Source of the DNA: Pseudomonas entomophila
Lineage (GTDB): Bacteria > Pseudomonadota > Gammaproteobacteria > Pseudomonadales > Pseudomonadaceae
Direction: 5' to 3'
Assembly (NCBI RefSeq): GCF_023277925.1
Contig: NZ_CP063832.1
Coordinates: 310,001 to 374,000, forward strand
DNA: 64,000 nucleotides
A program made the position numbers and the translations under genes. This document shows, piece by piece, positions 1-64,000 of this stretch. The notes beneath the pieces are model-generated. The model saw nothing but the letters and a program-made list of their open reading frames with translations, made no database searches and was not told the DNA's origin. Numbering within the stretch: position 1 is the first letter of the stretch; the number at the start of each line of letters is the position of its first letter.

Positions 1-97
1 TCTGCTCCACCTTCAGTAGATGGGCGGCGTCGGGGTAGCTCGGTTGCTGCTGGATCGGCAAGGCGCGCCAGCTGTCGGGGGTCCAGGGTTGGGTCAT
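1..97 (-). CDS. Class II DAHP synthase, N-terminal fragment (cut by window edge)
   Basis: The minus strand from 97 reads 32 codons beginning [10 protein letters not shown] and continuing [15 protein letters not shown], the conserved start of the plant-type (class II) 3-deoxy-7-phosphoheptulonate synthase of pseudomonads. The family condenses phosphoenolpyruvate and erythrose 4-phosphate in the first step of the shikimate pathway. Only the N-terminus is present and the catalytic domain lies outside the window. It is divergent from the next gene, so 98-216 should hold both promoters. The identification rests on recognising this N-terminal block. Confidence 0.8.
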
Positions 98-216
98 CGA
101 ATGCTCTATCCATAAGTGTCGGTTCAGTCGTACCTGCCATGGTACCGCTGGCAGTGCGCTTGTTGCACCACCGGCATTGGCGGACAATACGCGTTTTGCG
201 CGGGTAGGTGGTAGGG

Positions 217-972
217 ATGGCGATGGAGCGGGAAGAGCGGCTGCTGGCCCGAGTCGAAGATGCCTTTGGCGTGATCAGCGTGTACGAGGTGGAGGATTAC
301 CGCTTCCTCGAGTTCGGTGATGCCATCGAGCAAAGCTGCACCTTCGTCGCCGACCCCAGCTGGCTGGAGTACGACTACACCCGCGCGATGCTGGTCGGCG
401 CGTTGTGCCATGAGCAGCCGGAGAGTGCGCTGTTCCTGGGCCTGGGCGCCGGCACTCTCACCCAAGCCTGCCTGAAGTATCTACCGCTGGAGGATGTCGA
501 GGCCATCGAACTGCGCCCGGACGTGCCGCGCCTGGCCATGGAGTACATGGGGCTGGACGACGACCCGCGCCTTTATGTGCGGGTGGGGGATGCCATTGAG
601 CTGCTGCCCACGGCGGAAAAGGCCGACCTGCTGTTCGTCGACCTGTATACCGACACCGGGCCTGGGGTCGGGCACCTGGCTTGGGGCTTCCTGGAGAATT
701 GCCAGAAGCAGCTCAACCCCGGTGGCTGGCTGGTGATCAACCAGTGGGCGGGGGATGATGGCCGACCATTGGGGGCGGCGTTGCTGCGTGGCCTGTACCA
801 CCGGCACTACTGGGAGCTGCCGGTGAAGGAGGGCAACGTGATCCTGCTGGTGCCGGCCGATCTCGAGCAAACGCTGGATATCGACGGGCTGCGGGTTCGG
901 GCCGAAGTGCTGGCGCCGCAGTTGGGGTATTCGCTGGAGTACCTGATCAAAGAGGTTCGCCCGGCGACCTGA
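217..972 (+). CDS. Spermidine synthase-like methyltransferase-fold protein
   Basis: About 252 residues with a Rossmann-type AdoMet fold: the glycine-rich loop [12 protein letters not shown] near residues 73-84, the acidic strand end AIELRP, and a [10 protein letters not shown] block resembling the spermidine synthase active-site region. The polyamine-specific residues are not obvious, so it is best called a SpeE-like protein of unknown substrate. The frame stays open upstream to GTG 208; ATG 217 or ATG 223 is more plausible and no strong Shine-Dalgarno sequence decides. It lies between a DAHP synthase gene and deaD, as in other Pseudomonas. Confidence 0.75.
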
Positions 973-1360
973 GCCGCCAGGTTCGCCGGCAAACCGGCTC
1001 CTGCGAACCGTGCGTTCTCCCCCAAATGGCCGGCTTGCCGGCGAACAGTGATGGAAACGATTCAGCGCCTCGGCAAGGGTGGCCACCTGATGGCCCTTTT
1101 GCTCGAAATATTTCTCACGGTTTTCGCCAGATTCGGGTATAGTACGCGCCGGTCTTTTAGCGGACCTCAAATCAGGTGGTGCAAATCCTCCGAACCCAGC
1201 TTCGGCTGCGCGTCCGCTAGGCGGACCTTCCCAAGACGTTCCTATTTCAATCGTTTTCGCAAATCCCCGCCGCCAAAGCTGCCTGGGTGACCGTTTGGTC
1301 TTTCAAGGCATGTGCAGCTTTGGAGCATGGGTCTTTGCGGATGCACCTAGAGGCAGACCC
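973..1360 (+). other. 388-bp gap: REP-like palindrome and long deaD leader
   Basis: No convincing gene. The first part (981-1046) is a REP-like inverted repeat. From about 1090 the stretch looks like the promoter and untranslated leader of deaD: a TATAGT hexamer at 1138-1143 could be a -10 box, although the -35 is poor. This would give a leader of about 210 nt. The leader holds a tight hairpin at 1212-1226 (GTCCGC, loop TAG, GCGGAC). Long structured leaders are known for cold-shock RNA helicase genes; the role here is inferred. Confidence 0.5.
981..1046. repeat. REP-like inverted repeat
   Basis: Two 17-nt arms, 981-997 (GTTCGCCGGCAAACCGG) and 1030-1046 (CCGGCTTGCCGGCGAAC), are inverted copies with one mismatch. 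This is the 'TTCGCCGGCAAGCCGG' type of repetitive extragenic palindrome common in Pseudomonas, here directly after the stop codon of the spermidine-synthase-like gene, where it could stabilise or end the transcript. Confidence 0.75.
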
Positions 1361-3049
1361 ATGACCCAGGAAACCGGCGGATTCGCCGCTCTCGAACTCA
1401 ATCCGAACATCGTTGCTGCCGTCCTGGCCACCGGCTATGAAGAGCCGTCGGCCATCCAGCAACAGTCGATCCCGATCATCCTCGCCGGTCACGACATGAT
1501 CGGCCAGGCGCAGACTGGCACCGGCAAGACCGCTGCCTTCGCCCTGCCGATCCTCAACAAGATCGACGTGAGCAAGCGCGAACCGCAAGCCCTGATCCTG
1601 GCGCCAACCCGTGAGTTGGCGCTGCAAGTAGCCACCGCTTTCGAAACCTACGCCAAGCAGATGCCGGGCGTTAACGTGGTGGCTGTGTACGGTGGTGCCC
1701 CGATGGGCCCACAACTGCGTGCCATTCGCAATGGCGCACAGATCGTCGTCGCCACCCCGGGCCGCCTGTGCGACCACCTGCGTCGCGACGAGAAAGTCCT
1801 GTCCACCGTGCAGTACCTGGTACTGGACGAAGCCGACGAAATGCTCAAGCTGGGCTTCATGGACGACCTCGAAGTGATCTTCGATGCCATCCCTGCCTCG
1901 CGCCAGACCGTGCTGTTCTCCGCCACCCTGCCGTCGTCGATCCGTTCGATCGCCGAGCGTCACCTGCGCGAGCCCAAGCACGTCAAGATCCAGAGCAAGA
2001 CGCAAACCGTCACCGCGATCGATCAGGCCCACCTGATGGTCCACGCCGACCAGAAGATCCCGGCCGTGCTGCGCCTGCTGGAAGTGGAAGAATTCGACGC
2101 GCTGATCGCCTTCGTGCGTACCAAGCAAGCCACCCTGGACCTGGCCGCCGCGCTGGAAGCCAAGGGCTACAAGGCTGCCGCGCTGAACGGCGACATCGCC
2201 CAGAACCAGCGTGAGCGCGTGATCGACTCGCTCAAGGATGGCCGCCTGGACATCGTCGTCGCCACCGACGTCGCCGCCCGAGGCCTGGACGTACCGCGCA
2301 TCACCCACGTGTTCAACGTAGACATGCCGTACGACCCGGAGTCCTACGTGCACCGTATCGGCCGTACCGGCCGTGCCGGTCGCGAAGGTCGTGCGCTGCT
2401 GCTGGTCACCCCGCGTGAGCGCCGCATGCTGCAGGTCATCGAGCGCGTCACCGGGCAGAAGGTCGCCGAAGCGCGCCTGCCGAATGCCCAGGCCGTGCTG
2501 GATGCCCGCATCAAGAAGCTGACCAACAGCCTGGCGCCGCTGGTAGCCGAAGCGGAAGCCACCCATGGCGAGCTGTTCGACCGCCTGACCGCCGCCCTGG
2601 GTTGCAGCCCGCGTGCACTTTCCGCCGCCCTGCTGCGCAAGGCCACCAATGGCCAGGCGCTGGACCTCGCTACCGTCGAGCGCGAGCAACCGCTGGTACC
2701 CACCTACACCCCGCGCGAGCGCAGCGGTGAGCGTACCGAGCGTGGTGAGCGCAGCGACCGTGGCGACCGTGGTGACCGCGAACGTCGCGCGCCGATGCCG
2801 CTGGCCGAAGGCCGCGTGCGTTGCCGTACCGCCCTGGGTGCCCGTGATGGCATCGCCGCCAAGAACCTGCTGGGCGCAATCCTCAACGAGGGTGGCCTGG
2901 CCCGCGATGCCATCGGCCGCATCCAGGTGCGTGACAGCTTCAGCCTGATCGAGCTGCCGGAAGATGGCCTGGAGCGTCTGCTGACCAAGCTCAAGGATAC
3001 CCGCGTGGCCGGCAAGCAGCTGAAGCTGCGTCGCTACCGCGAGGATTGA
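1361..3049 (+). CDS. deaD: Cold-shock DEAD-box ATP-dependent RNA helicase DeaD/CsdA
   Basis: A 562-residue helicase starting MTQETGGFAAL. The DEAD-box motifs appear in order: AQTGTGKT (motif I), PTRELA (Ia), TPGRL (Ib), DEAD (II), SAT (III), ARGLD (V) and HRIGRTGR (VI). A linker rich in Arg/Glu/Gly/Ser and a C-terminal DbpA-type RNA-binding domain (about residues 480-560) follow. The family unwinds structured RNA in ribosome assembly and mRNA decay, especially in the cold. The frame is open up to 1295, but ATG 1361 gives the conserved N-terminus. A strong terminator follows at 3071-3099. Confidence 0.95.
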   Translation: MTQETGGFAALELNPNIVAAVLATGYEEPSAIQQQSIPIILAGHDMIGQAQTGTGKTAAFALPILNKIDVSKREPQALILAPTRELALQVATAFETYAKQMPGVNVVAVYGGAPMGPQLRAIRNGAQIVVATPGRLCDHLRRDEKVLSTVQYLVLDEADEMLKLGFMDDLEVIFDAIPASRQTVLFSATLPSSIRSIAERHLREPKHVKIQSKTQTVTAIDQAHLMVHADQKIPAVLRLLEVEEFDALIAFVRTKQATLDLAAALEAKGYKAAALNGDIAQNQRERVIDSLKDGRLDIVVATDVAARGLDVPRITHVFNVDMPYDPESYVHRIGRTGRAGREGRALLLVTPRERRMLQVIERVTGQKVAEARLPNAQAVLDARIKKLTNSLAPLVAEAEATHGELFDRLTAALGCSPRALSAALLRKATNGQALDLATVEREQPLVPTYTPRERSGERTERGERSDRGDRGDRERRAPMPLAEGRVRCRTALGARDGIAAKNLLGAILNEGGLARDAIGRIQVRDSFSLIELPEDGLERLLTKLKDTRVAGKQLKLRRYRED

Positions 3050-3070
3050 TCCTGGCGCTGCAATGAAAAA

Positions 3071-3099
3071 ATCCCCGGCCTTGGTCGGGGATTTTTTTT
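3071..3099. terminator. Rho-independent terminator between deaD and the lipase gene
   Basis: Hairpin ATCCCCG / CGGGGAT followed on the plus strand by eight T residues and preceded by an A tract, so it can work in both directions. It closes deaD; the minus-strand lipase gene ends inside its T run (stop codon at 3098-3100). Confidence 0.9.
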
Positions 3100-5275
3100 A
3101 GATGAGGTCCAGTGGGTCGTCCAGGCTGGTGAGGATCTGGTCGTAAGTGACCACCTCGATGTCCGGCCGCTTGGGTTTGATCTCGGTGGGGGCCTGGGCC
3201 AGCAGTTCCAGGCGCTGATTCTTCGGGTGTGCCTGCCAGCGGGCCAGGGCCTCTGCGAGTTGCGGCTGGCCAGCCAGGGAACCGTACACGTCCTTTTCGC
3301 TGATGGGCCTGTGGCGCAAGGTGGCCATGCGCTGGCGGGTGGCCTGGATCTGCTCCATCTCGTGGCTGAGCATGCCGAGTTCGAGGGCCCAGCGCGCCGG
3401 CTGGGTGCGCAGGAGGGTGGCGTGGCGTTTGGCGAACTGTGCCCTGATCGACTCCAGGGTTTCGTCGATCAACGTGAGTTCGCGCAGGGTCACCGCCGGG
3501 GTCTGGTTGCCCAGGGCCTGCTGGTAGCGGCGCAAGGTCGCCCAGCAGCCGGGGACATAGCTGGCGACCATGGTGTGGTCGCCAGCCCCCAGCATCTGGC
3601 CAAGCAAGGCCCGCTCCGGAAGCCCGGCCTCGGTGTTCAGCACGCGGTTGCACAGGCCGCGCTCGGTGATGGCTTGGCAACCGGGCGACCAGAGGATCGC
3701 CGAGCGCTCGCCACCGACGAAATGCACCGGCATGAAATGCCAAAGCTTGCCGTGGTGTTCGTATTGCTCGCCATCGCGGTTCACCAGCCCTGCCTGCAGC
3801 ATGTCGAGGCCGAACGGTGCGCGGGCCAAGGTGGCGAGCAGGCCGGCCTTGAGCACGTCCCAGCGGGTGTTCAGCCAGGGTGGTGGAAGGCTGGGCACCG
3901 GGTCGTTGGCGAAGACGACCCGGTGGTGGACCAGGTCGGCGGCGCCGTTCATGAAGGAGGTGTCGCCGGCGCGTGGGGCGCCGTAGGTGTAGAGCTGGAG
4001 GGTAAGGCCGGGGGTAGAGCGGCGGAGCATTTCGGCGAGCAGCAATGCCACGGCGCCGCCGAGGCTATGGCCACAGATGAACAGTTGTTGGGATTGGTGA
4101 AACTTGTCCAGGTATAGCGAGGCGAATTGGTAGGCCTTCTGGGCCGATTCGTAGAAGCCCCGATGTACCTGTCCCTTGCCCTCAGTGAAAGGCACTTGCA
4201 ATGCATCGACATCGCGTATGACGTCTTCGGGAAATTCGCTGGTGCCGCGAATCGCGATCACCAGCACTTCGGCATTGTGGGTAATGAATGCCTGGGTATC
4301 GGTGGTATCGATGTCGCCTCTGTCGTCCAGGAAATGAATCTTGGCGGGATTCTCCTGATCCTTTCCCAATGCCGGGTCATTGGCAGCGTATAACTCAGGA
4401 TCGAAAGGCACGATCTCCCAGCGCTCGGAATAAGGAACATCTTCGTACAGTGGGAAACACTCCTGCTGTTGGGAGGCATCAACCCGCCAGATTTCCTCGG
4501 AGCTGGCCAGTGCCTTGCCAAACCAGTTACCTATGGTTGGCACATGGGGGAAGCTGACCGAGGGTGCCAGCACCGGGTGCTCGGTCGGTTTCTGGCCGAA
4601 GGGGGTGTAGCTAAGCGTTGCCATCAAGGCCAACTGGTACAGGTTCAGTGCACAGAATGCGGGATCGAACGACAGCATCGGCCTGAGTGCCCGCAGCGGG
4701 CGAACCTCCAGTACGGTGTGCTTGCCTGGCATCAGCCCGACGCCGTATCGGCCATGTTCCTCCATGAGTACGTTGATGGCTTTTGGGGGAGGGAAGGCGC
4801 GTGCGGACAGGGGCGGGAGATGACTGTTATGGCGGACGAGCTCTCGGACTTCCACTTGATAGAAGTGGTCAGCGTGGGCTTGAGCTGGATTGCTGGTGGT
4901 TCTGGAGGCATCACGATTCAAGTGACGGGTGTTTTCGGCGCGTACCTGAAGCTCGGTTATTTTCAGAGGATAGTCTTCACGTGTCTTTAAAGTTGCATGA
5001 ATTTTGCTATTTCCAGAAAATTCGGTTGTAAAAACCAACGAGACTGGTCCGGTAAAGTGATTGTCTATTTCTCCTTTGCCACTGGCATCTAAATAGCCAC
5101 TATAGTGTTCGCCTTCAATGTCGAAGGCTTCAAAAAATATGCCGGCATAAGACGTGCCATCCCCCATCTCGTCGACTAATTGAAAACTAGTCTGCTCTCC
5201 CCGGGTAGGGCAGGCCAGCATCATGCTATTTAAGGGTGCAAGCAGTTCTTCATTCAATTTGTTATCTGTGCTCAT
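3098..5275 (-). CDS. Class 3 (alpha/beta-hydrolase) lipase, putative type VI secretion effector
   Basis: A 725-residue protein. Residues 1-150 form a probable beta-rich N-terminal domain; about 330-520 match a class 3 lipase: the nucleophile elbow GHSLGG with Ser404, YGAPRAGD (432-438), Asp458 in FANDPVPS, and His507 or His508 in YEHHGKL complete a plausible Ser-Asp-His triad. The C-terminal 200 residues are helical and unassigned. It is the last gene of a vgrG-DUF4123-lipoprotein-lipase run, the layout of type VI phospholipase effectors (Tle families), so the inferred job is attacking membranes of rival cells. The start has a strong AAGGAG that overlaps the end of the upstream lipoprotein gene. 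The 5' part is AT-richer than its neighbours. Confidence 0.8.
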   Translation of the reverse strand: MSTDNKLNEELLAPLNSMMLACPTRGEQTSFQLVDEMGDGTSYAGIFFEAFDIEGEHYSGYLDASGKGEIDNHFTGPVSLVFTTEFSGNSKIHATLKTREDYPLKITELQVRAENTRHLNRDASRTTSNPAQAHADHFYQVEVRELVRHNSHLPPLSARAFPPPKAINVLMEEHGRYGVGLMPGKHTVLEVRPLRALRPMLSFDPAFCALNLYQLALMATLSYTPFGQKPTEHPVLAPSVSFPHVPTIGNWFGKALASSEEIWRVDASQQQECFPLYEDVPYSERWEIVPFDPELYAANDPALGKDQENPAKIHFLDDRGDIDTTDTQAFITHNAEVLVIAIRGTSEFPEDVIRDVDALQVPFTEGKGQVHRGFYESAQKAYQFASLYLDKFHQSQQLFICGHSLGGAVALLLAEMLRRSTPGLTLQLYTYGAPRAGDTSFMNGAADLVHHRVVFANDPVPSLPPPWLNTRWDVLKAGLLATLARAPFGLDMLQAGLVNRDGEQYEHHGKLWHFMPVHFVGGERSAILWSPGCQAITERGLCNRVLNTEAGLPERALLGQMLGAGDHTMVASYVPGCWATLRRYQQALGNQTPAVTLRELTLIDETLESIRAQFAKRHATLLRTQPARWALELGMLSHEMEQIQATRQRMATLRHRPISEKDVYGSLAGQPQLAEALARWQAHPKNQRLELLAQAPTEIKPKRPDIEVVTYDQILTSLDDPLDLI

Positions 5276-5278
5276 TGG

Positions 5279-6052
5279 TTACTCCTTGCAACCTGGGTAG
5301 ATAGTGCAAAGCCTTCCATCGGGCATGATGAATTCGCTGAAGTCTGTGTGGTTTCCCCAGCAGTAAGCATGAAGATCTGCCATTCCTTCGCCCAGGCATC
5401 GCTTCCAACCGTTAGGGAACTCCACCCAGGTATCTTTGAAGTAGGGGCGCTCCGTGTCAGCTAGTCGTAAGTTCATTCTTATTGTTTTGCCGGGTAGTTG
5501 ATCAAGCGTGTAGGCAGCAAAAGGTTTGCCGCGGCGTTTTTCTCCGCGCTCGTTGTCCTTTTTACAATCGAGGATCTTGCGAATATTTCGGACTTCGCTG
5601 GCTGTACGGAACAACCATTGGCAAACCCCGTAAAAGGTATCCTCGGTGTTGGATTGCAGCGTGCGCCGGTATTTGTCTTCCAGTGTTATATATGTACCAA
5701 TGTTGGCATGGTCACTGCTTTGCTGGTGAAATTTATCGCCATATTTGGCAATGATCGTGATTTTTATTATGTCCAGTATCATCTGGCAGCCTTTGATGAC
5801 TTTGCGGATTTCGACAATAGCTACCGGGTTGTACGGTACGTCTCGCTTTCGATTGAACGACGGCATGCTCCGGCGCCAATCGGTCACGGCGCATTCTTTT
5901 CCCGGCTCGGGCACATACACCGTCGAAGCGGTATAGGAAAAGTTGGGGGGGAGTTCGCCAATCAATGTAAAGGTGTTGGGCGTTTTGTCAGTGCATCCGG
6001 CCATTAGCGTGATGCCTACCCACATGAAGCTTTTGATTGCAGTGCTGTTCAT
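5279..6052 (-). CDS. Lipoprotein, putative immunity protein for the lipase effector
   Basis: A 257-residue protein whose first 20 residues look like a lipoprotein signal (MNSTAIKSFMWVGITLMAGC, predicted lipidated Cys20). The mature part is rich in Lys, Asn, Tyr and several Cys and I do not recognise its family. It ends 3 nt before the lipase gene, its last codons carry that gene's Shine-Dalgarno, and it begins 14 nt after the DUF4123 gene. Type VI lipases act in the periplasm and are often paired with periplasmic or lipid-anchored immunity proteins, so this is the natural candidate. The gene is clearly AT-richer than its surroundings, suggesting acquisition. The same frame stays open upstream to 6895, but that stretch is a shadow of the DUF4123 gene. 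Confidence 0.6.
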   Translation of the reverse strand: MNSTAIKSFMWVGITLMAGCTDKTPNTFTLIGELPPNFSYTASTVYVPEPGKECAVTDWRRSMPSFNRKRDVPYNPVAIVEIRKVIKGCQMILDIIKITIIAKYGDKFHQQSSDHANIGTYITLEDKYRRTLQSNTEDTFYGVCQWLFRTASEVRNIRKILDCKKDNERGEKRRGKPFAAYTLDQLPGKTIRMNLRLADTERPYFKDTWVEFPNGWKRCLGEGMADLHAYCWGNHTDFSEFIMPDGRLCTIYPGCKE

Positions 6053-6066
6053 CTTTGCCTCTGTAC

Positions 6067-6888
6067 TCAAATCAACGTATGCCGACGCAAACGATCCACG
6101 TGGGCCTGGGGCGATTCGCCGAAGAGCGGCGCGCATTCCCGAGGCAGTTCGAAGCCGGGCGAACGAAGGCTGAGCACCAGCAGGAACTCGATCTGCGCCG
6201 GCGCGTGCCACCCCCAGTCCTGCGCGCGCTGCAACTGCCGTTGCAGCCAGGCACGGGGCGGTTGGCGCTCGGCCAGGGCCAGGTACGCCGGCAAGTGGTG
6301 GCTGTAGAGGTAGCGATGGGCATTGGCCCGGGCCACCGGGCCCGTGACATTCGGCGCGGGCAGTTGCAGCCAGGCGGGCTCGTTTGGCAGCGGATGGGCG
6401 CCCGGCGCGGGGTTGTCCAGCGTCGCCCAGGCCTGCCCTTGCCAGTAACACACACTGATGGCCTGCCCGAGGTAGGCCGGCAACGTCGCCCGGGCCGCGG
6501 CCAGGCCACGGGCCAGCACGCGGTTGTCGTGGAAGCGGTACAGCGCCCGCTGTGGCGGCTCGCCGACCAGCAAGCGTGCGCGCCAGTGCTCGACCCAGGC
6601 TGGCAGGTCGCCCGGCGCCAGGCTGGCCAGCCAGCCCCAGTGATCGTCCGGCAGCTCCAGCAGCGGCTGGATCAGCCGGACCTCGGCCTCGCCGACCAGG
6701 AAGCAGGCTGGCCCATGGAGCGCGAGGTAGGCAGCGTCGGTCTGCTGGTACAGCACCTGGCGACGGTCGGGGGGCAAGCTGCCCATCAGCGTCTGGCGCG
6801 CCTCGACATGGGCATCCAGCACCAGGGCGATATCGCGGCCCTGGGCGCGCTGGCGGGTTATCCACTGCCAGGGGGAGATCGCGCTCAT
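6067..6888 (-). CDS. DUF4123 type VI effector chaperone/adaptor
   Basis: A 273-residue protein starting MSAISPWQWITRQ. It has the DUF4123 pattern: an early strand-rich half with LVLDAHVEA and YLALHGPACFLV, and a late helical half with the YLYSHHLPAYLALAE segment. DUF4123 proteins load effectors onto VgrG. ATG 6888 overlaps the vgrG stop codon (ATGA), showing translational coupling. A longer reading from 6936 lies inside vgrG and is unlikely. It presumably serves the lipase encoded two genes downstream. Confidence 0.8.
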   Translation of the reverse strand: MSAISPWQWITRQRAQGRDIALVLDAHVEARQTLMGSLPPDRRQVLYQQTDAAYLALHGPACFLVGEAEVRLIQPLLELPDDHWGWLASLAPGDLPAWVEHWRARLLVGEPPQRALYRFHDNRVLARGLAAARATLPAYLGQAISVCYWQGQAWATLDNPAPGAHPLPNEPAWLQLPAPNVTGPVARANAHRYLYSHHLPAYLALAERQPPRAWLQRQLQRAQDWGWHAPAQIEFLLVLSLRSPGFELPRECAPLFGESPQAHVDRLRRHTLI

Positions 6889-8939
6889 CGGGCACCTCCC
6901 GCCGGCAGGCACAGGCCGTCGCGGCAGCTTTCGCACAGCGGGCAGTAATCGCTGGCGGTGGCCTGGCTGGTGTTAAACAGTGTCCGTTGCCAGGCGGATA
7001 CGGGGGCCGACAGCGCCACCGGCGCAGCTTGCCCGGCCTGCTGCCCCGGCAGTGCCGGCGCGGTCGGCAGGCCGGTGACAGGCGCCCCGCCGATCTGCAC
7101 CGGGCTGCTGGCGAAGATGCCGTTGGCGTTGATAAGCAGGTGCTGGCCCGCGACTTTCAAGCTGATGCTGTTGCCGCCCTCCACCAGCACCTCGCCATCG
7201 GCGCTCACCTGCACCCGCTGGCCCGCGTGCTGCAGCAGCACCGTGCCGACGCGGGTCTGGCTGGCCTGCTCGACGGTCAGGTGGTCATCGGTGCGCAGCA
7301 GTACCTTGCGTGCCCCGCTGACCGTGCGGTGGTCCTCGTCTTCCAGCGTGACCTGGCTGGTGCCCTTGATCAGCGCATGGCGCTGGCGGCCGATGTACAG
7401 GTGGCTGTCCTGCTCGATGCGCTCCTCCAGGTCGCGCTGGGCGCGCAGGTAGACCCGTTCCTGGCCGGCGCGGTCGTCCATGGACAGCTCGTTGTAGCCG
7501 CCGCCACCGCCCAGGCTACGGCTGCGCAGCACGGTGCGGCTGTTGTAGTCGGGCAGGGGATAGGGCGGCAGGTGCAGGCTGTCGGGCAGGCAGCCGCTGA
7601 TCACCGGCTGGTCGGGGTCGTCGTCGAGGAAGCTGACCAGCACGGCCATGCCGACCCGTGGCACGGTCAGCGCGCCGTGGCGGTCGCCCGCCCAGCCCGA
7701 GGCGACCCGCAACCAGCAACTGCTGTGCTCGTCGCCACGGCCTTCGCGGTCCCAGTGGAACTGCACCTTGACCCGGCCGAAGGCGTCGCAGTACACCTCC
7801 TCGCCCTGGGGGCCGGTCACCCGGGCTTCCTGGCTGGCCGGCACACGGGGCTTGGCGTGGCTCAGGGGCGGGCGGTAGATCGTGTCCCACGGCATGGCGG
7901 TGAAGGTATTGGTGTAGTGCGCGGTGGCGTCGGCGGTGGCGTTCTCTTCCAGTACCTGCGGTTGCTGCCCTTTGTGCGCCACGCTGGTCAGCAGCCACCG
8001 CTGGTTGCACGCCGCCTGCGGGTGGCCGGTCAGGTTCACCAGGTGCCCGCTGACCAGGCCTGGCTCGTCGCTGGCCCCGTCGGCCGTGCACTGCCTGGCG
8101 CGGCAGCGTTCCAGGGTGCGCTGTGCCAGGGCGCGGCCACGGCCCTGGTCGACCGTTTGCAGCAGGCCGCCGGGGTAGGTGTAGTGTTCCCGGGCGGGCG
8201 TGTCGCCGGCCCGGCTGGTGTAGGCCAGGGCGGTGGCGCTCTTGCGAAAGTCGTGGTCGCGCAGCTCGACCCGCTCCACGCTGGATTCGAACGCCAGGGA
8301 GAAGGCGCTGGCCACGGCGGTATTGGCGTTGAGGCCGTTTTCCGGGACGAAGGCCAGTGGCTGCGGCAGGTGGGGAAAGTGCATCTGGTGATCGCTGAAC
8401 ACCACCCGATGGCCGTCGGGGGCGTGCTCGAAGCGATAATGGATGCCCTCTTCCTGGCACAGCCGTTCGATGAAGGCCAGGTCGGTTTCGCCGTACTGCA
8501 CGCAATAGTCGCGAGGCGGGAAGGGCGCCTCGAGGCGGAACTGGCAGGCATCGGCGAGGATGCCGTGTTCCTTGAGCACCTGGCCGACGATCTGCGCCAC
8601 CGTGCGCTGCTGGAATATCCGGTGGTTGTGGCGTAGTTCCAGGCGCGCCATGCGGGGCACCAGCCTGAGGTGGTAATGGGTTAGGCGCTGGCCGACAGTG
8701 CCCAGGCGTGCACGCGCCAGCATACCGTGCACACCTCGACCCTGGTCGTCGAAGGCGAGGAATGCCGGCTGGTCGAGCAGGGTCTGCAGTGCCAGGCTGG
8801 TGCTTTCGCTGACCAGCTCGATATCGAACCCGTACAGGGTGCTGATGCCTTCTGCGCCGCTGAAGGCGAGCACGTGCGCGCCGCGGGGCAGGGCGTCGGC
8901 GAACAGGCGCAGACGCTCCGGAGGGGAGGGGGTGAACAT
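6885..8939 (-). CDS. vgrG: Type VI secretion tip protein VgrG
   Basis: A 684-residue VgrG of the TssI family. It has an N-terminal gp27-like domain (IDIELVSES, YCVQYGETDLAFIERLCQEEGIHYRF), a gp5-like OB-fold (VYCDAFGRVKVQFHWDREG, CWLRVASGWAG, PRVGMAVLVSFLDDDPDQP) and the repetitive beta-helix stem ending near residue 600. The end is unusual: the last 20 residues carry Cys666, Cys669, Cys672 and Cys677 (CPLCESC then C). No other secretion-apparatus gene lies nearby, so this is an orphan vgrG island for its own effector. The start ATG 8939 has AAGGAC just upstream. Confidence 0.95.
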   Translation of the reverse strand: MFTPSPPERLRLFADALPRGAHVLAFSGAEGISTLYGFDIELVSESTSLALQTLLDQPAFLAFDDQGRGVHGMLARARLGTVGQRLTHYHLRLVPRMARLELRHNHRIFQQRTVAQIVGQVLKEHGILADACQFRLEAPFPPRDYCVQYGETDLAFIERLCQEEGIHYRFEHAPDGHRVVFSDHQMHFPHLPQPLAFVPENGLNANTAVASAFSLAFESSVERVELRDHDFRKSATALAYTSRAGDTPAREHYTYPGGLLQTVDQGRGRALAQRTLERCRARQCTADGASDEPGLVSGHLVNLTGHPQAACNQRWLLTSVAHKGQQPQVLEENATADATAHYTNTFTAMPWDTIYRPPLSHAKPRVPASQEARVTGPQGEEVYCDAFGRVKVQFHWDREGRGDEHSSCWLRVASGWAGDRHGALTVPRVGMAVLVSFLDDDPDQPVISGCLPDSLHLPPYPLPDYNSRTVLRSRSLGGGGGYNELSMDDRAGQERVYLRAQRDLEERIEQDSHLYIGRQRHALIKGTSQVTLEDEDHRTVSGARKVLLRTDDHLTVEQASQTRVGTVLLQHAGQRVQVSADGEVLVEGGNSISLKVAGQHLLINANGIFASSPVQIGGAPVTGLPTAPALPGQQAGQAAPVALSAPVSAWQRTLFNTSQATASDYCPLCESCRDGLCLPAGGAR

Positions 8940-9071
8940 CCGATGTCCTTGTCGAGGCGGTAAAGGCCGAACGCTAACAGTGACAATCGAGGAGGTGTTG
9001 TAGGACCTGTCTGGTGCGACGGAAGGCTATATCTTTGTTTGGAGTGGGGTGTCTAGGCGCCCCTGCGTGGC

Positions 9072-9824
9072 TCAGTCGAACCGATAGATGTCCATGCCCA
9101 ACGCCCCCAGGGTGAAGCCCTGGTGAACGATGCCGAACTGTGCGCCGGCGCCCATGGCGAAGTACAGCGGCAACAGGTGCTCATCGCTGGGGTGATTGCG
9201 TACCGCGAATGGCGCCTGTCGGCGATAGTCCAGCAGCGCGGCCTGGTCGTTCACCTGCAAGCGCGCCACCACCCAGTCGCGAAATGTCAGCGCCCAGGGC
9301 TCGACCGTATCTGGCCCGGCATGCCAGTCCAGCTCGCCCAGGTTGTGGGTGATGCTGCCCGAACCAATCAGCAGGATGCCTTCCTCGCGTAGTGTCGACA
9401 GCGCCTGCCCGACCTTCAGTTGCAGGGCCGGGCCGGCCTGGCTGGGCAGAGACACCTGGATGACCGGGATGTCGGCCTGTGGATACATCAGCGATAGCGG
9501 CACCCAGGCGCCGTGGTCGAAAGGCCGTTGCGCATCCAGCCGCGCGCCCAGGCGCTCGGCGACCTGCCGGGCCAGTTCCGGCGCGCCGGGCGCGGGGTAC
9601 TGCACGGCGTACAGGGCTGGCGGGAAGCCGTGGAAGTCGTGCCAGGTCGGTGGTTGTGGGTTGCTCATCACCAGCAGCTCGCGGCTCTCCCAGTGCGCCG
9701 ACACCACCACGATCGCCTTCGGGCGCTGCAGTGCGCGGGCCAGGGCGGCCAGGGCCGGGCCGCTGGCGCCGGGTTGCAGGGCGAGCATGGGGGAACCATG
9801 GGAGATGAACAGGCTGGGCAGCAT
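9072..9824 (-). CDS. DODA-type extradiol ring-opening dioxygenase (YgiD-like)
   Basis: A 250-residue class III extradiol dioxygenase (LigB/DODA family) starting MLPSLFISHGSP. The metal ligands sit in the early ISHGSP block and the FDHGAWVPL block; GSGSITHNL and the late NHPSDEHLLPL block are also conserved. Family members open the ring of DOPA-like catechols; the native substrate in bacteria is usually unknown. Met at 9824 is preferred over 9854 because it gives the conserved N-terminus and has an AGGA-like site upstream. It runs divergently from tpm. Confidence 0.85.
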   Translation of the reverse strand: MLPSLFISHGSPMLALQPGASGPALAALARALQRPKAIVVVSAHWESRELLVMSNPQPPTWHDFHGFPPALYAVQYPAPGAPELARQVAERLGARLDAQRPFDHGAWVPLSLMYPQADIPVIQVSLPSQAGPALQLKVGQALSTLREEGILLIGSGSITHNLGELDWHAGPDTVEPWALTFRDWVVARLQVNDQAALLDYRRQAPFAVRNHPSDEHLLPLYFAMGAGAQFGIVHQGFTLGALGMDIYRFD

Positions 9825-9924
9825 GGCGAAGTCCTGGCAGGTAAGATGGCCCATCTTCGGTCAGCCAACGATCGAGATCCAATATAAGTTTTTACGGTTA
9901 CCTATCGAAAAACCGGGAGGGATC

Positions 9925-10575
9925 ATGGAGCCAGCGTTCTGGCACAAGCGATGGGCGGACAACCAGATCGGCTTTCACCAACCCCAGGTGAACCCGTACC
10001 TGCAGGCGCACTGGCCGGCGCTGGGGCTGGCCCCCGGAGCGCGGGTGCTGGTGCCTTTGTGCGGCAAGAGCCTGGACATGCTCTGGCTGGCCGCGCAGGG
10101 GTATCGAGTGATGGGCGTGGAGCTGTCGCGGCGCGCGGTGGAAGATTTCTTCACTGAGCATGGGTTGCCGGCGCAGGTGACGCAGCACGGCGTGTTCGAG
10201 GCCTGGCGCAGTGATGAGGTGGAGATCTGGTGTGGGGATGTGTTTGCCTTGCGCGCCGAGGATCTTGCCGATTGCGCGGGGGTGTATGACCGGGCGGCCT
10301 TGATTGCGCTGCCGCCTGGGATGCGCGAGCGCTACATGGCGTTGCTGGGCGCGAAGTTGCCGGCGGCGTGTCGCGGGGTACTGGTGACCCTGGATTACGA
10401 CCAGGCGTTGATCGACGGGCCGCCGTTCTCTGTGCCGGATGCCGAAGTGCGTGCAGGGTTTGCCGGGTGGCGGGTTGTTGAAGTTGAGGGGCGGGAGATT
10501 ATCGAGGAGAGCCCGAAGTTCATCAAGGCTGGCGTATCGAGCCTGGTCGAGCGGGTGTACCGCTTGAGTCGGTAG
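9925..10575 (+). CDS. tpm: Thiopurine S-methyltransferase
   Basis: A 216-residue AdoMet-dependent methyltransferase of the TPMT family. The N-terminus MEPAFWHKRWADNQIGFHQ, the loop VLVPLCGKSLDMLWLA and YDRAALIALPP are family hallmarks. Bacterial members methylate thiopurines and take part in tellurite and selenium detoxification. GGGAGGG lies just upstream of ATG 9925. A REP palindrome follows and the gene is convergent with htpX. Confidence 0.93.
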   Translation: MEPAFWHKRWADNQIGFHQPQVNPYLQAHWPALGLAPGARVLVPLCGKSLDMLWLAAQGYRVMGVELSRRAVEDFFTEHGLPAQVTQHGVFEAWRSDEVEIWCGDVFALRAEDLADCAGVYDRAALIALPPGMRERYMALLGAKLPAACRGVLVTLDYDQALIDGPPFSVPDAEVRAGFAGWRVVEVEGREIIEESPKFIKAGVSSLVERVYRLSR

Positions 10576-10612
10576 GAGCCGACCTTGCCGGCGAACACCG
10601 GCAAGGCCGACT
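10576..10612. repeat. REP palindrome after tpm
   Basis: CCTTGCCGG (10583-10591) and CCGGCAAGG (10598-10606) form a perfect 9-bp inverted repeat with a 6-nt loop, flanked by further complementary GTCGG/CCGAC bases. It is of the same class as the other intergenic palindromes of the window. Confidence 0.7.
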
Positions 10613-10630
10613 TTCTAAAGGGGTATCGCA

Positions 10631-10666
10631 AACAAGCAAGGGCGACCGAAGTCGCCCTTGCTTGTT
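10631..10666 (-). terminator. Perfect 16-bp hairpin with UUCG loop closing htpX
   Basis: Arms 10631-10646 and 10651-10666 are perfectly complementary over 16 bp around a 4-nt loop that reads C(UUCG)G on the minus strand, an exceptionally stable tetraloop. A short T-containing stretch follows in the htpX direction, so it should act as htpX's terminator and may also protect convergent tpm mRNA. Confidence 0.75.
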
Positions 10667-10676
10667 GCTGCCGGGA

Positions 10677-11564
10677 TCAGCCGCGACGGCGCAGGGCGTC
10701 GATGCGGTCTTCCAGCGGCGGGTGGCTCATCAGCAGGCCGGCCAGGCCGTGCTTGAGGCCGCCGTTGATGCCGAAGGCCTTCAGGGTGTCGGGCATGTGC
10801 ACCGGCAGGCCCTGTTCGGAGCGCAGGCGCTGCAGGGCGCCAATCATCGCGCCAGTACCGGCCAGGTGGGCGCCGGCTTCGTCGGCGCGGAACTCGCGGC
10901 GGCGCGAGTACCACATGACGATGATGCTGGCGAGGATGCCCAGCACCAGCTCGGCGACGATGGTGGCAACGAAATAGGCGATGCCGTGGCCTTCTTCGTT
11001 CTTGAAGATCACCCGGTCGACGAAGTTGCCGATGATGCGGGCGAAGAACATCACGAAGGTGTTCACCACGCCTTGCACCAGCGCCATGGTGACCATGTCG
11101 CCATTGGCCACGTGGCCGATCTCGTGGGCCAGCACCGCGCGCACCTCGTCGGGCGAGAAGCGCTCGAGCAGGCCTTGCGATACCGCTACCAGGGCGTCGT
11201 TGCGGTTCCAGCCGGTGGCGAAGGCGTTGGCCTCGTAAGCCGGGAAAATGCCCACCTCGGGCATCTTGATGCCGGCTTCGCGGGACAGCTCCTCGACGGT
11301 CTGCAGCAGCCACTGCTCATGGCGGGTGCGAGGCTGGGTGATGATCTGGGTGCCGGTGGTCATCTTCGCCATCCACTTGGAGATGAACAGCGAGACCAGC
11401 GAGCCAGCGAAACCGAACACGGCGCAGAAGACCAGCAGTTGGCCGAGGTTGAGGTCAACCCCGTTGGCTGCCATGAACCCGTTGAAGCCGAACAGGCTCA
11501 GGGTAATGCTTGCAACCAGCACCACCGCGAGGTTGGTGGCTACAAACAACAGAATGCGCATCAT
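10677..11564 (-). CDS. htpX: Membrane-bound zinc metalloprotease HtpX
   Basis: A 295-residue M48 peptidase: two N-terminal membrane segments (about 4-24 and 38-58), the zinc motif HEIGH in [13 protein letters not shown], two further hydrophobic segments and the third-ligand region [10 protein letters not shown]. It degrades misfolded inner-membrane proteins alongside FtsH. ATG 11564 gives the conserved MMRILLF start. Upstream lies a promoter readable by sigma-32 or sigma-70. Confidence 0.97.
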
Positions 11565-11610
11565 GGTTGTCACGTTCTCCTGACGGATGAGTTTGTTGCG
11601 TACTGCGGGG

Positions 11611-11640
11611 TATATAAGGGGGAGGGCGCGGCGATTCAAC
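11611..11640 (-). promoter_or_regulatory. Putative htpX promoter (sigma-32-like and sigma-70-like)
   Basis: On the minus strand GTTGAAT (11634-11640) is followed after 12 nt by CCCCTTATATA (11611-11621), close to the heat-shock layout CTTGAAA / CCCCATNT. The same bases also read TTGAAT, 17 nt, TATATA for sigma-70. htpX is a heat-shock gene in E. coli. The assignment is by eye only. Confidence 0.45.
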
Positions 11641-11815
11641 CGGGCGACTATTTCAAACTGTGTACGGCGGAGTATGGCAGAGGATGCCGGGCGTGCCGTG
11701 GGATAGAGCGTTGCAGGATGTAAGGGGATTCGGCGTGGGCGTTGTGTCGATCTTGGGAACGAGCGCCACGCGGGCGGCGCTCGATTTCCGCGCCACCCTG
11801 ACTATCGAACCGAAT

Positions 11816-13027
11816 TTACTGCGAGTAGGTGCGCAGGAAATTGCCAATGCGCCCGATCGCCTGCTCCAGGTCGTCCACCCGTGGCAGCGTCACCACGCGG
11901 AAGTGGTCCGGCCACGGCCAGTTGAACGCTGTGCCTTGGACGATCAACAGTTTCTCCGACAGCAGCAGGTCGAGGACGAACTTCTCGTCGTTGTGGATCG
12001 GGCAGACCTTCGGGTCGATCTTCGGGAACGCGTACAGCGCACCCATGGGCTTGACGCAGCTCACGCCCGGGATCGAGTTGAGCAGCTCGTAGGTGCGGTT
12101 GCGCTGTTCGAGCAGGCGCCCCGGTGGCAGCACCAGGTCGTTGATGCTCTGGTAGCCCCCCAGCGCGGTCTGGATCGCGTGCTGGGCCGGCACGTTGGCG
12201 CACAGGCGCATGTTGGCCAGCATGTCGATGCCTTCGATATAGCTCTGGGCGTGGTGCTTGGGCCCGGAGATGATCAGCCAGCCAGAACGGAAGCCGGCCA
12301 CGCGGTACGACTTGGACAGGCCGTTGAAGGTCAGGCACAGCAGGTCCGGGGCCAGCGACGCGGTGCTGATGTGCACGGCCTCGTCGTAGAGGATCTTGTC
12401 GTAGATCTCGTCGGAGAACACCACCAGGTTGTGCTGGCGCGCCAGCTCCAGCATGCCCAGCAGCAGCTCTTTCGAATACACGGCGCCGGTCGGGTTGTTC
12501 GGGTTGATGATCACCAGGGCCTTGGTGTTCGGGGTGATCTTGGCCTTGATGTCGTCCAGGTCGGGGAACCAGTCGGCCTGCTCGTCGCACAGGTAGTGCA
12601 CCGGCTTGCCGCCGGCCAGGCTCACCGCGGCGGTCCACAGCGGGTAGTCGGGGGCCGGGATCAGCACTTCGTCGCCGTTGTTCAGCAGGGCCTGCATGGA
12701 CATGACGATCAGCTCGGACACGCCGTTACCCAGGTAGATATCCTCGATCCCGACGCCTTCGATCTGCTTCTGCTGGCAGTATTGCATCACCGCCTTGCGC
12801 GCGCTGAACAGGCCTTTCGAATCGCTGTAGCCCTGGGCGGTGGGCAGGTTGCGGATCACGTCCTGCAGGATTTCGTCCGGCGCCTCGAAGCCAAACGGCG
12901 CCGGGTTGCCGATGTTCAGCTTGAGGATGCGGTGGCCTTCCTCTTCCAGGCGCTTGGCGTGCTTGAGCACTGGGCCGCGAATGTCGTAGCAGACATTGGC
13001 GAGCTTGTTCGATTTGCTGAACTGCAT
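11816..13027 (-). CDS. alaA: Alanine-forming PLP aminotransferase (AlaA-like)
   Basis: A 403-residue fold-type I aminotransferase starting MQFSKSNKLANVCYDIRGPV. Visible blocks are the substrate loop NIGNPAPFGF, INPNNPTG, the SDEIYDKI Asp/Tyr block, and the PLP-lysine SLSKSYR-like segment NGLSKSYRVAGFRSGW. The family makes alanine from pyruvate and glutamate. ATG 13027 is chosen over the longer frame because it gives the conserved start. It is divergent from msrB. Confidence 0.9.
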   Translation of the reverse strand: MQFSKSNKLANVCYDIRGPVLKHAKRLEEEGHRILKLNIGNPAPFGFEAPDEILQDVIRNLPTAQGYSDSKGLFSARKAVMQYCQQKQIEGVGIEDIYLGNGVSELIVMSMQALLNNGDEVLIPAPDYPLWTAAVSLAGGKPVHYLCDEQADWFPDLDDIKAKITPNTKALVIINPNNPTGAVYSKELLLGMLELARQHNLVVFSDEIYDKILYDEAVHISTASLAPDLLCLTFNGLSKSYRVAGFRSGWLIISGPKHHAQSYIEGIDMLANMRLCANVPAQHAIQTALGGYQSINDLVLPPGRLLEQRNRTYELLNSIPGVSCVKPMGALYAFPKIDPKVCPIHNDEKFVLDLLLSEKLLIVQGTAFNWPWPDHFRVVTLPRVDDLEQAIGRIGNFLRTYSQ

Positions 13028-13191
13028 GATGTGATCCTGGTTGGACAAGGCGCGGCGCGCCGCCGGCAATGGTTTGAAAAGGGCGAGGCGCATGCCAGAC
13101 TGGCTGGCTGGGAAAGCCAACTAATATACGTTCCACCCGCGCCATAAATAAAGACGGTGCGAGGTGAAATTCAGCCTGCCGAGGTCCATTC

Positions 13192-13587
13192 ATGCAAAAG
13201 ATCGACAAGACACTGGAAGAGTGGCGCGCCATGCTCGACCCCGCCCAGTACCAGGTGTGCCGCCTGAAGGGCACCGAGCGGCCGTTCAGTGGTAAGTACA
13301 ACAGTGAACGCGGCAATGGCGTCTACCATTGCATCTGCTGCGACCTGCCGCTGTTCGACTCGAAGGCCAAGTTCGACTCCGGTTGTGGCTGGCCGAGCTT
13401 CTACGAACCTATCGAGGAGGCCGCGATGATCGAGATCCGCGACACCTCCCACGGCATGATCCGCACCGAAGTCACCTGCGCGCAATGCGATGCCCACCTG
13501 GGCCACGTATTCCCCGATGGCCCGCCACCGACCGGCCTGCGCTACTGCATCAACTCGGTGTGCCTGGACCTCAAACCCCGCGATTGA
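13192..13587 (+). CDS. msrB: Peptide-methionine (R)-S-oxide reductase MsrB
   Basis: 131 residues. Zinc ligands Cys47/Cys50 and Cys96/Cys99, the GCGWPSF motif with Cys65, and the RYCINS motif with catalytic Cys119 are all present. It reduces methionine-R-sulfoxide in proteins with thioredoxin. It sits 12 nt ahead of the glutathione peroxidase gene, so the two form an oxidative-repair operon. Confidence 0.97.
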
Positions 13588-13599
13588 AGGAGCAAACGC

Positions 13600-14077
13600 A
13601 TGGCCGATGCACTGCTGGACATTCCTTGCGTCACCCTTTCCGGTGAGCAGAAATTACTGGGCGACTACGCCGGCAAGGCGCTGCTGGTGGTCAACACCGC
13701 CAGCCAGTGCGGCTTCACCCCGCAGTACAAGGGCCTCGAGCGCCTGTGGCAGGACTACGGCCAGCGCGGCCTGATGGTGCTGGGCTTCCCCTGCAACCAG
13801 TTTGGCAAGCAGGAGCCGGGCGATGCGAAGGCGATTGCGCAGTTCTGCGAGCTCAACTTTGGTGTGAGCTTCCCGCTGTTTCGCAAGATCGAGGTCAACG
13901 GCCCCAATGCCCACCCGCTGTTCGTCGAACTCAAGCGGCGCGCGCCGGGCGTGCTGGGCACGCAGAACATCAAGTGGAACTTCACCAAGTTCCTGGTCGA
14001 CCCGGCCAGTGGCAAGGTTACCCGTTTCGGTTCGACCACCAAGCCCGAGGCGCTGAAACCCTCCATCGAGGCGCTGC

Positions 14078-14088
<11 letters not shown>
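13600..14088 (+). CDS. Glutathione peroxidase family thiol peroxidase
   Basis: A 162-residue Gpx/BtuE-type peroxidase with catalytic Cys37 in NTASQCGFTPQY, the LGFPCNQFGKQE block (Gln) and the WNFTKFLV block (Trp, Asn), so it is a cysteine rather than selenocysteine enzyme and probably uses thioredoxin. It follows msrB closely. Its last 11 bases overlap the convergent sensor kinase gene. In P. aeruginosa the regulator ospR lies between gpx and sagS; that gene is absent here. Confidence 0.93.
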
Positions 14089-16390
<2,302 letters not shown>

Positions 16391-16495
16391 GGGTCCCAAG
16401 CCGGTTACTTGCTCCGTGCGCTGCGCAAGCATAGCCGATCAGCCCTGGCTGCTGGCGGGTCTGTCTGTTCATTTCAGTTGATTGCCGCTGTGGGC

Positions 16496-16532
16496 GGCTC
16501 GCCGGCTTGCCAGCGAACCGGGCGCGTAGCGG
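16496..16532. repeat. Degenerate REP half-site
   Basis: The stretch GGCTCGCCGGCTTGCCAGCG and the following bases match the TTGCCGGCGAAC-type REP core imperfectly, without a full inverted partner. It sits in the divergent gap between the sensor kinase and the DUF815 gene. Confidence 0.4.
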
Positions 16533-16568
16533 CCCTTCAGAGAAACTGAAATCCTGCTAGGAGTTTTC

Positions 16569-17456
16569 ATGGACGCCCGACTCACTGCTTTCCTCGACCG
16601 CGCCGAATCCGTTCTCGCGCGCCTCGAACCCCTGTTGCCTGCCCCTCGCCCGGACATCGACTGGTCCCGCACCCTCGCCGCCCGCTGGCAGCGTGATGGC
16701 CGCAGTGGCTACCTGCTGCCGTTGGAGGTCAGCCTCGACATCCGCCTGTCCGACCTGATCGGCGTCGACAAGCAGCGCGACCAGTTGGGCCGCAACACCC
16801 ACCAGTTCATCAACGGCATGCCCGCCAACCACGCCCTGCTGTGGGGCTTGCGTGGCACCGGTAAATCGTCGCTGGTGCGCGCTCTGCTTGCCGAACACGC
16901 GGGTGAGGGCCTGCGCCTGATCGAAATCGAACGCGACCACCTGGCCGACCTGCCGCGGGTGGTCGAGCAACTGCAAAAGCTCGAGCAGCGCTTCATACTG
17001 TTCTGCGACGACCTGTCGTTCGAAGCCGGGGAGGGTGACTATCGCGTGCTCAAGAGCGTGCTCGACGGCTCGCTGGAGCAGGCGCCCGACAACGTGCTGC
17101 TGTACGCCACCTCCAACCGCCGGCACCTGGTGCCAGAGAAGCAGAGTGACAACGAGAACTGGAAGATGGTCGACGGCGAGCTGCACCCCAACGAGGCGGT
17201 GGAAGACAAGATTGCCCTGTCCGACCGCTTTGGCCTGTGGTTGTCGTTCTACCCATTTTCCCAGGAGCATTTCCTCGATGTGGTCGAGCACTGGGTCGGC
17301 CAGCTGGCGCGCCAGGCCGGGCTGCGCTGGCAGCGTACCGAAGCGCTCGACATCCTCGCCGTGCGCTGGGCCACTGGCCGCGGCAACCGTAATGGCCGTT
17401 GTGCCTATCAGTTCGCCCGCTACTGGGTCGGGCTGCAATTGCTGGAGCAGAAATAA
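16569..17456 (+). CDS. DUF815 P-loop ATPase
   Basis: A 295-residue AAA-type ATPase of the DUF815 family. The Walker A is WGLRGTGKSSLV, the Walker B-like strand is FILFCDDLSFE, and a sensor-like YATSNRRHL follows; the N-terminal helix bundle (1-80) precedes the ATPase core. The cellular role of the family is unknown. A good AGGAG lies upstream of ATG 16569. It is directly joined to the free methionine sulfoxide reductase gene (TAA then ATG), so they are co-translated. Confidence 0.85.
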   Translation: MDARLTAFLDRAESVLARLEPLLPAPRPDIDWSRTLAARWQRDGRSGYLLPLEVSLDIRLSDLIGVDKQRDQLGRNTHQFINGMPANHALLWGLRGTGKSSLVRALLAEHAGEGLRLIEIERDHLADLPRVVEQLQKLEQRFILFCDDLSFEAGEGDYRVLKSVLDGSLEQAPDNVLLYATSNRRHLVPEKQSDNENWKMVDGELHPNEAVEDKIALSDRFGLWLSFYPFSQEHFLDVVEHWVGQLARQAGLRWQRTEALDILAVRWATGRGNRNGRCAYQFARYWVGLQLLEQK

Positions 17457-17939
17457 ATGATCGACCTCAACGCCAGTGGCCAAGGCCTCGATGGCTACGA
17501 CCTGCTGGCCGCGCAAGTGCAGGCGTTGTTCGCCGACGAGCGCGACTTCATCGCCAACGCCGCGCAGTTCTCGGCCTTCCTGTACAACCAGGTGGACGAC
17601 CTGAACTGGGCGGGCTTCTACATCAATCGCGACGAAGAGCTGGTGCTCGGCCCATTCCAGGGCCAGGTGGCATGCGTGCGCATCCCTTTCAGCCGGGGTG
17701 TGTGCGGCGCAGCGGCGGCTACGCGCACGACCCAGCGGGTCGAGGACGTGCATGCGTTTCCCGGGCATATCGCCTGTGACAGCGCGTCCAACAGCGAGTT
17801 GGTGATTCCGTTGGTGAAGGCGGGCAGGCTGATCGGCGTGCTTGACCTGGACAGCCCGAAGCTGGCGCGCTTTAGCGAGGCCGATCAGGCAGGGCTTGAG
17901 CGGTTGACGGCAATCTTCCTCGAATTGACCGATTGCTGA
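17457..17939 (+). CDS. msrC: Free methionine-(R)-sulfoxide reductase (GAF domain, fRMsr)
   Basis: A 160-residue single GAF domain with the three cysteines of the fRMsr family: Cys73 (VACVRI), Cys83 (SRGVCG) and Cys107 (HIACDSASNSE). The enzyme reduces free, not protein-bound, methionine-R-sulfoxide using thioredoxin. It starts immediately after the DUF815 stop and is followed by a terminator. With MsrB and Gpx 4 kb upstream it makes a local oxidative-repair neighbourhood. Confidence 0.92.
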   Translation: MIDLNASGQGLDGYDLLAAQVQALFADERDFIANAAQFSAFLYNQVDDLNWAGFYINRDEELVLGPFQGQVACVRIPFSRGVCGAAAATRTTQRVEDVHAFPGHIACDSASNSELVIPLVKAGRLIGVLDLDSPKLARFSEADQAGLERLTAIFLELTDC

Positions 17940-17946
17940 AATGAAG

Positions 17947-17976
17947 AAGGGGCCTGTGAGGGCCCCTTTCTTTTTG
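17947..17976 (+). terminator. Rho-independent terminator after msrC
   Basis: Stem AAGGGGCC / GGCCCCTT (17947-17954 and 17961-17968), 6-nt loop, then TCTTTTT. Confidence 0.9.
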
Positions 17977-17993
17977 GTTGCTGGTGCTGGCCC

Positions 17994-18050
17994 CATCGCG
18001 GATGAATCCGCTCCTACAAGACCCGTGTAGGCGCGGATTCATCCGCGATG
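17994..18050. repeat. REP pair (inverted)
   Basis: Arms 17994-18011 (CATCGCGGATGAATCCGC) and 18033-18050 are a perfect 18-bp inverted pair carrying the 'GCGGATGAATCCGCTCCTACA' core of the P. putida REP element. It lies between two convergent genes. Confidence 0.85.
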
Positions 18051-18062
18051 AGGCCACACAGG

Positions 18063-18830
18063 TCAATCGTAGATGACCTTCTTCTTCCAGGTCTCGTCCT
18101 CGTCGGTCTTGAGCCCCTGGGTCAATGCGTTCTGTTCATCCGCCGCCGGCTCCATCTGGTCCAGTACCTGGGCGTTGGCCCGGGCCAGCAGTTTCTCCAG
18201 GTAAGTGAGCTGCTCTTCATACTGTTTAGGTTCAGGCTGCTTGCGCAGGTACTGCACGCCACGCTCGAACGCCAGGCGCGCCTGGCCCGGCTGGTTCTGC
18301 TGCAGCGCCTGCTGCCCGAGGTTGTTGAAGAACTCGATATGCAGCAGCACCAGGATATGGCGGATCTCCTTCACCCAATACTTGCCTTCGTTGCTGGCCA
18401 GGAAACCTTCCTGGGTGGCCCGCACGATCTGGTTGTGCATTAGTTCCAGCAGGAAGCGCACGTCCTTGGCTTTGACCTCGGTCTGGATAGGAGAGGGTGG
18501 GTTGCGCACCGGGATCTTGTCGCCCAGTGCGATCAGTCCTTCGATTTCGGCGATGCGTGCCTTCAGCTCGCTGCTGTGCTTGTCCAGGGCCAGCTGGCGC
18601 TGGTTGAGGTTCAGCTCCAGGCGGGTGAGCAGCAGCTTGAGCGCCGGCGTCATGAACTGGCCGGGGAAGGTTTCGGTGATCTCGCCACAGCGACGCAGGC
18701 GGTCAGCCAGCTCGACCTTCAGGCGCGCCCGCTCGAGCTTGCCGTTCTCGACCACATTGTTGAGGTAGCCGATCACGATCAGCAGCGCGATACCCGCAAC
18801 GATAAGCAGGGTGATCAGAAGTGGTGTCAC
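18063..18830 (-). CDS. Conserved membrane-anchored coiled-coil protein
   Basis: 255 residues: one N-terminal membrane segment (about 4-24, rich in Leu/Ile/Val), then a mostly helical cytoplasmic part with a probable coiled coil at about 70-105 (RLELNLNQRQLALDKHSSEL) and a TPR-like helical stretch (LGQQALQQNQPGQARLAFERG, with 20 residues quoted at most here by segment). No enzymatic motif is visible. It is conserved in Pseudomonas next to the tRNA-Glu/Gly array; function unknown. Confidence 0.7.
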   Translation of the reverse strand: MTPLLITLLIVAGIALLIVIGYLNNVVENGKLERARLKVELADRLRRCGEITETFPGQFMTPALKLLLTRLELNLNQRQLALDKHSSELKARIAEIEGLIALGDKIPVRNPPSPIQTEVKAKDVRFLLELMHNQIVRATQEGFLASNEGKYWVKEIRHILVLLHIEFFNNLGQQALQQNQPGQARLAFERGVQYLRKQPEPKQYEEQLTYLEKLLARANAQVLDQMEPAADEQNALTQGLKTDEDETWKKKVIYD

Positions 18831-19209
18831 CGTTAACGCCTCATGAAGAAGTTTTGCATCATTGAGTGTAGTAAGTTCGCTGCAGAGCGAACAGTGCAGC
18901 CTGGCGGACAGGGCTGAGGTGCCATTTTCGCGGGTATCCCCGTGAATGTTCCCGTACGGCCCCTATGTCGGCCGAGGCCTCGATTTCTCAAGGTGGTAGC
19001 ACTTTGATATGAGCTTGCCGGGCAGCTGTCAGAAAAGCAACGTCAATCCCCGGACGCATCCTGCATCACCTTCTATGAAGACGGGAAGTCATTGATTTAA
19101 ATAAATTTCTACAAAGGGGTTGACGGCCTCTCAAGGCATCCATAGAATGCGCGCCACTTGCAGCGTAAAGCACACAGCGAAACGCGGCAGGGAGTGAATG
19201 TTGTAGCGT
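18831..19209 (+). other. 379-bp gap carrying the tRNA-array promoter
   Basis: No open reading frame is convincing. The first 250 bases show only short GC-rich inverted stretches to which I assign no role. The last 90 bases hold the promoter and leader of the tRNA array, with a GC-rich discriminator (GCGCGCC) downstream of the -10, as in stringently controlled stable-RNA promoters. Confidence 0.6.
19120..19148 (+). promoter_or_regulatory. Sigma-70 promoter of the tRNA array
   Basis: TTGACG (19120-19125), 17-nt spacer, TAGAAT (19143-19148), followed by a GC-rich discriminator. An AT-rich stretch (ATTTAAATAAATTT at about 19095-19109) upstream could be an UP element. Confidence 0.85.
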
Positions 19210-19285
19210 GTCCCCTTCGTCTAGTGGCCTAGGACACCGCCCTTTCACGGCGGTAACAGGGGTTCGAGTCCCCTAGGGGACGCCA
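19210..19285 (+). tRNA. tRNA-Glu (TTC), copy 1
   Basis: 76 nt with encoded CCA. The acceptor stem is GTCCCCT/AGGGGAC, the anticodon loop CTTTCAC gives anticodon TTC, and the T-arm is GGGGTTCGAGTCCCC. Confidence 0.97.
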
Positions 19286-19287
19286 AT

Positions 19288-19363
<76 letters not shown>

Positions 19364-19455
19364 GTTTCTCCGGCACTGCTTCGGCAGGGCAGGAAAAGAA
19401 AATCCAGGCTGAATCGCGAGGTTCATGATCTGGTGCGCTGAAAAGCGTTGGGTTT

Positions 19456-19531
19456 GTCCCCTTCGTCTAGTGGCCTAGGACACCGCCCTTTCACGGCGGT
19501 AACAGGGGTTCGAGTCCCCTAGGGGACGCCA
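19456..19531 (+). tRNA. tRNA-Glu (TTC), copy 2
   Basis: Identical in sequence to the tRNA-Glu at 19210-19285, with anticodon TTC and CCA encoded. A 92-nt spacer separates it from the preceding tRNA-Gly. Confidence 0.97.
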
Positions 19532-19534
19532 TTT

Positions 19535-19610
<76 letters not shown>

Positions 19611-19692
19611 GTTTAAACGGCGTCGTTCTTGACGGTGCAGGTGGTGAAGGTCTCAATGGCGCTTCACGCCGAATGCGGTAAAGCTTCACCCT

Positions 19693-19768
<76 letters not shown>

Positions 19769-19773
19769 AATCG

Positions 19774-19808
19774 AAAACGCCACTTCACATGAAGTGGCGT
19801 TTTTTTTT
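19774..19808 (+). terminator. Terminator of the tRNA array
   Basis: AACGCCACTTC / GAAGTGGCGTT hairpin with a 4-nt loop, followed by a run of nine T. Confidence 0.93.
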
Positions 19809-19862
19809 GCCCTGATTTTCCCGGGATTGGAAGGGGCGGGTACGAAACCCGCCCAGCCTTGC

Positions 19863-20273
19863 TCAGTGCTGGCTGCCGGCGCCTGGCTGCCCCAGCAACT
19901 GCTTCTCCTGGTGCCAGTCGAACGGTTCGCCGTTCTGCTCGGCTTCGTAGCGGCGCTCTTCCAGGCGCTGGTACAAGTCGAGCTCTTCGTCGGGCATGAA
20001 GTGCAGGCAGTCGCCGCCGAAGAACCACAGCAGGTCGCGTGGCACCAGGTGGGCAATCTGCGGGTAGCGCTGGATCACCTGGCAGATCAGGTCCTGGCCC
20101 AGGTACTGGCTTTCCAGCGGGTCCTGCGGCAGCAGGGTCAGCAACTCGTCGAAGCGCTCGAGGAACAGGGCGTGGCTTTCCTCCGGCACCTGTTCGGCTT
20201 CACCCAATGCGGCCAGGATGGTGCGCAGGTGGTTGAGCAGTTGCAGGTGGTATTCCAGGTGGGGGTTGGCCAT
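19863..20273 (-). CDS. PA2817-family conserved protein
   Basis: A 136-residue acidic, helical protein starting MANPHLEYHLQLL, with FGGDCLHFMPDEELDLYQRL near residues 86-105. It has no enzymatic motif or membrane segment. I recognise it as the PA2817 family of pseudomonads, found between the tRNA-Glu/Gly array and fadE; function unknown. ATG 20273 is preferred over the longer frame (to 20375), which runs into the upstream palindrome region. Confidence 0.8.
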   Translation of the reverse strand: MANPHLEYHLQLLNHLRTILAALGEAEQVPEESHALFLERFDELLTLLPQDPLESQYLGQDLICQVIQRYPQIAHLVPRDLLWFFGGDCLHFMPDEELDLYQRLEERRYEAEQNGEPFDWHQEKQLLGQPGAGSQH

Positions 20274-20343
20274 GGGGCGCTCCTCGGTGTTGTTGAAACG
20301 GGCGCGGAGTATACGCCGGTTCAAGCGAGGATGGGGTCTTTGC

Positions 20344-20415
20344 AGGAGCCAGCCTTGCTGGCGAACCGGCCTCAAGCCAATCGGATGGGCCGCTTCGCCA
20401 GCAAGGCTGGCTCCT
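20344..20415. repeat. REP pair with perfect 22-bp arms
   Basis: Arms 20344-20365 (starting AGGAGCCAGCCTTGCTGGCG) and 20394-20415 are perfect inverted copies over 22 bp around a 28-nt loop. It is a bipartite REP element between fadE and the PA2817-family gene and is strong enough to affect the fadE 3' end. Confidence 0.85.
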
Positions 20416-20426
20416 ACAGGGGGCGG

Positions 20427-22874
20427 CTAACGGATCGCCCCGGGCGTAGGCCGCAATTGCTCCTTGTCGAAGGCATCGACATCGATCACCGTCCGTCGGG
20501 CTTTTTCGGCCTCATGCAGGCGCTGTGCTTCGGAAGACTGCAGGACCCCGGCTTCCAGGGCCGCATCAATCACCGATTGCTCCGGCGTTGGTCGCACCTT
20601 GCCCTCTTTGATGCCTTGATGCAGCACCTTGCGCAGTGGCGCGACCTCAGCCAGCAGGTCACTGGCCTGTTGCAACGCCGCGACCGGGTCGGGATCCATT
20701 TCGGGCCTGTAGCAGCCGGCCAGCAGTTCTTCCAGGGCTGGATCGCCCTTGTGCCTGCCGATCACCTCGGCTACTTCGGCATCCAGTTCGTCGCTGGGCC
20801 CGGTGTGGCGGCGACCGAAGGGGAACACCAGCACCCGCAGGGCGCAGCCGATGAAGCGGTTGGGGAAGTTGTCGAGCAGCGCGTCCAGCGCCTTTTCCGC
20901 CTGGCCCAGGCTTTCTTCCAGAGCCCAGCGCAACAGAGGCCGCATGTGCTCGGGTGAGCCCAGGTCGTGGTAGCGCTTGAGCGCGGCGCTCGACAGGTAC
21001 AAGTAGCTCAGCACGTCGCCCAGGCGCGCGCTGAGGCGTTCGCGGCGCTTGAGGGCGCCGCCGAGCAGCATCATCGACAGGTCGGCCAGCAGGGCGAACG
21101 CCGCCGCCTGGCGGTTGAGGGCGCGGAAGTAGCCCTGGCTCAGGGCGTCGCCCGGGACCTTCTCGAAATGGCCGAGGCCAAGCCCCAGCACCAGGGTGCT
21201 GGCGGCGTTGCCAGCAGCGAACAGGATGTGTTGCATCAGCAGGTCATCGAACTCTTTCAAGGCCTGCTCGTGGTCCTCCCTCCCGGCAAGGGACATCTCC
21301 CTGAGCACGAACGGGTGGCAGCGGATCGCGCCCTGGCCGAAGATCATCAGGTTGCGCGACAGAATGTTGGCCCCCTCGACGGTGATGAAGATCGGCGCCA
21401 CCTGCCAGTTACGGCCCAGGTAGTTGTTCGGGCCCATGATGATGCCTTTGCCGCCGTGCACGTCCATGGCGTGCTGGATGCACTCGCGGCCGCGCTCGGT
21501 GAGGTGGTACTTGAGGATCGCCGACAGCACCGAGGGCTTCTCGCCCAAGTCGACAGCCTTGGCGGTCAGCAGGCGGGCGCTGTCCATCAGCCAAGCGTTG
21601 CCGCCGATGCGCGCCAGGGACGCCTGGATCCCCTCGAACGCGGCCAGGGGCACATTGAACTGTTCGCGGATGCTGGCGTATTGACCGGTCACCAGGCTGG
21701 TGTACTTGGCCGCGCCCGTGCCGACTGCGGGCAGGGAGATCGAGCGGCCCACCGACAGGCAGTTCATCAGCATCATCCAGCCCTTGCCGAGCATCGGTTG
21801 GCCGCCGATGAGGGCGTCCAGTGGCACGAACACATCCTTGCCGCTGTTGGGGCCGTTCATGAAGGCGGCGCCCATGGGCAGGTGGCGCTTGCCGATCTCG
21901 ACGCCTGGCGTGTCGGTGGGGATCAGTGCCAGGCTGATGCCCAGGTCGACTTCTTCGCCGAGCAAGTGCTCCGGGTCGTAGGCCTTGAAGGCCAGGCCCA
22001 GCAGAGTGGCCACAGGGCCGAGGGTGATGTAGCGCTTCTCCCAGTTCAGGCGCAGGCCGATGACTTCTTCACCCTGCCATTGGCCTTTGCAGATGATCCC
22101 GGTGTCGGGCATGGCGCCGGCGTCGGAGCCGGCCAGGGGGCCGGTGAGGGCGAAGCAGGGGATTTCTTCGCCACGGGCCAGGCGCGGCAGGTAGTGGTTG
22201 CGCTGTGTTTCGGTGCCGTAGTGCAGCAGCAGTTCGGCCGGGCCCAGCGAATTGGGCACCATTACCGTGGAGGCCAGGTCGCCACTGCGGGTGGCCAGTT
22301 TCATCGCCACTTGGGAGTGGGCATAGGCCGAAAAGCCTTTGCCGCCGTACTCCTGGGGGATGATCAGGGCAAAGAAGCCGTGCTGCTTGATGTGCTCCCA
22401 GGCTTGCGGTGGCAGGTCGAGGTCCTGGCCGATCTGCCAGTCGCTGACCATGGCGCACAAGGCTTCGGTGGGGCCGTCGATGAAGGCCTGTTCTTCTTCG
22501 GTGAGTGTGGGGGAGGGGTAATCGAGCAGGGTGTTCCAGTTTGGGCGGCCGCTGAACAGGTGGCCGTCCCACCACACGGTGCCGGCGTCGATGGCTTCGC
22601 GCTCGGTCTGCGACATAGGCGGCAGGGTGCGTTGGAACCAGTTGAACACCGGCGCGGTGAACACCTTGCGCCGCCATTCGGGCAGGGCGACGAAGGCGAC
22701 CTTGATGGCGATGATCACCCAGATGAGCGTCAGCAACCAGCCGGGGGCATGGCTGAAGAAGCCCATCAGCACCGTGTAGGCGGCCATCGCCGCGAGAATC
22801 TGCAACGGCGCCAGGCGCCGGTGCGTGAGGTACGCGGCGCCGAGCACCAGAACCAGCAACCACAACAGCAACAT
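20427..22874 (-). CDS. fadE: Acyl-CoA dehydrogenase FadE
   Basis: 815 residues, the size of the membrane-associated FadE class. Two hydrophobic segments lie at 1-20 and 25-60. The acyl-CoA dehydrogenase core follows from about 100 (CFALTGPLAGSDAGAMPD, the FAD/substrate block; IMGPNNYLGRNWQ and TVEGANILSRN further on), then a helical DUF1974-type C-terminal domain. It catalyses the first step of fatty acid beta-oxidation. ATG 22874 is preceded by a strong AAGGAGAAAGG. It is followed by a REP pair. Confidence 0.95.
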   Translation of the reverse strand: MLLLWLLVLVLGAAYLTHRRLAPLQILAAMAAYTVLMGFFSHAPGWLLTLIWVIIAIKVAFVALPEWRRKVFTAPVFNWFQRTLPPMSQTEREAIDAGTVWWDGHLFSGRPNWNTLLDYPSPTLTEEEQAFIDGPTEALCAMVSDWQIGQDLDLPPQAWEHIKQHGFFALIIPQEYGGKGFSAYAHSQVAMKLATRSGDLASTVMVPNSLGPAELLLHYGTETQRNHYLPRLARGEEIPCFALTGPLAGSDAGAMPDTGIICKGQWQGEEVIGLRLNWEKRYITLGPVATLLGLAFKAYDPEHLLGEEVDLGISLALIPTDTPGVEIGKRHLPMGAAFMNGPNSGKDVFVPLDALIGGQPMLGKGWMMLMNCLSVGRSISLPAVGTGAAKYTSLVTGQYASIREQFNVPLAAFEGIQASLARIGGNAWLMDSARLLTAKAVDLGEKPSVLSAILKYHLTERGRECIQHAMDVHGGKGIIMGPNNYLGRNWQVAPIFITVEGANILSRNLMIFGQGAIRCHPFVLREMSLAGREDHEQALKEFDDLLMQHILFAAGNAASTLVLGLGLGHFEKVPGDALSQGYFRALNRQAAAFALLADLSMMLLGGALKRRERLSARLGDVLSYLYLSSAALKRYHDLGSPEHMRPLLRWALEESLGQAEKALDALLDNFPNRFIGCALRVLVFPFGRRHTGPSDELDAEVAEVIGRHKGDPALEELLAGCYRPEMDPDPVAALQQASDLLAEVAPLRKVLHQGIKEGKVRPTPEQSVIDAALEAGVLQSSEAQRLHEAEKARRTVIDVDAFDKEQLRPTPGAIR

Positions 22875-23109
22875 AATCCTTTCTCCTTGGACACGGGGGC
22901 GTACGACCGACCCACAGAGCTTAGACGCGCTGGGGCGGATGGCCTGCCTAGGAGATGACAGGGCAGGAAGCTGGGAGTTCGCTGGAAAATGGTTGCCGGG
23001 GCCTGGAGGAGTGGATTGATCCGCGACGCTCGATCTCAGTCGCACTGCAAGGCTATCGCCAGGCACTTGGAGTAGACTGTCCCCCTCCCGCATTCATAAG
23101 GACGTTGCC

Positions 23110-23733
23110 ATGCTGAAGATCTGGGGCCGCAAGAACTCGAGCAATGTGCGCAAGGCGCTGTGGATCGCCCACGAACTGGGCCTGGACTTCGAGTCCATCG
23201 ACGCCGGCGGCGCCTTCGGCGTGGTCAACGAACCCCACTACCGCGCGCGCAACCCCAACGGCCTGGTGCCCATGCTCGAAGACGGCGACCTGGTACTGTG
23301 GGAGTCCAACGCCATCGTGCGCTACCTCTGTGCCGAATATGGCCAGGAGCAAGGCTGGTACCTCGACGAGCCACGCCAGCGCGCCCTGGCCGACAAGTGG
23401 ATGGACTGGACTACCTCATCCTTCGCCGGCCCGTTCCGCCCGCTGTTCTGGGGCCTGCTGCGCACCCCCGAGGCGCAGCGCGACTGGGTGGCGATCAACG
23501 CCGCGCACAAACAATGCGCCGAGTTGTTGTCGATCGCCGACGAAACCTTGGCCAAGCAACCCTACCTCTCCGGCGAACAGATCGGCATGGGCGACATCCC
23601 GTTGGGCAGTTTCGCCTACGCCTGGTTCGAAATGCCCATCGAACGCCCGGCCATGTACCACCTCGAAGCCTGGTACGAGCGCCTGAAACAACGCCCCGCC
23701 TACCAGGCCGCGGTGATGACCGCCCTGACGTGA
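23110..23733 (+). CDS. Glutathione S-transferase
   Basis: 207 residues: an N-terminal thioredoxin-like domain (LKIWGRKNSSNVRKALWIA, then GLVPMLEDGDLVLWESNAI with the Pro and the Glu-Ser of the glutathione site) and a C-terminal helical domain (ISGEQIGMGDIPLG-like, here LSGEQIGMGDIPLGSFAY). Ser10/Ser11 are the likely activating residues. The substrate is unknown. It stands alone, divergent from fadE. Confidence 0.9.
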   Translation: MLKIWGRKNSSNVRKALWIAHELGLDFESIDAGGAFGVVNEPHYRARNPNGLVPMLEDGDLVLWESNAIVRYLCAEYGQEQGWYLDEPRQRALADKWMDWTTSSFAGPFRPLFWGLLRTPEAQRDWVAINAAHKQCAELLSIADETLAKQPYLSGEQIGMGDIPLGSFAYAWFEMPIERPAMYHLEAWYERLKQRPAYQAAVMTALT

Positions 23734-23865
23734 GGCCACTTCGATAGTCATTATCAATAGATGTGACTGTACTTGTGCGGCCAGCCCTTGCACCATGGCC
23801 GCACTCACTGCGCCAGTGACTTGACCTGGCGTGCCCTGAACCCTTTTCTCGGTACCTGACCCGCC

Positions 23866-24798
23866 ATGAGTTCCGCCCTGTCCATCCGACAGCTGACCAA
23901 GACCTACGGCAACGGTTTCCAGGCCCTCAAGGGCATCGACCTGGACGTTTCCGAAGGCGACTTCTTCGCTTTGCTCGGCCCCAACGGCGCCGGCAAGTCC
24001 ACCACCATCGGCATTCTTTCGACCCTGGTGAACAAGACCAGCGGTACGGTCAATGTGTTCGGCCACGACCTGGACCGCGAACCGTCCGCGCTCAAGCGCT
24101 GCCTGGGCGTGGTGCCCCAGGAATTCAACTTCAACCAGTTCGAGAAGACCTTCGACATCGTCGTCACCCAGGCCGGTTACTACGGCATCCCGCCCAAGCT
24201 GGCCAAGGAGCGCGCCGAGCAATACCTGACGCAACTGGGGCTGTGGGACAAGCGTGACGTGCAGTCGCGCTCGCTGTCCGGTGGCATGAAGCGCCGGCTG
24301 ATGATCGCCCGGGCGCTGATCCACGAGCCGCGTCTGCTGATTCTCGACGAGCCGACCGCGGGGGTGGATATCGAGCTGCGCCGTTCGATGTGGAGCTTCC
24401 TCACCGAGCTCAACCAGAAGGGCATCACTATCATCCTCACCACCCACTATCTGGAAGAGGCCGAGCAGCTGTGCCGCAACATCGGCATCATCGACCACGG
24501 CACCATCGTCGAAAACACCAGCATGCGCCAACTGCTGGGCAAGCTGCATGTCGAGACCTTCGTGCTCGACCTCAAGCACGACTTGCCGGTCGCGCCTGAG
24601 CTGCACGGCTACCCGTGCCGGCTGATCACCCCGCACACGCTCGAGGTGCAGGTGGAGAAGGATATCGGCATCACCGCGCTGTTCGGCCAGTTGGCCTTGA
24701 AGAACATCGAGGTGCAGAGCCTGCGCAACAAGACCAATCGACTCGAGGAGCTGTTCGTGTCCCTGGTGGAAAAGAACCTGTCGAAGGTGGCCGTATGA
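23866..24798 (+). CDS. yadG: ABC transporter ATP-binding protein (YadG-like)
   Basis: 310 residues with Walker A GPNGAGKST, signature LSGGMKRRL, Walker B LLILDEPTAGVD and the H-loop in ILTTHYLEE. The C-terminal 80 residues form the DUF4162-type regulatory tail of drug/polysaccharide exporters. ATGA overlap with the permease gene shows they are made together. The substrate is unknown. Confidence 0.93.
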   Translation: MSSALSIRQLTKTYGNGFQALKGIDLDVSEGDFFALLGPNGAGKSTTIGILSTLVNKTSGTVNVFGHDLDREPSALKRCLGVVPQEFNFNQFEKTFDIVVTQAGYYGIPPKLAKERAEQYLTQLGLWDKRDVQSRSLSGGMKRRLMIARALIHEPRLLILDEPTAGVDIELRRSMWSFLTELNQKGITIILTTHYLEEAEQLCRNIGIIDHGTIVENTSMRQLLGKLHVETFVLDLKHDLPVAPELHGYPCRLITPHTLEVQVEKDIGITALFGQLALKNIEVQSLRNKTNRLEELFVSLVEKNLSKVAV

Positions 24799-25574
24799 GT
24801 GTGGAACTGCGCACCAACTGGGTCGCCCTGAACACCATCGTCTACCGTGAAGTGCGGCGCTTCTTGCGTATCTGGCCGCAGACCCTGCTGCCCCCGGCGA
24901 TCACCATGGTCCTGTACTTCGTGATCTTCGGTAACCTGATCGGGCGGCAGATCGGCGACATGGGTGGCTTCACCTACATGGAATACATCGTGCCAGGGCT
25001 GATCATGATGTCGGTGATCACCAACTCCTACGGCAACGTGGTGTCGAGCTTCTTCGGTAGTAAATTCCAGCGCTCCATCGAGGAGCTGATGGTCTCGCCG
25101 GTGTCGCCGCACACCATCCTGGTCGGCTATGTGCTGGGTGGTGTGCTGCGTGGGTTGGCAGTGGGGGTGATCGTGACCATCCTGTCGCTGTTCTTCACCC
25201 ACCTGCAGGTGCATCACTTGGGCGTGACCATCGTCGTGGTGCTGCTGACCGCGACCATCTTCTCGCTGCTGGGCTTCGTCAACGCGGTGTTCGCGCGCAA
25301 CTTCGACGATATCTCGATCATTCCGACCTTCGTGCTGACGCCGCTGACCTACCTCGGAGGGGTGTTCTATTCGATCAACCTGCTGCCGCCGTTCTGGCAG
25401 ACCGTGTCGCTGGCGAACCCGGTGCTGCACATGGTCAACTCGTTCCGCTACGGCATTCTAGGGGTGTCGGACATCAGCATTGGCACGGCGATCAGCTTCA
25501 TGCTGGTGGCCACCGCACTGCTGTATGTGCTGTGTGTCCGCCTGCTGGTCAGCGGCCGCGGCATGCGTGCGTGA
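24795..25574 (+). CDS. yadH: ABC-2 type permease (YadH-like)
   Basis: A 259-residue ABC-2 permease with six hydrophobic segments and the conserved GFTYMEYIVPGLIMMSVI and FDDISIIPTFVLTPLTYLGG blocks. Its start codon overlaps the stop of the ATPase gene. The last 117 bases are overlapped on the other strand by the unusually long DUF2062 gene. Confidence 0.93.
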   Translation: MSVELRTNWVALNTIVYREVRRFLRIWPQTLLPPAITMVLYFVIFGNLIGRQIGDMGGFTYMEYIVPGLIMMSVITNSYGNVVSSFFGSKFQRSIEELMVSPVSPHTILVGYVLGGVLRGLAVGVIVTILSLFFTHLQVHHLGVTIVVVLLTATIFSLLGFVNAVFARNFDDISIIPTFVLTPLTYLGGVFYSINLLPPFWQTVSLANPVLHMVNSFRYGILGVSDISIGTAISFMLVATALLYVLCVRLLVSGRGMRA

Positions 25575-26099
25575 GCCTTGCGCAGGTGAGCAACGGCACT
25601 GGCGCCGGCGCCACTGCCGGCCCACCCACCAACGCCAGTAGCCCATGGTGGTGAAGTAGGCGAGCACGCCGAGCACCACCCCGCACACCACCGAGCCCAG
25701 CAAGAACGGTTGCCAGATCGTCGCCAGCTGGTCGGTGACCCAGTCGACAGTGATCTCCTCGGGCAAGGTGCGTGGCGGCACCTGCATCAGCCAGGCGCCG
25801 GTCATGTAGGTGGCGAAGAACACTGGAGGCATGGTCAGCGGGTTGGTCAGCCATACAAGGCTGACCGCGATCGGCAGGTTGCCGCGCACCGGAATCGCCA
25901 GGGCGGCGGCCAGCAGCATCTGCATGGGGATGGGAATCAGCGCGGCGAACAGGCCGACGCCCATGGCCCGCGCGACCGAATGACGGTTCAGGTGCCAGAG
26001 GTTGGGGTCGTGCAGCAGTTTGCCGAAGAAGCGTAACGACTTGTGTTCCCGGATGCTGGTCGGGTCCGGCATGTAGCGTTTGAACAGACGGCGCGGCAT
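25458..26099 (-). CDS. DUF2062 membrane protein with an extended C-terminus
   Basis: 213 residues starting MPRRLFKRYMPDPTSIREHK. The DUF2062 core has amphipathic/hydrophobic segments at about 45-70, 78-105 and 130-150 and ends around GYWRWWVGRQWRRRQ (about residue 167). The remaining 46 or so residues are rich in Gln/His/Ala/Arg, resemble no domain and are encoded opposite the end of yadH, so they probably arose by loss of the original stop. Function of the family is unknown. It is divergent from comEC. Confidence 0.8.
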   Translation of the reverse strand: MPRRLFKRYMPDPTSIREHKSLRFFGKLLHDPNLWHLNRHSVARAMGVGLFAALIPIPMQMLLAAALAIPVRGNLPIAVSLVWLTNPLTMPPVFFATYMTGAWLMQVPPRTLPEEITVDWVTDQLATIWQPFLLGSVVCGVVLGVLAYFTTMGYWRWWVGRQWRRRQCRCSPAQGSRTHAAAADQQADTQHIQQCGGHQHEADRRANADVRHP

Positions 26100-26242
26100 G
26101 TGGGCTCCCGGCGGGGTTGAAGGGCGTCAGTATGCCTTCATTCAAGCGCAGCCTCGTTCAGAGTTTGTGACAATTGTTGAGCAAGCATTTCCCCTCGATC
26201 AGCTAAGCCTCAGAGGCCATTTCGCTTCTGGAGCTCTATCTC

Positions 26243-28444
26243 ATGCGCACAGGGATGCTCGCGCTGGTGCTCGGGCTTTTGTGCCTGCGCTTCCTGCCTG
26301 GTCTGCCATCGGTCGGATGGCTGTTGGTCCTGTTGATAGTTGCCTTGGTCTGCCTGCCTACACGCTTGTGGTTGCTCGGGTGTTTCGTGCTGGGTGTCTG
26401 TCATGCGGGCTGGTCGGCGCAGCGGGCCTTGGATGATCGTTTGGCCGCCGAACTGGATGGCCGGACGTTGTGGCTGGAGGGGAGGGTGGTGGGTTTGCCC
26501 GCCCGTGGCCAACGCAGCGTGCGTTTCGAGCTGGAACAGCCTAGGTCGCGCCGGGCGCAGTTGCCGCAACGTGTGCAGTTGAGCTGGTTCGAAGGGCCAG
26601 CGTTGCGAGCGGGCGAGCGCTGGCGGCTGGCAGTCAACCTGCGGCAACCCAGTGGGTTGCTCAACCCCCATGGGCCAGATCGCGAGGCCATGCTTCTGGC
26701 GCGGCGAGTCGGCGCAACAGGCACTGTCAAGGCGGGTGAACGGCTTGGCGAGGCAGCGGTCGACTGGCGCGATGGCCTGCGTCAACACTTGCTGGCAGTG
26801 GAGGCTCATGGGCGCGAGGCGGCCCTTGCGGCCCTGGTGCTGGGCGATGGCGCGGGGCTGGCGCGGCAGGACTGGCAGGTCTTGCAGGCTACCGGCACGG
26901 TGCACCTGCTGGTCATCTCTGGGCAGCACATCGGGTTGCTGGCCGGGCTGGTGTATGGCCTGGTGGCAGGATTGGCGAGACTTGGCGGGTGGCCACAGCG
27001 GTGGCCATGGCTGCCGTGGGCGTGTGGCCTGGCCATGGCGGCGGCGCTGGCCTATGGCTGGCTGGCGGGGTTTGGCGTGCCGGTGCAGCGGGCCTGTCTG
27101 ATGCTAGCGGTGGTGTTGCTCTGGCGCCTGCGCTTCCGCCATTTGGGCGCCGCCACGCCGCTGCTGCTGGCGCTGCTCGGTGTGCTGCTGGTCGAACCGC
27201 TGGCGAGCTTGCTGCCGGGGTTCTGGCTGTCGTTCGCCGCCGTTGCCGTGCTGGTGCTGTGTTTTTCCGCTCGGCTGGGCGCGTGGCGCCCCTGGCAGGC
27301 CTGGACCCGCGCCCAGTGGGTGATTGCCGTGGGCCTGTTGCCGGTGCTGCTGGCGCTGGGGCTGCCGGTCAGCCTGACGGCACCGCTGGCCAATCTGCTG
27401 GCGGTGCCGTGGATCAGCCTGGGGGTGTTGCCGCTGGCATTGCTGGGGGCGGTGCTGTTGCCGGTGCCGGGTGTGGGGGAGGGGATGTTGTGGTTGGCAG
27501 GCCTGTCGCTGGATGGTCTGTTTGCATTGTTGGCGCTCGTTGCGGCGCAGCAGCCTCCCTGGATGCCTGAGCCATTGCCCCTGTGGGCCTGGCTGCTGGT
27601 GTGCCTGGGGGCGATTCTGATGCTGTTGCCTCGGGGTGTGCCGCTGCGCACGCCGGGCGCGGTCATGCTGCTGGCGATCTGGGTGCCGCGAGAGCAGGTG
27701 CCCCATGGGCAGGTGGACGTCTGGCAACTGGACGTCGGCCAGGGGTTGGCGGTGTTGCTGCGCACCCGTCATCACAACTTGCTGTATGACGCAGGGCCCG
27801 CGCGGGGCGATAGCGACCTGGGCGAAAGCGTGGTATTGCCTGCCTTGCGCAAACTCGGGGTGAACAAACTGGATGCGATGCTGATCAGTCATGGTCATGC
27901 CGATCATGCTGGTGGCGCGGCGGCCGTCCGTAATGGGCTGCCTGTGAACCGGGTGCTGGCGGGAGAGGTCGCCGGCCTGGATGGGGCGCAACTCTGTGAC
28001 AGTGGCGAGCGCTGGCAGTGGGATGGCGTGGCGTTTTCGCTTTGGCATTGGCCGCAAGGCCGGTCCAGCAACGAGCGCTCCTGTGTGTTGCTGGTGGAGG
28101 CCAATGGCGAACGCTTGCTGCTGGCCGGCGATATGGAAGGTGGTGCGGAACGGGCCTGGCTGGCGGCCCATGACGAGCATCGAGTCGACTGGCTGCAGGC
28201 GCCGCACCATGGCAGTCGTACGTCGTCCACCGAGCCGTTCATCCAGGCCACCGCGCCGCGTGGGGTAATGATTTCCCGTGGGCGGCACAATGGATTCGGG
28301 CATCCTCATCCGCAGGTGATCGAGCGGTATCGGCGGCATGGGGTGACGGTGCATGACACGGCCATCGAGGGGGCGCTGCGGTTGCAGCTGGGCAGCCATG
28401 GTGGGGTTGAGGGTATGCGTGGACAACGCAGGTTCTGGCGGTGA
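26243..28444 (+). CDS. comEC: DNA internalisation competence protein ComEC/Rec2
   Basis: 733 residues. An N-terminal membrane region with DUF4131-type soluble insert (about 1-190) is followed by the competence domain with many membrane helices (about 195-470; VHLLVISGQHIGLLAGL is its hallmark). A C-terminal metallo-beta-lactamase domain follows (VDVWQLDVGQGLAVLL, MLISHGHADHAGG, LLLAGDMEGGAE, LQAPHHGSRTSS). It forms the inner-membrane channel for single-stranded DNA uptake. It is full length with intact metal-binding motifs. Confidence 0.95.
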   Translation: MRTGMLALVLGLLCLRFLPGLPSVGWLLVLLIVALVCLPTRLWLLGCFVLGVCHAGWSAQRALDDRLAAELDGRTLWLEGRVVGLPARGQRSVRFELEQPRSRRAQLPQRVQLSWFEGPALRAGERWRLAVNLRQPSGLLNPHGPDREAMLLARRVGATGTVKAGERLGEAAVDWRDGLRQHLLAVEAHGREAALAALVLGDGAGLARQDWQVLQATGTVHLLVISGQHIGLLAGLVYGLVAGLARLGGWPQRWPWLPWACGLAMAAALAYGWLAGFGVPVQRACLMLAVVLLWRLRFRHLGAATPLLLALLGVLLVEPLASLLPGFWLSFAAVAVLVLCFSARLGAWRPWQAWTRAQWVIAVGLLPVLLALGLPVSLTAPLANLLAVPWISLGVLPLALLGAVLLPVPGVGEGMLWLAGLSLDGLFALLALVAAQQPPWMPEPLPLWAWLLVCLGAILMLLPRGVPLRTPGAVMLLAIWVPREQVPHGQVDVWQLDVGQGLAVLLRTRHHNLLYDAGPARGDSDLGESVVLPALRKLGVNKLDAMLISHGHADHAGGAAAVRNGLPVNRVLAGEVAGLDGAQLCDSGERWQWDGVAFSLWHWPQGRSSNERSCVLLVEANGERLLLAGDMEGGAERAWLAAHDEHRVDWLQAPHHGSRTSSTEPFIQATAPRGVMISRGRHNGFGHPHPQVIERYRRHGVTVHDTAIEGALRLQLGSHGGVEGMRGQRRFWR

Positions 28445-28449
28445 TCTGT

Positions 28450-28512
28450 CGGCCTCTTCGCGGCAAGGCCAGCGCCTGCAGGCACCGGTCTTGTCGGCGA
28501 GCGAGGCCACGA
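28450..28512. repeat. Weak REP-like palindrome after comEC
   Basis: GGCCTCTTCGCGG near 28451-28463 and GGCGAGCGAGGCC near 28496-28508 are imperfect inverted copies. It lies between comEC and exbB. Confidence 0.45.
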
Positions 28513-28592
28513 AGGTTTCCCTGACCTCCGGCAGATGAGCCCTCGGCTTGCCTATGGTAGAGTGGCGGCCTTTTTCCGAGGGGATGCTTACT

Positions 28593-29228
28593 GTGTGGGA
28601 ATTGGTCAAGTCCGGTGGTTGGATGATGCTGCCGATCATCCTGAGTTCCATCGCCGCCATGGCGATCGTCGTCGAGCGCCTGTGGACCTTGCGCGCCAGC
28701 CGTGTCACCCCGCCGCACCTGCTGGGCCAGGTGTGGATGTGGATCAAGGACAAGCAACTCACCAGTGACAAGCTCAAGGCCCTGCGCGCCGACTCGCCGC
28801 TGGGCGAAATCCTGGCCGCCGGCCTGGCCAACTCGCGCCACGGCCGCGAGATCATGAAGGAGTGCATCGAGGAGGCCGCGTCGCGGGTGATCCACGAGCT
28901 GGAGCGTTACATCAGTACCCTCGGCACTATCGCCGCCATGGCCCCGCTGCTCGGCCTGCTGGGCACCGTGCTGGGTATGATCGACATTTTCAGCGCCTTC
29001 ATGGGTTCGCAGATGACCGCCAACGCCGCAGTGCTGGCCGGCGGTATCTCCAAGGCCCTGGTCACCACCGCGGCGGGCCTGATGGTCGGTATCCCGGCGG
29101 TGTTCTTCCATCGCTTCCTGCTGCGCCGTATCGATGAGCTGGTGGTGGGCATGGAGCAGGAGGCAATCAAGCTGGTCGAGGTGCTGCAGGGCGACCGCGA
29201 AGTGGAAGTGGCCGGAGGCAAGGCGTGA
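28593..29228 (+). CDS. exbB: ExbB/TolQ-type proton channel subunit
   Basis: 211 residues with three membrane helices (about 10-30, 105-130 and 145-170) and the MotA/TolQ/ExbB channel block (APLLGLLGTVLGMIDIF). It powers outer-membrane processes with ExbD. GTG 28593 is chosen over ATG 28584 because GAGGGG at 28578-28583 is 9 nt from the GTG but touches the ATG, and the family begins VWELVKSGGW. It overlaps exbD by 4 nt. It heads the lipid A / cell-envelope operon. Confidence 0.92.
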   Translation: MWELVKSGGWMMLPIILSSIAAMAIVVERLWTLRASRVTPPHLLGQVWMWIKDKQLTSDKLKALRADSPLGEILAAGLANSRHGREIMKECIEEAASRVIHELERYISTLGTIAAMAPLLGLLGTVLGMIDIFSAFMGSQMTANAAVLAGGISKALVTTAAGLMVGIPAVFFHRFLLRRIDELVVGMEQEAIKLVEVLQGDREVEVAGGKA

Positions 29229-29659
29229 AGTTCCGGCGCAATCGCCAGCGCGAGAATGTCGACATCAACCTGGCGTCGTTGATCGACGTGGTGTTCGTGC
29301 TGCTGCTGTTCTTCGTGGTCACCACCACCTTCACCCGCGAAACGCAACTGCGTGTCGAGCTGCCCGAGGCCGCCAGTGCCGAGCAGGTGCCGGCGGACCA
29401 GGGCAAGCTGGTGGAAATCACGATCAGCGCCGATGGTGTTTACTCGGTGAACAATCACCTGCTGCCCAAGAGCGACCTGGACACCTTGACCGAAGCCATC
29501 GAGAAGGAGTCTGGCGGTGACATCACGCTACCGCTGGCCATCAGCGCCGACGGCAAGACCCCGCACCAGGCTGTGATCACCGCAATGGACGCGGCCGGCA
29601 AGCTCGGCTTCAGCAAGTTGCGCATGACCACCGTCGAGGCCGCGCAGGGCAAGCCCTGA
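29225..29659 (+). CDS. exbD: ExbD/TolR biopolymer transport protein
   Basis: 144 residues: short cytoplasmic N-terminus, one membrane helix ([17 protein letters not shown], with the essential Asp of the proton path) and a periplasmic domain. GTG start overlaps the exbB stop (GTGA). It shares its last base with the lpxK start codon. Confidence 0.95.
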
Positions 29660-30669
29660 TGGCCTTCGCCGATCGCCTGTTGGCCGCTTGGTACGCCGGG
29701 CACCCCGCGCTCGCCCTGTTGCGCCCGTTGGAGGCGCTGTACCGCCGTGTGGTGACGCGCAAGCGCGCGCGCTTCCTCAGTGGCGAAAGCGCCAGCTATC
29801 GTGCGCCGGTACCGGTGATCGTCGTCGGCAACATCACTGTTGGCGGCACCGGCAAGACCCCGATGATTCTCTGGCTGATCGAACACTGCCGTCGACAGGG
29901 GGTCAAGGTCGGCGTGGTCAGCCGTGGCTATGGCGCCAGGCCGCCGCGATACCCTTGGCGTGTCCAGGCCGACCAACCTGCCGAACAGGCCGGTGACGAG
30001 CCTTTGCTGATCGTCCAGCGCACCGGCGTGCCGCTGGTGATCGACCCTGACCGCTCCCGCGCCGTGCAGGCCTTGGTGGCGAGCGATGCCCCTGACCTTA
30101 TCCTGTGCGATGACGGCATGCAGCACTATCGCCTGGCCCGTGATCTGGAGCTGGTGCTGATCGATGCCGCCCGTGGCCTGGGCAACCGTCGCTGCCTGCC
30201 GGCGGGCCCGCTGCGTGAGCCTGCCGAGCGGCTGGATGAGGCCGATGCGGTACTGTTCAATGGCGCGCAGGCTGATCGTGACGATGGTTTCTCGTTCCGC
30301 CTGCAGCCATCCGCGTTGATCAACCTGCGCAGCGGTGAACGCCGCGAACTTGACCTGTTTCCCGCTGGCCAGGCGCTGCACGCCGTGGCCGGCATCGGTA
30401 ATCCACAACGTTTCTTCAACACCCTGCTGGGGCTAAACTGGCAGCCAGTGCCGCATCCGTTCGCCGACCATGCGCCCTACAGCCGCGAGGTGCTGTCGTT
30501 CAGCCCGCCGCTGCCGCTGGTGATGACCGAGAAGGACGCGGTGAAATGCCGGCCCTTCGCCGCCGACGACTGGTGGTACCTGGCGGTCGACGCCGTGCCT
30601 TCGCAGGCGTTCGGCAGCTGGTTCGATGGTCAGCTCGATCGCCTGTTGCCCAGCCGCCCTCGGCCCTGA
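29659..30669 (+). CDS. lpxK: Tetraacyldisaccharide 4'-kinase LpxK
   Basis: 336 residues with the P-loop [13 protein letters not shown], the catalytic DDGMQH block and LEDADAVL-like region [11 protein letters not shown]. It phosphorylates the lipid A disaccharide precursor at the inner membrane. TGATG overlap with exbD. Confidence 0.96.
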
Positions 30670-30702
30670 GCCTTTTTCAATTTCCGTCTCAAGGAAGCTC
30701 CC

Positions 30703-30888
30703 ATGGACACCAAACTGCTCGATATCCTGGCCTGCCCGATCACCAAAGGCCCGCTCAAGCTCAGCGCCGACAAGACCGAGCTGATCAGCAAGGGCGCGGG
30801 CCTGGCCTACCCGATTCGCGACGGCATCCCGGTGATGCTGGAAAGCGAGGCGCGGACGCTGACCGACGAAGAGCGCCTGGACAAATGA
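30703..30888 (+). CDS. Trm112-family protein (YcaR)
   Basis: A 61-residue Trm112-like protein: [34 protein letters not shown]. It is found between lpxK and kdsB in many gamma-proteobacteria; its partner methyltransferase is unknown. Only one Cys remains of the zinc-site pattern seen in archaeal and eukaryotic Trm112. ATGA overlap with kdsB. Confidence 0.92.
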
Positions 30889-31649
30889 ACCTGGATTTCA
30901 CCGTGGTGATTCCTGCCCGGCTGCGCTCCACGCGCCTGCCGGGCAAGCCGTTGCTGCCGATCGCCGGCAAGCCGATGGTCCAGCATGTGTGGGAGCAGGC
31001 GCGTAAAAGTGGCGCCGGCCGCGTGGTCATCGCCACGGACGACGCCAGCATCGTCGAAGCCTGCCGTGCGTTCGGCGCCGAAGTACTGTTGACCCGTGCC
31101 GACCATGAATCGGGCACTGATCGCCTGGCCGAGGTCGCTGCTCAGCTTGGCCTGGCAGCAGATGCCATCGTGGTCAATGTGCAGGGCGACGAGCCGTTGA
31201 TTCCGCCTGTGATCATCGATCAGGTGGCCGCCAACCTGGCGGAGCATCCTGAAGCCGGCATCGCCACCCTGGCCGAGCCGATCCATGAGCCGGAAACCAT
31301 TTTCAATCCCAACGCGGTGAAAGTGGCCAGCGACAAGAACGGCCTGGCGCTGACCTTCAGCCGCGCGCCGCTGCCCTGGGCCCGCGACGCGTTTGCCAAG
31401 GATCGCAGCCAATTGCCTGCTGGCGTGCCATACCGTCGCCACATCGGCATGTATGCCTACCGCGTGGGCTTCCTCCAGGATTTCGTTGCCTGGGGCCCGT
31501 GCTGGTTGGAGCAGACCGAGTCGTTGGAGCAATTGCGTGCCCTGTGGCACGGCGTGCGCATCCATGTCGCCGATGCCATCGAGGCGCCGGCCGTGGGCGT
31601 TGATACCCCCGAAGACCTGGAGCGCGTGCGGCGCTTGCTGGAGGCCTGA
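30885..31649 (+). CDS. kdsB: 3-deoxy-manno-octulosonate cytidylyltransferase KdsB
   Basis: 254 residues with the nucleotide-binding start [21 protein letters not shown], the VQGDEPLI metal-site block and RHIGMYAYR. It activates Kdo to CMP-Kdo for lipopolysaccharide inner core. It overlaps its neighbours on both sides. Confidence 0.97.
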
Positions 31650-32113
31650 TGCGCGTCCTGTTCGTCTGCCTCGGCAATATCTGCCGTTCGCCCACCGCCG
31701 AGGGCGTGCTGCGCCATCAACTGGACGCCGCCGGGCTGGCGAATGTCGTCCAGGTGGCTTCCGCCGGTACTGGCGACTGGCACGTGGGCAAGGCCCCCGA
31801 CAGTCGCACCTGCATGGCTGCCCTGGCGCGTGGCTACGACCTGTCGCGCCAGCGCGCTCAACAGGTCAAGGCCGAACACTTTGGTGAGTACGACCTGGTC
31901 TTGGCAATGGACAAGAGCAACCTGCGCAACCTGCAGGCATTGCGTCCGCACAATGCCAAGGGCGAGCTCGACTTGTTCCTGCGCCGCTATGGCGCGGCCC
32001 TGGACGAAGTGCCGGACCCTTACTACGGCGGTGCGGAAGGTTTCGAGCAGGTACTGGACCTGATCGAGGCGGCTTGTCGCGAGTTGGTCGTGGAAATCAA
32101 GGGGCGGTTATGA
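31649..32113 (+). CDS. Low-molecular-weight protein tyrosine phosphatase
   Basis: 154 residues with the P-loop CLGNICRS (catalytic Cys7, Arg13) and the general-acid loop PDPYYGG. It overlaps kdsB by one base and murB by four. The substrate is unknown; similar proteins act on exopolysaccharide kinases or on phosphorylated sugars. Confidence 0.93.
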   Translation: MRVLFVCLGNICRSPTAEGVLRHQLDAAGLANVVQVASAGTGDWHVGKAPDSRTCMAALARGYDLSRQRAQQVKAEHFGEYDLVLAMDKSNLRNLQALRPHNAKGELDLFLRRYGAALDEVPDPYYGGAEGFEQVLDLIEAACRELVVEIKGRL

Positions 32114-33129
32114 CGGCGCATTGGCAGGAGCAGGTTTCGCTCAAGCCCTACAACACTTTTGGTATCGATGTACGTGCGCGTTACTTCACCCAGGCGCACG
32201 ACGATGGTGAAGTTCGTCAAGCGCTGGCCCAGGCAGTTGAGCGACAGGTGCCTGTGCTGGTGATCGGCGGCGGCAGCAACCTGCTGCTGACCCGTGACAT
32301 CGACGCCCTGGTGCTACACATGGCCAGCCGTGGCCGACGCCTGCTCGACGATGATGGCGAGCGGGTGGTTGTGGAGGCCGAGGCCGGCGAGCCCTGGCAT
32401 CCGTTCGTGCAGTGGAGCCTGGAGCAAGGCTTGTGTGGCCTGGAGAACCTCAGCCTGATTCCCGGCACCGTCGGCGCCGCGCCGATGCAGAACGTCGGGG
32501 CCTATGGCGTGGAGATCAAGGATGTATTCGCCGGGCTGACCGCGCTGGATCGCGAGACGGGCGAGCTGCGTGATTTCTCGTTGCAGGCGTGCGCATTCGG
32601 CTATCGCGACAGCGTGTTCAAGCGCAACCCGGGGCGTTGGCTGATCTTGCGTGTGCGCTTTGCCTTGAGCCGTACATTGCAGGCCCATCTGGACTATGGT
32701 CCGGTGCGTCAGCGCCTGGCGGAGCAGGGCGTTGAACAGCCGACCGCTCAGGCGATCAGCAACGCTATCTGCAGCATTCGTCGGGAGAAGCTGCCGGATC
32801 CGGCCGAGCTGGGGAACGCCGGTAGCTTCTTCAAGAACCCCGTGGTGCCTGCGGCATTGGTCGAGCGTATCCGCGCCGGGCATCCTGGCGTGGTGGCCTA
32901 TCCACAGGCCGATGGCCAGGTGAAGCTGGCGGCGGGCTGGTTGATCGAGCAGGCGGGGTGGAAGGGTTATCGCGAGGGCGATGCTGGTGTGCACCGGCTG
33001 CAATCGCTGGTGCTGGTGAACTACGGTCAGGCAAGCGGGGCGCAGATGCATGCGCTGGCGCAGAAGATCCAGGCGGACATCCTTGAGCGGTTTGGGGTGA
33101 CGCTGGAGATGGAGCCGAACCTGTATTAA
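32110..33129 (+). CDS. murB: UDP-N-acetylenolpyruvoylglucosamine reductase MurB
   Basis: A 339-residue type I MurB: FAD-binding YNTFGIDVRA, VIGGGSNLL, LSLIPGTVGAAPMQNVGAYG, and the GNAGSFFKNP block with the catalytic Ser. It makes UDP-MurNAc for peptidoglycan. It is the last gene of the exbB operon; normally rne follows, but here an IS66 element intervenes. Confidence 0.97.
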   Translation: MTAHWQEQVSLKPYNTFGIDVRARYFTQAHDDGEVRQALAQAVERQVPVLVIGGGSNLLLTRDIDALVLHMASRGRRLLDDDGERVVVEAEAGEPWHPFVQWSLEQGLCGLENLSLIPGTVGAAPMQNVGAYGVEIKDVFAGLTALDRETGELRDFSLQACAFGYRDSVFKRNPGRWLILRVRFALSRTLQAHLDYGPVRQRLAEQGVEQPTAQAISNAICSIRREKLPDPAELGNAGSFFKNPVVPAALVERIRAGHPGVVAYPQADGQVKLAAGWLIEQAGWKGYREGDAGVHRLQSLVLVNYGQASGAQMHALAQKIQADILERFGVTLEMEPNLY

Positions 33130-33214
33130 TCCTATTGCGGGGCCGTTGCCAGGCGCAGCTTCAGGGTTTGTGGCCGGTCTCGGGTAAGCGTCCGGCGAAC
33201 TCACCTTGCGTAAG

Positions 33215-34750
33215 TCATGCCGGCACCCACTGATGCGGCAGCAACTGTCCGATCTCACTGGCCCGTTGGGTCGGCAGCCGCGTCAGCACATCTTTGAGAT
33301 AGGCATACGGATCATGCCCATTCATGCGCGCCGACTGGATCAAACTCATGATTGCTGCGGCCCGCTTACCGCTGCGCAGGGATCCCGCAAATAACCAGTT
33401 CGAGCGCCCGAGTGCCCATGGCCGTATCTGGTTTTCGACCTGGTTATTGTCGATAGGCACAGCCCCATCATCCAGGTAGCGCGTCAGCGCTACCCAGCGT
33501 TTCAGGCTGTAATCGAGGGCTTTGGCCGTGGCTGATCCATTGGGCACCAGGTCTCGCTGAGCCAACATCCAGTCATGAAGTTTTTTGAGGATCGGCACCG
33601 CCAATTCTTGTCGTATTCGCCAGCGCTCTTCATCACTCATGTCCCGCGCCTGACGTTCGACCTCGTACAAGCCGCTGATCGAGTGCAGGGCCTGTTCAGC
33701 CAGCTGACTTTTGTTCGCCACGTGCAAATCAAAGAACTTGCGTCGGGCGTGGGCCATGCAGCCGATTTCAGTGATGCCTTGTTCGAAACCGGCTTTGTAG
33801 CCAGCGAAGTCGTCGCAGACCAGCTTGCCGTTCCAGTCACCCAGGAAGTTGCGCGCATGTTCGCCAGCACGGCTTGGGCTGAAGTCGTAAACCACCGCTT
33901 TGAGCCCTGAAAACGGCGTCGTGCTGTACGCCCAGACATAGGCCCGGTGGGTTTTCTTCTCGCCTGGCGCAAGCATTTGCACCGGTGTCTCATCAGCGTG
34001 GATCACGCCCTGGTTCAGCACGGCTTCACGCAGTGCATCGACCAGTGGCTGAAGCCGCACGCCGGTTTGTCCGACCCACTGCGCCAGGGTCGAGCGAGCA
34101 ATTGCCAGCCCGGCGCGGCCAAAGATTTTCTCCTGCCGGTACAGCGGCAAGTGATCGGCAAACTTGGCCACCATCACGTGGGCCAACAAACCTGCGGTCG
34201 GGATACCTTTGTCGATAACCTGGGCTGGCACCGGTGCCTGGATCAGGGTTTCGCACTGGCGACAGGCCCATTTGCCCCGCACATGTTGCTCGACGGTAAA
34301 CACGCCCGGCGTGTAATCCAGCTTCTCGCTGACGTCTTCGCCGATGCGTTGAAGTTGGCAACCACAGACGCACTGGTTGTTTTCGGGTTCGTGACGAATC
34401 ACCGTGCGTGGAAACTGCGGCGGCAAAGGCGCACGTTTCGGGGATTGTCGTGGTTCGGCCTGTGGCGCATCTGGGAGAAGCTGGTTTAGCTCGGCCTCGA
34501 TAGCTTCAAGGTCTGTGTCGAGCAGGTCATCCAGCAAGCTGCTTTGCGCCGGGCTGATTTGCTCGCTGCGCTTGGCAAACTTGTGCCGTTTGAGCAGGGC
34601 GATTTCGAACTTGAACTGTTCGATGAGGATTTCATCGTTCTGAATCTTCCTGCTCATCGCCTCGACCTGGGATTGCAATTGCACCGCCTGTGCCGCCAAG
34701 GCACGAAGCTGTTCCGGGGTCATCTGGTCGAGGTTGGGCGAGAAAGTCAT
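33215..34750 (-). CDS. tnpC: IS66 transposase TnpC
   Basis: 511 residues, full length for the family. A leucine-zipper-like N-terminus (about 10-60) is followed by a zinc finger (CVCGCQL then WACRQCE) and a DDE core with IHADETPV and CDDFAGYK. The conserved NNQVENQIRPWALGRSNWLF carries the catalytic Glu. No frameshift is visible. ATG 34750 (MTFSPNLDQMTPEQ) is the expected start. Confidence 0.95.
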   Translation of the reverse strand: MTFSPNLDQMTPEQLRALAAQAVQLQSQVEAMSRKIQNDEILIEQFKFEIALLKRHKFAKRSEQISPAQSSLLDDLLDTDLEAIEAELNQLLPDAPQAEPRQSPKRAPLPPQFPRTVIRHEPENNQCVCGCQLQRIGEDVSEKLDYTPGVFTVEQHVRGKWACRQCETLIQAPVPAQVIDKGIPTAGLLAHVMVAKFADHLPLYRQEKIFGRAGLAIARSTLAQWVGQTGVRLQPLVDALREAVLNQGVIHADETPVQMLAPGEKKTHRAYVWAYSTTPFSGLKAVVYDFSPSRAGEHARNFLGDWNGKLVCDDFAGYKAGFEQGITEIGCMAHARRKFFDLHVANKSQLAEQALHSISGLYEVERQARDMSDEERWRIRQELAVPILKKLHDWMLAQRDLVPNGSATAKALDYSLKRWVALTRYLDDGAVPIDNNQVENQIRPWALGRSNWLFAGSLRSGKRAAAIMSLIQSARMNGHDPYAYLKDVLTRLPTQRASEIGQLLPHQWVPA

Positions 34751-34813
34751 GCCGCCGATTGTGCCAGAGCAGGCTCGGGGCGACGACAAGTAGACCGGCC
34801 AAATGGCCGGCGT

Positions 34814-35144
34814 TTACAGCATGCTAATCACACCGCCTGCACCGACGTGCTGCCACGGCAGGCCCAACACCAACGCCTGGAGTTGTTCGCTGTCGAGTTC
34901 GACCTCGCAGCCGTGGCGAATGCCGGGCCAGTGGAACTTGCCGTTTAGGTGCGGCTTTTAGCGGGACGAAAGCTGGTAGTGAAGCCGCTGCGGGCTGATC
35001 TCGATAGAGCGGCAGCCATTTGCGGATGACGTTGGCATTGATGCCGTGGTTGATGGCGACACTGGACACGGTTGCGCCAGGTTGCAGGCATTCCTGAACG
35101 ACCTGGGCTTTGAACGGTTTCGGATAAGAGCTTCGTCGGCGCAT
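34814..35144 (-). pseudogene. Fused remnant of IS66 tnpA and tnpB
   Basis: From 35144 the reading frame encodes a normal TnpA N-terminus (MRRRSSYPKPFKAQVVQECL, helix-turn-helix VSSVAINHGINANVIRKWL) down to LPAFVPLKAAP. At about 34943-34952 it jumps into the last 43 codons of TnpB in another frame (NGKFHWPGIRHG, LQALVLGLPWQHVG, ending ISML at 34814). The rest of tnpA and most of tnpB are missing, so neither protein can be functional. The TnpA frame itself runs on to 34824 as nonsense. Confidence 0.85.
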
Positions 35145-35159
35145 GGAAATCCTGGCGAT

Positions 35160-35205
35160 AAGGGTGATCGCGTCCGCTTAAAAATACGCGGACACCATCG
35201 CCCTT
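35160..35205 (-). repeat. Stem-loop at the tnpA end of the IS66 element
   Basis: 18-nt arms 35160-35177 and 35188-35205 match at 15 of 18 positions in inverted orientation. It lies just upstream of tnpA on its strand, where it could hinder read-through expression or translation of the transposase genes from outside. Confidence 0.6.
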
Positions 35206-35283
35206 AATGCTGGAGTTCGGAAGGTGAGTTCGCCGGACGCTTACGCCAGGCTAAAGATCTACGTAATGTCAGCGGCAAAGAAA

Positions 35284-35313
35284 AAGCCCCGCCAGTTCGC
35301 ACTGGCGGGGCTT
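35284..35313 (-). terminator. Rho-independent terminator of rne
   Basis: AAGCCCCGCCAG / CTGGCGGGGCTT, a 12-bp stem with a 6-nt loop, followed on the minus strand by CTTTTTCTTT. It lies just downstream of the rne stop codon and outside the IS66 element. Confidence 0.92.
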
Positions 35314-35332
35314 CTTCATTCAGCCGTTGGTA

Positions 35333-38300
35333 TCAACCGTGATGAGGCTTGTGCTCGTCAGCGCTTTCAAGGGCTTCTGCCGGTGCCTGGGCGGCAGCCA
35401 GGGCTGCTGCTGCGGCTTCGGCTTCACGCTTGCGGCGGCGCACTTCACGCGGGTCGTTCGGCGCACGGCCGTTCGGCAGCATGATGGTGGACGGCTCGAC
35501 CGGGGCGGCTGCCTCTTCGACTGGCGCCTGTTCGGCGACAACCGGCGCAGGCTCGGCTGCTGCGGCCACTTCGGCTTGCGCTTCGGCAGGCTCGGCCTCG
35601 ACTTGCGGGGCGGGTTGCTCGGTAACCGGAGTCTCGACCGTCTCGATGACCGGCGCTTTTTCGATCTCGCCAGCTTCCACTACCGGTGCCGATTCGACAG
35701 CAGCTTCAACGATTGCGGCAGGCTGCTCGACGGCTGCCTCGACTACTGGCTGTGGCGCCACTTCAACCACGGGCTCGATGCTTGGCTCGATGGCAACAGC
35801 TGGTTCGCTGACAGGTTGTTCCACCACGGGGGTGATGGAGACCTGCTCGGCGACGACCTCGGCGATTTCCACCTGGGGCTCGGCGACGGTCGCGTTGGCG
35901 CGTTCGGCCTGCTGGTTGGCTTCGACTTCGGCGTCAGCGCTGATGTTGCTGGTGGCAACGGCGGCAGTCACGGCGATGCCGGCAGCCAGATCGGCACCCA
36001 GCTCGGTGGCCTGGTGTTGCTGTGGCTGCTGTTCTTCGCTGCTGTCTTCATCGCCCTCGATCAGCTCGCCATTGGCGTTGCGCTGACGCTCGCGACGGTT
36101 GCTGCGGCGACGCTGGCCACGGGAGCGGCGGCGTGGACGCTCGCCATCGGCGCCTTCCTGCTCGTCCTGCAGCAGTTCTTCGTTCGGCAGTTGCTCTTCT
36201 GCCTGCTCGGCGGCCTGTTCGGCAACCTGCTCGTCAGGGCGCAGCTGGCGCTCTTCGCGTGGCGGACGTGGCTGACGCTCTTCGCGAGGTGCACGCTCTT
36301 CACGTGGTGCACGCTCTTCACGTGGGGCGCGTTCTTCGCGTGGGGCACGCTCTTCGCGAGGTGCGCGTTCTTCACGTGGGGCGCGCTCTTCGCGAGGTGC
36401 ACGTTCTTCACGTGGGGCGCGCTCTTCGCGAGGTCCGCGTTCTTCACGTGGGGTGCGCTCTTCGCGAGGTGCGCGCTCTTCACGTGGCTGACGCTCTTCA
36501 CGGGCTGCAGGTGCGGCGTCCAGCGGCTCGCGCAGTTCGCGTACGCGCTCTTCGCGGTTGCCGCGGCGGTCTTCGCGAGGCTGGCGTGGCTGGCGTTCTT
36601 CACGCGGCGCACGCTCTTCGCGTGGGGCGCGTTCCTCGCGAGGTTGACGCTCTTCACGTGGGGTACGCTCGTTACGCTCCTCTCGCGGCTTGCGCTCTTC
36701 GTCGCGACGGCCACCACGGTTGCGGCTCTGCTGGCGTCCGTTGCGACGCTCCTCGTTGCGCGACGAGCGCTCGGCGGCCGGCTTCTCGGTGTTCACGGCC
36801 GGTGCGGCGGCAGGCTCTTCCTTGCCAGCGAACAGGCTGACCAGCGACTTGACCAGGCCCTTGAACAGGCTCGGCTCCGGGGCGCTCTGTACGGGCGCGA
36901 CCGGTGCGGCTGGCTCTTCAGCTGCGGCCGGTGCCGGGGCGTTGGACCGAGCCGGTGCGGTCTTGACCGCAGCTTCCTGGCGAACCAGGGTGCGAGTGGC
37001 GGTCGGTTGCGGGGCTTCTTCCGCTTCGCTCGAGGCGATCTCGTAGCTGGACTGGTTGTTCAGCACGTCCGGATTGTCGTCGCGCAGGCGCTGGACTTCG
37101 AAGTGCGGGGTTTCCAGGTGATCGTTCGGCAGGATGATGATGCGCGCGCGGGTACGCAGTTCGATCTTGGTGATCGAGTTGCGTTTCTCGTTGAGCAGGA
37201 AGGCGGCCACTGGAATCGGTACCTGGGCACGCACCTCGGCGGTGCGGTCCTTCAGGGCTTCTTCTTCGATCAGGCGCAGGATCGCCAGCGACAGTGATTC
37301 GACGTCACGGATGATGCCGGTGCCGGAGCAGCGCGGGCAGACGATGCCGCTGCTCTCACCCAGCGATGGACGCAGGCGCTGGCGGGACATCTCCAACAGG
37401 CCGAAGCGCGAAATGCGGCCAACCTGCACGCGGGCGCGGTCGGCTTCCAGGCACTCGCGCACACGTTCTTCGACGGCGCGCTGGTTCTTCGCCGGGGTCA
37501 TGTCGATGAAGTCGATGACGATGAGGCCGCCGATGTCGCGCAGGCGCAGCTGGCGAGCGATCTCTTCGGCCGCTTCAAGGTTGGTTTGCAGCGCGGTTTC
37601 CTCGATGTCGCTGCCTTTGGTGGCGCGCGCCGAGTTGATATCGATGGAGACCAGGGCTTCGGTCGGGTCGATGACGATCGAGCCACCGGACGGCAGGTCG
37701 ACGACGCGCTGGAAGGCGGTCTCGATCTGGCTTTCGATCTGGAAGCGGTTGAACAGCGGCACGCTGTCTTCGTACAGCTTGACCTTGCTGGCGTACTGCG
37801 GCATCACCTGGCGGATGAAGGTCAGGGCTTCTTCCTGGGCATCGATGCTGTCGATCAGCACTTCGCCGATGTCCTGGCGCAGGTAGTCGCGGATGGCGCG
37901 GATGATGACGTTGCTTTCCTGGTAGATCAGGAACGGCGCGGTGCGGTCGAGGGACGCTTCCTTGATGGCGGTCCACAGCTGCAGCAGGTAGTCGAGGTCC
38001 CACTGCATTTCTTCGCTGCTGCGGCCCAGGCCCGCAGTGCGCACGATCAGGCCCATGTCGCCCGGAACGGTCAGGCCGTTCAGCGCTTCACGCAGTTCGT
38101 TGCGCTCCTCGCCTTCGATGCGACGGGAGATGCCGCCGGCGCGCGGGTTGTTGGGCATCAGTACCAGGTAGCGGCCGGCCAGGCTGATGAAGGTGGTCAG
38201 GGCGGCACCTTTGTTGCCGCGCTCTTCCTTCTCGACCTGGACGATGACTTCCTGGCCTTCGCTCAGTACTTCCTTGATGTTGACCCGGCCTTCGGGGGCC

Positions 38301-38539
38301 TTCTTGAAGTATTCGCGGGAGATTTCCTTCAGCGGCAGGAAGCCGTGACGTTCGGAGCCGAAGTCGACGAAGGCGGCTTCAAGGCTGGGCTCGATCCGAG
38401 TGATCTTGCCTTTGTAGATGTTGGCCTTTTTCTGCTCACGGGCGCCGGACTCGATGTCCAGGTCGTAGAGGCGTTGGCCGTCCACCAGGGCTACACGCAA
38501 CTCTTCGGGTTGAGTTGCGTTAATCAGCATTCTTTTCAT
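35333..38539 (-). CDS. rne: Ribonuclease E
   Basis: 1068 residues. An S1 RNA-binding domain (about 35-125), the 5'-sensor/RNase H-like part and DNase I-like catalytic domain ([24 protein letters not shown] with the metal-binding Asp residues), and the zinc link CPRCSGTG near residue 405 form the catalytic half. The C-terminal half is disordered and Arg/Glu/Pro-rich, with twelve consecutive six-residue repeats of the PREERA type, then Ala/Glu/Val-rich acidic stretches and an ending typical for degradosome partner binding. It initiates mRNA decay and rRNA/tRNA processing. ATG 38539 gives the conserved MKRMLINA start. Confidence 0.96.
36276..36491 (-). repeat. 12 x 18-bp tandem repeat inside rne
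   Basis: Twelve contiguous 18-bp units of the form CGCTCTTCNCGNGGNGCN (plus strand), each encoding the six residues P-R-E-E-R-A or a near variant (Thr, Gly, Gln in the last place). A shorter cluster of similar units lies at about 36596-36680. The array codes the Arg-rich RNA-binding arm of RNase E. Confidence 0.92.
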
Positions 38540-39333
38540 GTTGTACCGTCGGTTTCCGGGCTGCCGGAAACGGCGTTCGGCACACACGACTTTTCATGAT
38601 CGGTGCCAAGGTGCGCAAAGGGTGGCGGGCCACCCCGTGTCTGGCGACGTTCGGCACCAGCCGGTTGCCCAGCCTGCCGTGGTCGCGACGACGCGTCCTG
38701 TTTTGCGGTGCCAGAAGGCCTGTCGAGTTTTTCGAATGTTATCCGAATCAATCGAACGGGCCTGGTGCACTCAGTCAGGAGGAGGAATCAACCGGTCGTC
38801 CGTGGACGCCGCAAGGGCGTCTGTTCAGGACCTTGTCCGTCCATCGCCCGATCAGTGGGGCGGTGGGCGGACGCGGTGCCACACGGTCCGAGGGCTGTGC
38901 ATCTCCACCCTGCACGTATCCCTGAAAATTCGGTGCTGCCGCGCGCTGAATCCGCAACGGGTTGCATTTTTCGCCAGCCCGGATGCCGGGCTGGCGCCAT
39001 AACATATCCAAGGCAGGTATTTCCGAAGCATTCGCCCAAATGCGCGGAAACGACGGTGGCGGGCAGAGGTACGGCGAAAAGAATCGGGTAAGCAGGTGAA
39101 ACACCGCACTTGTCGTTTTTTTTCGGTCTTCTCTACACAGCGCTGGTGGCGATTCCAGGCAATTCGTTAAACTGGCGAACGCTCCGTAGGACGGCCTCGC
39201 GTCCTCGGGGATTGCGATGGTCAGGGCCGGCGTAGAGCCTGGTGCCGCTGGCCTGCCGCTTTTGGCGGCGTTCGCGACTATAGCAGTAATGATTAAGTGC
39301 TTCAATTCCATAAAAAATTGTTATGATCCCGCC
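38540..39333 (-). other. 794-bp gap: long rne leader and rluC promoter
   Basis: No convincing gene on either strand. Between rne (minus) and rluC (plus), only the last 40 bases are needed for rluC, so most of the gap is probably the rne untranslated leader. rne leaders are long and structured in E. coli, where they mediate autoregulation by RNase E cleavage. I see no strong rne promoter: TTGCCT near 39152-39157 with TGTGTAGA-like bases 17 nt on is only a weak candidate. Confidence 0.5.
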
Positions 39334-39334
39334 A
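39322..39334 (+). promoter_or_regulatory. rluC -10 box directly before the start codon
   Basis: TATGAT (39322-39327) lies 6 nt ahead of ATG 39334, in an AT-rich context. Transcription would start at or within a base or two of the ATG, and no Shine-Dalgarno is visible, so the mRNA may be leaderless. The -35 is poor. Confidence 0.5.
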
Positions 39335-40290
39335 TGACGACCAATACCCCTCCGACTTCCGGCGTTCAGCTGATCGAAGTCGCGCCGGAGCTTGCCGGCC
39401 AACGCATCGACAATTTCCTCATCACGGCCCTCAAGGGCGTGCCCAAGACGCTGGTCTACCGCATCCTGCGCAAGGGTGAAGTGCGGGTCAACAAGGGCCG
39501 GATCAAGCCTGAGTACAAGCTCCAGGCGGGTGACATCGTGCGGGTGCCGCCCGTCCGCCTGCCCGAACGTGACGAACCGGCGCCGGTGGCCCAGGGGCTG
39601 CTGCAGCGCCTGGAGGCGGCGATTGTCTACGAAGACAAGGCGCTGATCGTGATGAACAAGCCGGCCGGTATCGCCGTGCATGGTGGTAGCGGCCTGAGCT
39701 TTGGCGTGATCGAAGCGTTGCGCCAATTGCGCCCGGACGCGAAAGAGCTGGAGTTGGTGCATCGCCTGGATCGTGACACTTCGGGCCTGCTGATGATCGC
39801 CAAGAAGCGCAGCATGCTGCGCCACCTGCATGCCGCGCTGCGTGGTGATGGTGTCGACAAGCGCTACATGGCGCTGGTGCGTGGGCACTGGCCAACCTCG
39901 AAGAAGCAGGTCAATGCGCCGCTGCAAAAGAGCAATCTGCGTTCCGGCGAGCGCATGGTCGAAGTGAATGACGAAGGCAAGGAGGCGCTGACGATGTTCC
40001 GCGTGCTACGCCGTTTTGGTGAGTTCGCCACCATCGTCGAGGCGCGTCCGATCACGGGGCGCACCCATCAGATTCGCGTGCATGCGCTGCATGCCGGGCA
40101 CATGATTGCCGGCGACAGCAAGTATGGTGATGAAGATTTCAGCCGTGAAATCCGCGAGCTGGGTGGCAAGCGTTTGTTCCTGCACGCCTACCAGCTCACC
40201 GTGCCACTGCCGGATGGTGGTGAGCTCAAGCTCGAGGCGCCGGTCGACGAGGTGTGGGCCAAGACCGTGGAGCGCCTGAGTGCGACCTGA
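39334..40290 (+). CDS. rluC: 23S rRNA pseudouridine synthase RluC
   Basis: 318 residues: an S4-like RNA-binding N-terminal domain ([20 protein letters not shown], about 20-80) and an RsuA/RluA catalytic domain with [11 protein letters not shown] (catalytic Asp). It modifies 23S rRNA at U955, U2504 and U2580 in E. coli. The longer frame from 39217 is not needed. It is followed after 5 nt by a HAD phosphatase gene. Confidence 0.95.
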
Positions 40291-40295
40291 CCCGG

Positions 40296-40976
40296 ATGAA
40301 AAAACACTACGAACTGCTGATCTTCGACTGGGACGGCACCCTGGCTGACTCCATCGGGCGCATTGTCCAGGCCATGAACCTGGCTGCCGTGCGTGCTGGC
40401 GAGGCGCCGAGCAGTGACGAGGCAATCAAGGGCATCATAGGGTTGGCTTTGGCGGAGGCGATCGCCACGCTTTACCCGCACCTCGATTCGCGGCAGGTCG
40501 AGTCCTTCCGCCAGCACTACGCCGATGTCTACATGGCCCTGGATCAGCAGCCGTCGCCGTTGTTCGACGGCGTGGTCGAGTCGCTGGAAGCCTTCCGGCA
40601 CGAGGGGTATCGTCTGGCTGTCGCCACCGGCAAGGCGCGCCGCGGGTTGGATCGGGTGCTCAGGGCCAATGGTTGGGAGGGTTACTTCGATATCACCCGT
40701 GCCGCAGACGAGACCCGTGGCAAGCCGCACCCGCTGATGCTCGAAGAGATCCTTGCCCATTGCCAGGTCGAACCCGAGCGGGCGTTGATGGTCGGAGATT
40801 CAGCGTTCGACCTGCAGATGGCCAGTAATGCTGGTGTGCACTCGGTGGCAGTCGGTTACGGGGCCATGTCCCTGCAGGCCCTGGCCGAGTTCGGGCCGCA
40901 GGTGTGCATCGAGCATTTTTCCCAGTTGCGCGAATGGCTGGCCGGCCGCGCGCATTGCAATTTCCAAGGTAGGTGA
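40296..40976 (+). CDS. HAD-family phosphatase (phosphoglycolate phosphatase-like)
   Basis: A 226-residue HAD-IA hydrolase: motif I DWDGTLADS (nucleophile Asp and acid/base Asp), motif II ATGKARRG, motif III GKPHP and motif IV VGDSAFDLQMA. The substrate is unknown; Gph-like phosphatases share this layout. It is co-transcribed between rluC and the sppA-like peptidase. Confidence 0.9.
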   Translation: MKKHYELLIFDWDGTLADSIGRIVQAMNLAAVRAGEAPSSDEAIKGIIGLALAEAIATLYPHLDSRQVESFRQHYADVYMALDQQPSPLFDGVVESLEAFRHEGYRLAVATGKARRGLDRVLRANGWEGYFDITRAADETRGKPHPLMLEEILAHCQVEPERALMVGDSAFDLQMASNAGVHSVAVGYGAMSLQALAEFGPQVCIEHFSQLREWLAGRAHCNFQGR

Positions 40977-40978
40977 GC

Positions 40979-41962
40979 ATGGCTGACGAATGGAAGGCTC
41001 CTGAGCCTGAGGACAATGAAGAGCGCAAAAGCTGGAAGCTGTTGGAGAAGACACTGCTCGCCGGTGTCCAGGAGCAGCGTAGGGCGCGGCGTTGGGGCAT
41101 CTTTTTCAAGCTGCTGACCTTTGTCTATCTGTTTGGCATGCTGGTCTTGTTCACACCGCTGATGGATGTGGACAAGGCGGCTTCGCGCAGTGGTAGCCAC
41201 ACGGCGCTGGTCGAGGTGCGCGGCGTGATCGCCGACCAGGAGCCGGCCAGTGCCGACAATATCGTCAAGAGCTTGCGCGAAGCGTTCAAGGACGCGAAGA
41301 CCAAGGCTGTGGTGATGCGCATCAATAGCCCGGGCGGCAGCCCGGTGCAGGCGGGCTACATCTATGACGAGATTCGTCGCCTGCGTGGCGAGTATCCGGC
41401 TATCAAGCTGTATGCAGTGATCACTGATCTGGGTGCGTCCGGTGCCTATTACATCGCCAGTGCCGCTGATGAGATCTACGCCGACAAGGCGAGCTTGGTT
41501 GGGTCTATTGGTGTTACCGCCGCGGGCTATGGCTTCGTCGGCGCCATGGACAAGCTGGGTGTGGAGCGTCGCACCTACACCGCTGGCGAACACAAAGCCT
41601 TCCTCGATCCGTTCTCACCGCAAAAGCCCGAGGAAACCGCTTTCTGGCAGGGCGTGCTGGACACCACTCATCGCCAGTTCATCGCGGTGGTCAAGCAGGG
41701 GCGGGGAGAGCGCCTGAAAGACAAGGAGCACCCGGAGCTGTTTAGTGGGCTGATCTGGTCGGGTGAGCAGGCCAAGGAGCTTGGCCTGGTGGATGGGTTG
41801 GGCAGTGCCAGCTATGTTGCCCGCGAGATCGTGGGTGAGAAGGAATTGGTGGACTTCACCGTTCAGGAGTCGCCGTTCGATCGATTCTCCAAGCGTCTGG
41901 GGGCCAGCGTTGCTGAGCGCCTGGCAATGTATATGGGTTTCCAGGGCCCTTCCCTGCGTTGA
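40979..41962 (+). CDS. sppA: S49 signal peptide peptidase (SppA/SohB-like)
   Basis: 327 residues: one membrane segment at about 45-62 (FKLLTFVYLFGMLVLFTPL), then an S49 serine protease domain with the nucleophile in GASGAYYIASAADEIYAD and the Lys of the Ser-Lys dyad downstream. It clears cleaved signal peptides. ATG 40979 fits the AAGG at 40966-40969; GTG 40973, which overlaps the preceding stop, is too close to it. Confidence 0.9.
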   Translation: MADEWKAPEPEDNEERKSWKLLEKTLLAGVQEQRRARRWGIFFKLLTFVYLFGMLVLFTPLMDVDKAASRSGSHTALVEVRGVIADQEPASADNIVKSLREAFKDAKTKAVVMRINSPGGSPVQAGYIYDEIRRLRGEYPAIKLYAVITDLGASGAYYIASAADEIYADKASLVGSIGVTAAGYGFVGAMDKLGVERRTYTAGEHKAFLDPFSPQKPEETAFWQGVLDTTHRQFIAVVKQGRGERLKDKEHPELFSGLIWSGEQAKELGLVDGLGSASYVAREIVGEKELVDFTVQESPFDRFSKRLGASVAERLAMYMGFQGPSLR

Positions 41963-41967
41963 CTGCT

Positions 41968-42016
41968 GTTCGCCGGCACCTGGCTCCTCCTCGTAGGGGT
42001 CGGTTTGCCGGCGAAC
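41968..42016. repeat. REP palindrome between sppA and maf
   Basis: GTTCGCCGGCA (41968-41978) and TGCCGGCGAAC (42006-42016) are perfect 11-bp inverted copies in a convergent gap. Confidence 0.75.
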
Positions 42017-42021
42017 AAGGC

Positions 42022-42600
42022 TCAGGGTGCCTGCACGCCTTCCTTGTGCAGCATGTCCACCAATCGAATCAGCGGCAGCCCAATCAGGCTTGTGGCATCA
42101 CAGCCGTGGGTGTTCTGGAAGAGGCTCACGCCCAATCCCTCCGCCTTGAAGCTCCCGGCGCAGTCGAGCGGCTGTTCGGCTGTCACGTAGCGCTCCACTT
42201 GCTCCCTGGTCAATTCGCGCAATACCACGGTAAACGGCACGCAATCGACCTGGCATTGCCCGGTGGTGGTGTTGAGCAGCGCCAGGCCGGTCAGGAAGGT
42301 GACGTGCTGCCCGCTGGCGGCCAGCAACTGCTCGCACGCGCGCTCGAAGGTGTGCGGCTTGCCAAGGATCTGCTCCCCAAGCACCGCTACCTGGTCGGAG
42401 CCGATTATCAAATGATTGGGGTGAGTGCCAGCCAGTGCCTCGGCTTTTTGGCGCGCCAGGCGTCGTACCAGTTCGACGGCGGGTTCGTCATTCAGACGCT
42501 GTTCGTCTAGGTCGGGGCTTGCCCAGGCAAAAGGCAGGCGCAGGCGAGCGAGCAGTTCGCGGCGATAGGGGGAGCTGGAAGCCAGTAACAAGGGAAGCAT
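42022..42600 (-). CDS. Maf-family nucleotide pyrophosphatase (YceF type)
   Basis: 192 residues starting MLPLLLASSSPYRRELLARL with the Maf signature, the catalytic IIGSDQVAV and the late GSFKAEGLG block. The YceF subgroup hydrolyses 7-methyl-GTP. It is divergent from the yceD-rpmF operon. Confidence 0.92.
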   Translation of the reverse strand: MLPLLLASSSPYRRELLARLRLPFAWASPDLDEQRLNDEPAVELVRRLARQKAEALAGTHPNHLIIGSDQVAVLGEQILGKPHTFERACEQLLAASGQHVTFLTGLALLNTTTGQCQVDCVPFTVVLRELTREQVERYVTAEQPLDCAGSFKAEGLGVSLFQNTHGCDATSLIGLPLIRLVDMLHKEGVQAP

Positions 42601-42657
42601 GGTAGACTCCTGGTCAATTACCCCGAATTCTAACATGCGTGATGTGCCGAATTTCCT

Positions 42658-42686
42658 TTGACAGGGAGGGGGTGCATCCCTAGAAT
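42658..42686 (+). promoter_or_regulatory. Strong sigma-70 promoter of yceD-rpmF-plsX
   Basis: TTGACA (42658-42663), 17-nt spacer, TAGAAT (42681-42686). The start codon of yceD is at 42696, so the transcript would have a leader of only about 2-4 nt, with no Shine-Dalgarno. Confidence 0.9.
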
Positions 42687-42695
42687 GCTGCGCCT

Positions 42696-43223
42696 ATGTT
42701 GAATGACCAGATTCCATCTCACGTTGACCCGCGCAAATTGGCTGATCGTGGTGTAACCCTCGAGGGTTCGCTGCAACTCGCTGATTTGGAAAGACTCTGC
42801 GACCCGCTTTCCGATACTGTCGGTACGGTGCAGGCGAAGTTCGATTTTGAGCGAGACGAGCAGCACGTTGTGGTTATCCACAGCGAGCTTGATGTCGCGG
42901 TCAAAATGGTTTGCCAGCGTTGTCTTGAGCTGGTCACCCTTCCCGTCCACAGCGAATGTACATACGCCGTGGTTAAGGAGGGTGCAAATACCCAGTCGTT
43001 GCCGAAAGGCTATGACGTGCTGGAACTGGGCGAAGATCCTTTGGATCTGCAGGCGCTGATCGAGGAAGAGTTGCTGCTCGCTCTCCCCATCGTACCTGCT
43101 CATCATCCGGAAGAATGCCAGCAGCCGGCGGGCGCAGATGAGCCCGAGCCGAGCAAGGACGAGGTATCGCGGTCCAACCCGTTCAGTGTTTTGGCGCAGT
43201 TAAAGCGTGACCCAAACGTTTAG
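42696..43223 (+). CDS. yceD: YceD/DUF177 protein
   Basis: 175 residues with the DUF177 core (KMVCQRCLELVTLPVHSECT; the Cys-x2-Cys pair) and the late DLQALIEEELLLALP block. The family is linked to 23S rRNA accumulation and ribosome biogenesis. It precedes rpmF by 13 nt as in most proteobacteria. The start lies almost on the promoter's transcription start point. Confidence 0.92.
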   Translation: MLNDQIPSHVDPRKLADRGVTLEGSLQLADLERLCDPLSDTVGTVQAKFDFERDEQHVVVIHSELDVAVKMVCQRCLELVTLPVHSECTYAVVKEGANTQSLPKGYDVLELGEDPLDLQALIEEELLLALPIVPAHHPEECQQPAGADEPEPSKDEVSRSNPFSVLAQLKRDPNV

Positions 43224-43236
43224 GAGTTAATCAATT

Positions 43237-43419
43237 ATGGCTGTTCAGCAGAACAAAAAATCCCGCTCTGCCCGTGACATGCGCCGTTCCCACGACGCTC
43301 TGTCGGAAAACGCGCTGTCGGTAGAAAAAACCACCGGTGAAGTACACCTGCGTCACCACGTTTCGCCAGAAGGCGTATACCGTGGTCGCAAAGTGATCGA
43401 CAAGGGCGCTGACGAGTAA
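43237..43419 (+). CDS. rpmF: 50S ribosomal protein L32
   Basis: 60 residues starting [20 protein letters not shown], the L32 signature; the zinc-binding Cys residues of some L32 forms are absent, i.e. this is the Cys-free form. AGGAG lies ahead of the start. plsX begins 3 nt after its stop. Confidence 0.97.
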
Positions 43420-43422
43420 TCC

Positions 43423-44433
43423 TTGTCCGCTCAGATCATCGCGATCGACGCAATGGGCGGGGACTTCGGTCCCCGCAACATTGTCCAGGCTAGCATTGCC
43501 TGCCTTTCGGCTACTCCCTCGCTGCACCTGACCCTCGTCGGTCAACCCTCCCTACTTGAAGATCTCGTCAGTGGCCAATCGGCTGCGGATCGCGCGCGCC
43601 TGCAAATTGTTGCGGCCAGTGAGGTGATCGGCATGGACGAGCGGCCGTCGCAAGCGTTGCGGGGCAAGCCTGACTCGTCGATGCGCGTCGCCCTCGAACT
43701 GGTCCGTGACGGCAAGGCTCAAGCCTGTGTGAGTGCTGGCAATACCGGCGCGCTCATGGCGCTGTCGCGCCTTGTGCTCAAGACCCTGCCGGGTATTGAT
43801 CGGCCAGCGATGGTCGCGGCTATCCCGACCCAGGCTGGTTACTGCCAGCTGCTTGATCTTGGGGCTAACGTCGATTGCAGTGCGGAAAACCTCTACCAGT
43901 TTGCCGTGATGGGCTCGGTGGCCGCCCAGGCCTTGGGTGTTCATCGGCCGCGAGTGGCGCTGCTCAATATCGGCACCGAGGACATCAAGGGCAACCAGCA
44001 GGTCAAGCTCGCCGCCAGTCTTTTGCAGAATGCCCGTGGCCTGAACTACATCGGTTTCGTCGAGGGTGACGGTTTATATCGTGGCGAAGCCGATGTGGTG
44101 GTCTGCGATGGCTTTGTCGGCAACATCCTGCTCAAGTCCAGCGAAGGTCTGGCCACCATGATTGGGGCGCGTATCGAAGCGTTGTTCCGGGGCAGTGTAC
44201 TGGCGCGCGCTGCTGGCGCCTTGGCCATGCCGCTGCTCAGGCGGCTGCAGGCCGACCTGGCACCGGCGCGGCATAATGGCGCAAGCTTCCTCGGGTTGCA
44301 GGGAATCGTCATCAAGAGCCATGGTTCGGCGGGCGTTCAAGGTTTGCAGAGTGCCATTCAGCGAGCTTTGATCGAGATCCAGGAGAACCTGCCGCAACGC
44401 TTGCATGGGCGGCTCGAAGACCTGCTGCCGTGA
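43423..44433 (+). CDS. plsX: Phosphate acyltransferase PlsX
   Basis: 336 residues with [23 protein letters not shown] and [16 protein letters not shown]. It makes acyl-phosphate from acyl-ACP for phospholipid synthesis. TTG start at 43423 is 3 nt after rpmF, whose end supplies the ribosomes. As usual in Pseudomonas there is no fabH between plsX and fabD. Confidence 0.95.
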
Positions 44434-44445
44434 GTTGGGGGCATC

Positions 44446-44508
44446 CTTATCGCGGATGAGCCCGCTCCTGCGGGCGCGTGTAGGGGCGGATTCATCCGCG
44501 ATAAGGCC
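44446..44508. repeat. REP pair between plsX and fabD
   Basis: CTTATCGCGGATGAGCCCGC near 44446 and GCGGATTCATCCGCGATAAG ending near 44507 are inverted copies with a few mismatches, the same 'GCGGATGAATCCGC' class as at 17994. It interrupts the fatty-acid cluster and may lower read-through from plsX. Confidence 0.75.
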
Positions 44509-44648
44509 GGCAAGGCCTTAGGCATATCGCCCATGAAGTGCTTAAATGTGACCGCTTGGTCCGCTGCTCCATCCAAGCATTCAGATTGCGCGCCCGGCCC
44601 AAGGCCCGGCGCACCCCATCCGACGACAAGATCATAAGGGCTTGTTCA

Positions 44649-45587
44649 ATGTCTGCATCCCTCGCATTCGTCTTTCCCGGTCAAGGTTCCCAGTCGCTGG
44701 GCATGCTCGCCGAGCTCGGTGCTGAAAAGCCGGTAATCGTCGAGACCTTCAAGGAGGCTTCCGAGGCTCTGGGCTACGACCTGTGGAAGCTGGTCCAGGA
44801 AGGTCCGGAAGAGCAACTCAACCAAACCGACAAGACCCAGCCGGCGATCCTCGCCGCCTCCATCGCCCTGTGGCGCCTGTGGCTGGAAGAGGGCGGCGCT
44901 CAGCCGGCCTTCGTCGCCGGCCACAGCCTCGGTGAATACAGCGCTCTGGTCGCTGCCGGCAGCCTGTCGCTGAAGGACGCTGTGCGCCTGGTCGAGCGTC
45001 GTGGCCAGCTAATGCAGGAAGCCGTGCCGGCCGGTCATGGTGCCATGGCCGCTATCCTGGGCCTGGACGACGCCGTCGTGGTTGAGATCTGCGCCAAGGC
45101 CGCCGAAGATGAGGTGGTCAGTGCGGTCAACTTCAACTCGCCGGGCCAGGTCGTTATCGCCGGTAACAAGGCAGCGGTGGATCGCGCCATGGCACTTTGC
45201 AAAGAGGCGGGTGCCAAACGTGCCCTGCCGCTGGCGGTAAGCGTGCCGTCGCACTGCGCCCTGATGAAACCGGCTGCCGAGCGCTTCGCCGAGTTCGTCA
45301 ACGCCATCGACTGGAAGGCCCCGCAGATCCCGGTGGTGCAGAACGTCACCGCTGCCATCGCCGCCGACCTCGATGCACTCAAGCAGGACCTGCTGGCGCA
45401 GTTGTACCAGCCGGTGCGCTGGGTGGAATGCGTGCAGACGCTGGCCGCCAATGGTGCGGTCAACCTGGTCGAGTGTGGCCCGGGCAAGGTTCTGGCTGGC
45501 CTGAACAAGCGTTGCGCCGACGGCGTGAACACCTACAACCTCAATACCCCTGACGCCGTCGCCGCCACCCGCGCGGCGCTGGCCTGA
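44649..45587 (+). CDS. fabD: Malonyl-CoA-ACP transacylase FabD
   Basis: 312 residues with FPGQGSQ, the nucleophile Ser93 in GHSLGEYSAL, the substrate Arg in VERRGQLMQ and the catalytic His in SVPSHCALM. It supplies malonyl-ACP. ATG 44649 follows AAGGG. Confidence 0.97.
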   Translation: MSASLAFVFPGQGSQSLGMLAELGAEKPVIVETFKEASEALGYDLWKLVQEGPEEQLNQTDKTQPAILAASIALWRLWLEEGGAQPAFVAGHSLGEYSALVAAGSLSLKDAVRLVERRGQLMQEAVPAGHGAMAAILGLDDAVVVEICAKAAEDEVVSAVNFNSPGQVVIAGNKAAVDRAMALCKEAGAKRALPLAVSVPSHCALMKPAAERFAEFVNAIDWKAPQIPVVQNVTAAIAADLDALKQDLLAQLYQPVRWVECVQTLAANGAVNLVECGPGKVLAGLNKRCADGVNTYNLNTPDAVAATRAALA

Positions 45588-45603
45588 ATCTGGAGACGCT
45601 TGC

Positions 45604-46344
45604 ATGAGCCTGCAAGGTAAAGTTGCACTGGTTACCGGCGCCAGCCGTGGCATCGGCCAGGCCATCGCCCTCGAACTCGGCCGCCAGGGCGCGACCGTGA
45701 TCGGTACCGCCACTTCGGCATCCGGCGCCGAGCGCATCGCCGCCACCCTGAAAGAGCACGGCATCACCGGCACCGGCATGGAGCTGAACGTCACCAGCGC
45801 CGAGTCCGTCGACGCCGTGCTGAGCGCCATCGGTGAGCAGTTCGGTGCGCCTGCCATTTTGGTCAACAACGCCGGCATCACTCGCGACAATCTCATGCTG
45901 CGCATGAAAGACGACGAATGGTTCGATGTGATCGACACCAACCTCAACAGCCTTTACCGCCTGTCCAAGGGCGTGCTGCGCGGCATGACCAAGGCCCGTT
46001 GGGGTCGTATCATCAGCATCGGTTCGGTGGTGGGTGCCATGGGTAACGCCGGCCAAGCAAACTATGCCGCGGCCAAGGCCGGCCTGGAAGGTTTCAGCCG
46101 CGCCCTGGCCCGTGAAGTGGGGTCGCGTAACATCACCGTCAACTCGGTGACTCCGGGCTTCATTGACACCGACATGACCCGCGAGCTGCCAGAAGCGCAG
46201 CGCGAGGCCCTGCAAAAAGAAATTCCGCTGGGCCGTCTGGGCCAAGCCGAGGAAATCGCGAAGGTGGTATCCTTCCTGGCGTCCGAAGGCGCAGCCTACG
46301 TCACCGGCGCAACCGTGCCGGTGAATGGCGGGATGTACATGTAA
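45604..46344 (+). CDS. fabG: 3-oxoacyl-ACP reductase FabG
   Basis: A 246-residue short-chain dehydrogenase: TGASRGIG cofactor loop, NNAG, catalytic Ser141 (IGSVVG), Tyr154 and Lys158 (YAAAK). It reduces 3-oxoacyl-ACP with NADPH. It lies 16 nt after fabD. Confidence 0.97.
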   Translation: MSLQGKVALVTGASRGIGQAIALELGRQGATVIGTATSASGAERIAATLKEHGITGTGMELNVTSAESVDAVLSAIGEQFGAPAILVNNAGITRDNLMLRMKDDEWFDVIDTNLNSLYRLSKGVLRGMTKARWGRIISIGSVVGAMGNAGQANYAAAKAGLEGFSRALAREVGSRNITVNSVTPGFIDTDMTRELPEAQREALQKEIPLGRLGQAEEIAKVVSFLASEGAAYVTGATVPVNGGMYM

Positions 46345-46526
46345 TATCCGCAACTCAATGTGACGGATTGCTTCAAAAAAGAGTCATACTCGAAGCCTAA
46401 AATCCGTTATAAAGCTGCAACCAGATTCCGGGCGACGGGTCGGGTGACCTGGCAGAAGGCGCGTCAAGCTTGAAAAGCAGGCGTCTTCCTATAAACTTAG
46501 TCACCGGCCAGCTGCCTGACATATGT

Positions 46527-46543
46527 CCATTAGGAGTGAAAAC
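46527..46543 (+). promoter_or_regulatory. acpP translation-initiation site, predicted RgsA binding site
   Basis: CCATTAGGAGTGAAAAC covers the acpP Shine-Dalgarno (AGGAG, 46532-46536). It matches CCATTAGGAGTAAAAC at 52701-52716, the strand opposite the RgsA small RNA, except for one extra G. RgsA could therefore pair over 16 bp with a single bulge and block translation. RgsA repression of acpP has been reported in P. aeruginosa. Confidence 0.75.
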
Positions 46544-46548
46544 TAGGT

Positions 46549-46785
46549 ATGAGCACCATCGAAGAACGCGTCAAGAAAATCGTCGCCGAGCAACTGGGCG
46601 TCAAGGAAGAGGAAGTCAAGAACGAATCTTCCTTCGTCGATGACCTGGGTGCCGACTCGCTTGACACCGTTGAGCTGGTGATGGCTCTGGAAGAGGAATT
46701 CGAGACCGAAATCCCTGACGAAGAAGCCGAGAAGATCACTACCGTTCAAGCTGCCATCGACTACGTCAACGCTCACCAGGGCTAA
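46549..46785 (+). CDS. acpP: Acyl carrier protein
   Basis: A 78-residue acidic ACP with the phosphopantetheine site Ser37 in [13 protein letters not shown]. It is the central carrier of fatty acid synthesis. A 204-bp gap upstream probably has its own promoter (a TATAAA lies at 46490-46495, but no -35 at proper spacing), and its ribosome site is the predicted RgsA target. A terminator follows. Confidence 0.98.
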
Positions 46786-46813
46786 GACGCTGTAGTCGAC
46801 GCATCTTGTCGAG

Positions 46814-46849
46814 AAAAACCGCACTGCCTTTGCCGGCGTGCGGTTTTTT
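46814..46849 (+). terminator. Terminator/attenuator between acpP and fabF
   Basis: AAAAACCGCAC (46814-46824) pairs with GTGCGGTTTTT (46838-46848), with an inner GCC/GGC pairing and T6. It likely uncouples abundant acpP mRNA from fabF. Confidence 0.9.
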
Positions 46850-46938
46850 CTTTGCGAGAATCGGGGTTTGCTGCCATTCCATTCGCCATGGCAAGTGCAC
46901 TGGCAAGAGACTCTGTTATTTGAAAAGAGGAGAGTACT

Positions 46939-48182
<1,244 letters not shown>

Positions 48183-48183
<1 letters not shown>

Positions 48184-48998
48184 TGCACAGTTGGGTCGAC
48201 GGCCAGCCAGCGGCTGCGGTCAACCTGCAGAACCGTGGGCTGGCCTACGGCGATGGCCTGTTCGAGACCATCGCCGTGCGCGGCGGCAGGCCCAGCCTGC
48301 TGACGCAACACCTCGACCGCCTGGCGCTGGGTTGCCAGCGTCTGGCGATCGAGGTGGACCTGGCCGTAGTGCGTGACGAACTGGTGCGGTACGCCAGTCA
48401 GCTGGGGGAGGGGGTGAGCAAACTCATTCTTACCCGCGGCGATAGCCAGCGCGGCTATGCTCCGGCAGCCGACTCTCCTGCCCGGCGCTTGCTTCAGGGC
48501 AGCCCGTTGCCCGCTTATCCACAAGGCAACGCCGATTCCGGTATTCGCCTGTTCCCCTGCCAGACCCGTCTTGCGGAACAACCGCTGCTGGCCGGCCTCA
48601 AACACCTCAATCGCCTTGAGCAGGTCCTGGCCCGCGCCGAATGGCAGGGCAGCACCTACGCCGAAGGGTTGATGCGCGATGTTCAAGGGCGGTTGGTCGA
48701 AGGCGTGTACAGCAACCTGTTCCTGGCGCGCGACGGCGTGCTGCTGACCGCCGATCTCAGTCGTTGTGGCGTGGCCGGGGTGATGCGTGCCGTGTTGCTG
48801 GAGCAGGCTGCGCTGCTGGGTATCCCGACAGTTGTATGCGATCTGGCGCTGGAAGACCTGCAGCAGGCCGACGAGGTGTTTGTCTGCAACAGTGTCTACG
48901 GTGTCTGGCCGGTGCGTGAATTCGGCGCGCTGAACTGGCCGGCGGGGCCGCTCACCCGTAAACTGCAGGCCGTTGCCCGCACGTTACTGGATACCTGA
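48183..48998 (+). CDS. pabC: Aminodeoxychorismate lyase PabC
   Basis: A 271-residue fold-type IV PLP enzyme: NRGLAYGDGLFETIAVR, the PLP Lys in LKHLNRLEQVLAR and the LVEGVYSNLFL block. It forms 4-aminobenzoate for folate. It overlaps fabF by one base and leads into mltG 3 nt later. Confidence 0.95.
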
Positions 48999-49001
48999 TT
49001 A

Positions 49002-50174
49002 GTGAGACGCAAATTCCTGCTGCTGCTGGAGATGAGCTTGATCCTCGCCGGCCTGGCCTTTGGCTGGGCTGCCTGGAAGGTTGGCTCGGTGCTGGAGCAG
49101 CCCCTGCAAGTGGAGCAGGAACGCCTGCTCGAAGTGCCCAGTGGCACAACGCCCAATCGCATGTTCTATCGCATGCAGTCCGAAGGCCTGCTCGATGACG
49201 CGGTGTGGCTGCGCCTGTACTGGCGCTTCAATATGGGCGGCACGGCGCTGCACACGGGTGAATACCGGTTGAACCCCGGCATGACGGTGGGGCAGTTGTT
49301 CGATGCCTGGCAGCGTGGCGATGTGGTGCAGTACAACCTGACCTTGGTCGAAGGTTGGACCTTCCGCCAAGTGCGCGCCGCAGTGGCCAGGCATGAAAAA
49401 ATCAAGCACACCCTCGATGGCTTGTCCGACTCGGAAGTGATGGACAAGCTCGGCCATACTGGGGTGTTCCCCGAAGGCCGGTTCTTCCCCGACACCTACC
49501 GCTTCGTTCGCGGCATGAGCGATGTCGAGATGCTGCAGCAGGCTTACATGCGCCTGGACGAAGTGCTGGCCAAGGAGTGGGCCGAGCGCACCACCGACCT
49601 GCCGTACCGTGACCCCTACCAGGCGTTGATCATGGCCTCGCTGGTGGAGAAGGAGACCGGTATTCCCCAGGAGCGCGGGCAGATTGCCGGCGTATTCGTG
49701 CGCCGCATGCGCCTGGGCATGATGCTGCAGACCGACCCGACGGTGATCTACGGCATGGGCGAGCGCTACAACGGCAAGATCACCCGTGCCGACCTGCGCG
49801 AGCCGACCCCCTACAACACCTACACCATGACCGGGCTGCCACCGACGCCGATCGCCATGGTCGGCCGTGAGGCGATCCATGCCGCGCTGAACCCGAGCGA
49901 CGGCAGCAGTCTGTATTTCGTCGCACGTGGCGACGGCAGCCATGTGTTCTCCGATGACCTGGACGATCACAACAGCGCGGTGCGCGAGTATCAGCTCAAG
50001 CGCCGTGCGGATTACCGTTCCAGCCCGGCGCCGCAAGGCCAGCCGCCCGCAAGCGAGTCGACGGCGCCCGGCGATGCCGAGCCAGCGGGCGTGGAGCAGG
50101 CGCCTGCGGGCGAGCCCGCAGCCCCCGCCGATCAATCCGTGCCGGCTGATGCGCCAGCACCCGACAAACAGTAA
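49002..50174 (+). CDS. mltG: Endolytic transglycosylase MltG
   Basis: 390 residues: one N-terminal membrane segment (about 6-26), a LysM-like subdomain and the YceG/MltG catalytic domain with the Glu in SLVEKETGIP and the late DPTVIYGMG and TPYNTY blocks. It cuts nascent glycan strands. The last 50 residues are Pro/Ala-rich and probably disordered, longer than in E. coli. GTG start. Confidence 0.94.
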   Translation: MRRKFLLLLEMSLILAGLAFGWAAWKVGSVLEQPLQVEQERLLEVPSGTTPNRMFYRMQSEGLLDDAVWLRLYWRFNMGGTALHTGEYRLNPGMTVGQLFDAWQRGDVVQYNLTLVEGWTFRQVRAAVARHEKIKHTLDGLSDSEVMDKLGHTGVFPEGRFFPDTYRFVRGMSDVEMLQQAYMRLDEVLAKEWAERTTDLPYRDPYQALIMASLVEKETGIPQERGQIAGVFVRRMRLGMMLQTDPTVIYGMGERYNGKITRADLREPTPYNTYTMTGLPPTPIAMVGREAIHAALNPSDGSSLYFVARGDGSHVFSDDLDDHNSAVREYQLKRRADYRSSPAPQGQPPASESTAPGDAEPAGVEQAPAGEPAAPADQSVPADAPAPDKQ

Positions 50175-51795
<1,621 letters not shown>

Positions 51796-51827
51796 TTCCA
51801 ACGTTCAATTCATATGTGCCTGTTCCC

Positions 51828-52610
51828 ATGCTCGTAGATTCCCATTGCCACCTCGACCGTCTTGACCTGAGCGCCCACCAGGGCTCCCTCGATGCCGCCC
51901 TGCAGGCGGCGCGCGCGCGTGGCGTGGGGCATTTCCTGTGCATCGGTGTGAGCGCCGAGAACGCCGGTGCGGTGAAAGCGCTCAGCGAGCGCTACGCCGA
52001 CGTGGATTGTTCGGTGGGCGTGCATCCGCTCGACCTGGCACCGGGCGAGACGCCAGCCTTGGAGTGGCTGTTGCGCGAACTTGCCCACCCGCATGTGGTG
52101 GCCATTGGCGAGACAGGGCTGGATTATCACTACGAGCCGGAGGCTGCGGAACTTCAGCAAGCCTCGTTCCGTCTGCACCTGGAGGCCTCGCGCCAGACCG
52201 GCAAGCCAGTGATCGTGCACACCCGTGCGGCGCGCGCCGACACCCTGGCGCTGCTGCGCGAGGCGAGCCTGCCCCAGGCCGGGGTACTGCATTGTTTCAC
52301 CGAGGATTGGGACATGGCCAAGGCGGCGCTGGACCTGGGCTACTACATCTCGCTGTCGGGTATCGTCACCTTCCGTAATGCCGATGCGCTGCGTGATGTG
52401 GCCAGGCAGGTACCGGTCGATCGCCTGCTGGTGGAGACCGACTCGCCGTACCTGGCGCCGATTCCGCACCGCGGTAAGCCGAACCTGCCGCAGTACGTGC
52501 GGGAAGTGGCCGAGTATGTGGCGTCGTTACGGGGCGTGAGCTACGAGCAATTGGCCGAGCAGACCACAGGCAATTTCAAGCGCCTGTTCCCGCTGGCACG
52601 GGTACTCTAA
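51828..52610 (+). CDS. TatD-family metal-dependent hydrolase (YcfH type)
   Basis: 260 residues with the metal ligands DSHCHLD, GETGLDYH, VIVHTRAA, HCFTED and ETDSPYLAP, all intact. The family acts as a DNA exonuclease or deacylase. ATG 51828 is the conserved start (MLVDSHCHLD). Confidence 0.95.
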   Translation: MLVDSHCHLDRLDLSAHQGSLDAALQAARARGVGHFLCIGVSAENAGAVKALSERYADVDCSVGVHPLDLAPGETPALEWLLRELAHPHVVAIGETGLDYHYEPEAAELQQASFRLHLEASRQTGKPVIVHTRAARADTLALLREASLPQAGVLHCFTEDWDMAKAALDLGYYISLSGIVTFRNADALRDVARQVPVDRLLVETDSPYLAPIPHRGKPNLPQYVREVAEYVASLRGVSYEQLAEQTTGNFKRLFPLARVL

Positions 52611-52660
52611 GGCCAGTGGTGTCGATGTAGACGAAGCGGTGTACTGCCCTCGACCCGGGC

Positions 52661-52696
52661 AAAAAAAACCCGGGTTCTGGGGGGGGAATCCGGGTT
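52661..52696 (-). terminator. RgsA terminator
   Basis: On the minus strand AACCCGG (52696-52690) pairs with CCGGGTT (52673-52667) around a C-rich loop holding eight consecutive C, then a T run to 52661. Confidence 0.85.
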
Positions 52697-52779
52697 AAGA
52701 CCATTAGGAGTAAAACAAAGGCACACGGTCCCTGGGCACCTTTATCGGCGCGCCACTTGGGGGGGATGCGCCGCGCCAA
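52661..52779 (-). ncRNA. rgsA: RgsA small regulatory RNA
   Basis: A minus-strand transcript of about 119 nt is predicted: -10 box CAATACT at 52787-52793 (sigma-S-like, preceded by C), start near 52779, and a terminator ending in U8 at 52661. The position, downstream of tatD and beside the next minus-strand gene, and the length match RgsA (PA2958.1) of P. aeruginosa, an RpoS-dependent Hfq-binding RNA. The segment GUUUUACUCCUAAUGG (52716-52701) is an exposed anti-Shine-Dalgarno stretch complementary to the acpP leader. The identification is from memory of locus and features, not an alignment. Confidence 0.85.
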
Positions 52780-52786
52780 CACTTCA

Positions 52787-52793
52787 AGTATTG
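52787..52793 (-). promoter_or_regulatory. RgsA -10 box (sigma-S-like)
   Basis: CAATACT on the minus strand, close to the sigma-S preference CTATACT. No good -35 is seen, which is common in sigma-S promoters. It places the start point at about 52779. Confidence 0.6.
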
Positions 52794-52871
52794 GTCAGGA
52801 TTGGCGCGCTGCCAGCGTATGCTGATCGTTTTTTAAACAGATTTGGAATACGTCTTGATTCCATAGCGCAT

Positions 52872-54005
52872 TCATTGCATTGCAATGTGGCGGACCTGGC
52901 GCAGTGCTTCGTCGATCAGGCGTTGATCGGTATAGAAGTGTGGGGAAAAACGCACTCCCGGGCCGCGTACCGCACAGATCACCCCACCGGCGTTGAGCGT
53001 TCGATAAATGTCGGCATTGGCGTGGCCCTCCAGGCTGAACGTGACGATGCCCGCCCGTTGCCCGGGATCATTCGGGCTGTGCAGGCGCGCACCGGGCAGG
53101 GCGGCCAACCCGTCGTGCAATTGCTCCACCCGCAGTGCCAGCTGTTCGGCGACCACGGTCATGCCCACGTCTTCCAGCAGCGACAGGCTGGCCTCCAGTG
53201 CGCAGGTGCCGAGCATGTTCGGGCTGCCGGGTTCGAAGCGCCTGGCGCTGCGGGCCGGCTGCCAGTCGCGGCGCTCGAAATCGCCCAGGTGTTCGAGCAT
53301 ATGCCAGCCATAGGCGTTCAGCTTGAGCTTCTTGCGCAGTTCTGCTCGACAGTAGAACACCGCCAGCCCCTCGGGGCCGAGCATCCACTTGTGGCCGTCG
53401 GCCATGGCGAAGTCGCACTGGTAGCGCTGCACATCGAAGGGCAGGGCGCCGATGTGCTGGATCGCATCTACACAGAACAGCACGCCGCGGCTGCGACAAC
53501 CTTCACCGAGGCGCGTCAGGTCCAGGCGCAGGCCGCTGCCGAACTGCACGGCACTGATCGCCAGCAAGCGTGCGCGGGGGCCGCAGGCGTTCAGCAACGC
53601 AGCCTCAGGGGCTTCACCGGCCAGGCTTACCTCCAGCACTTCGACGCCGCGCTCGGCCAGGGCCTGCCAGACCACGCGGTTGGAAGGGAACTCTTCGTCA
53701 CTGATGATCACCTGGTCACCGGGTTGCCAATCCAGGCCGAAAGCGACCAGCGACAGGGCCTGGGAGGTGTTGCCCACCAGGGCAATCTCACCGGTGGTCG
53801 GGGCGTTGAGCAAGCGTGCCAGACGCTCGCGTAGGCGCCGTTCGGTGGCGAGCCAGGCTGGGTATTCACGGGCCCCCAGGCGCACGTTGTCACGGGCGAA
53901 GCGTGCCACGGCCTCGCTGGCCCGGCGCGGCCACGGGGCGATGGTGGCGTGGTTCAGGTAGCACAGGCCCGGTGCCTGGTCGAACTCATCAAGAAACATA
54001 GACAT
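52872..54005 (-). CDS. Class V PLP-dependent aminotransferase
   Basis: A 377-residue NifS/CsdA-like fold-type I enzyme: LNHATIAPWPRRA, NTSQALSLVA, DEEFPSNRV, CVDAIQHIGALP (PLP Asp) and ADGHKWMLGPEG with the PLP Lys. No cysteine-desulfurase active-site Cys loop is obvious. The substrate is unknown. MSMFLDEF at 54005 is chosen; MFLDEF at 53999 is possible. Divergent from a TetR regulator gene. Confidence 0.88.
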   Translation of the reverse strand: MSMFLDEFDQAPGLCYLNHATIAPWPRRASEAVARFARDNVRLGAREYPAWLATERRLRERLARLLNAPTTGEIALVGNTSQALSLVAFGLDWQPGDQVIISDEEFPSNRVVWQALAERGVEVLEVSLAGEAPEAALLNACGPRARLLAISAVQFGSGLRLDLTRLGEGCRSRGVLFCVDAIQHIGALPFDVQRYQCDFAMADGHKWMLGPEGLAVFYCRAELRKKLKLNAYGWHMLEHLGDFERRDWQPARSARRFEPGSPNMLGTCALEASLSLLEDVGMTVVAEQLALRVEQLHDGLAALPGARLHSPNDPGQRAGIVTFSLEGHANADIYRTLNAGGVICAVRGPGVRFSPHFYTDQRLIDEALRQVRHIAMQ

Positions 54006-54078
54006 GGTTGGAAGATCCGTGCAATTTGCCGCCACTTAGGCATAATAAACCGCTTCGATTGTCATCCCAGTCCTTCCT

Positions 54079-54714
54079 ATGCAGAAAGAACCTCGTAAGG
54101 TCCGTGAGTTTCGTCGTCGTGAGCAAGAGATCCTCGACACCGCGCTCAAGCTGTTTCTCGAACAGGGTGAAGACAGTGTCACCGTCGAGATGATCGCCGA
54201 CGCCGTGGGCATCGGCAAAGGCACGATCTACAAGCACTTCAAGTCCAAGGCGGAAATTTATCTGCGCCTGATGCTCGACTATGAGCGCGATCTGAACGAG
54301 CTGTTGCATTCGGCAGATGTCGACCGCGACAAGGAAGCCCTGTCGCGCGCTTACTTCGAGTTCCGCATGCGCGATCCGCAGCGTTACCGGTTGTTCGACC
54401 GCCTGGAAGAGAAAGTGGTCAAAGGCAACCAGGTGCCAGAAATGGTCGAGCAGTTGCACAGCATCCGCGCCTCCAACTTCGACCGCCTCACGCAGTTGAT
54501 CAAGGGCCGGATCAGCGAAGGCAAGCTCGAGGACGTGCCGCCGTACTTCCACTACTGCGCTGCCTGGGCCCTGGTCCATGGCGCGGTGGCGCTGTACCAC
54601 TCGCCGTTCTGGAGCAACGTACTCGAGGATCAGGAAGGCTTCTTCCAGTTCCTGATGGATATCGGCGTGCGCATGGGCAACAAGCGCAAGCGCGATCCTG
54701 AATCCGCGAGCTAA
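54079..54714 (+). CDS. TetR-family transcriptional regulator
   Basis: 211 residues: the helix-turn-helix (VTVEMIADAVGIGKGTIYKHF, residues about 35-55) and a helical ligand-binding domain (about 60-200). It matches the PA2957 regulator of Pseudomonas by sequence start and position. Its divergence from the aminotransferase gene, with a 73-bp shared gap, makes that gene a plausible target. The ligand is unknown. Confidence 0.9.
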   Translation: MQKEPRKVREFRRREQEILDTALKLFLEQGEDSVTVEMIADAVGIGKGTIYKHFKSKAEIYLRLMLDYERDLNELLHSADVDRDKEALSRAYFEFRMRDPQRYRLFDRLEEKVVKGNQVPEMVEQLHSIRASNFDRLTQLIKGRISEGKLEDVPPYFHYCAAWALVHGAVALYHSPFWSNVLEDQEGFFQFLMDIGVRMGNKRKRDPESAS

Positions 54715-54782
54715 AGCCTCTCCTCGGATGCCCACTGTTCCTCGGTGGGCATCATCTCTTCAAGGCTCCGTCTGGAAGGCTT

Positions 54783-54813
54783 GCAAAAACCTGATTTTTA
54801 AGTCAGGTTTTGC
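54783..54813 (+). terminator. AT-rich hairpin upstream of moaA
   Basis: AAAACCTGA (54786-54794) and TCAGGTTTT (54803-54811) form a 9-bp stem, extended by GC ends. A second GC-rich hairpin, GATGCCCAC/GTGGGCATC, lies at 54727-54753. Together they may end tetR transcription; the first lies only 31 nt before the moaA start. Confidence 0.5.
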
Positions 54814-54843
54814 CCGCCAGAATCTTCCACGCCGGAGTCATCC

Positions 54844-55812
54844 ATGATCGTTGATCGTCAAGGCAGGCGCTTTCGCAACCTGCGCGTCAGCCTGACTGCT
54901 GCCTGCAACTATGCCTGCACCTATTGCGTGCCGGATGGCAAGCGCCTGGTAGCGGCGCAGGATGAGCTCACGGCGGACGCGTTGGCCCGGGGCGTGGCCT
55001 ACCTGGTCGAGGCCGCCGGTATCGAGCGTTTGCGCATCACTGGCGGCGAGCCACTGATCAGCCCGCGGCTGGAGGCGTTCCTCAAGGCTGTGGCCGGTCT
55101 GGGCCTGGACGACATCAGCCTCACCACCAATGGCCAGTTGCTCGTGCGCAAGCTGCCCTTGCTGCGCGACGCCGGAATTCGCCGGCTCAATGTTTCCCTC
55201 GATACCCTCGATCCGGGTGCTTTTCGCGGTATTGCCCGTGGTGGCGACTTGGCCAGCGTGCTGGCTGGCATGGAGCAGGCCAGTGCCGCAGGCATGGCGA
55301 TCAAGGTCAACATGGTGCCCATGCGCGGGCAGAATCTTGACCAGGTGTTGCCGTTGCTCGACTACTGCCTCGAGCGTGGCTACGAGCTGCGTTTCATCGA
55401 GCTGATGCGCATGGGGCACTTGGCGCGCGACGGTAATGCCTTCCTGCAACAGTTCGTGGGCCTTGAGCAATTGCTGGGGTTGATCGGGCAATCCCACCGC
55501 TACGAGCAGGCCCCCCGACCAGTCGATGCGACGGCATTGCGATATCACATTCCCGGCAAAGGGCATTTCGGTGTAATTGCCAATGAGAGCGTGCCGTTCT
55601 GTCGATCCTGCTCGCGCCTGCGCCTGTCGTCCACCGGTTGGTTGCATGGCTGTCTGTCGTCGAGTAACCGTCACTTTGTCGGCGACCTGCTCGACAAGCC
55701 CCGTCATCAGGCGTTACCAGCCCTGCAGCGCTTGCTGGTCAAGGCCCTGGCAGACAAGCAGGACGTGGCGTTTTCCGGCGACGTGATGGTGATGAAGGTG
55801 ATTGGTGGCTGA
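54844..55812 (+). CDS. moaA: MoaA-like radical SAM GTP 3',8-cyclase
   Basis: 322 residues. Radical SAM cysteines Cys21, Cys25 and Cys28 (CNYACTYC), the GGEPL motif, the second cluster in CRSCSRLRLSSTGWLHGC and the C-terminal Gly-Gly tail (VIGG) are all present, so it should make the first molybdopterin intermediate. It stands apart from other moa genes here. Confidence 0.9.
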   Translation: MIVDRQGRRFRNLRVSLTAACNYACTYCVPDGKRLVAAQDELTADALARGVAYLVEAAGIERLRITGGEPLISPRLEAFLKAVAGLGLDDISLTTNGQLLVRKLPLLRDAGIRRLNVSLDTLDPGAFRGIARGGDLASVLAGMEQASAAGMAIKVNMVPMRGQNLDQVLPLLDYCLERGYELRFIELMRMGHLARDGNAFLQQFVGLEQLLGLIGQSHRYEQAPRPVDATALRYHIPGKGHFGVIANESVPFCRSCSRLRLSSTGWLHGCLSSSNRHFVGDLLDKPRHQALPALQRLLVKALADKQDVAFSGDVMVMKVIGG

Positions 55813-55878
55813 CTCTGGCGCAGATTCTGCATCTGGCGGCTATTCGCCGGTTTTTCGTCACCGGTCTCTGGAGGAAAG

Positions 55879-56484
55879 ATGCGTAGCCTGGTCTTGCTGC
55901 TGGCGCTGATGGCGTTGGGTGGCTGCATGAATGTCAGTGATATGGGCGAGGGTGTGCGGTATCACATGAGTGACGCCGGCCTGCTGGATCACAGCGACAC
56001 CACCCGGACCTTGTCGATCCGCCTGCAGCCCGACTCGTTCATCTTCATCGGCCAAGGTGCGTTCGTGCCGCCGGGCAAGGGGCCGCTGCCACGCCAGAAT
56101 GTGGTAGCCGAGGAAGCATTCAAGAGCTTTGTCGAGTACTTCCCGCTGGTGCGCCGTGCGCAGGTGCCGTTGGGCCTGGAAGATGCGATCGCCGAGGCTC
56201 GCTCGGTAGGCGCCGACTATGTGCTCTACACTCGCTTTGCGCGCACCGACGACCGGATCGGTAATGGCGACGAGTGGTATGACGAACAGGCCGTTGATCG
56301 CCTGGGCTGGGACAATGGCGTGGTGCAGATGATGCTCATCGAGACCAGCACCCGTTACTTGATCGATACCGCCCGCATCAAGAGCCGTGGCGGTTTGTTG
56401 ACGTTCCACGACAACACGCCACAGGATTTGCTTGCGGCGCCCATGCGCGAGTACGCTCGTAGTCTCCTGGGTATGAGCCGCTGA
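55879..56484 (+). CDS. DUF4823 lipoprotein
   Basis: 201 residues: lipoprotein signal MRSLVLLLALMALGGC (lipidated Cys16), then a domain I recognise as DUF4823 (LSIRLQPDSFIFIGQGAFVP, ARSVGADYVLYTRFAR). Function unknown. GAGGAAAG precedes ATG. It is followed 11 nt later by the DUF1285 gene, so the two are probably co-transcribed. Confidence 0.8.
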   Translation: MRSLVLLLALMALGGCMNVSDMGEGVRYHMSDAGLLDHSDTTRTLSIRLQPDSFIFIGQGAFVPPGKGPLPRQNVVAEEAFKSFVEYFPLVRRAQVPLGLEDAIAEARSVGADYVLYTRFARTDDRIGNGDEWYDEQAVDRLGWDNGVVQMMLIETSTRYLIDTARIKSRGGLLTFHDNTPQDLLAAPMREYARSLLGMSR

Positions 56485-56495
56485 GCGAGAGTGAA

Positions 56496-57056
56496 ATGAC
56501 CGATTCCGGCAAGGCCAGCGACCTGTTGGCGCAGATCCCCGCGCACAAGGGCTTGCCCCCAGTGCATCTGTGGACCCCGGATTTCTGTGGCGACATCGAC
56601 ATGCGCATCGCCCGCGATGGCACCTGGTATTACTTGGGCACGCCGATCGGGCGCAAGCCGATGGTGCGGTTGTTCTCCAGTATCATTCGCCGGGAAGGGG
56701 ATGACTATTTTCTGGTCACGCCGGTGGAGAAGGTCGGGATTCGTGTCGATGACGCGCCCTTTGTCGCTGTGCTGCTGGATGTGCAGGGTAGTGGTGAGCA
56801 GCAGGTGCTGCGTTTTACCAGCAATGTCGACGATCAGGTCGAGGCTGGCCCGGGCAATCCGCTGCGTGTCGAGATCGATCCTGTCACCCTTGAGCCTTCT
56901 CCCTACGTGCTGATGCGCACCAACCTCGAAGCGCTGATTCACCGCAATGTGTTCTATCAGTTGGTGGAGTTGGCGGTGGGGCGGGTGATTGATGGGGAGG
57001 AGTGGCTTGGGGTATGGAGCCAGGGTGAGTTCTATCCGATTGGGCGAAGTGCCTGA
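56496..57056 (+). CDS. DUF1285 protein
   Basis: 186 residues with the DUF1285 pattern (DIDMRIARDGTWYYLGTPIG, YFLVTPVEKVGIRVDDAPF, LRVEIDPVTLEPSPYVLMR). It is cytoplasmic, of a two-domain beta fold by family structure; function unknown. Confidence 0.88.
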   Translation: MTDSGKASDLLAQIPAHKGLPPVHLWTPDFCGDIDMRIARDGTWYYLGTPIGRKPMVRLFSSIIRREGDDYFLVTPVEKVGIRVDDAPFVAVLLDVQGSGEQQVLRFTSNVDDQVEAGPGNPLRVEIDPVTLEPSPYVLMRTNLEALIHRNVFYQLVELAVGRVIDGEEWLGVWSQGEFYPIGRSA

Positions 57057-57321
57057 TACTTGTTCTCAGGTCTGGCTGCCAATACTAATTGCCGCCCATT
57101 AATCAATTTATAACGCTGGCGCTGGCTAAAAGCCAAAGCCATTGGCAGTAGCCAATCACCACCGAAGGGGAATGTCTCCGGAGCGTCGCTACCTGGGGAT
57201 CGGCTAGCAGCGTTCAGGCGCGATCAGGTAATCGGCCTCCCGATATTTCCCCGAATTGGCCATTTGTCGCTCACCACCCTGGGCTTAACCTGCTGGCAGA
57301 CACACCACAGGAGAAGCCCTC

Positions 57322-57735
57322 ATGCGCTCTATCTACCTCCCCGTTACCCTGCTGACGCTAGGTCTGCTAGCACCGATTTCTCCCGCCTGGGCCCATGGCG
57401 ACCTACCTGACCAGGTCAAGATTCTCCAGGAACAATTCCCCGCCAACGCCCCAGGCAAGAAAGCCGTGATGCTGACGGTCAGCTATGCGCCCGGTCAGGC
57501 GTCGCCTGCCCATCAGCACCCGGGTGCGGTCATGGCCTACGTTCTGAAAGGGGCGGTGACATCGAAGCTCAACGACGAGCCGGAGAAGACCTACAAGGCC
57601 GGAGAGTTCTGGTATGAGGCCCCAGGCACCGTGCACAGCGTTTCGCGCAACGCCAGCAAGGCCCAGCCAGCCAAGCTGCTGGTATGGAGCCTGGTGGACG
57701 AGGGGCGGCCAGTGACCGAGCCCCTGTCCCGTTAA
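57322..57735 (+). CDS. Secreted cupin-domain protein
   Basis: 137 residues: a signal peptide of about 24 residues ending PAWA before HGD, then a single cupin domain with the metal-binding HQHPG and the late PGTVHSVS block. It is likely periplasmic and small-molecule binding or catalytic. It is convergent with the deaminase gene (13 nt apart). The 265 bases upstream show no other feature I can assign. Confidence 0.88.
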   Translation: MRSIYLPVTLLTLGLLAPISPAWAHGDLPDQVKILQEQFPANAPGKKAVMLTVSYAPGQASPAHQHPGAVMAYVLKGAVTSKLNDEPEKTYKAGEFWYEAPGTVHSVSRNASKAQPAKLLVWSLVDEGRPVTEPLSR

Positions 57736-57748
57736 GCCACCGCAGGCG

Positions 57749-58993
57749 TTACAGTGCTTGCTTTGCTGCGTTGATCAGGCCCTGGTCCAGCACCTGGCTG
57801 GGCGCTACTTGCACACTCTGGGTGTAGAAGGGCGGCAACTTTTGCGCCAGTTGCGCCACCGCCTGCGGGGTGACGCCGTCGTGCAGGAGCACATATTGCA
57901 GATTGGACGGGAACGACTGGGGTACCGGCCCTTCCATGGTCGAGCCATAGGCGCCGAAGGTCATCACCGCCTCGCTGGTGCTCGGGTCCGGGATGTACAG
58001 GAACACGAAGGTGCCGTACTTGGGGTGGGTCAGGTAGTGCTCTGCCTCGGCGCGCACCTGCGGATCATTGTCATTCATCAGGGTCCAGCGCATCAGGGCG
58101 TACTGGCGCGTCGTCTCCATGAACGCCGTGCGGATCGGTGACTGGTCCTCCTGGCCGCCCAGGCAGGCCAGCAAGTTGCCGAACGGGTCGAGCAATGCCA
58201 CTGCGTTGGTTCTGTCGGATACCGCGGCGGTCTCGGTCAGCGGTTTGGCCAATTCCACGCCTGGCATGCGTGGATTGTCGCTTTTGACGGTCAGTGCCCA
58301 TTTGCTGAGCTTGGTCAGTGCCTGACGGACTGCGCTGGTAGCAGGCAGTGTCGCCGGATTCTTCAGCTCGGAAGGCGGCAGGCCGCTGTTGTTGCTGGCT
58401 TCGCGCACCGTGTTGACGCTGGCGTCGAAGATTGAGCCGGTCAGGCTGAACACCCGGGCGTCGATTTTCTGGTTCGCATAGACGGGGCCTTGCGAGCCCT
58501 GATAAGGGCGGTTGATGGGCGCGTCCACCGCGTAGTAGCCCCAGGTTTCTTGCGCCTTTTGCCGCAAGGTGGGTGGGAAGGTGGGGAAGTTGAACTGGCT
58601 GTTGTAGTTGACCCCGGCAAAGGTGTCGATGGCACTGACGGCCACATTGAAGCCAGCGGTCAGCAGCGAGCCCGCGCACATCGCGCACGGGTCCAGGGTG
58701 GTCACCACAGTCAGCTTGTTCGGCTCGGGGAGGTTCAACTCATGCCGTTTGTCGTAATACCACTGCACCAATTGCCGTTCGCCGTGGGCCGTCGGGTCAT
58801 GGGGCAGGAAAGGCGGCTGCGCCTTGCTGCCGGGGAAGGGTTGCAGCACGTTGTTGTGCATGCTTACCAGAACTTTGCCGGTGGCGTTCTCGATGATACA
58901 GCCACCTACCGCGAACGTACCTTGCTGGGCGGCCAGGATGGCCTGATCGGCGACCTGCTCCACGGCTTCCTGGGCGTTGCGAGTGCTATTCAT
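57749..58993 (-). CDS. Cytidine/guanine deaminase-like protein with unassigned C-terminal domain
   Basis: 414 residues. Residues 1-150 are a CMP/dCMP-type zinc deaminase: His70 and Glu72 (TAHGERQL) and Cys103/Cys106 (DPCAMCAG). Residues about 190-414 match no domain I know; they include a second deaminase-like strand pattern without zinc residues (TNAVALLDPFGNLLACLGG, TRQYALMRWTLMN). No signal peptide. The family usually acts on free bases or nucleosides; the C-terminal half may be a degenerate duplicate. The frame upstream of ATG 58993 runs into the tRNA and is not coding. Confidence 0.8.
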   Translation of the reverse strand: MNSTRNAQEAVEQVADQAILAAQQGTFAVGGCIIENATGKVLVSMHNNVLQPFPGSKAQPPFLPHDPTAHGERQLVQWYYDKRHELNLPEPNKLTVVTTLDPCAMCAGSLLTAGFNVAVSAIDTFAGVNYNSQFNFPTFPPTLRQKAQETWGYYAVDAPINRPYQGSQGPVYANQKIDARVFSLTGSIFDASVNTVREASNNSGLPPSELKNPATLPATSAVRQALTKLSKWALTVKSDNPRMPGVELAKPLTETAAVSDRTNAVALLDPFGNLLACLGGQEDQSPIRTAFMETTRQYALMRWTLMNDNDPQVRAEAEHYLTHPKYGTFVFLYIPDPSTSEAVMTFGAYGSTMEGPVPQSFPSNLQYVLLHDGVTPQAVAQLAQKLPPFYTQSVQVAPSQVLDQGLINAAKQAL

Positions 58994-59080
58994 GATGACT
59001 CCCTGTCGTTGTTGCGCCGGATGCGCACGCTGACGATAGTCCAGGGGAGGGGGAACACAAGAAGGCGGGGCGCAAAAGAA

Positions 59081-59113
59081 AAAACCTCCAGTGCTTGCGC
59101 ATCTGGAGGTTTT
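59081..59113 (-). terminator. Terminator of tRNA-Asn
   Basis: Arms 59081-59091 (AAAACCTCCAG) and 59103-59113 with a T-rich stretch following on the minus strand. Confidence 0.9.
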
Positions 59114-59120
59114 CAATGTT

Positions 59121-59196
59121 TGGCTCCGCGACCTGGACTCGAACCAGGGACCCAATGATTAACAGTCATTTGCTCTACCGACTGAGCTATCGCGGA
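59121..59196 (-). tRNA. tRNA-Asn (GTT)
   Basis: 76 nt with encoded CCA: acceptor stem TCCGCGA/TCGCGGA, anticodon loop CTGTTAA giving GTT, T-arm CCTGGTTCGAGTCCAGG. Confidence 0.97.
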
Positions 59197-59206
59197 ATCT
59201 GTGCGC

Positions 59207-59234
59207 ATCTTACCGCTTGCCCGGGGGAAGTCAA
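59207..59234 (-). promoter_or_regulatory. Sigma-70 promoter of tRNA-Asn
   Basis: TTGACT (59229-59234), 16-nt spacer, TAAGAT (59207-59212) on the minus strand. The -35 lies inside a GGGGAAG/CTTCCCC hairpin that follows the aminotransferase gene. Confidence 0.8.
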
Positions 59235-59257
59235 GCTTCCCCTAGACAATCAAGCAG

Positions 59258-60454
59258 TTACAGCACTTCGACGATGGCCTTGGTGACCACGTGGATGTTG
59301 CTCTGGTTCAGCGCGGCGACCGCAATACGGCCGGTGTCCAGTGCGTAGATGCCAAAGTCGCCCTTCAGGCGGGCCACTTGCTCCACGGTCAGGCCTGAGT
59401 AAGAGAACATGCCGCACTGACGGCCGACGAAGCTGAAGTCACGGTTGGCGCCGTATTCGGCCAGCAGCTTGACCATCTGCTTGCGCATGCCATGGATGCG
59501 CTCGCGCATCTCGGCCAGCTCGGTTTCCCACATCTGGCACAGCTCGGGGCTGTTGAGCACCGCGGCGACGATGCTGGCGCCGTGGGTCGGTGGGTTGGAG
59601 TAGGTAGTGCGGATCACGCGCTTGACCTGCGACAGCACACGGGTGCTTTCGTCTTTCGAGCCGGTGACGATCGACAGGGCGCCGACGCGCTCGCCGTACA
59701 GCGAGAACGACTTGGAGAACGAGCTGGAGACGAAGAACTCCAGACCCGACTCGGCGAACAGGCGCACGGCGAAGGCGTCTTCGGCGATACCGGCGCCGAA
59801 GCCTTGGTAGGCCATGTCGAGGAAGGGGACGTGGCCTTTGGCCTTGACCACTTCCAGCACGTTCTTCCAGTCGTCCAGCGACAGGTCGACGCCGGTCGGG
59901 TTATGGCAGCAGGCGTGCAGGACAATGATCGAGCCGGACGGCAGCTTGTTCAGGTCTTCGAGCATGCCGGCGCGGTTGACGTCGTGGCTGGCCGCATCGT
60001 AGTAACGATAGCTCTGTACCGGGAAACCGGCGGTTTCGAACAGGGCGCGATGGTTTTCCCAGCTCGGGTCGCTGATGGCGACCACGGCACCTGGCTGCAG
60101 GCGCTTGAGGAAGTCGGCGCCGATCTTCAGAGCACCGGTACCGCCGACAGCCTGCACGGTGACCACGCGGCCTTCGGCCAGCAGCGGCGACTCTTTACCG
60201 AAGATCAGCTTCTGCACGGCCAGGTCGTACTGGGCGATGCCGTCGATCGGCAGGTAACCACGGGAGGCGTGCTGGGCGGCACGGGCGGTTTCGGCTTCGA
60301 TTACCGCGCGCAGCAGCGGGATACGGCCTTCCTCATTGCAGTAAACGCCTACGCCCAAGTTGACTTTGTCAGTGCGTGGGTCGGCGTTGAATGCTTCGTT
60401 GAGGCCCAGGATGGGGTCGCGGGGTGCCAGCTCGACTGCGGAAAACAGGCTCAT
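59258..60454 (-). CDS. Aromatic amino acid aminotransferase
   Basis: A 398-residue class I aspartate/tyrosine aminotransferase: MSLFSAVELAPRDPILGLNE, CCHNPTGVDLS, DMAYQGFG and the PLP Lys in SSSFSKSFSLYGERVG. TyrB/PhhC types transaminate tyrosine and phenylalanine as well as aspartate. ATG 60454 is the conserved start. Confidence 0.93.
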   Translation of the reverse strand: MSLFSAVELAPRDPILGLNEAFNADPRTDKVNLGVGVYCNEEGRIPLLRAVIEAETARAAQHASRGYLPIDGIAQYDLAVQKLIFGKESPLLAEGRVVTVQAVGGTGALKIGADFLKRLQPGAVVAISDPSWENHRALFETAGFPVQSYRYYDAASHDVNRAGMLEDLNKLPSGSIIVLHACCHNPTGVDLSLDDWKNVLEVVKAKGHVPFLDMAYQGFGAGIAEDAFAVRLFAESGLEFFVSSSFSKSFSLYGERVGALSIVTGSKDESTRVLSQVKRVIRTTYSNPPTHGASIVAAVLNSPELCQMWETELAEMRERIHGMRKQMVKLLAEYGANRDFSFVGRQCGMFSYSGLTVEQVARLKGDFGIYALDTGRIAVAALNQSNIHVVTKAIVEVL

Positions 60455-60702
60455 TGTTACCTTGGCTCTGAATAGGAGAGTGATAGGGGTCGCCACGCTC
60501 CAGCCGAATGCACTGAAGCGGTGCACAAACGGGGAGTCAGTATAGTGATACCGGTCGGTCACTGCGACAGTCTGGCGCAGCTTTTAAGGCTGTTTGCGCA
60601 AATATTTTTCGACCATTGGTCGAATTGCCCGGTCCATTGTCATGAACGCTCACAGGTCGGACTTGAATCCCGCGCCCGGGCGGCGCATTTGGGTATAGAC
60701 TA

Positions 60703-60718
60703 CTGGCTAAATTTACAG
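60703..60718 (+). promoter_or_regulatory. Candidate LexA box upstream of uvrB
   Basis: CTGGCTAAATTTACAG has the CTG-N10-CAG shape of LexA sites. It directly follows TATAGACT (60694-60701), a plausible -10 region, 27 nt before the uvrB start. uvrB belongs to the SOS regulon in E. coli. Confidence 0.55.
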
Positions 60719-60744
60719 TTGCCGCGACATCCACGAGGTCCGTC

Positions 60745-62760
60745 ATGTCCGAGTTCCAGCTCGTCACCCGATTCCAGCCGGCCGGCGACCAGCCCGAAGC
60801 CATCCGCCAGATGGTCGAGGGCATTGACGCCGGCCTGTCGCACCAGACCCTGCTCGGGGTGACCGGCTCGGGCAAGACCTTCAGCATCGCCAATGTCATC
60901 CAGCAGGTGCAGCGCCCGACCATGGTGCTAGCCCCCAACAAGACACTGGCTGCCCAGCTGTATGGCGAGTTCAAGGCGTTCTTCCCGAACAATGCGGTCG
61001 AGTACTTCGTTTCGTACTACGACTACTATCAGCCAGAAGCCTATGTGCCGTCGTCGGACACCTTCATCGAGAAGGATGCCTCGATCAACGACCACATTGA
61101 GCAAATGCGCCTGTCTGCAACCAAGGCACTGCTCGAGCGGCGCGACGCGATCATTGTAACCACCGTATCGTGCATCTATGGCCTCGGTAGCCCCGAGACG
61201 TACCTGAAGATGGTCCTGCACGTCGACCGTGGCGACAAGCTCGACCAGCGTGCGCTGCTTCGCCGCCTCACAGACCTTCAGTACACCCGCAACGAGATGG
61301 ACTTCGCCCGCGCCACCTTCCGTGTGCGTGGTGATGTGATCGACGTCTTCCCGGCCGAATCGGACTTGGAGGCCATTCGCATCGAGCTGTTCGATGACGA
61401 GGTGGAGAACATCGCCGCTTTCGACCCGTTGACTGGCGAGGTGATCCGCAAGCTGCCGCGTTTCACCTTCTATCCGAAGAGCCACTATGTGACCCCAAGG
61501 GAAACCCTGGTCGAGGCGGTGGAGGGGATCAAGGAGGAGCTCAAGGAGCGTCTCGAGTATCTGAATACGCACAACAAACTGGTGGAGGCGCAGCGCCTGG
61601 AGCAGCGCACCCGTTTCGACCTGGAGATGATCCTCGAACTGGGCTACTGCAACGGCATCGAGAACTACTCGCGCTACCTCTCCGGCCGCCCGGCCGGCGC
61701 GCCACCGCCCACACTCTACGACTACCTGCCCGATGACGCGTTGCTGGTGATAGACGAGTCCCACGTCAGCGTTCCGCAGGTCGGCGCCATGTACAAGGGC
61801 GACCGCTCGCGCAAGGAGACGCTGGTGGAGTACGGTTTCCGCCTGCCGTCGGCGTTGGACAACCGCCCCATGCGCTTCGATGAATGGGAGGCAGTCAGCC
61901 CGCAGACCATCTTCGTTTCCGCCACTCCAGGCCCTTATGAAGCCGAACATGCTGGCCGTGTGGTCGAGCAGGTAGTGCGTCCCACTGGTCTGGTCGACCC
62001 GCAGGTCGAGGTGCGCCCGGCGCTCACCCAGGTCGACGACCTGCTCTCTGAGATCGGCAAGCGCGTCGCCCAGGGCGAGCGGGTGCTGGCCACCACGCTG
62101 ACGAAGCGCATGGCCGAGGACCTCACCGACTACCTGGCCGACCACGATGTGCGGGTACGTTACCTGCACTCGGACATCGACACCGTCGAGCGGGTCGAAA
62201 TCATCCGTGACCTGCGCTTGGGCACCTTCGACGTGCTGGTGGGCATCAACCTGCTGCGCGAGGGGCTGGACATGCCCGAAGTGTCATTGGTGGCCATCCT
62301 CGACGCTGACAAGGAAGGTTTCCTGCGTTCCGAGCGCTCGCTGATCCAGACTATCGGCCGCGCTGCACGTAACCTCAACGGCAAGGCGATCCTCTACGCC
62401 GACAACATTACCGGTTCCATGCAGCGCGCCATCGACGAGACCGAGCGGCGGCGCGAGAAGCAGATCGCGTTCAACACGGCCAACGGCATCGTGCCCAAGG
62501 GCGTGGTCAAAGATATTACCGACATCATGGAAGGTGCCACCGTGCCAGGTGCACGCAGCAAGAAGCGCAAGGGTATGGCCAAGGCGGCGGAGGAAGCCGG
62601 GCGCTACGAGGTCGAGCTGCAGACGCCGGCGCAGATCACCAAGCGTATCAAGCAGTTGGAAGAGAAGATGTTCCAGTTTGCCCGCGACCTGGAGTTCGAG
62701 GCCGCAGCGCAGTTGCGCGACGAGATCGGGCAGTTGCGTGAGCGTCTGATTACCAGTTGA
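60745..62760 (+). CDS. uvrB: Excinuclease ABC subunit B
   Basis: 671 residues with Walker [10 protein letters not shown], the beta-hairpin block [12 protein letters not shown], helicase motifs [29 protein letters not shown] and QTIGRAARN, and a C-terminal UVR domain (about 625-665) that binds UvrA/UvrC. It is full length. Confidence 0.97.
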
Positions 62761-62829
62761 CTCACCCCTGGTTCTCCAGCGAGGCGGCCCTCATGGAATA
62801 AACCGTTTCCATAGATTTGGCGCCACCTC

Positions 62830-62911
62830 TGTAGGAGCTTTAGCCGCGATCACCCGCAAAGCGGGTGCCAGAAACCGCGTTGCCTGCATCGCAGCTAAAG
62901 CCGCACCTACA
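62830..62911. repeat. REP-like inverted repeat after uvrB
   Basis: TGTAGGAGCTTTAGC near 62830 and GCTAAAGCCGCACCTACA ending at 62911 are inverted copies; an inner CACCCGC/GCGGGTG hairpin lies between them. It is a different REP subclass (CTTTAGCC core) in the convergent gap. Confidence 0.75.
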
Positions 62912-62936
62912 GCGAATCACCCAGGCAGATTACAAG

Positions 62937-64000
62937 TCAGTGCGCTTCCCCTGCCTTCAGCCCCTGCGGCAACTTCCTGGTTAGCAACATCGCCAACATG
63001 CTTACCGCCAAGCCGATCCCGACAAAATGAAAGGCATCGTTGTACGCCATGATCAGTGCTTGCTGATGAGTGATCTCGCTCAGCTTGCCCAGCGCCGCCG
63101 TGTCATTTCCCAACCGTTCGCCCAACTGCACCAACCGCTCCGCTACCTGCGGATTACTCGGCACCACCGCTTCGCGCAGGTAGTCGAAGTACACCTTGGT
63201 CCGCGCATCCAGCAACGTCGCCAACAGCGCGATGCCAATGGCGCCACCGAGGTTGCGCAGGATGTTGAACAGGCTCGATGCCGACCCTGCGTCTTGCGGT
63301 TGTATGAAGGCCGTGGCGATCAGCGAGATGGTCACCATGATCATGGGCTGACCGATGGCACGGATCACCTGGATCTGGTTGAACTGCGGCCCGGCGAAAT
63401 CCGGGTTGAGCACCCCCGAACTGAAACTGGCCAGGCCGAACAGGCAGAAGCCCAGGGCGCACAGTACTTTGGGCGGGATCACCTTCATCAGCAGCGGTAC
63501 CAGGGGGATCAGGAACAGCTGCGGCACACCCATCCACATGATCACCTCGCCGATCTGCAGGGCGTTGTAGCCCTGGATCTGCGCCAGGTACAACGGCAGC
63601 AGATAGATCGAGCCGTACAGTCCGACCCCCATGCCCAGGCTGGCGATGCTTGACAGGCCGAAGTTTCGGTTACCGAGGATGCGTAAGTTGATCAGCGGGT
63701 GAGGGCGGGAGAACTGCAGGATCACGAACAGGACCAGGCTGAGCAGGGCGACGGTGCCCAGGCCCACGATCAGGTTCGACTCCAGCCAGTCCTTGCGGTG
63801 ACCTTCCTCCAGAAAAACCTGGAGGCAACCCAGGCCTACACCCAGGCTGACGATGCCGGCGTAATCGGTGCTTTTCAGCAACTCCCAGTGGGCTTCTTTC
63901 TTTTCCAGCCCGTAGAGCAGGCCGGCGATCATCACCAGACCCGGCGGGATGTTGATGTAGAAAATGTACTCCCAGCCCCAGTTCTCGGTCAGCCAGCCGC
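62937..64000 (-). CDS. DHA2-family MFS multidrug transporter, C-terminal part (cut by window edge)
   Basis: At least 354 residues reading in from the window end (NWGWEYIFYINIPPGL is the hallmark of EmrB/QacA-type 14-helix exporters). About eight to nine membrane helices remain, including LINLRILGNRNFGLSS. The N-terminal part, start and any membrane-fusion partner lie outside. The substrate is unknown. Confidence 0.9.
   Translation of the reverse strand, partial: GWLTENWGWEYIFYINIPPGLVMIAGLLYGLEKKEAHWELLKSTDYAGIVSLGVGLGCLQVFLEEGHRKDWLESNLIVGLGTVALLSLVLFVILQFSRPHPLINLRILGNRNFGLSSIASLGMGVGLYGSIYLLPLYLAQIQGYNALQIGEVIMWMGVPQLFLIPLVPLLMKVIPPKVLCALGFCLFGLASFSSGVLNPDFAGPQFNQIQVIRAIGQPMIMVTISLIATAFIQPQDAGSASSLFNILRNLGGAIGIALLATLLDARTKVYFDYLREAVVPSNPQVAERLVQLGERLGNDTAALGKLSEITHQQALIMAYNDAFHFVGIGLAVSMLAMLLTRKLPQGLKAGEAH

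Follow-up and report, generated by a model that had tools for sequence, protein, structure and literature searches.

The core of the small RNA RgsA can pair strongly with the acpP ribosome-binding site in a Pseudomonas genome, yet acpP alone does not explain the conservation of this core

Small RNAs with anti-Shine-Dalgarno-like seeds exist generally; in these, a CUCC core placed between a hairpin and a terminator is mostly single-stranded and covers a ribosome site. RgsA resembles such RNAs in having a mostly single-stranded CUCC core between hairpin and terminator that covers a ribosome site, whereas it differs from them in its core, a conserved 15-nt stretch containing GGTCTT, the last bases of which are left unused by acpP. 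In Pseudomonas aeruginosa, RgsA is described in a review as repressing fis and acpP, with positions 71 to 77 of the RNA required (PMC9308961). Passages in other articles describe Hfq-dependent inhibition of fis and acpP translation (PMC8395346, citing Lu et al. 2016), repression of AcpP1 through base pairing (PMC5686131, citing Lu et al. 2016), and regulation of both fis and acpP, together with an Hfq peak at the 3' end of RgsA (PMC6890931). The original report is Lu et al. 2016 (Mol Microbiol 102:244), as cited by all four of these articles, and it also appears under comparative target prediction in PMC7154689. Control of acpP by RgsA is already known and published for P. aeruginosa, and the statement of a first-pass annotation of the present DNA that RgsA represses acpP and fis in that species is confirmed by the reviews citing Lu et al. 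2016. RgsA is also mentioned in Azotobacter vinelandii (PMC6755748), and no description of RgsA outside Pseudomonas was found in the titles and beginnings of abstracts of the open-licence literature, which was covered in part.

The window analyzed here is a stretch of 64,000 nucleotides that holds both rgsA and acpP, with the following features.

52662 to 52778, minus strand: rgsA, predicted mature RNA of about 117 to 120 nt (Rfam match, offset from PMC3709562, and fold)
52697 to 52711, minus strand: conserved RgsA core ACTCCTAATGGTCTT, mature positions about 68 to 82 (sequence conservation)
52701 to 52716, minus strand: RgsA stretch pairing with acpP, best register 52701 to 52715 (duplex energy, -21.1 kcal/mol)
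51828 to 52610, plus strand: tatD-family nuclease gene (PF01026, 273.8 bits; TIGR00010 above cut-off)
46549 to 46785, plus strand: acpP, acyl carrier protein, 78 aa (NF002149, 157.2 bits; cut-off, 106)
46527 to 46541, plus strand: acpP leader site paired by RgsA, CCATTAGGAGTGAAA, spanning the Shine-Dalgarno (duplex computation)
46470 to 46497, plus strand: promoter-like site of acpP, TTGAAA - 16 - TAAACT (consensus match alone)

An Rfam scan matched RF00628 (RgsA) on the minus strand at 52670 to 52865 with 198.8 bits, against a curated cut-off of 88.4, which bears out the identity proposed for this RNA in the first-pass annotation. The mature RNA is predicted to run from about 52778 to 52662, because, according to PMC3709562, the transcription start in P. 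syringae lies 87 nt downstream of the first Rfam coordinate. In the predicted fold, 5' hairpins are followed by the mostly single-stranded core and then by the terminator, and the conserved core and the rho-independent terminator, both characteristic of the family, are present. Besides, rgsA is transcribed toward the tatD-family gene, its tail-to-tail downstream neighbor, as membership in the RgsA family leads one to expect, and a tatD homologue is named as the neighbor of rgsA in sequenced pseudomonads (PMC2375449). A CAATACTT-like element lies upstream of rgsA in the sequences compared and is the sole local hint of RpoS-dependent expression; such expression and Hfq binding are reported in P. 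aeruginosa and P. syringae (PMC8395346, PMC6890931, PMC3709562, and PMC2375449).

The locus shares with RgsA/P16 (RF00628) of P. aeruginosa the RNA family, the tatD neighbor, the conserved core, and the acpP target, whereas it differs in belonging to another Pseudomonas genome and in forming 15 contiguous pairs without a bulge. In several other genera of the family, the acpP site is interrupted by a gap of one base (CCATAGG) and pairs more weakly. Provided that the predicted start of RgsA is right, the core at positions 68 to 82 includes the published region, and the stretch at 52701 to 52716 corresponds to mature positions 63 to 78. Since positions 71 to 77 are the required region and the core spans positions 68 to 82, the RgsA-acpP pairing here very probably uses the published element.

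The first-pass annotation had placed complementary sequences at 52701 to 52716 and 46527 to 46543, and both stand there, with the RgsA site covering the acpP Shine-Dalgarno (46527 to 46541) as claimed. The register proposed in it, 11 pairs followed by a bulged G and 5 more pairs, is not the best one: it scores -19.1 kcal/mol, against -21.1 kcal/mol for 15 contiguous pairs including one G-U, so the bulge is unnecessary. The 24-nt RgsA core paired with the acpP leader at -24.0 kcal/mol, a value that was reached by none of 301 sampled leaders (mean, -11.75; standard deviation, 2.68), these being script predictions for open frames of at least 100 codons from 400 kb sampled of the same genome. No 85-base tile among 9,960 equaled acpP (best tile, -23.3), and 2 of 2,000 dinucleotide-shuffled cores paired with the acpP leader as well as the real one. 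With the full-length RNA, 23 of the 301 leaders scored equal to or better than acpP, and 0 of 1,000 shuffles of the RNA matched its acpP score. Thus, the comparison with other leaders that the annotation had proposed shows an exceptional pairing for the 24-nt core, which stands out genome-wide, but not for the full-length RNA.

Furthermore, exact CCATTAGGAGTNAAA occurs at two places only in the 5.76-Mb genome, the acpP leader and rgsA itself, and at no place with one mismatch and three places with two. Up to three mismatches, 54 matches were found genome-wide against 173 for a reversed control pattern, and the weak matches are therefore no more than chance. The cost of opening is low at both sites (1.8 kcal/mol for RgsA and 4.8 kcal/mol for acpP), which are fairly open. 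The core matches the acpP ribosome site more closely than background would give, as expected of RgsA-acpP regulation, and the pairing is genuine, strong, and plausible biologically. The promoter-like site of acpP matches 9 of 12 consensus positions (mean in shuffled sequences, 0.1), and from this consensus the acpP transcript would be expected to start near 46503, upstream of the pairing site. A leader beginning downstream of 46543, which the annotation had named as evidence against the pairing, is not supported by this prediction.

We consider it likely that the locus is rgsA and that its core anneals to acpP mRNA and blocks the Shine-Dalgarno, with acpP as one of several targets. In stationary phase, RpoS would drive RgsA, as others have shown in P. 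aeruginosa and P. syringae. The RgsA core (52697 to 52716), presumably helped by Hfq as in those species, would then anneal to acpP mRNA at 46527 to 46541, and covering of the Shine-Dalgarno would lead to less acyl carrier protein synthesis. The same core could pair with codons near the fis start, and several targets would be in keeping with the presence of the core in families with poor acpP pairing. Such an acpP link, known in P. aeruginosa, would couple stationary phase to fatty-acid supply via one RNA.

Pairing of the RgsA core with the start region of fis reaches -22.7 in this genome, nearly as strong as that with acpP. The gene matches Fis model NF001659 and lies outside the 64-kb window; its pairing site lies in early codons, and the GTCTT end of the core takes part in its duplex but not in that of acpP. 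The fis pairing was -20 or stronger in 12 of 29 genomes scored with their own cores, 11 of the 18 same-genus ones among them; this set leaves out G153, which has no core. That fis pairs nearly as well as acpP would also suit an action in reverse, in which acpP mRNA, presumably abundant, titrates RgsA and thereby tunes fis and other targets, and PMC5686131 offers the speculation that RgsA is set free when acpP1 mRNA is lost, with a rise in pyocyanin. We regard this direction of control as unlikely, since it is repression of acpP that the published work describes (PMC9308961, PMC8395346, and PMC5686131), and we favor blocking of the acpP Shine-Dalgarno by RgsA.

Repression of rpoS by RgsA is reported for P. 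aeruginosa (Lu et al. 2018, cited in PMC9308961 and PMC7327168), whereas pairing of the core of the same RNA with rpoS in this genome (-13.8) is near the background of the sampled leaders, and rpoS was rejected as a core target here. The start of the gene for the peptidoglycan-associated lipoprotein Pal/OprL (TIGR02802), TCATTAGGAGTTTCACGATG, pairs with the core at -17.8 kcal/mol (G000:C1:2885661-2885675, minus strand; L030, 1501 to 1515). A catalase gene (PF00199; G000:C1:1534597-1536093, minus strand), which we take to be KatB, pairs at its start site with the core at -23.1 kcal/mol, and its ribosome site CCATTAGGAGTAGATTCATG lies at G000:C1:1536096-1536110 (minus strand; L005 and L410). Matches to the catalase were found in 55 other genomes (of 58), and the best 29 relatives were taken; apart from one in which no start was found, the 28 with a readable start pair at -16.6 or weaker with the core of the window. 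Since the pairing is absent in these 28 relatives, catalase was dropped as a conserved target and is this genome's own candidate or chance. A peroxide phenotype of rgsA mutants is mentioned in PMC9308961, which catalase pairing might fit, but covering of the catalase ribosome site predicts the opposite phenotype.

RgsA was detected in 148 of 149 same-genus genomes (own included), in 41 of 59 genomes of the family draw, and in 16 of 56 genomes of the order draw, 14 of these 16 being outside the family. The genomes were even draws, and the searches over 40 genomes used Infernal's stricter filters; a genome without RgsA is one in which none was detected. The single same-genus exception (G075) is uninformative on loss of RgsA, because it is 87% complete and also has no acpP match. 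Besides the window, 100 stretches were compared: 57 from the 147 other same-genus genomes with RgsA (mostly lower-scoring RgsA matches and a spread), 29 from the 36 in other genera of the family, and all 14 from other families of the order. One second acyl-carrier paralogue (L190) was excluded. Both acpP and the RgsA match occur in 89 of the 101 stretches (own included), in the same relative orientation in all 89, at a median distance of 6,390 bases (range, 5,713 to 8,823). The remaining 12 comprise G150, G173, G085 (contig ends early), and 9 of the 14 stretches at order level. The first-pass annotation was correct on the distance of 6 kb, but this is not special to the present genome; since all stretches holding both genes keep the layout, the closeness is inherited synteny.

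Every one of the 58 same-genus sequences, that of the window among them, carries the full core ACTCCTAATGGTCTT. The acpP leaders of the genus vary (CCATTAGG in 31 of 57; others are CCAATAGG, CCACTAGG, CCATAGG, etc.), and despite this variation no answering change was seen in the matching part of the core among the 57 same-genus genomes. When cores were swapped among these genomes, the mean was -23.37 for own and -23.35 for permuted cores, and 2,124 of 5,000 permutations were as good, although the invariant core gives this test low power. The covariation that the annotation had proposed to look for was not seen. acpP paired better than its neighbors in nearly all Pseudomonadaceae compared: in the same genus it exceeded fabF in 55 of 55, fabG in 55 of 56, and tatD in 56 of 56 cases, and in other genera with an intact core in 19 of 19, 18 of 19, and 19 of 19, respectively. 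This suggests that the RgsA-acpP link may apply widely in Pseudomonadaceae.

The leaders of genomes in which RgsA went undetected or had lost its core were similar. In G161, which has no RgsA match and no core within two mismatches, acpP is preceded by CCATTAGGAGTGAAAAC; in G160 and G176, where no RgsA match was detected, the leader has CTTAGGAGTGAAAAC; and in genus g6 (four genomes), where an RgsA-like match is without the core, it has CCTTTAGGAGTGAGAAC. Against the canonical core, the family leaders had medians of -19.3 (20 with intact cores) and -20.1 (20 with absent or altered cores), with a one-sided p of 0.90. Because a missing or changed core makes no difference to how well family leaders fit the canonical core, the acpP leader sequence appears not to be held by RgsA alone within Pseudomonadaceae, and translation is the simplest other reason for its conservation. 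In the rest of the order, the 9 intact-core leaders fit better than the 12 others (-14.9 versus -11.6; one-sided p, 0.035).

These data bear on a simpler account, in which a strong Shine-Dalgarno merely meets an anti-Shine-Dalgarno-like core, acpP ranks with many other weak targets, and its additional pairs are fortuitous or serve translation itself. It draws on the retention of TAGGAGTGAAAAC before acpP in relatives without detected RgsA (G161, G160, and G176), one of which (G161) also has no core within two mismatches, on the equal family medians whatever the core status, and on the null swap test. Nevertheless, the acpP match is unique genome-wide and top among the 301 leaders, acpP beats the neighboring leaders in almost every member of Pseudomonadaceae compared, and genetic work published on P. 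aeruginosa points to acpP as a target (PMC9308961 and PMC8395346), so that we find this account improbable. We thus retain acpP as a real target of RgsA, yet one that does not alone explain the frozen core ACTCCTAATGGTCTT, because Halieaceae-type loci carry the exact core with an acpP leader that pairs no better than fabF.

Indeed, among loci with the exact 20-mer GTTTCACTCCTAATGGTCTT that hold both genes compared, acpP paired better than fabF in 4 of 17 and better than fabG in 4 of 9; the titles listed for such loci with acpP include Haliea, Halieaceae, Halioglobus, Kineobactrum, Parahaliea, and unclassified Gammaproteobacteria. In the order genomes, own 24-nt cores paired with acpP at -21.5 (G247), -20.4 (G203), -19.6 (G248), -18.8 (G235), and -17.7 (G211), and at -9.3 to -16.3 in the remaining nine. 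acpP beat fabF in four and fabG in four of the five order genomes with neighbors. Thus, strong acpP pairing is consistent in Pseudomonadaceae, patchy elsewhere, and missing in Halieaceae-type loci. No recurrent gene emerged as a shared target in other families among 30 loci examined (from 61 places within two mismatches of the 15-mer in 8 genomes), with L359 left out, and the sole ribosome site recognized there by eye was that of acpP in G217. An origin of the complementary 15-mers as a relic of local duplication, in which copying of the acpP leader in antisense 6 kb away gave rise to RgsA, would suit two copies in one linked cluster of old layout (89 of 89 stretches) but is very improbable, given that no similarity between rgsA and the acpP leader was seen by eye beyond the core and that the acpP leaders of exact-core Halieaceae-type loci match little beyond the Shine-Dalgarno.

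Outside the genus, 19 of 29 sequences from other genera of the family carry the full core ACTCCTAATGGTCTT; one more has ACTCCTAATGG, and in 9 the core is missing or changed. Among the 14 from other families of the order, 8 carry the full core, one more has ACTCCTAATGG, 3 have ACTCCTATTGG, and 2 have other sequences. The 20-mer GTTTCACTCCTAATGGTCTT occurs in at least 117 stretches of the species collection, and the taxa among 80 titles listed include Microbulbifer, Endozoicomonas, Zooshikella, Haliea, Halioglobus, Parahaliea, Aestuariicella, and Pseudomonas. When eight of these stretches were scanned with RF00628, all eight matched with 27.6 to 80.4 bits, below the cut-off (E values of 8e-17 to 6.6e-14 in six, 3.9e-05 in one, and 0.011 in one); these sub-cut-off relatives include Endozoicomonas, Zooshikella, Microbulbifer, and Parahaliea. 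Outside Pseudomonadaceae, only 1 of 14 matches (G235) passed the cut-off. We therefore regard the loci outside the family as relatives of RgsA, not members, because they are below the cut-off, though they share the core, the terminator position, and partly the neighborhood. Of 229 genomes in a class-wide draw, two carry the exact core, G162 and the genome of the window, both Pseudomonadaceae; none of the 226 that belong to other orders does.

When the window and 54 of 57 other sequences were aligned (55 in total), all six invariant columns and 9 of 14 nearly invariant columns fall in the core; since all sequences had been picked for a core-like motif (15 of the 57 via the exact 20-mer), the alignment shows mainly the variability outside it. 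By eye, in predicted folds, a terminator hairpin follows within a few bases of the core, with stems differing in sequence. A covariance model (R1) found only 2 base pairs, the hairpins being unalignable, and was set aside. A one-mismatch core in G153 (L371) was likewise rejected; it lies in open frames, with no terminator-like stem and T run after it.

The evidence is about evenly balanced on whether RgsA predates Pseudomonas and is a small RNA of the whole order Pseudomonadales, one in which the 15-nt core stayed some 6 kb from acpP in several families while hairpins and terminator stems turned over, and in which an older or second target other than acpP holds the core in Halieaceae-type genomes. 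This reading is tempered by the fairly good acpP pairing in some other families, since acpP could be an old target lost in places. What is new here is comparative, namely the lack of detectable covariation, the acpP leader kept without RgsA, and the old core persisting without acpP pairing. The comparison separates conservation of the core from conservation of the acpP target, which are usually taken together, and it raises a testable question, namely what freezes 15 bases in marine relatives where acpP fails to pair.

Two genera of the collection depart from the common core. In genus g6 (L076, L077, L078, and L081), the RgsA-like matches keep the upstream element and the terminator without the ACTCCTAATGG core, which is replaced by GAACCGTTGGTCC or GAACCGCTGGTCC; a change of targets is possible. 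In genus g17 (L094, L096, and L097), the 3' half of the core is altered (ACTCCTAACGCTTTT or ACTCCTAAATGCTTTT) and ACTCCTA is retained. Elsewhere in the window, an rne-II RNA (RF01756, 215.7 bits) lies at 38549 to 38919 on the minus strand and is presumably the leader of the ribonuclease E gene. Five tRNA genes are clustered at 19210 to 19765 on the plus strand and look like repeated copies, three scoring 69.1 and two 60.7 bits in roughly alternating order.
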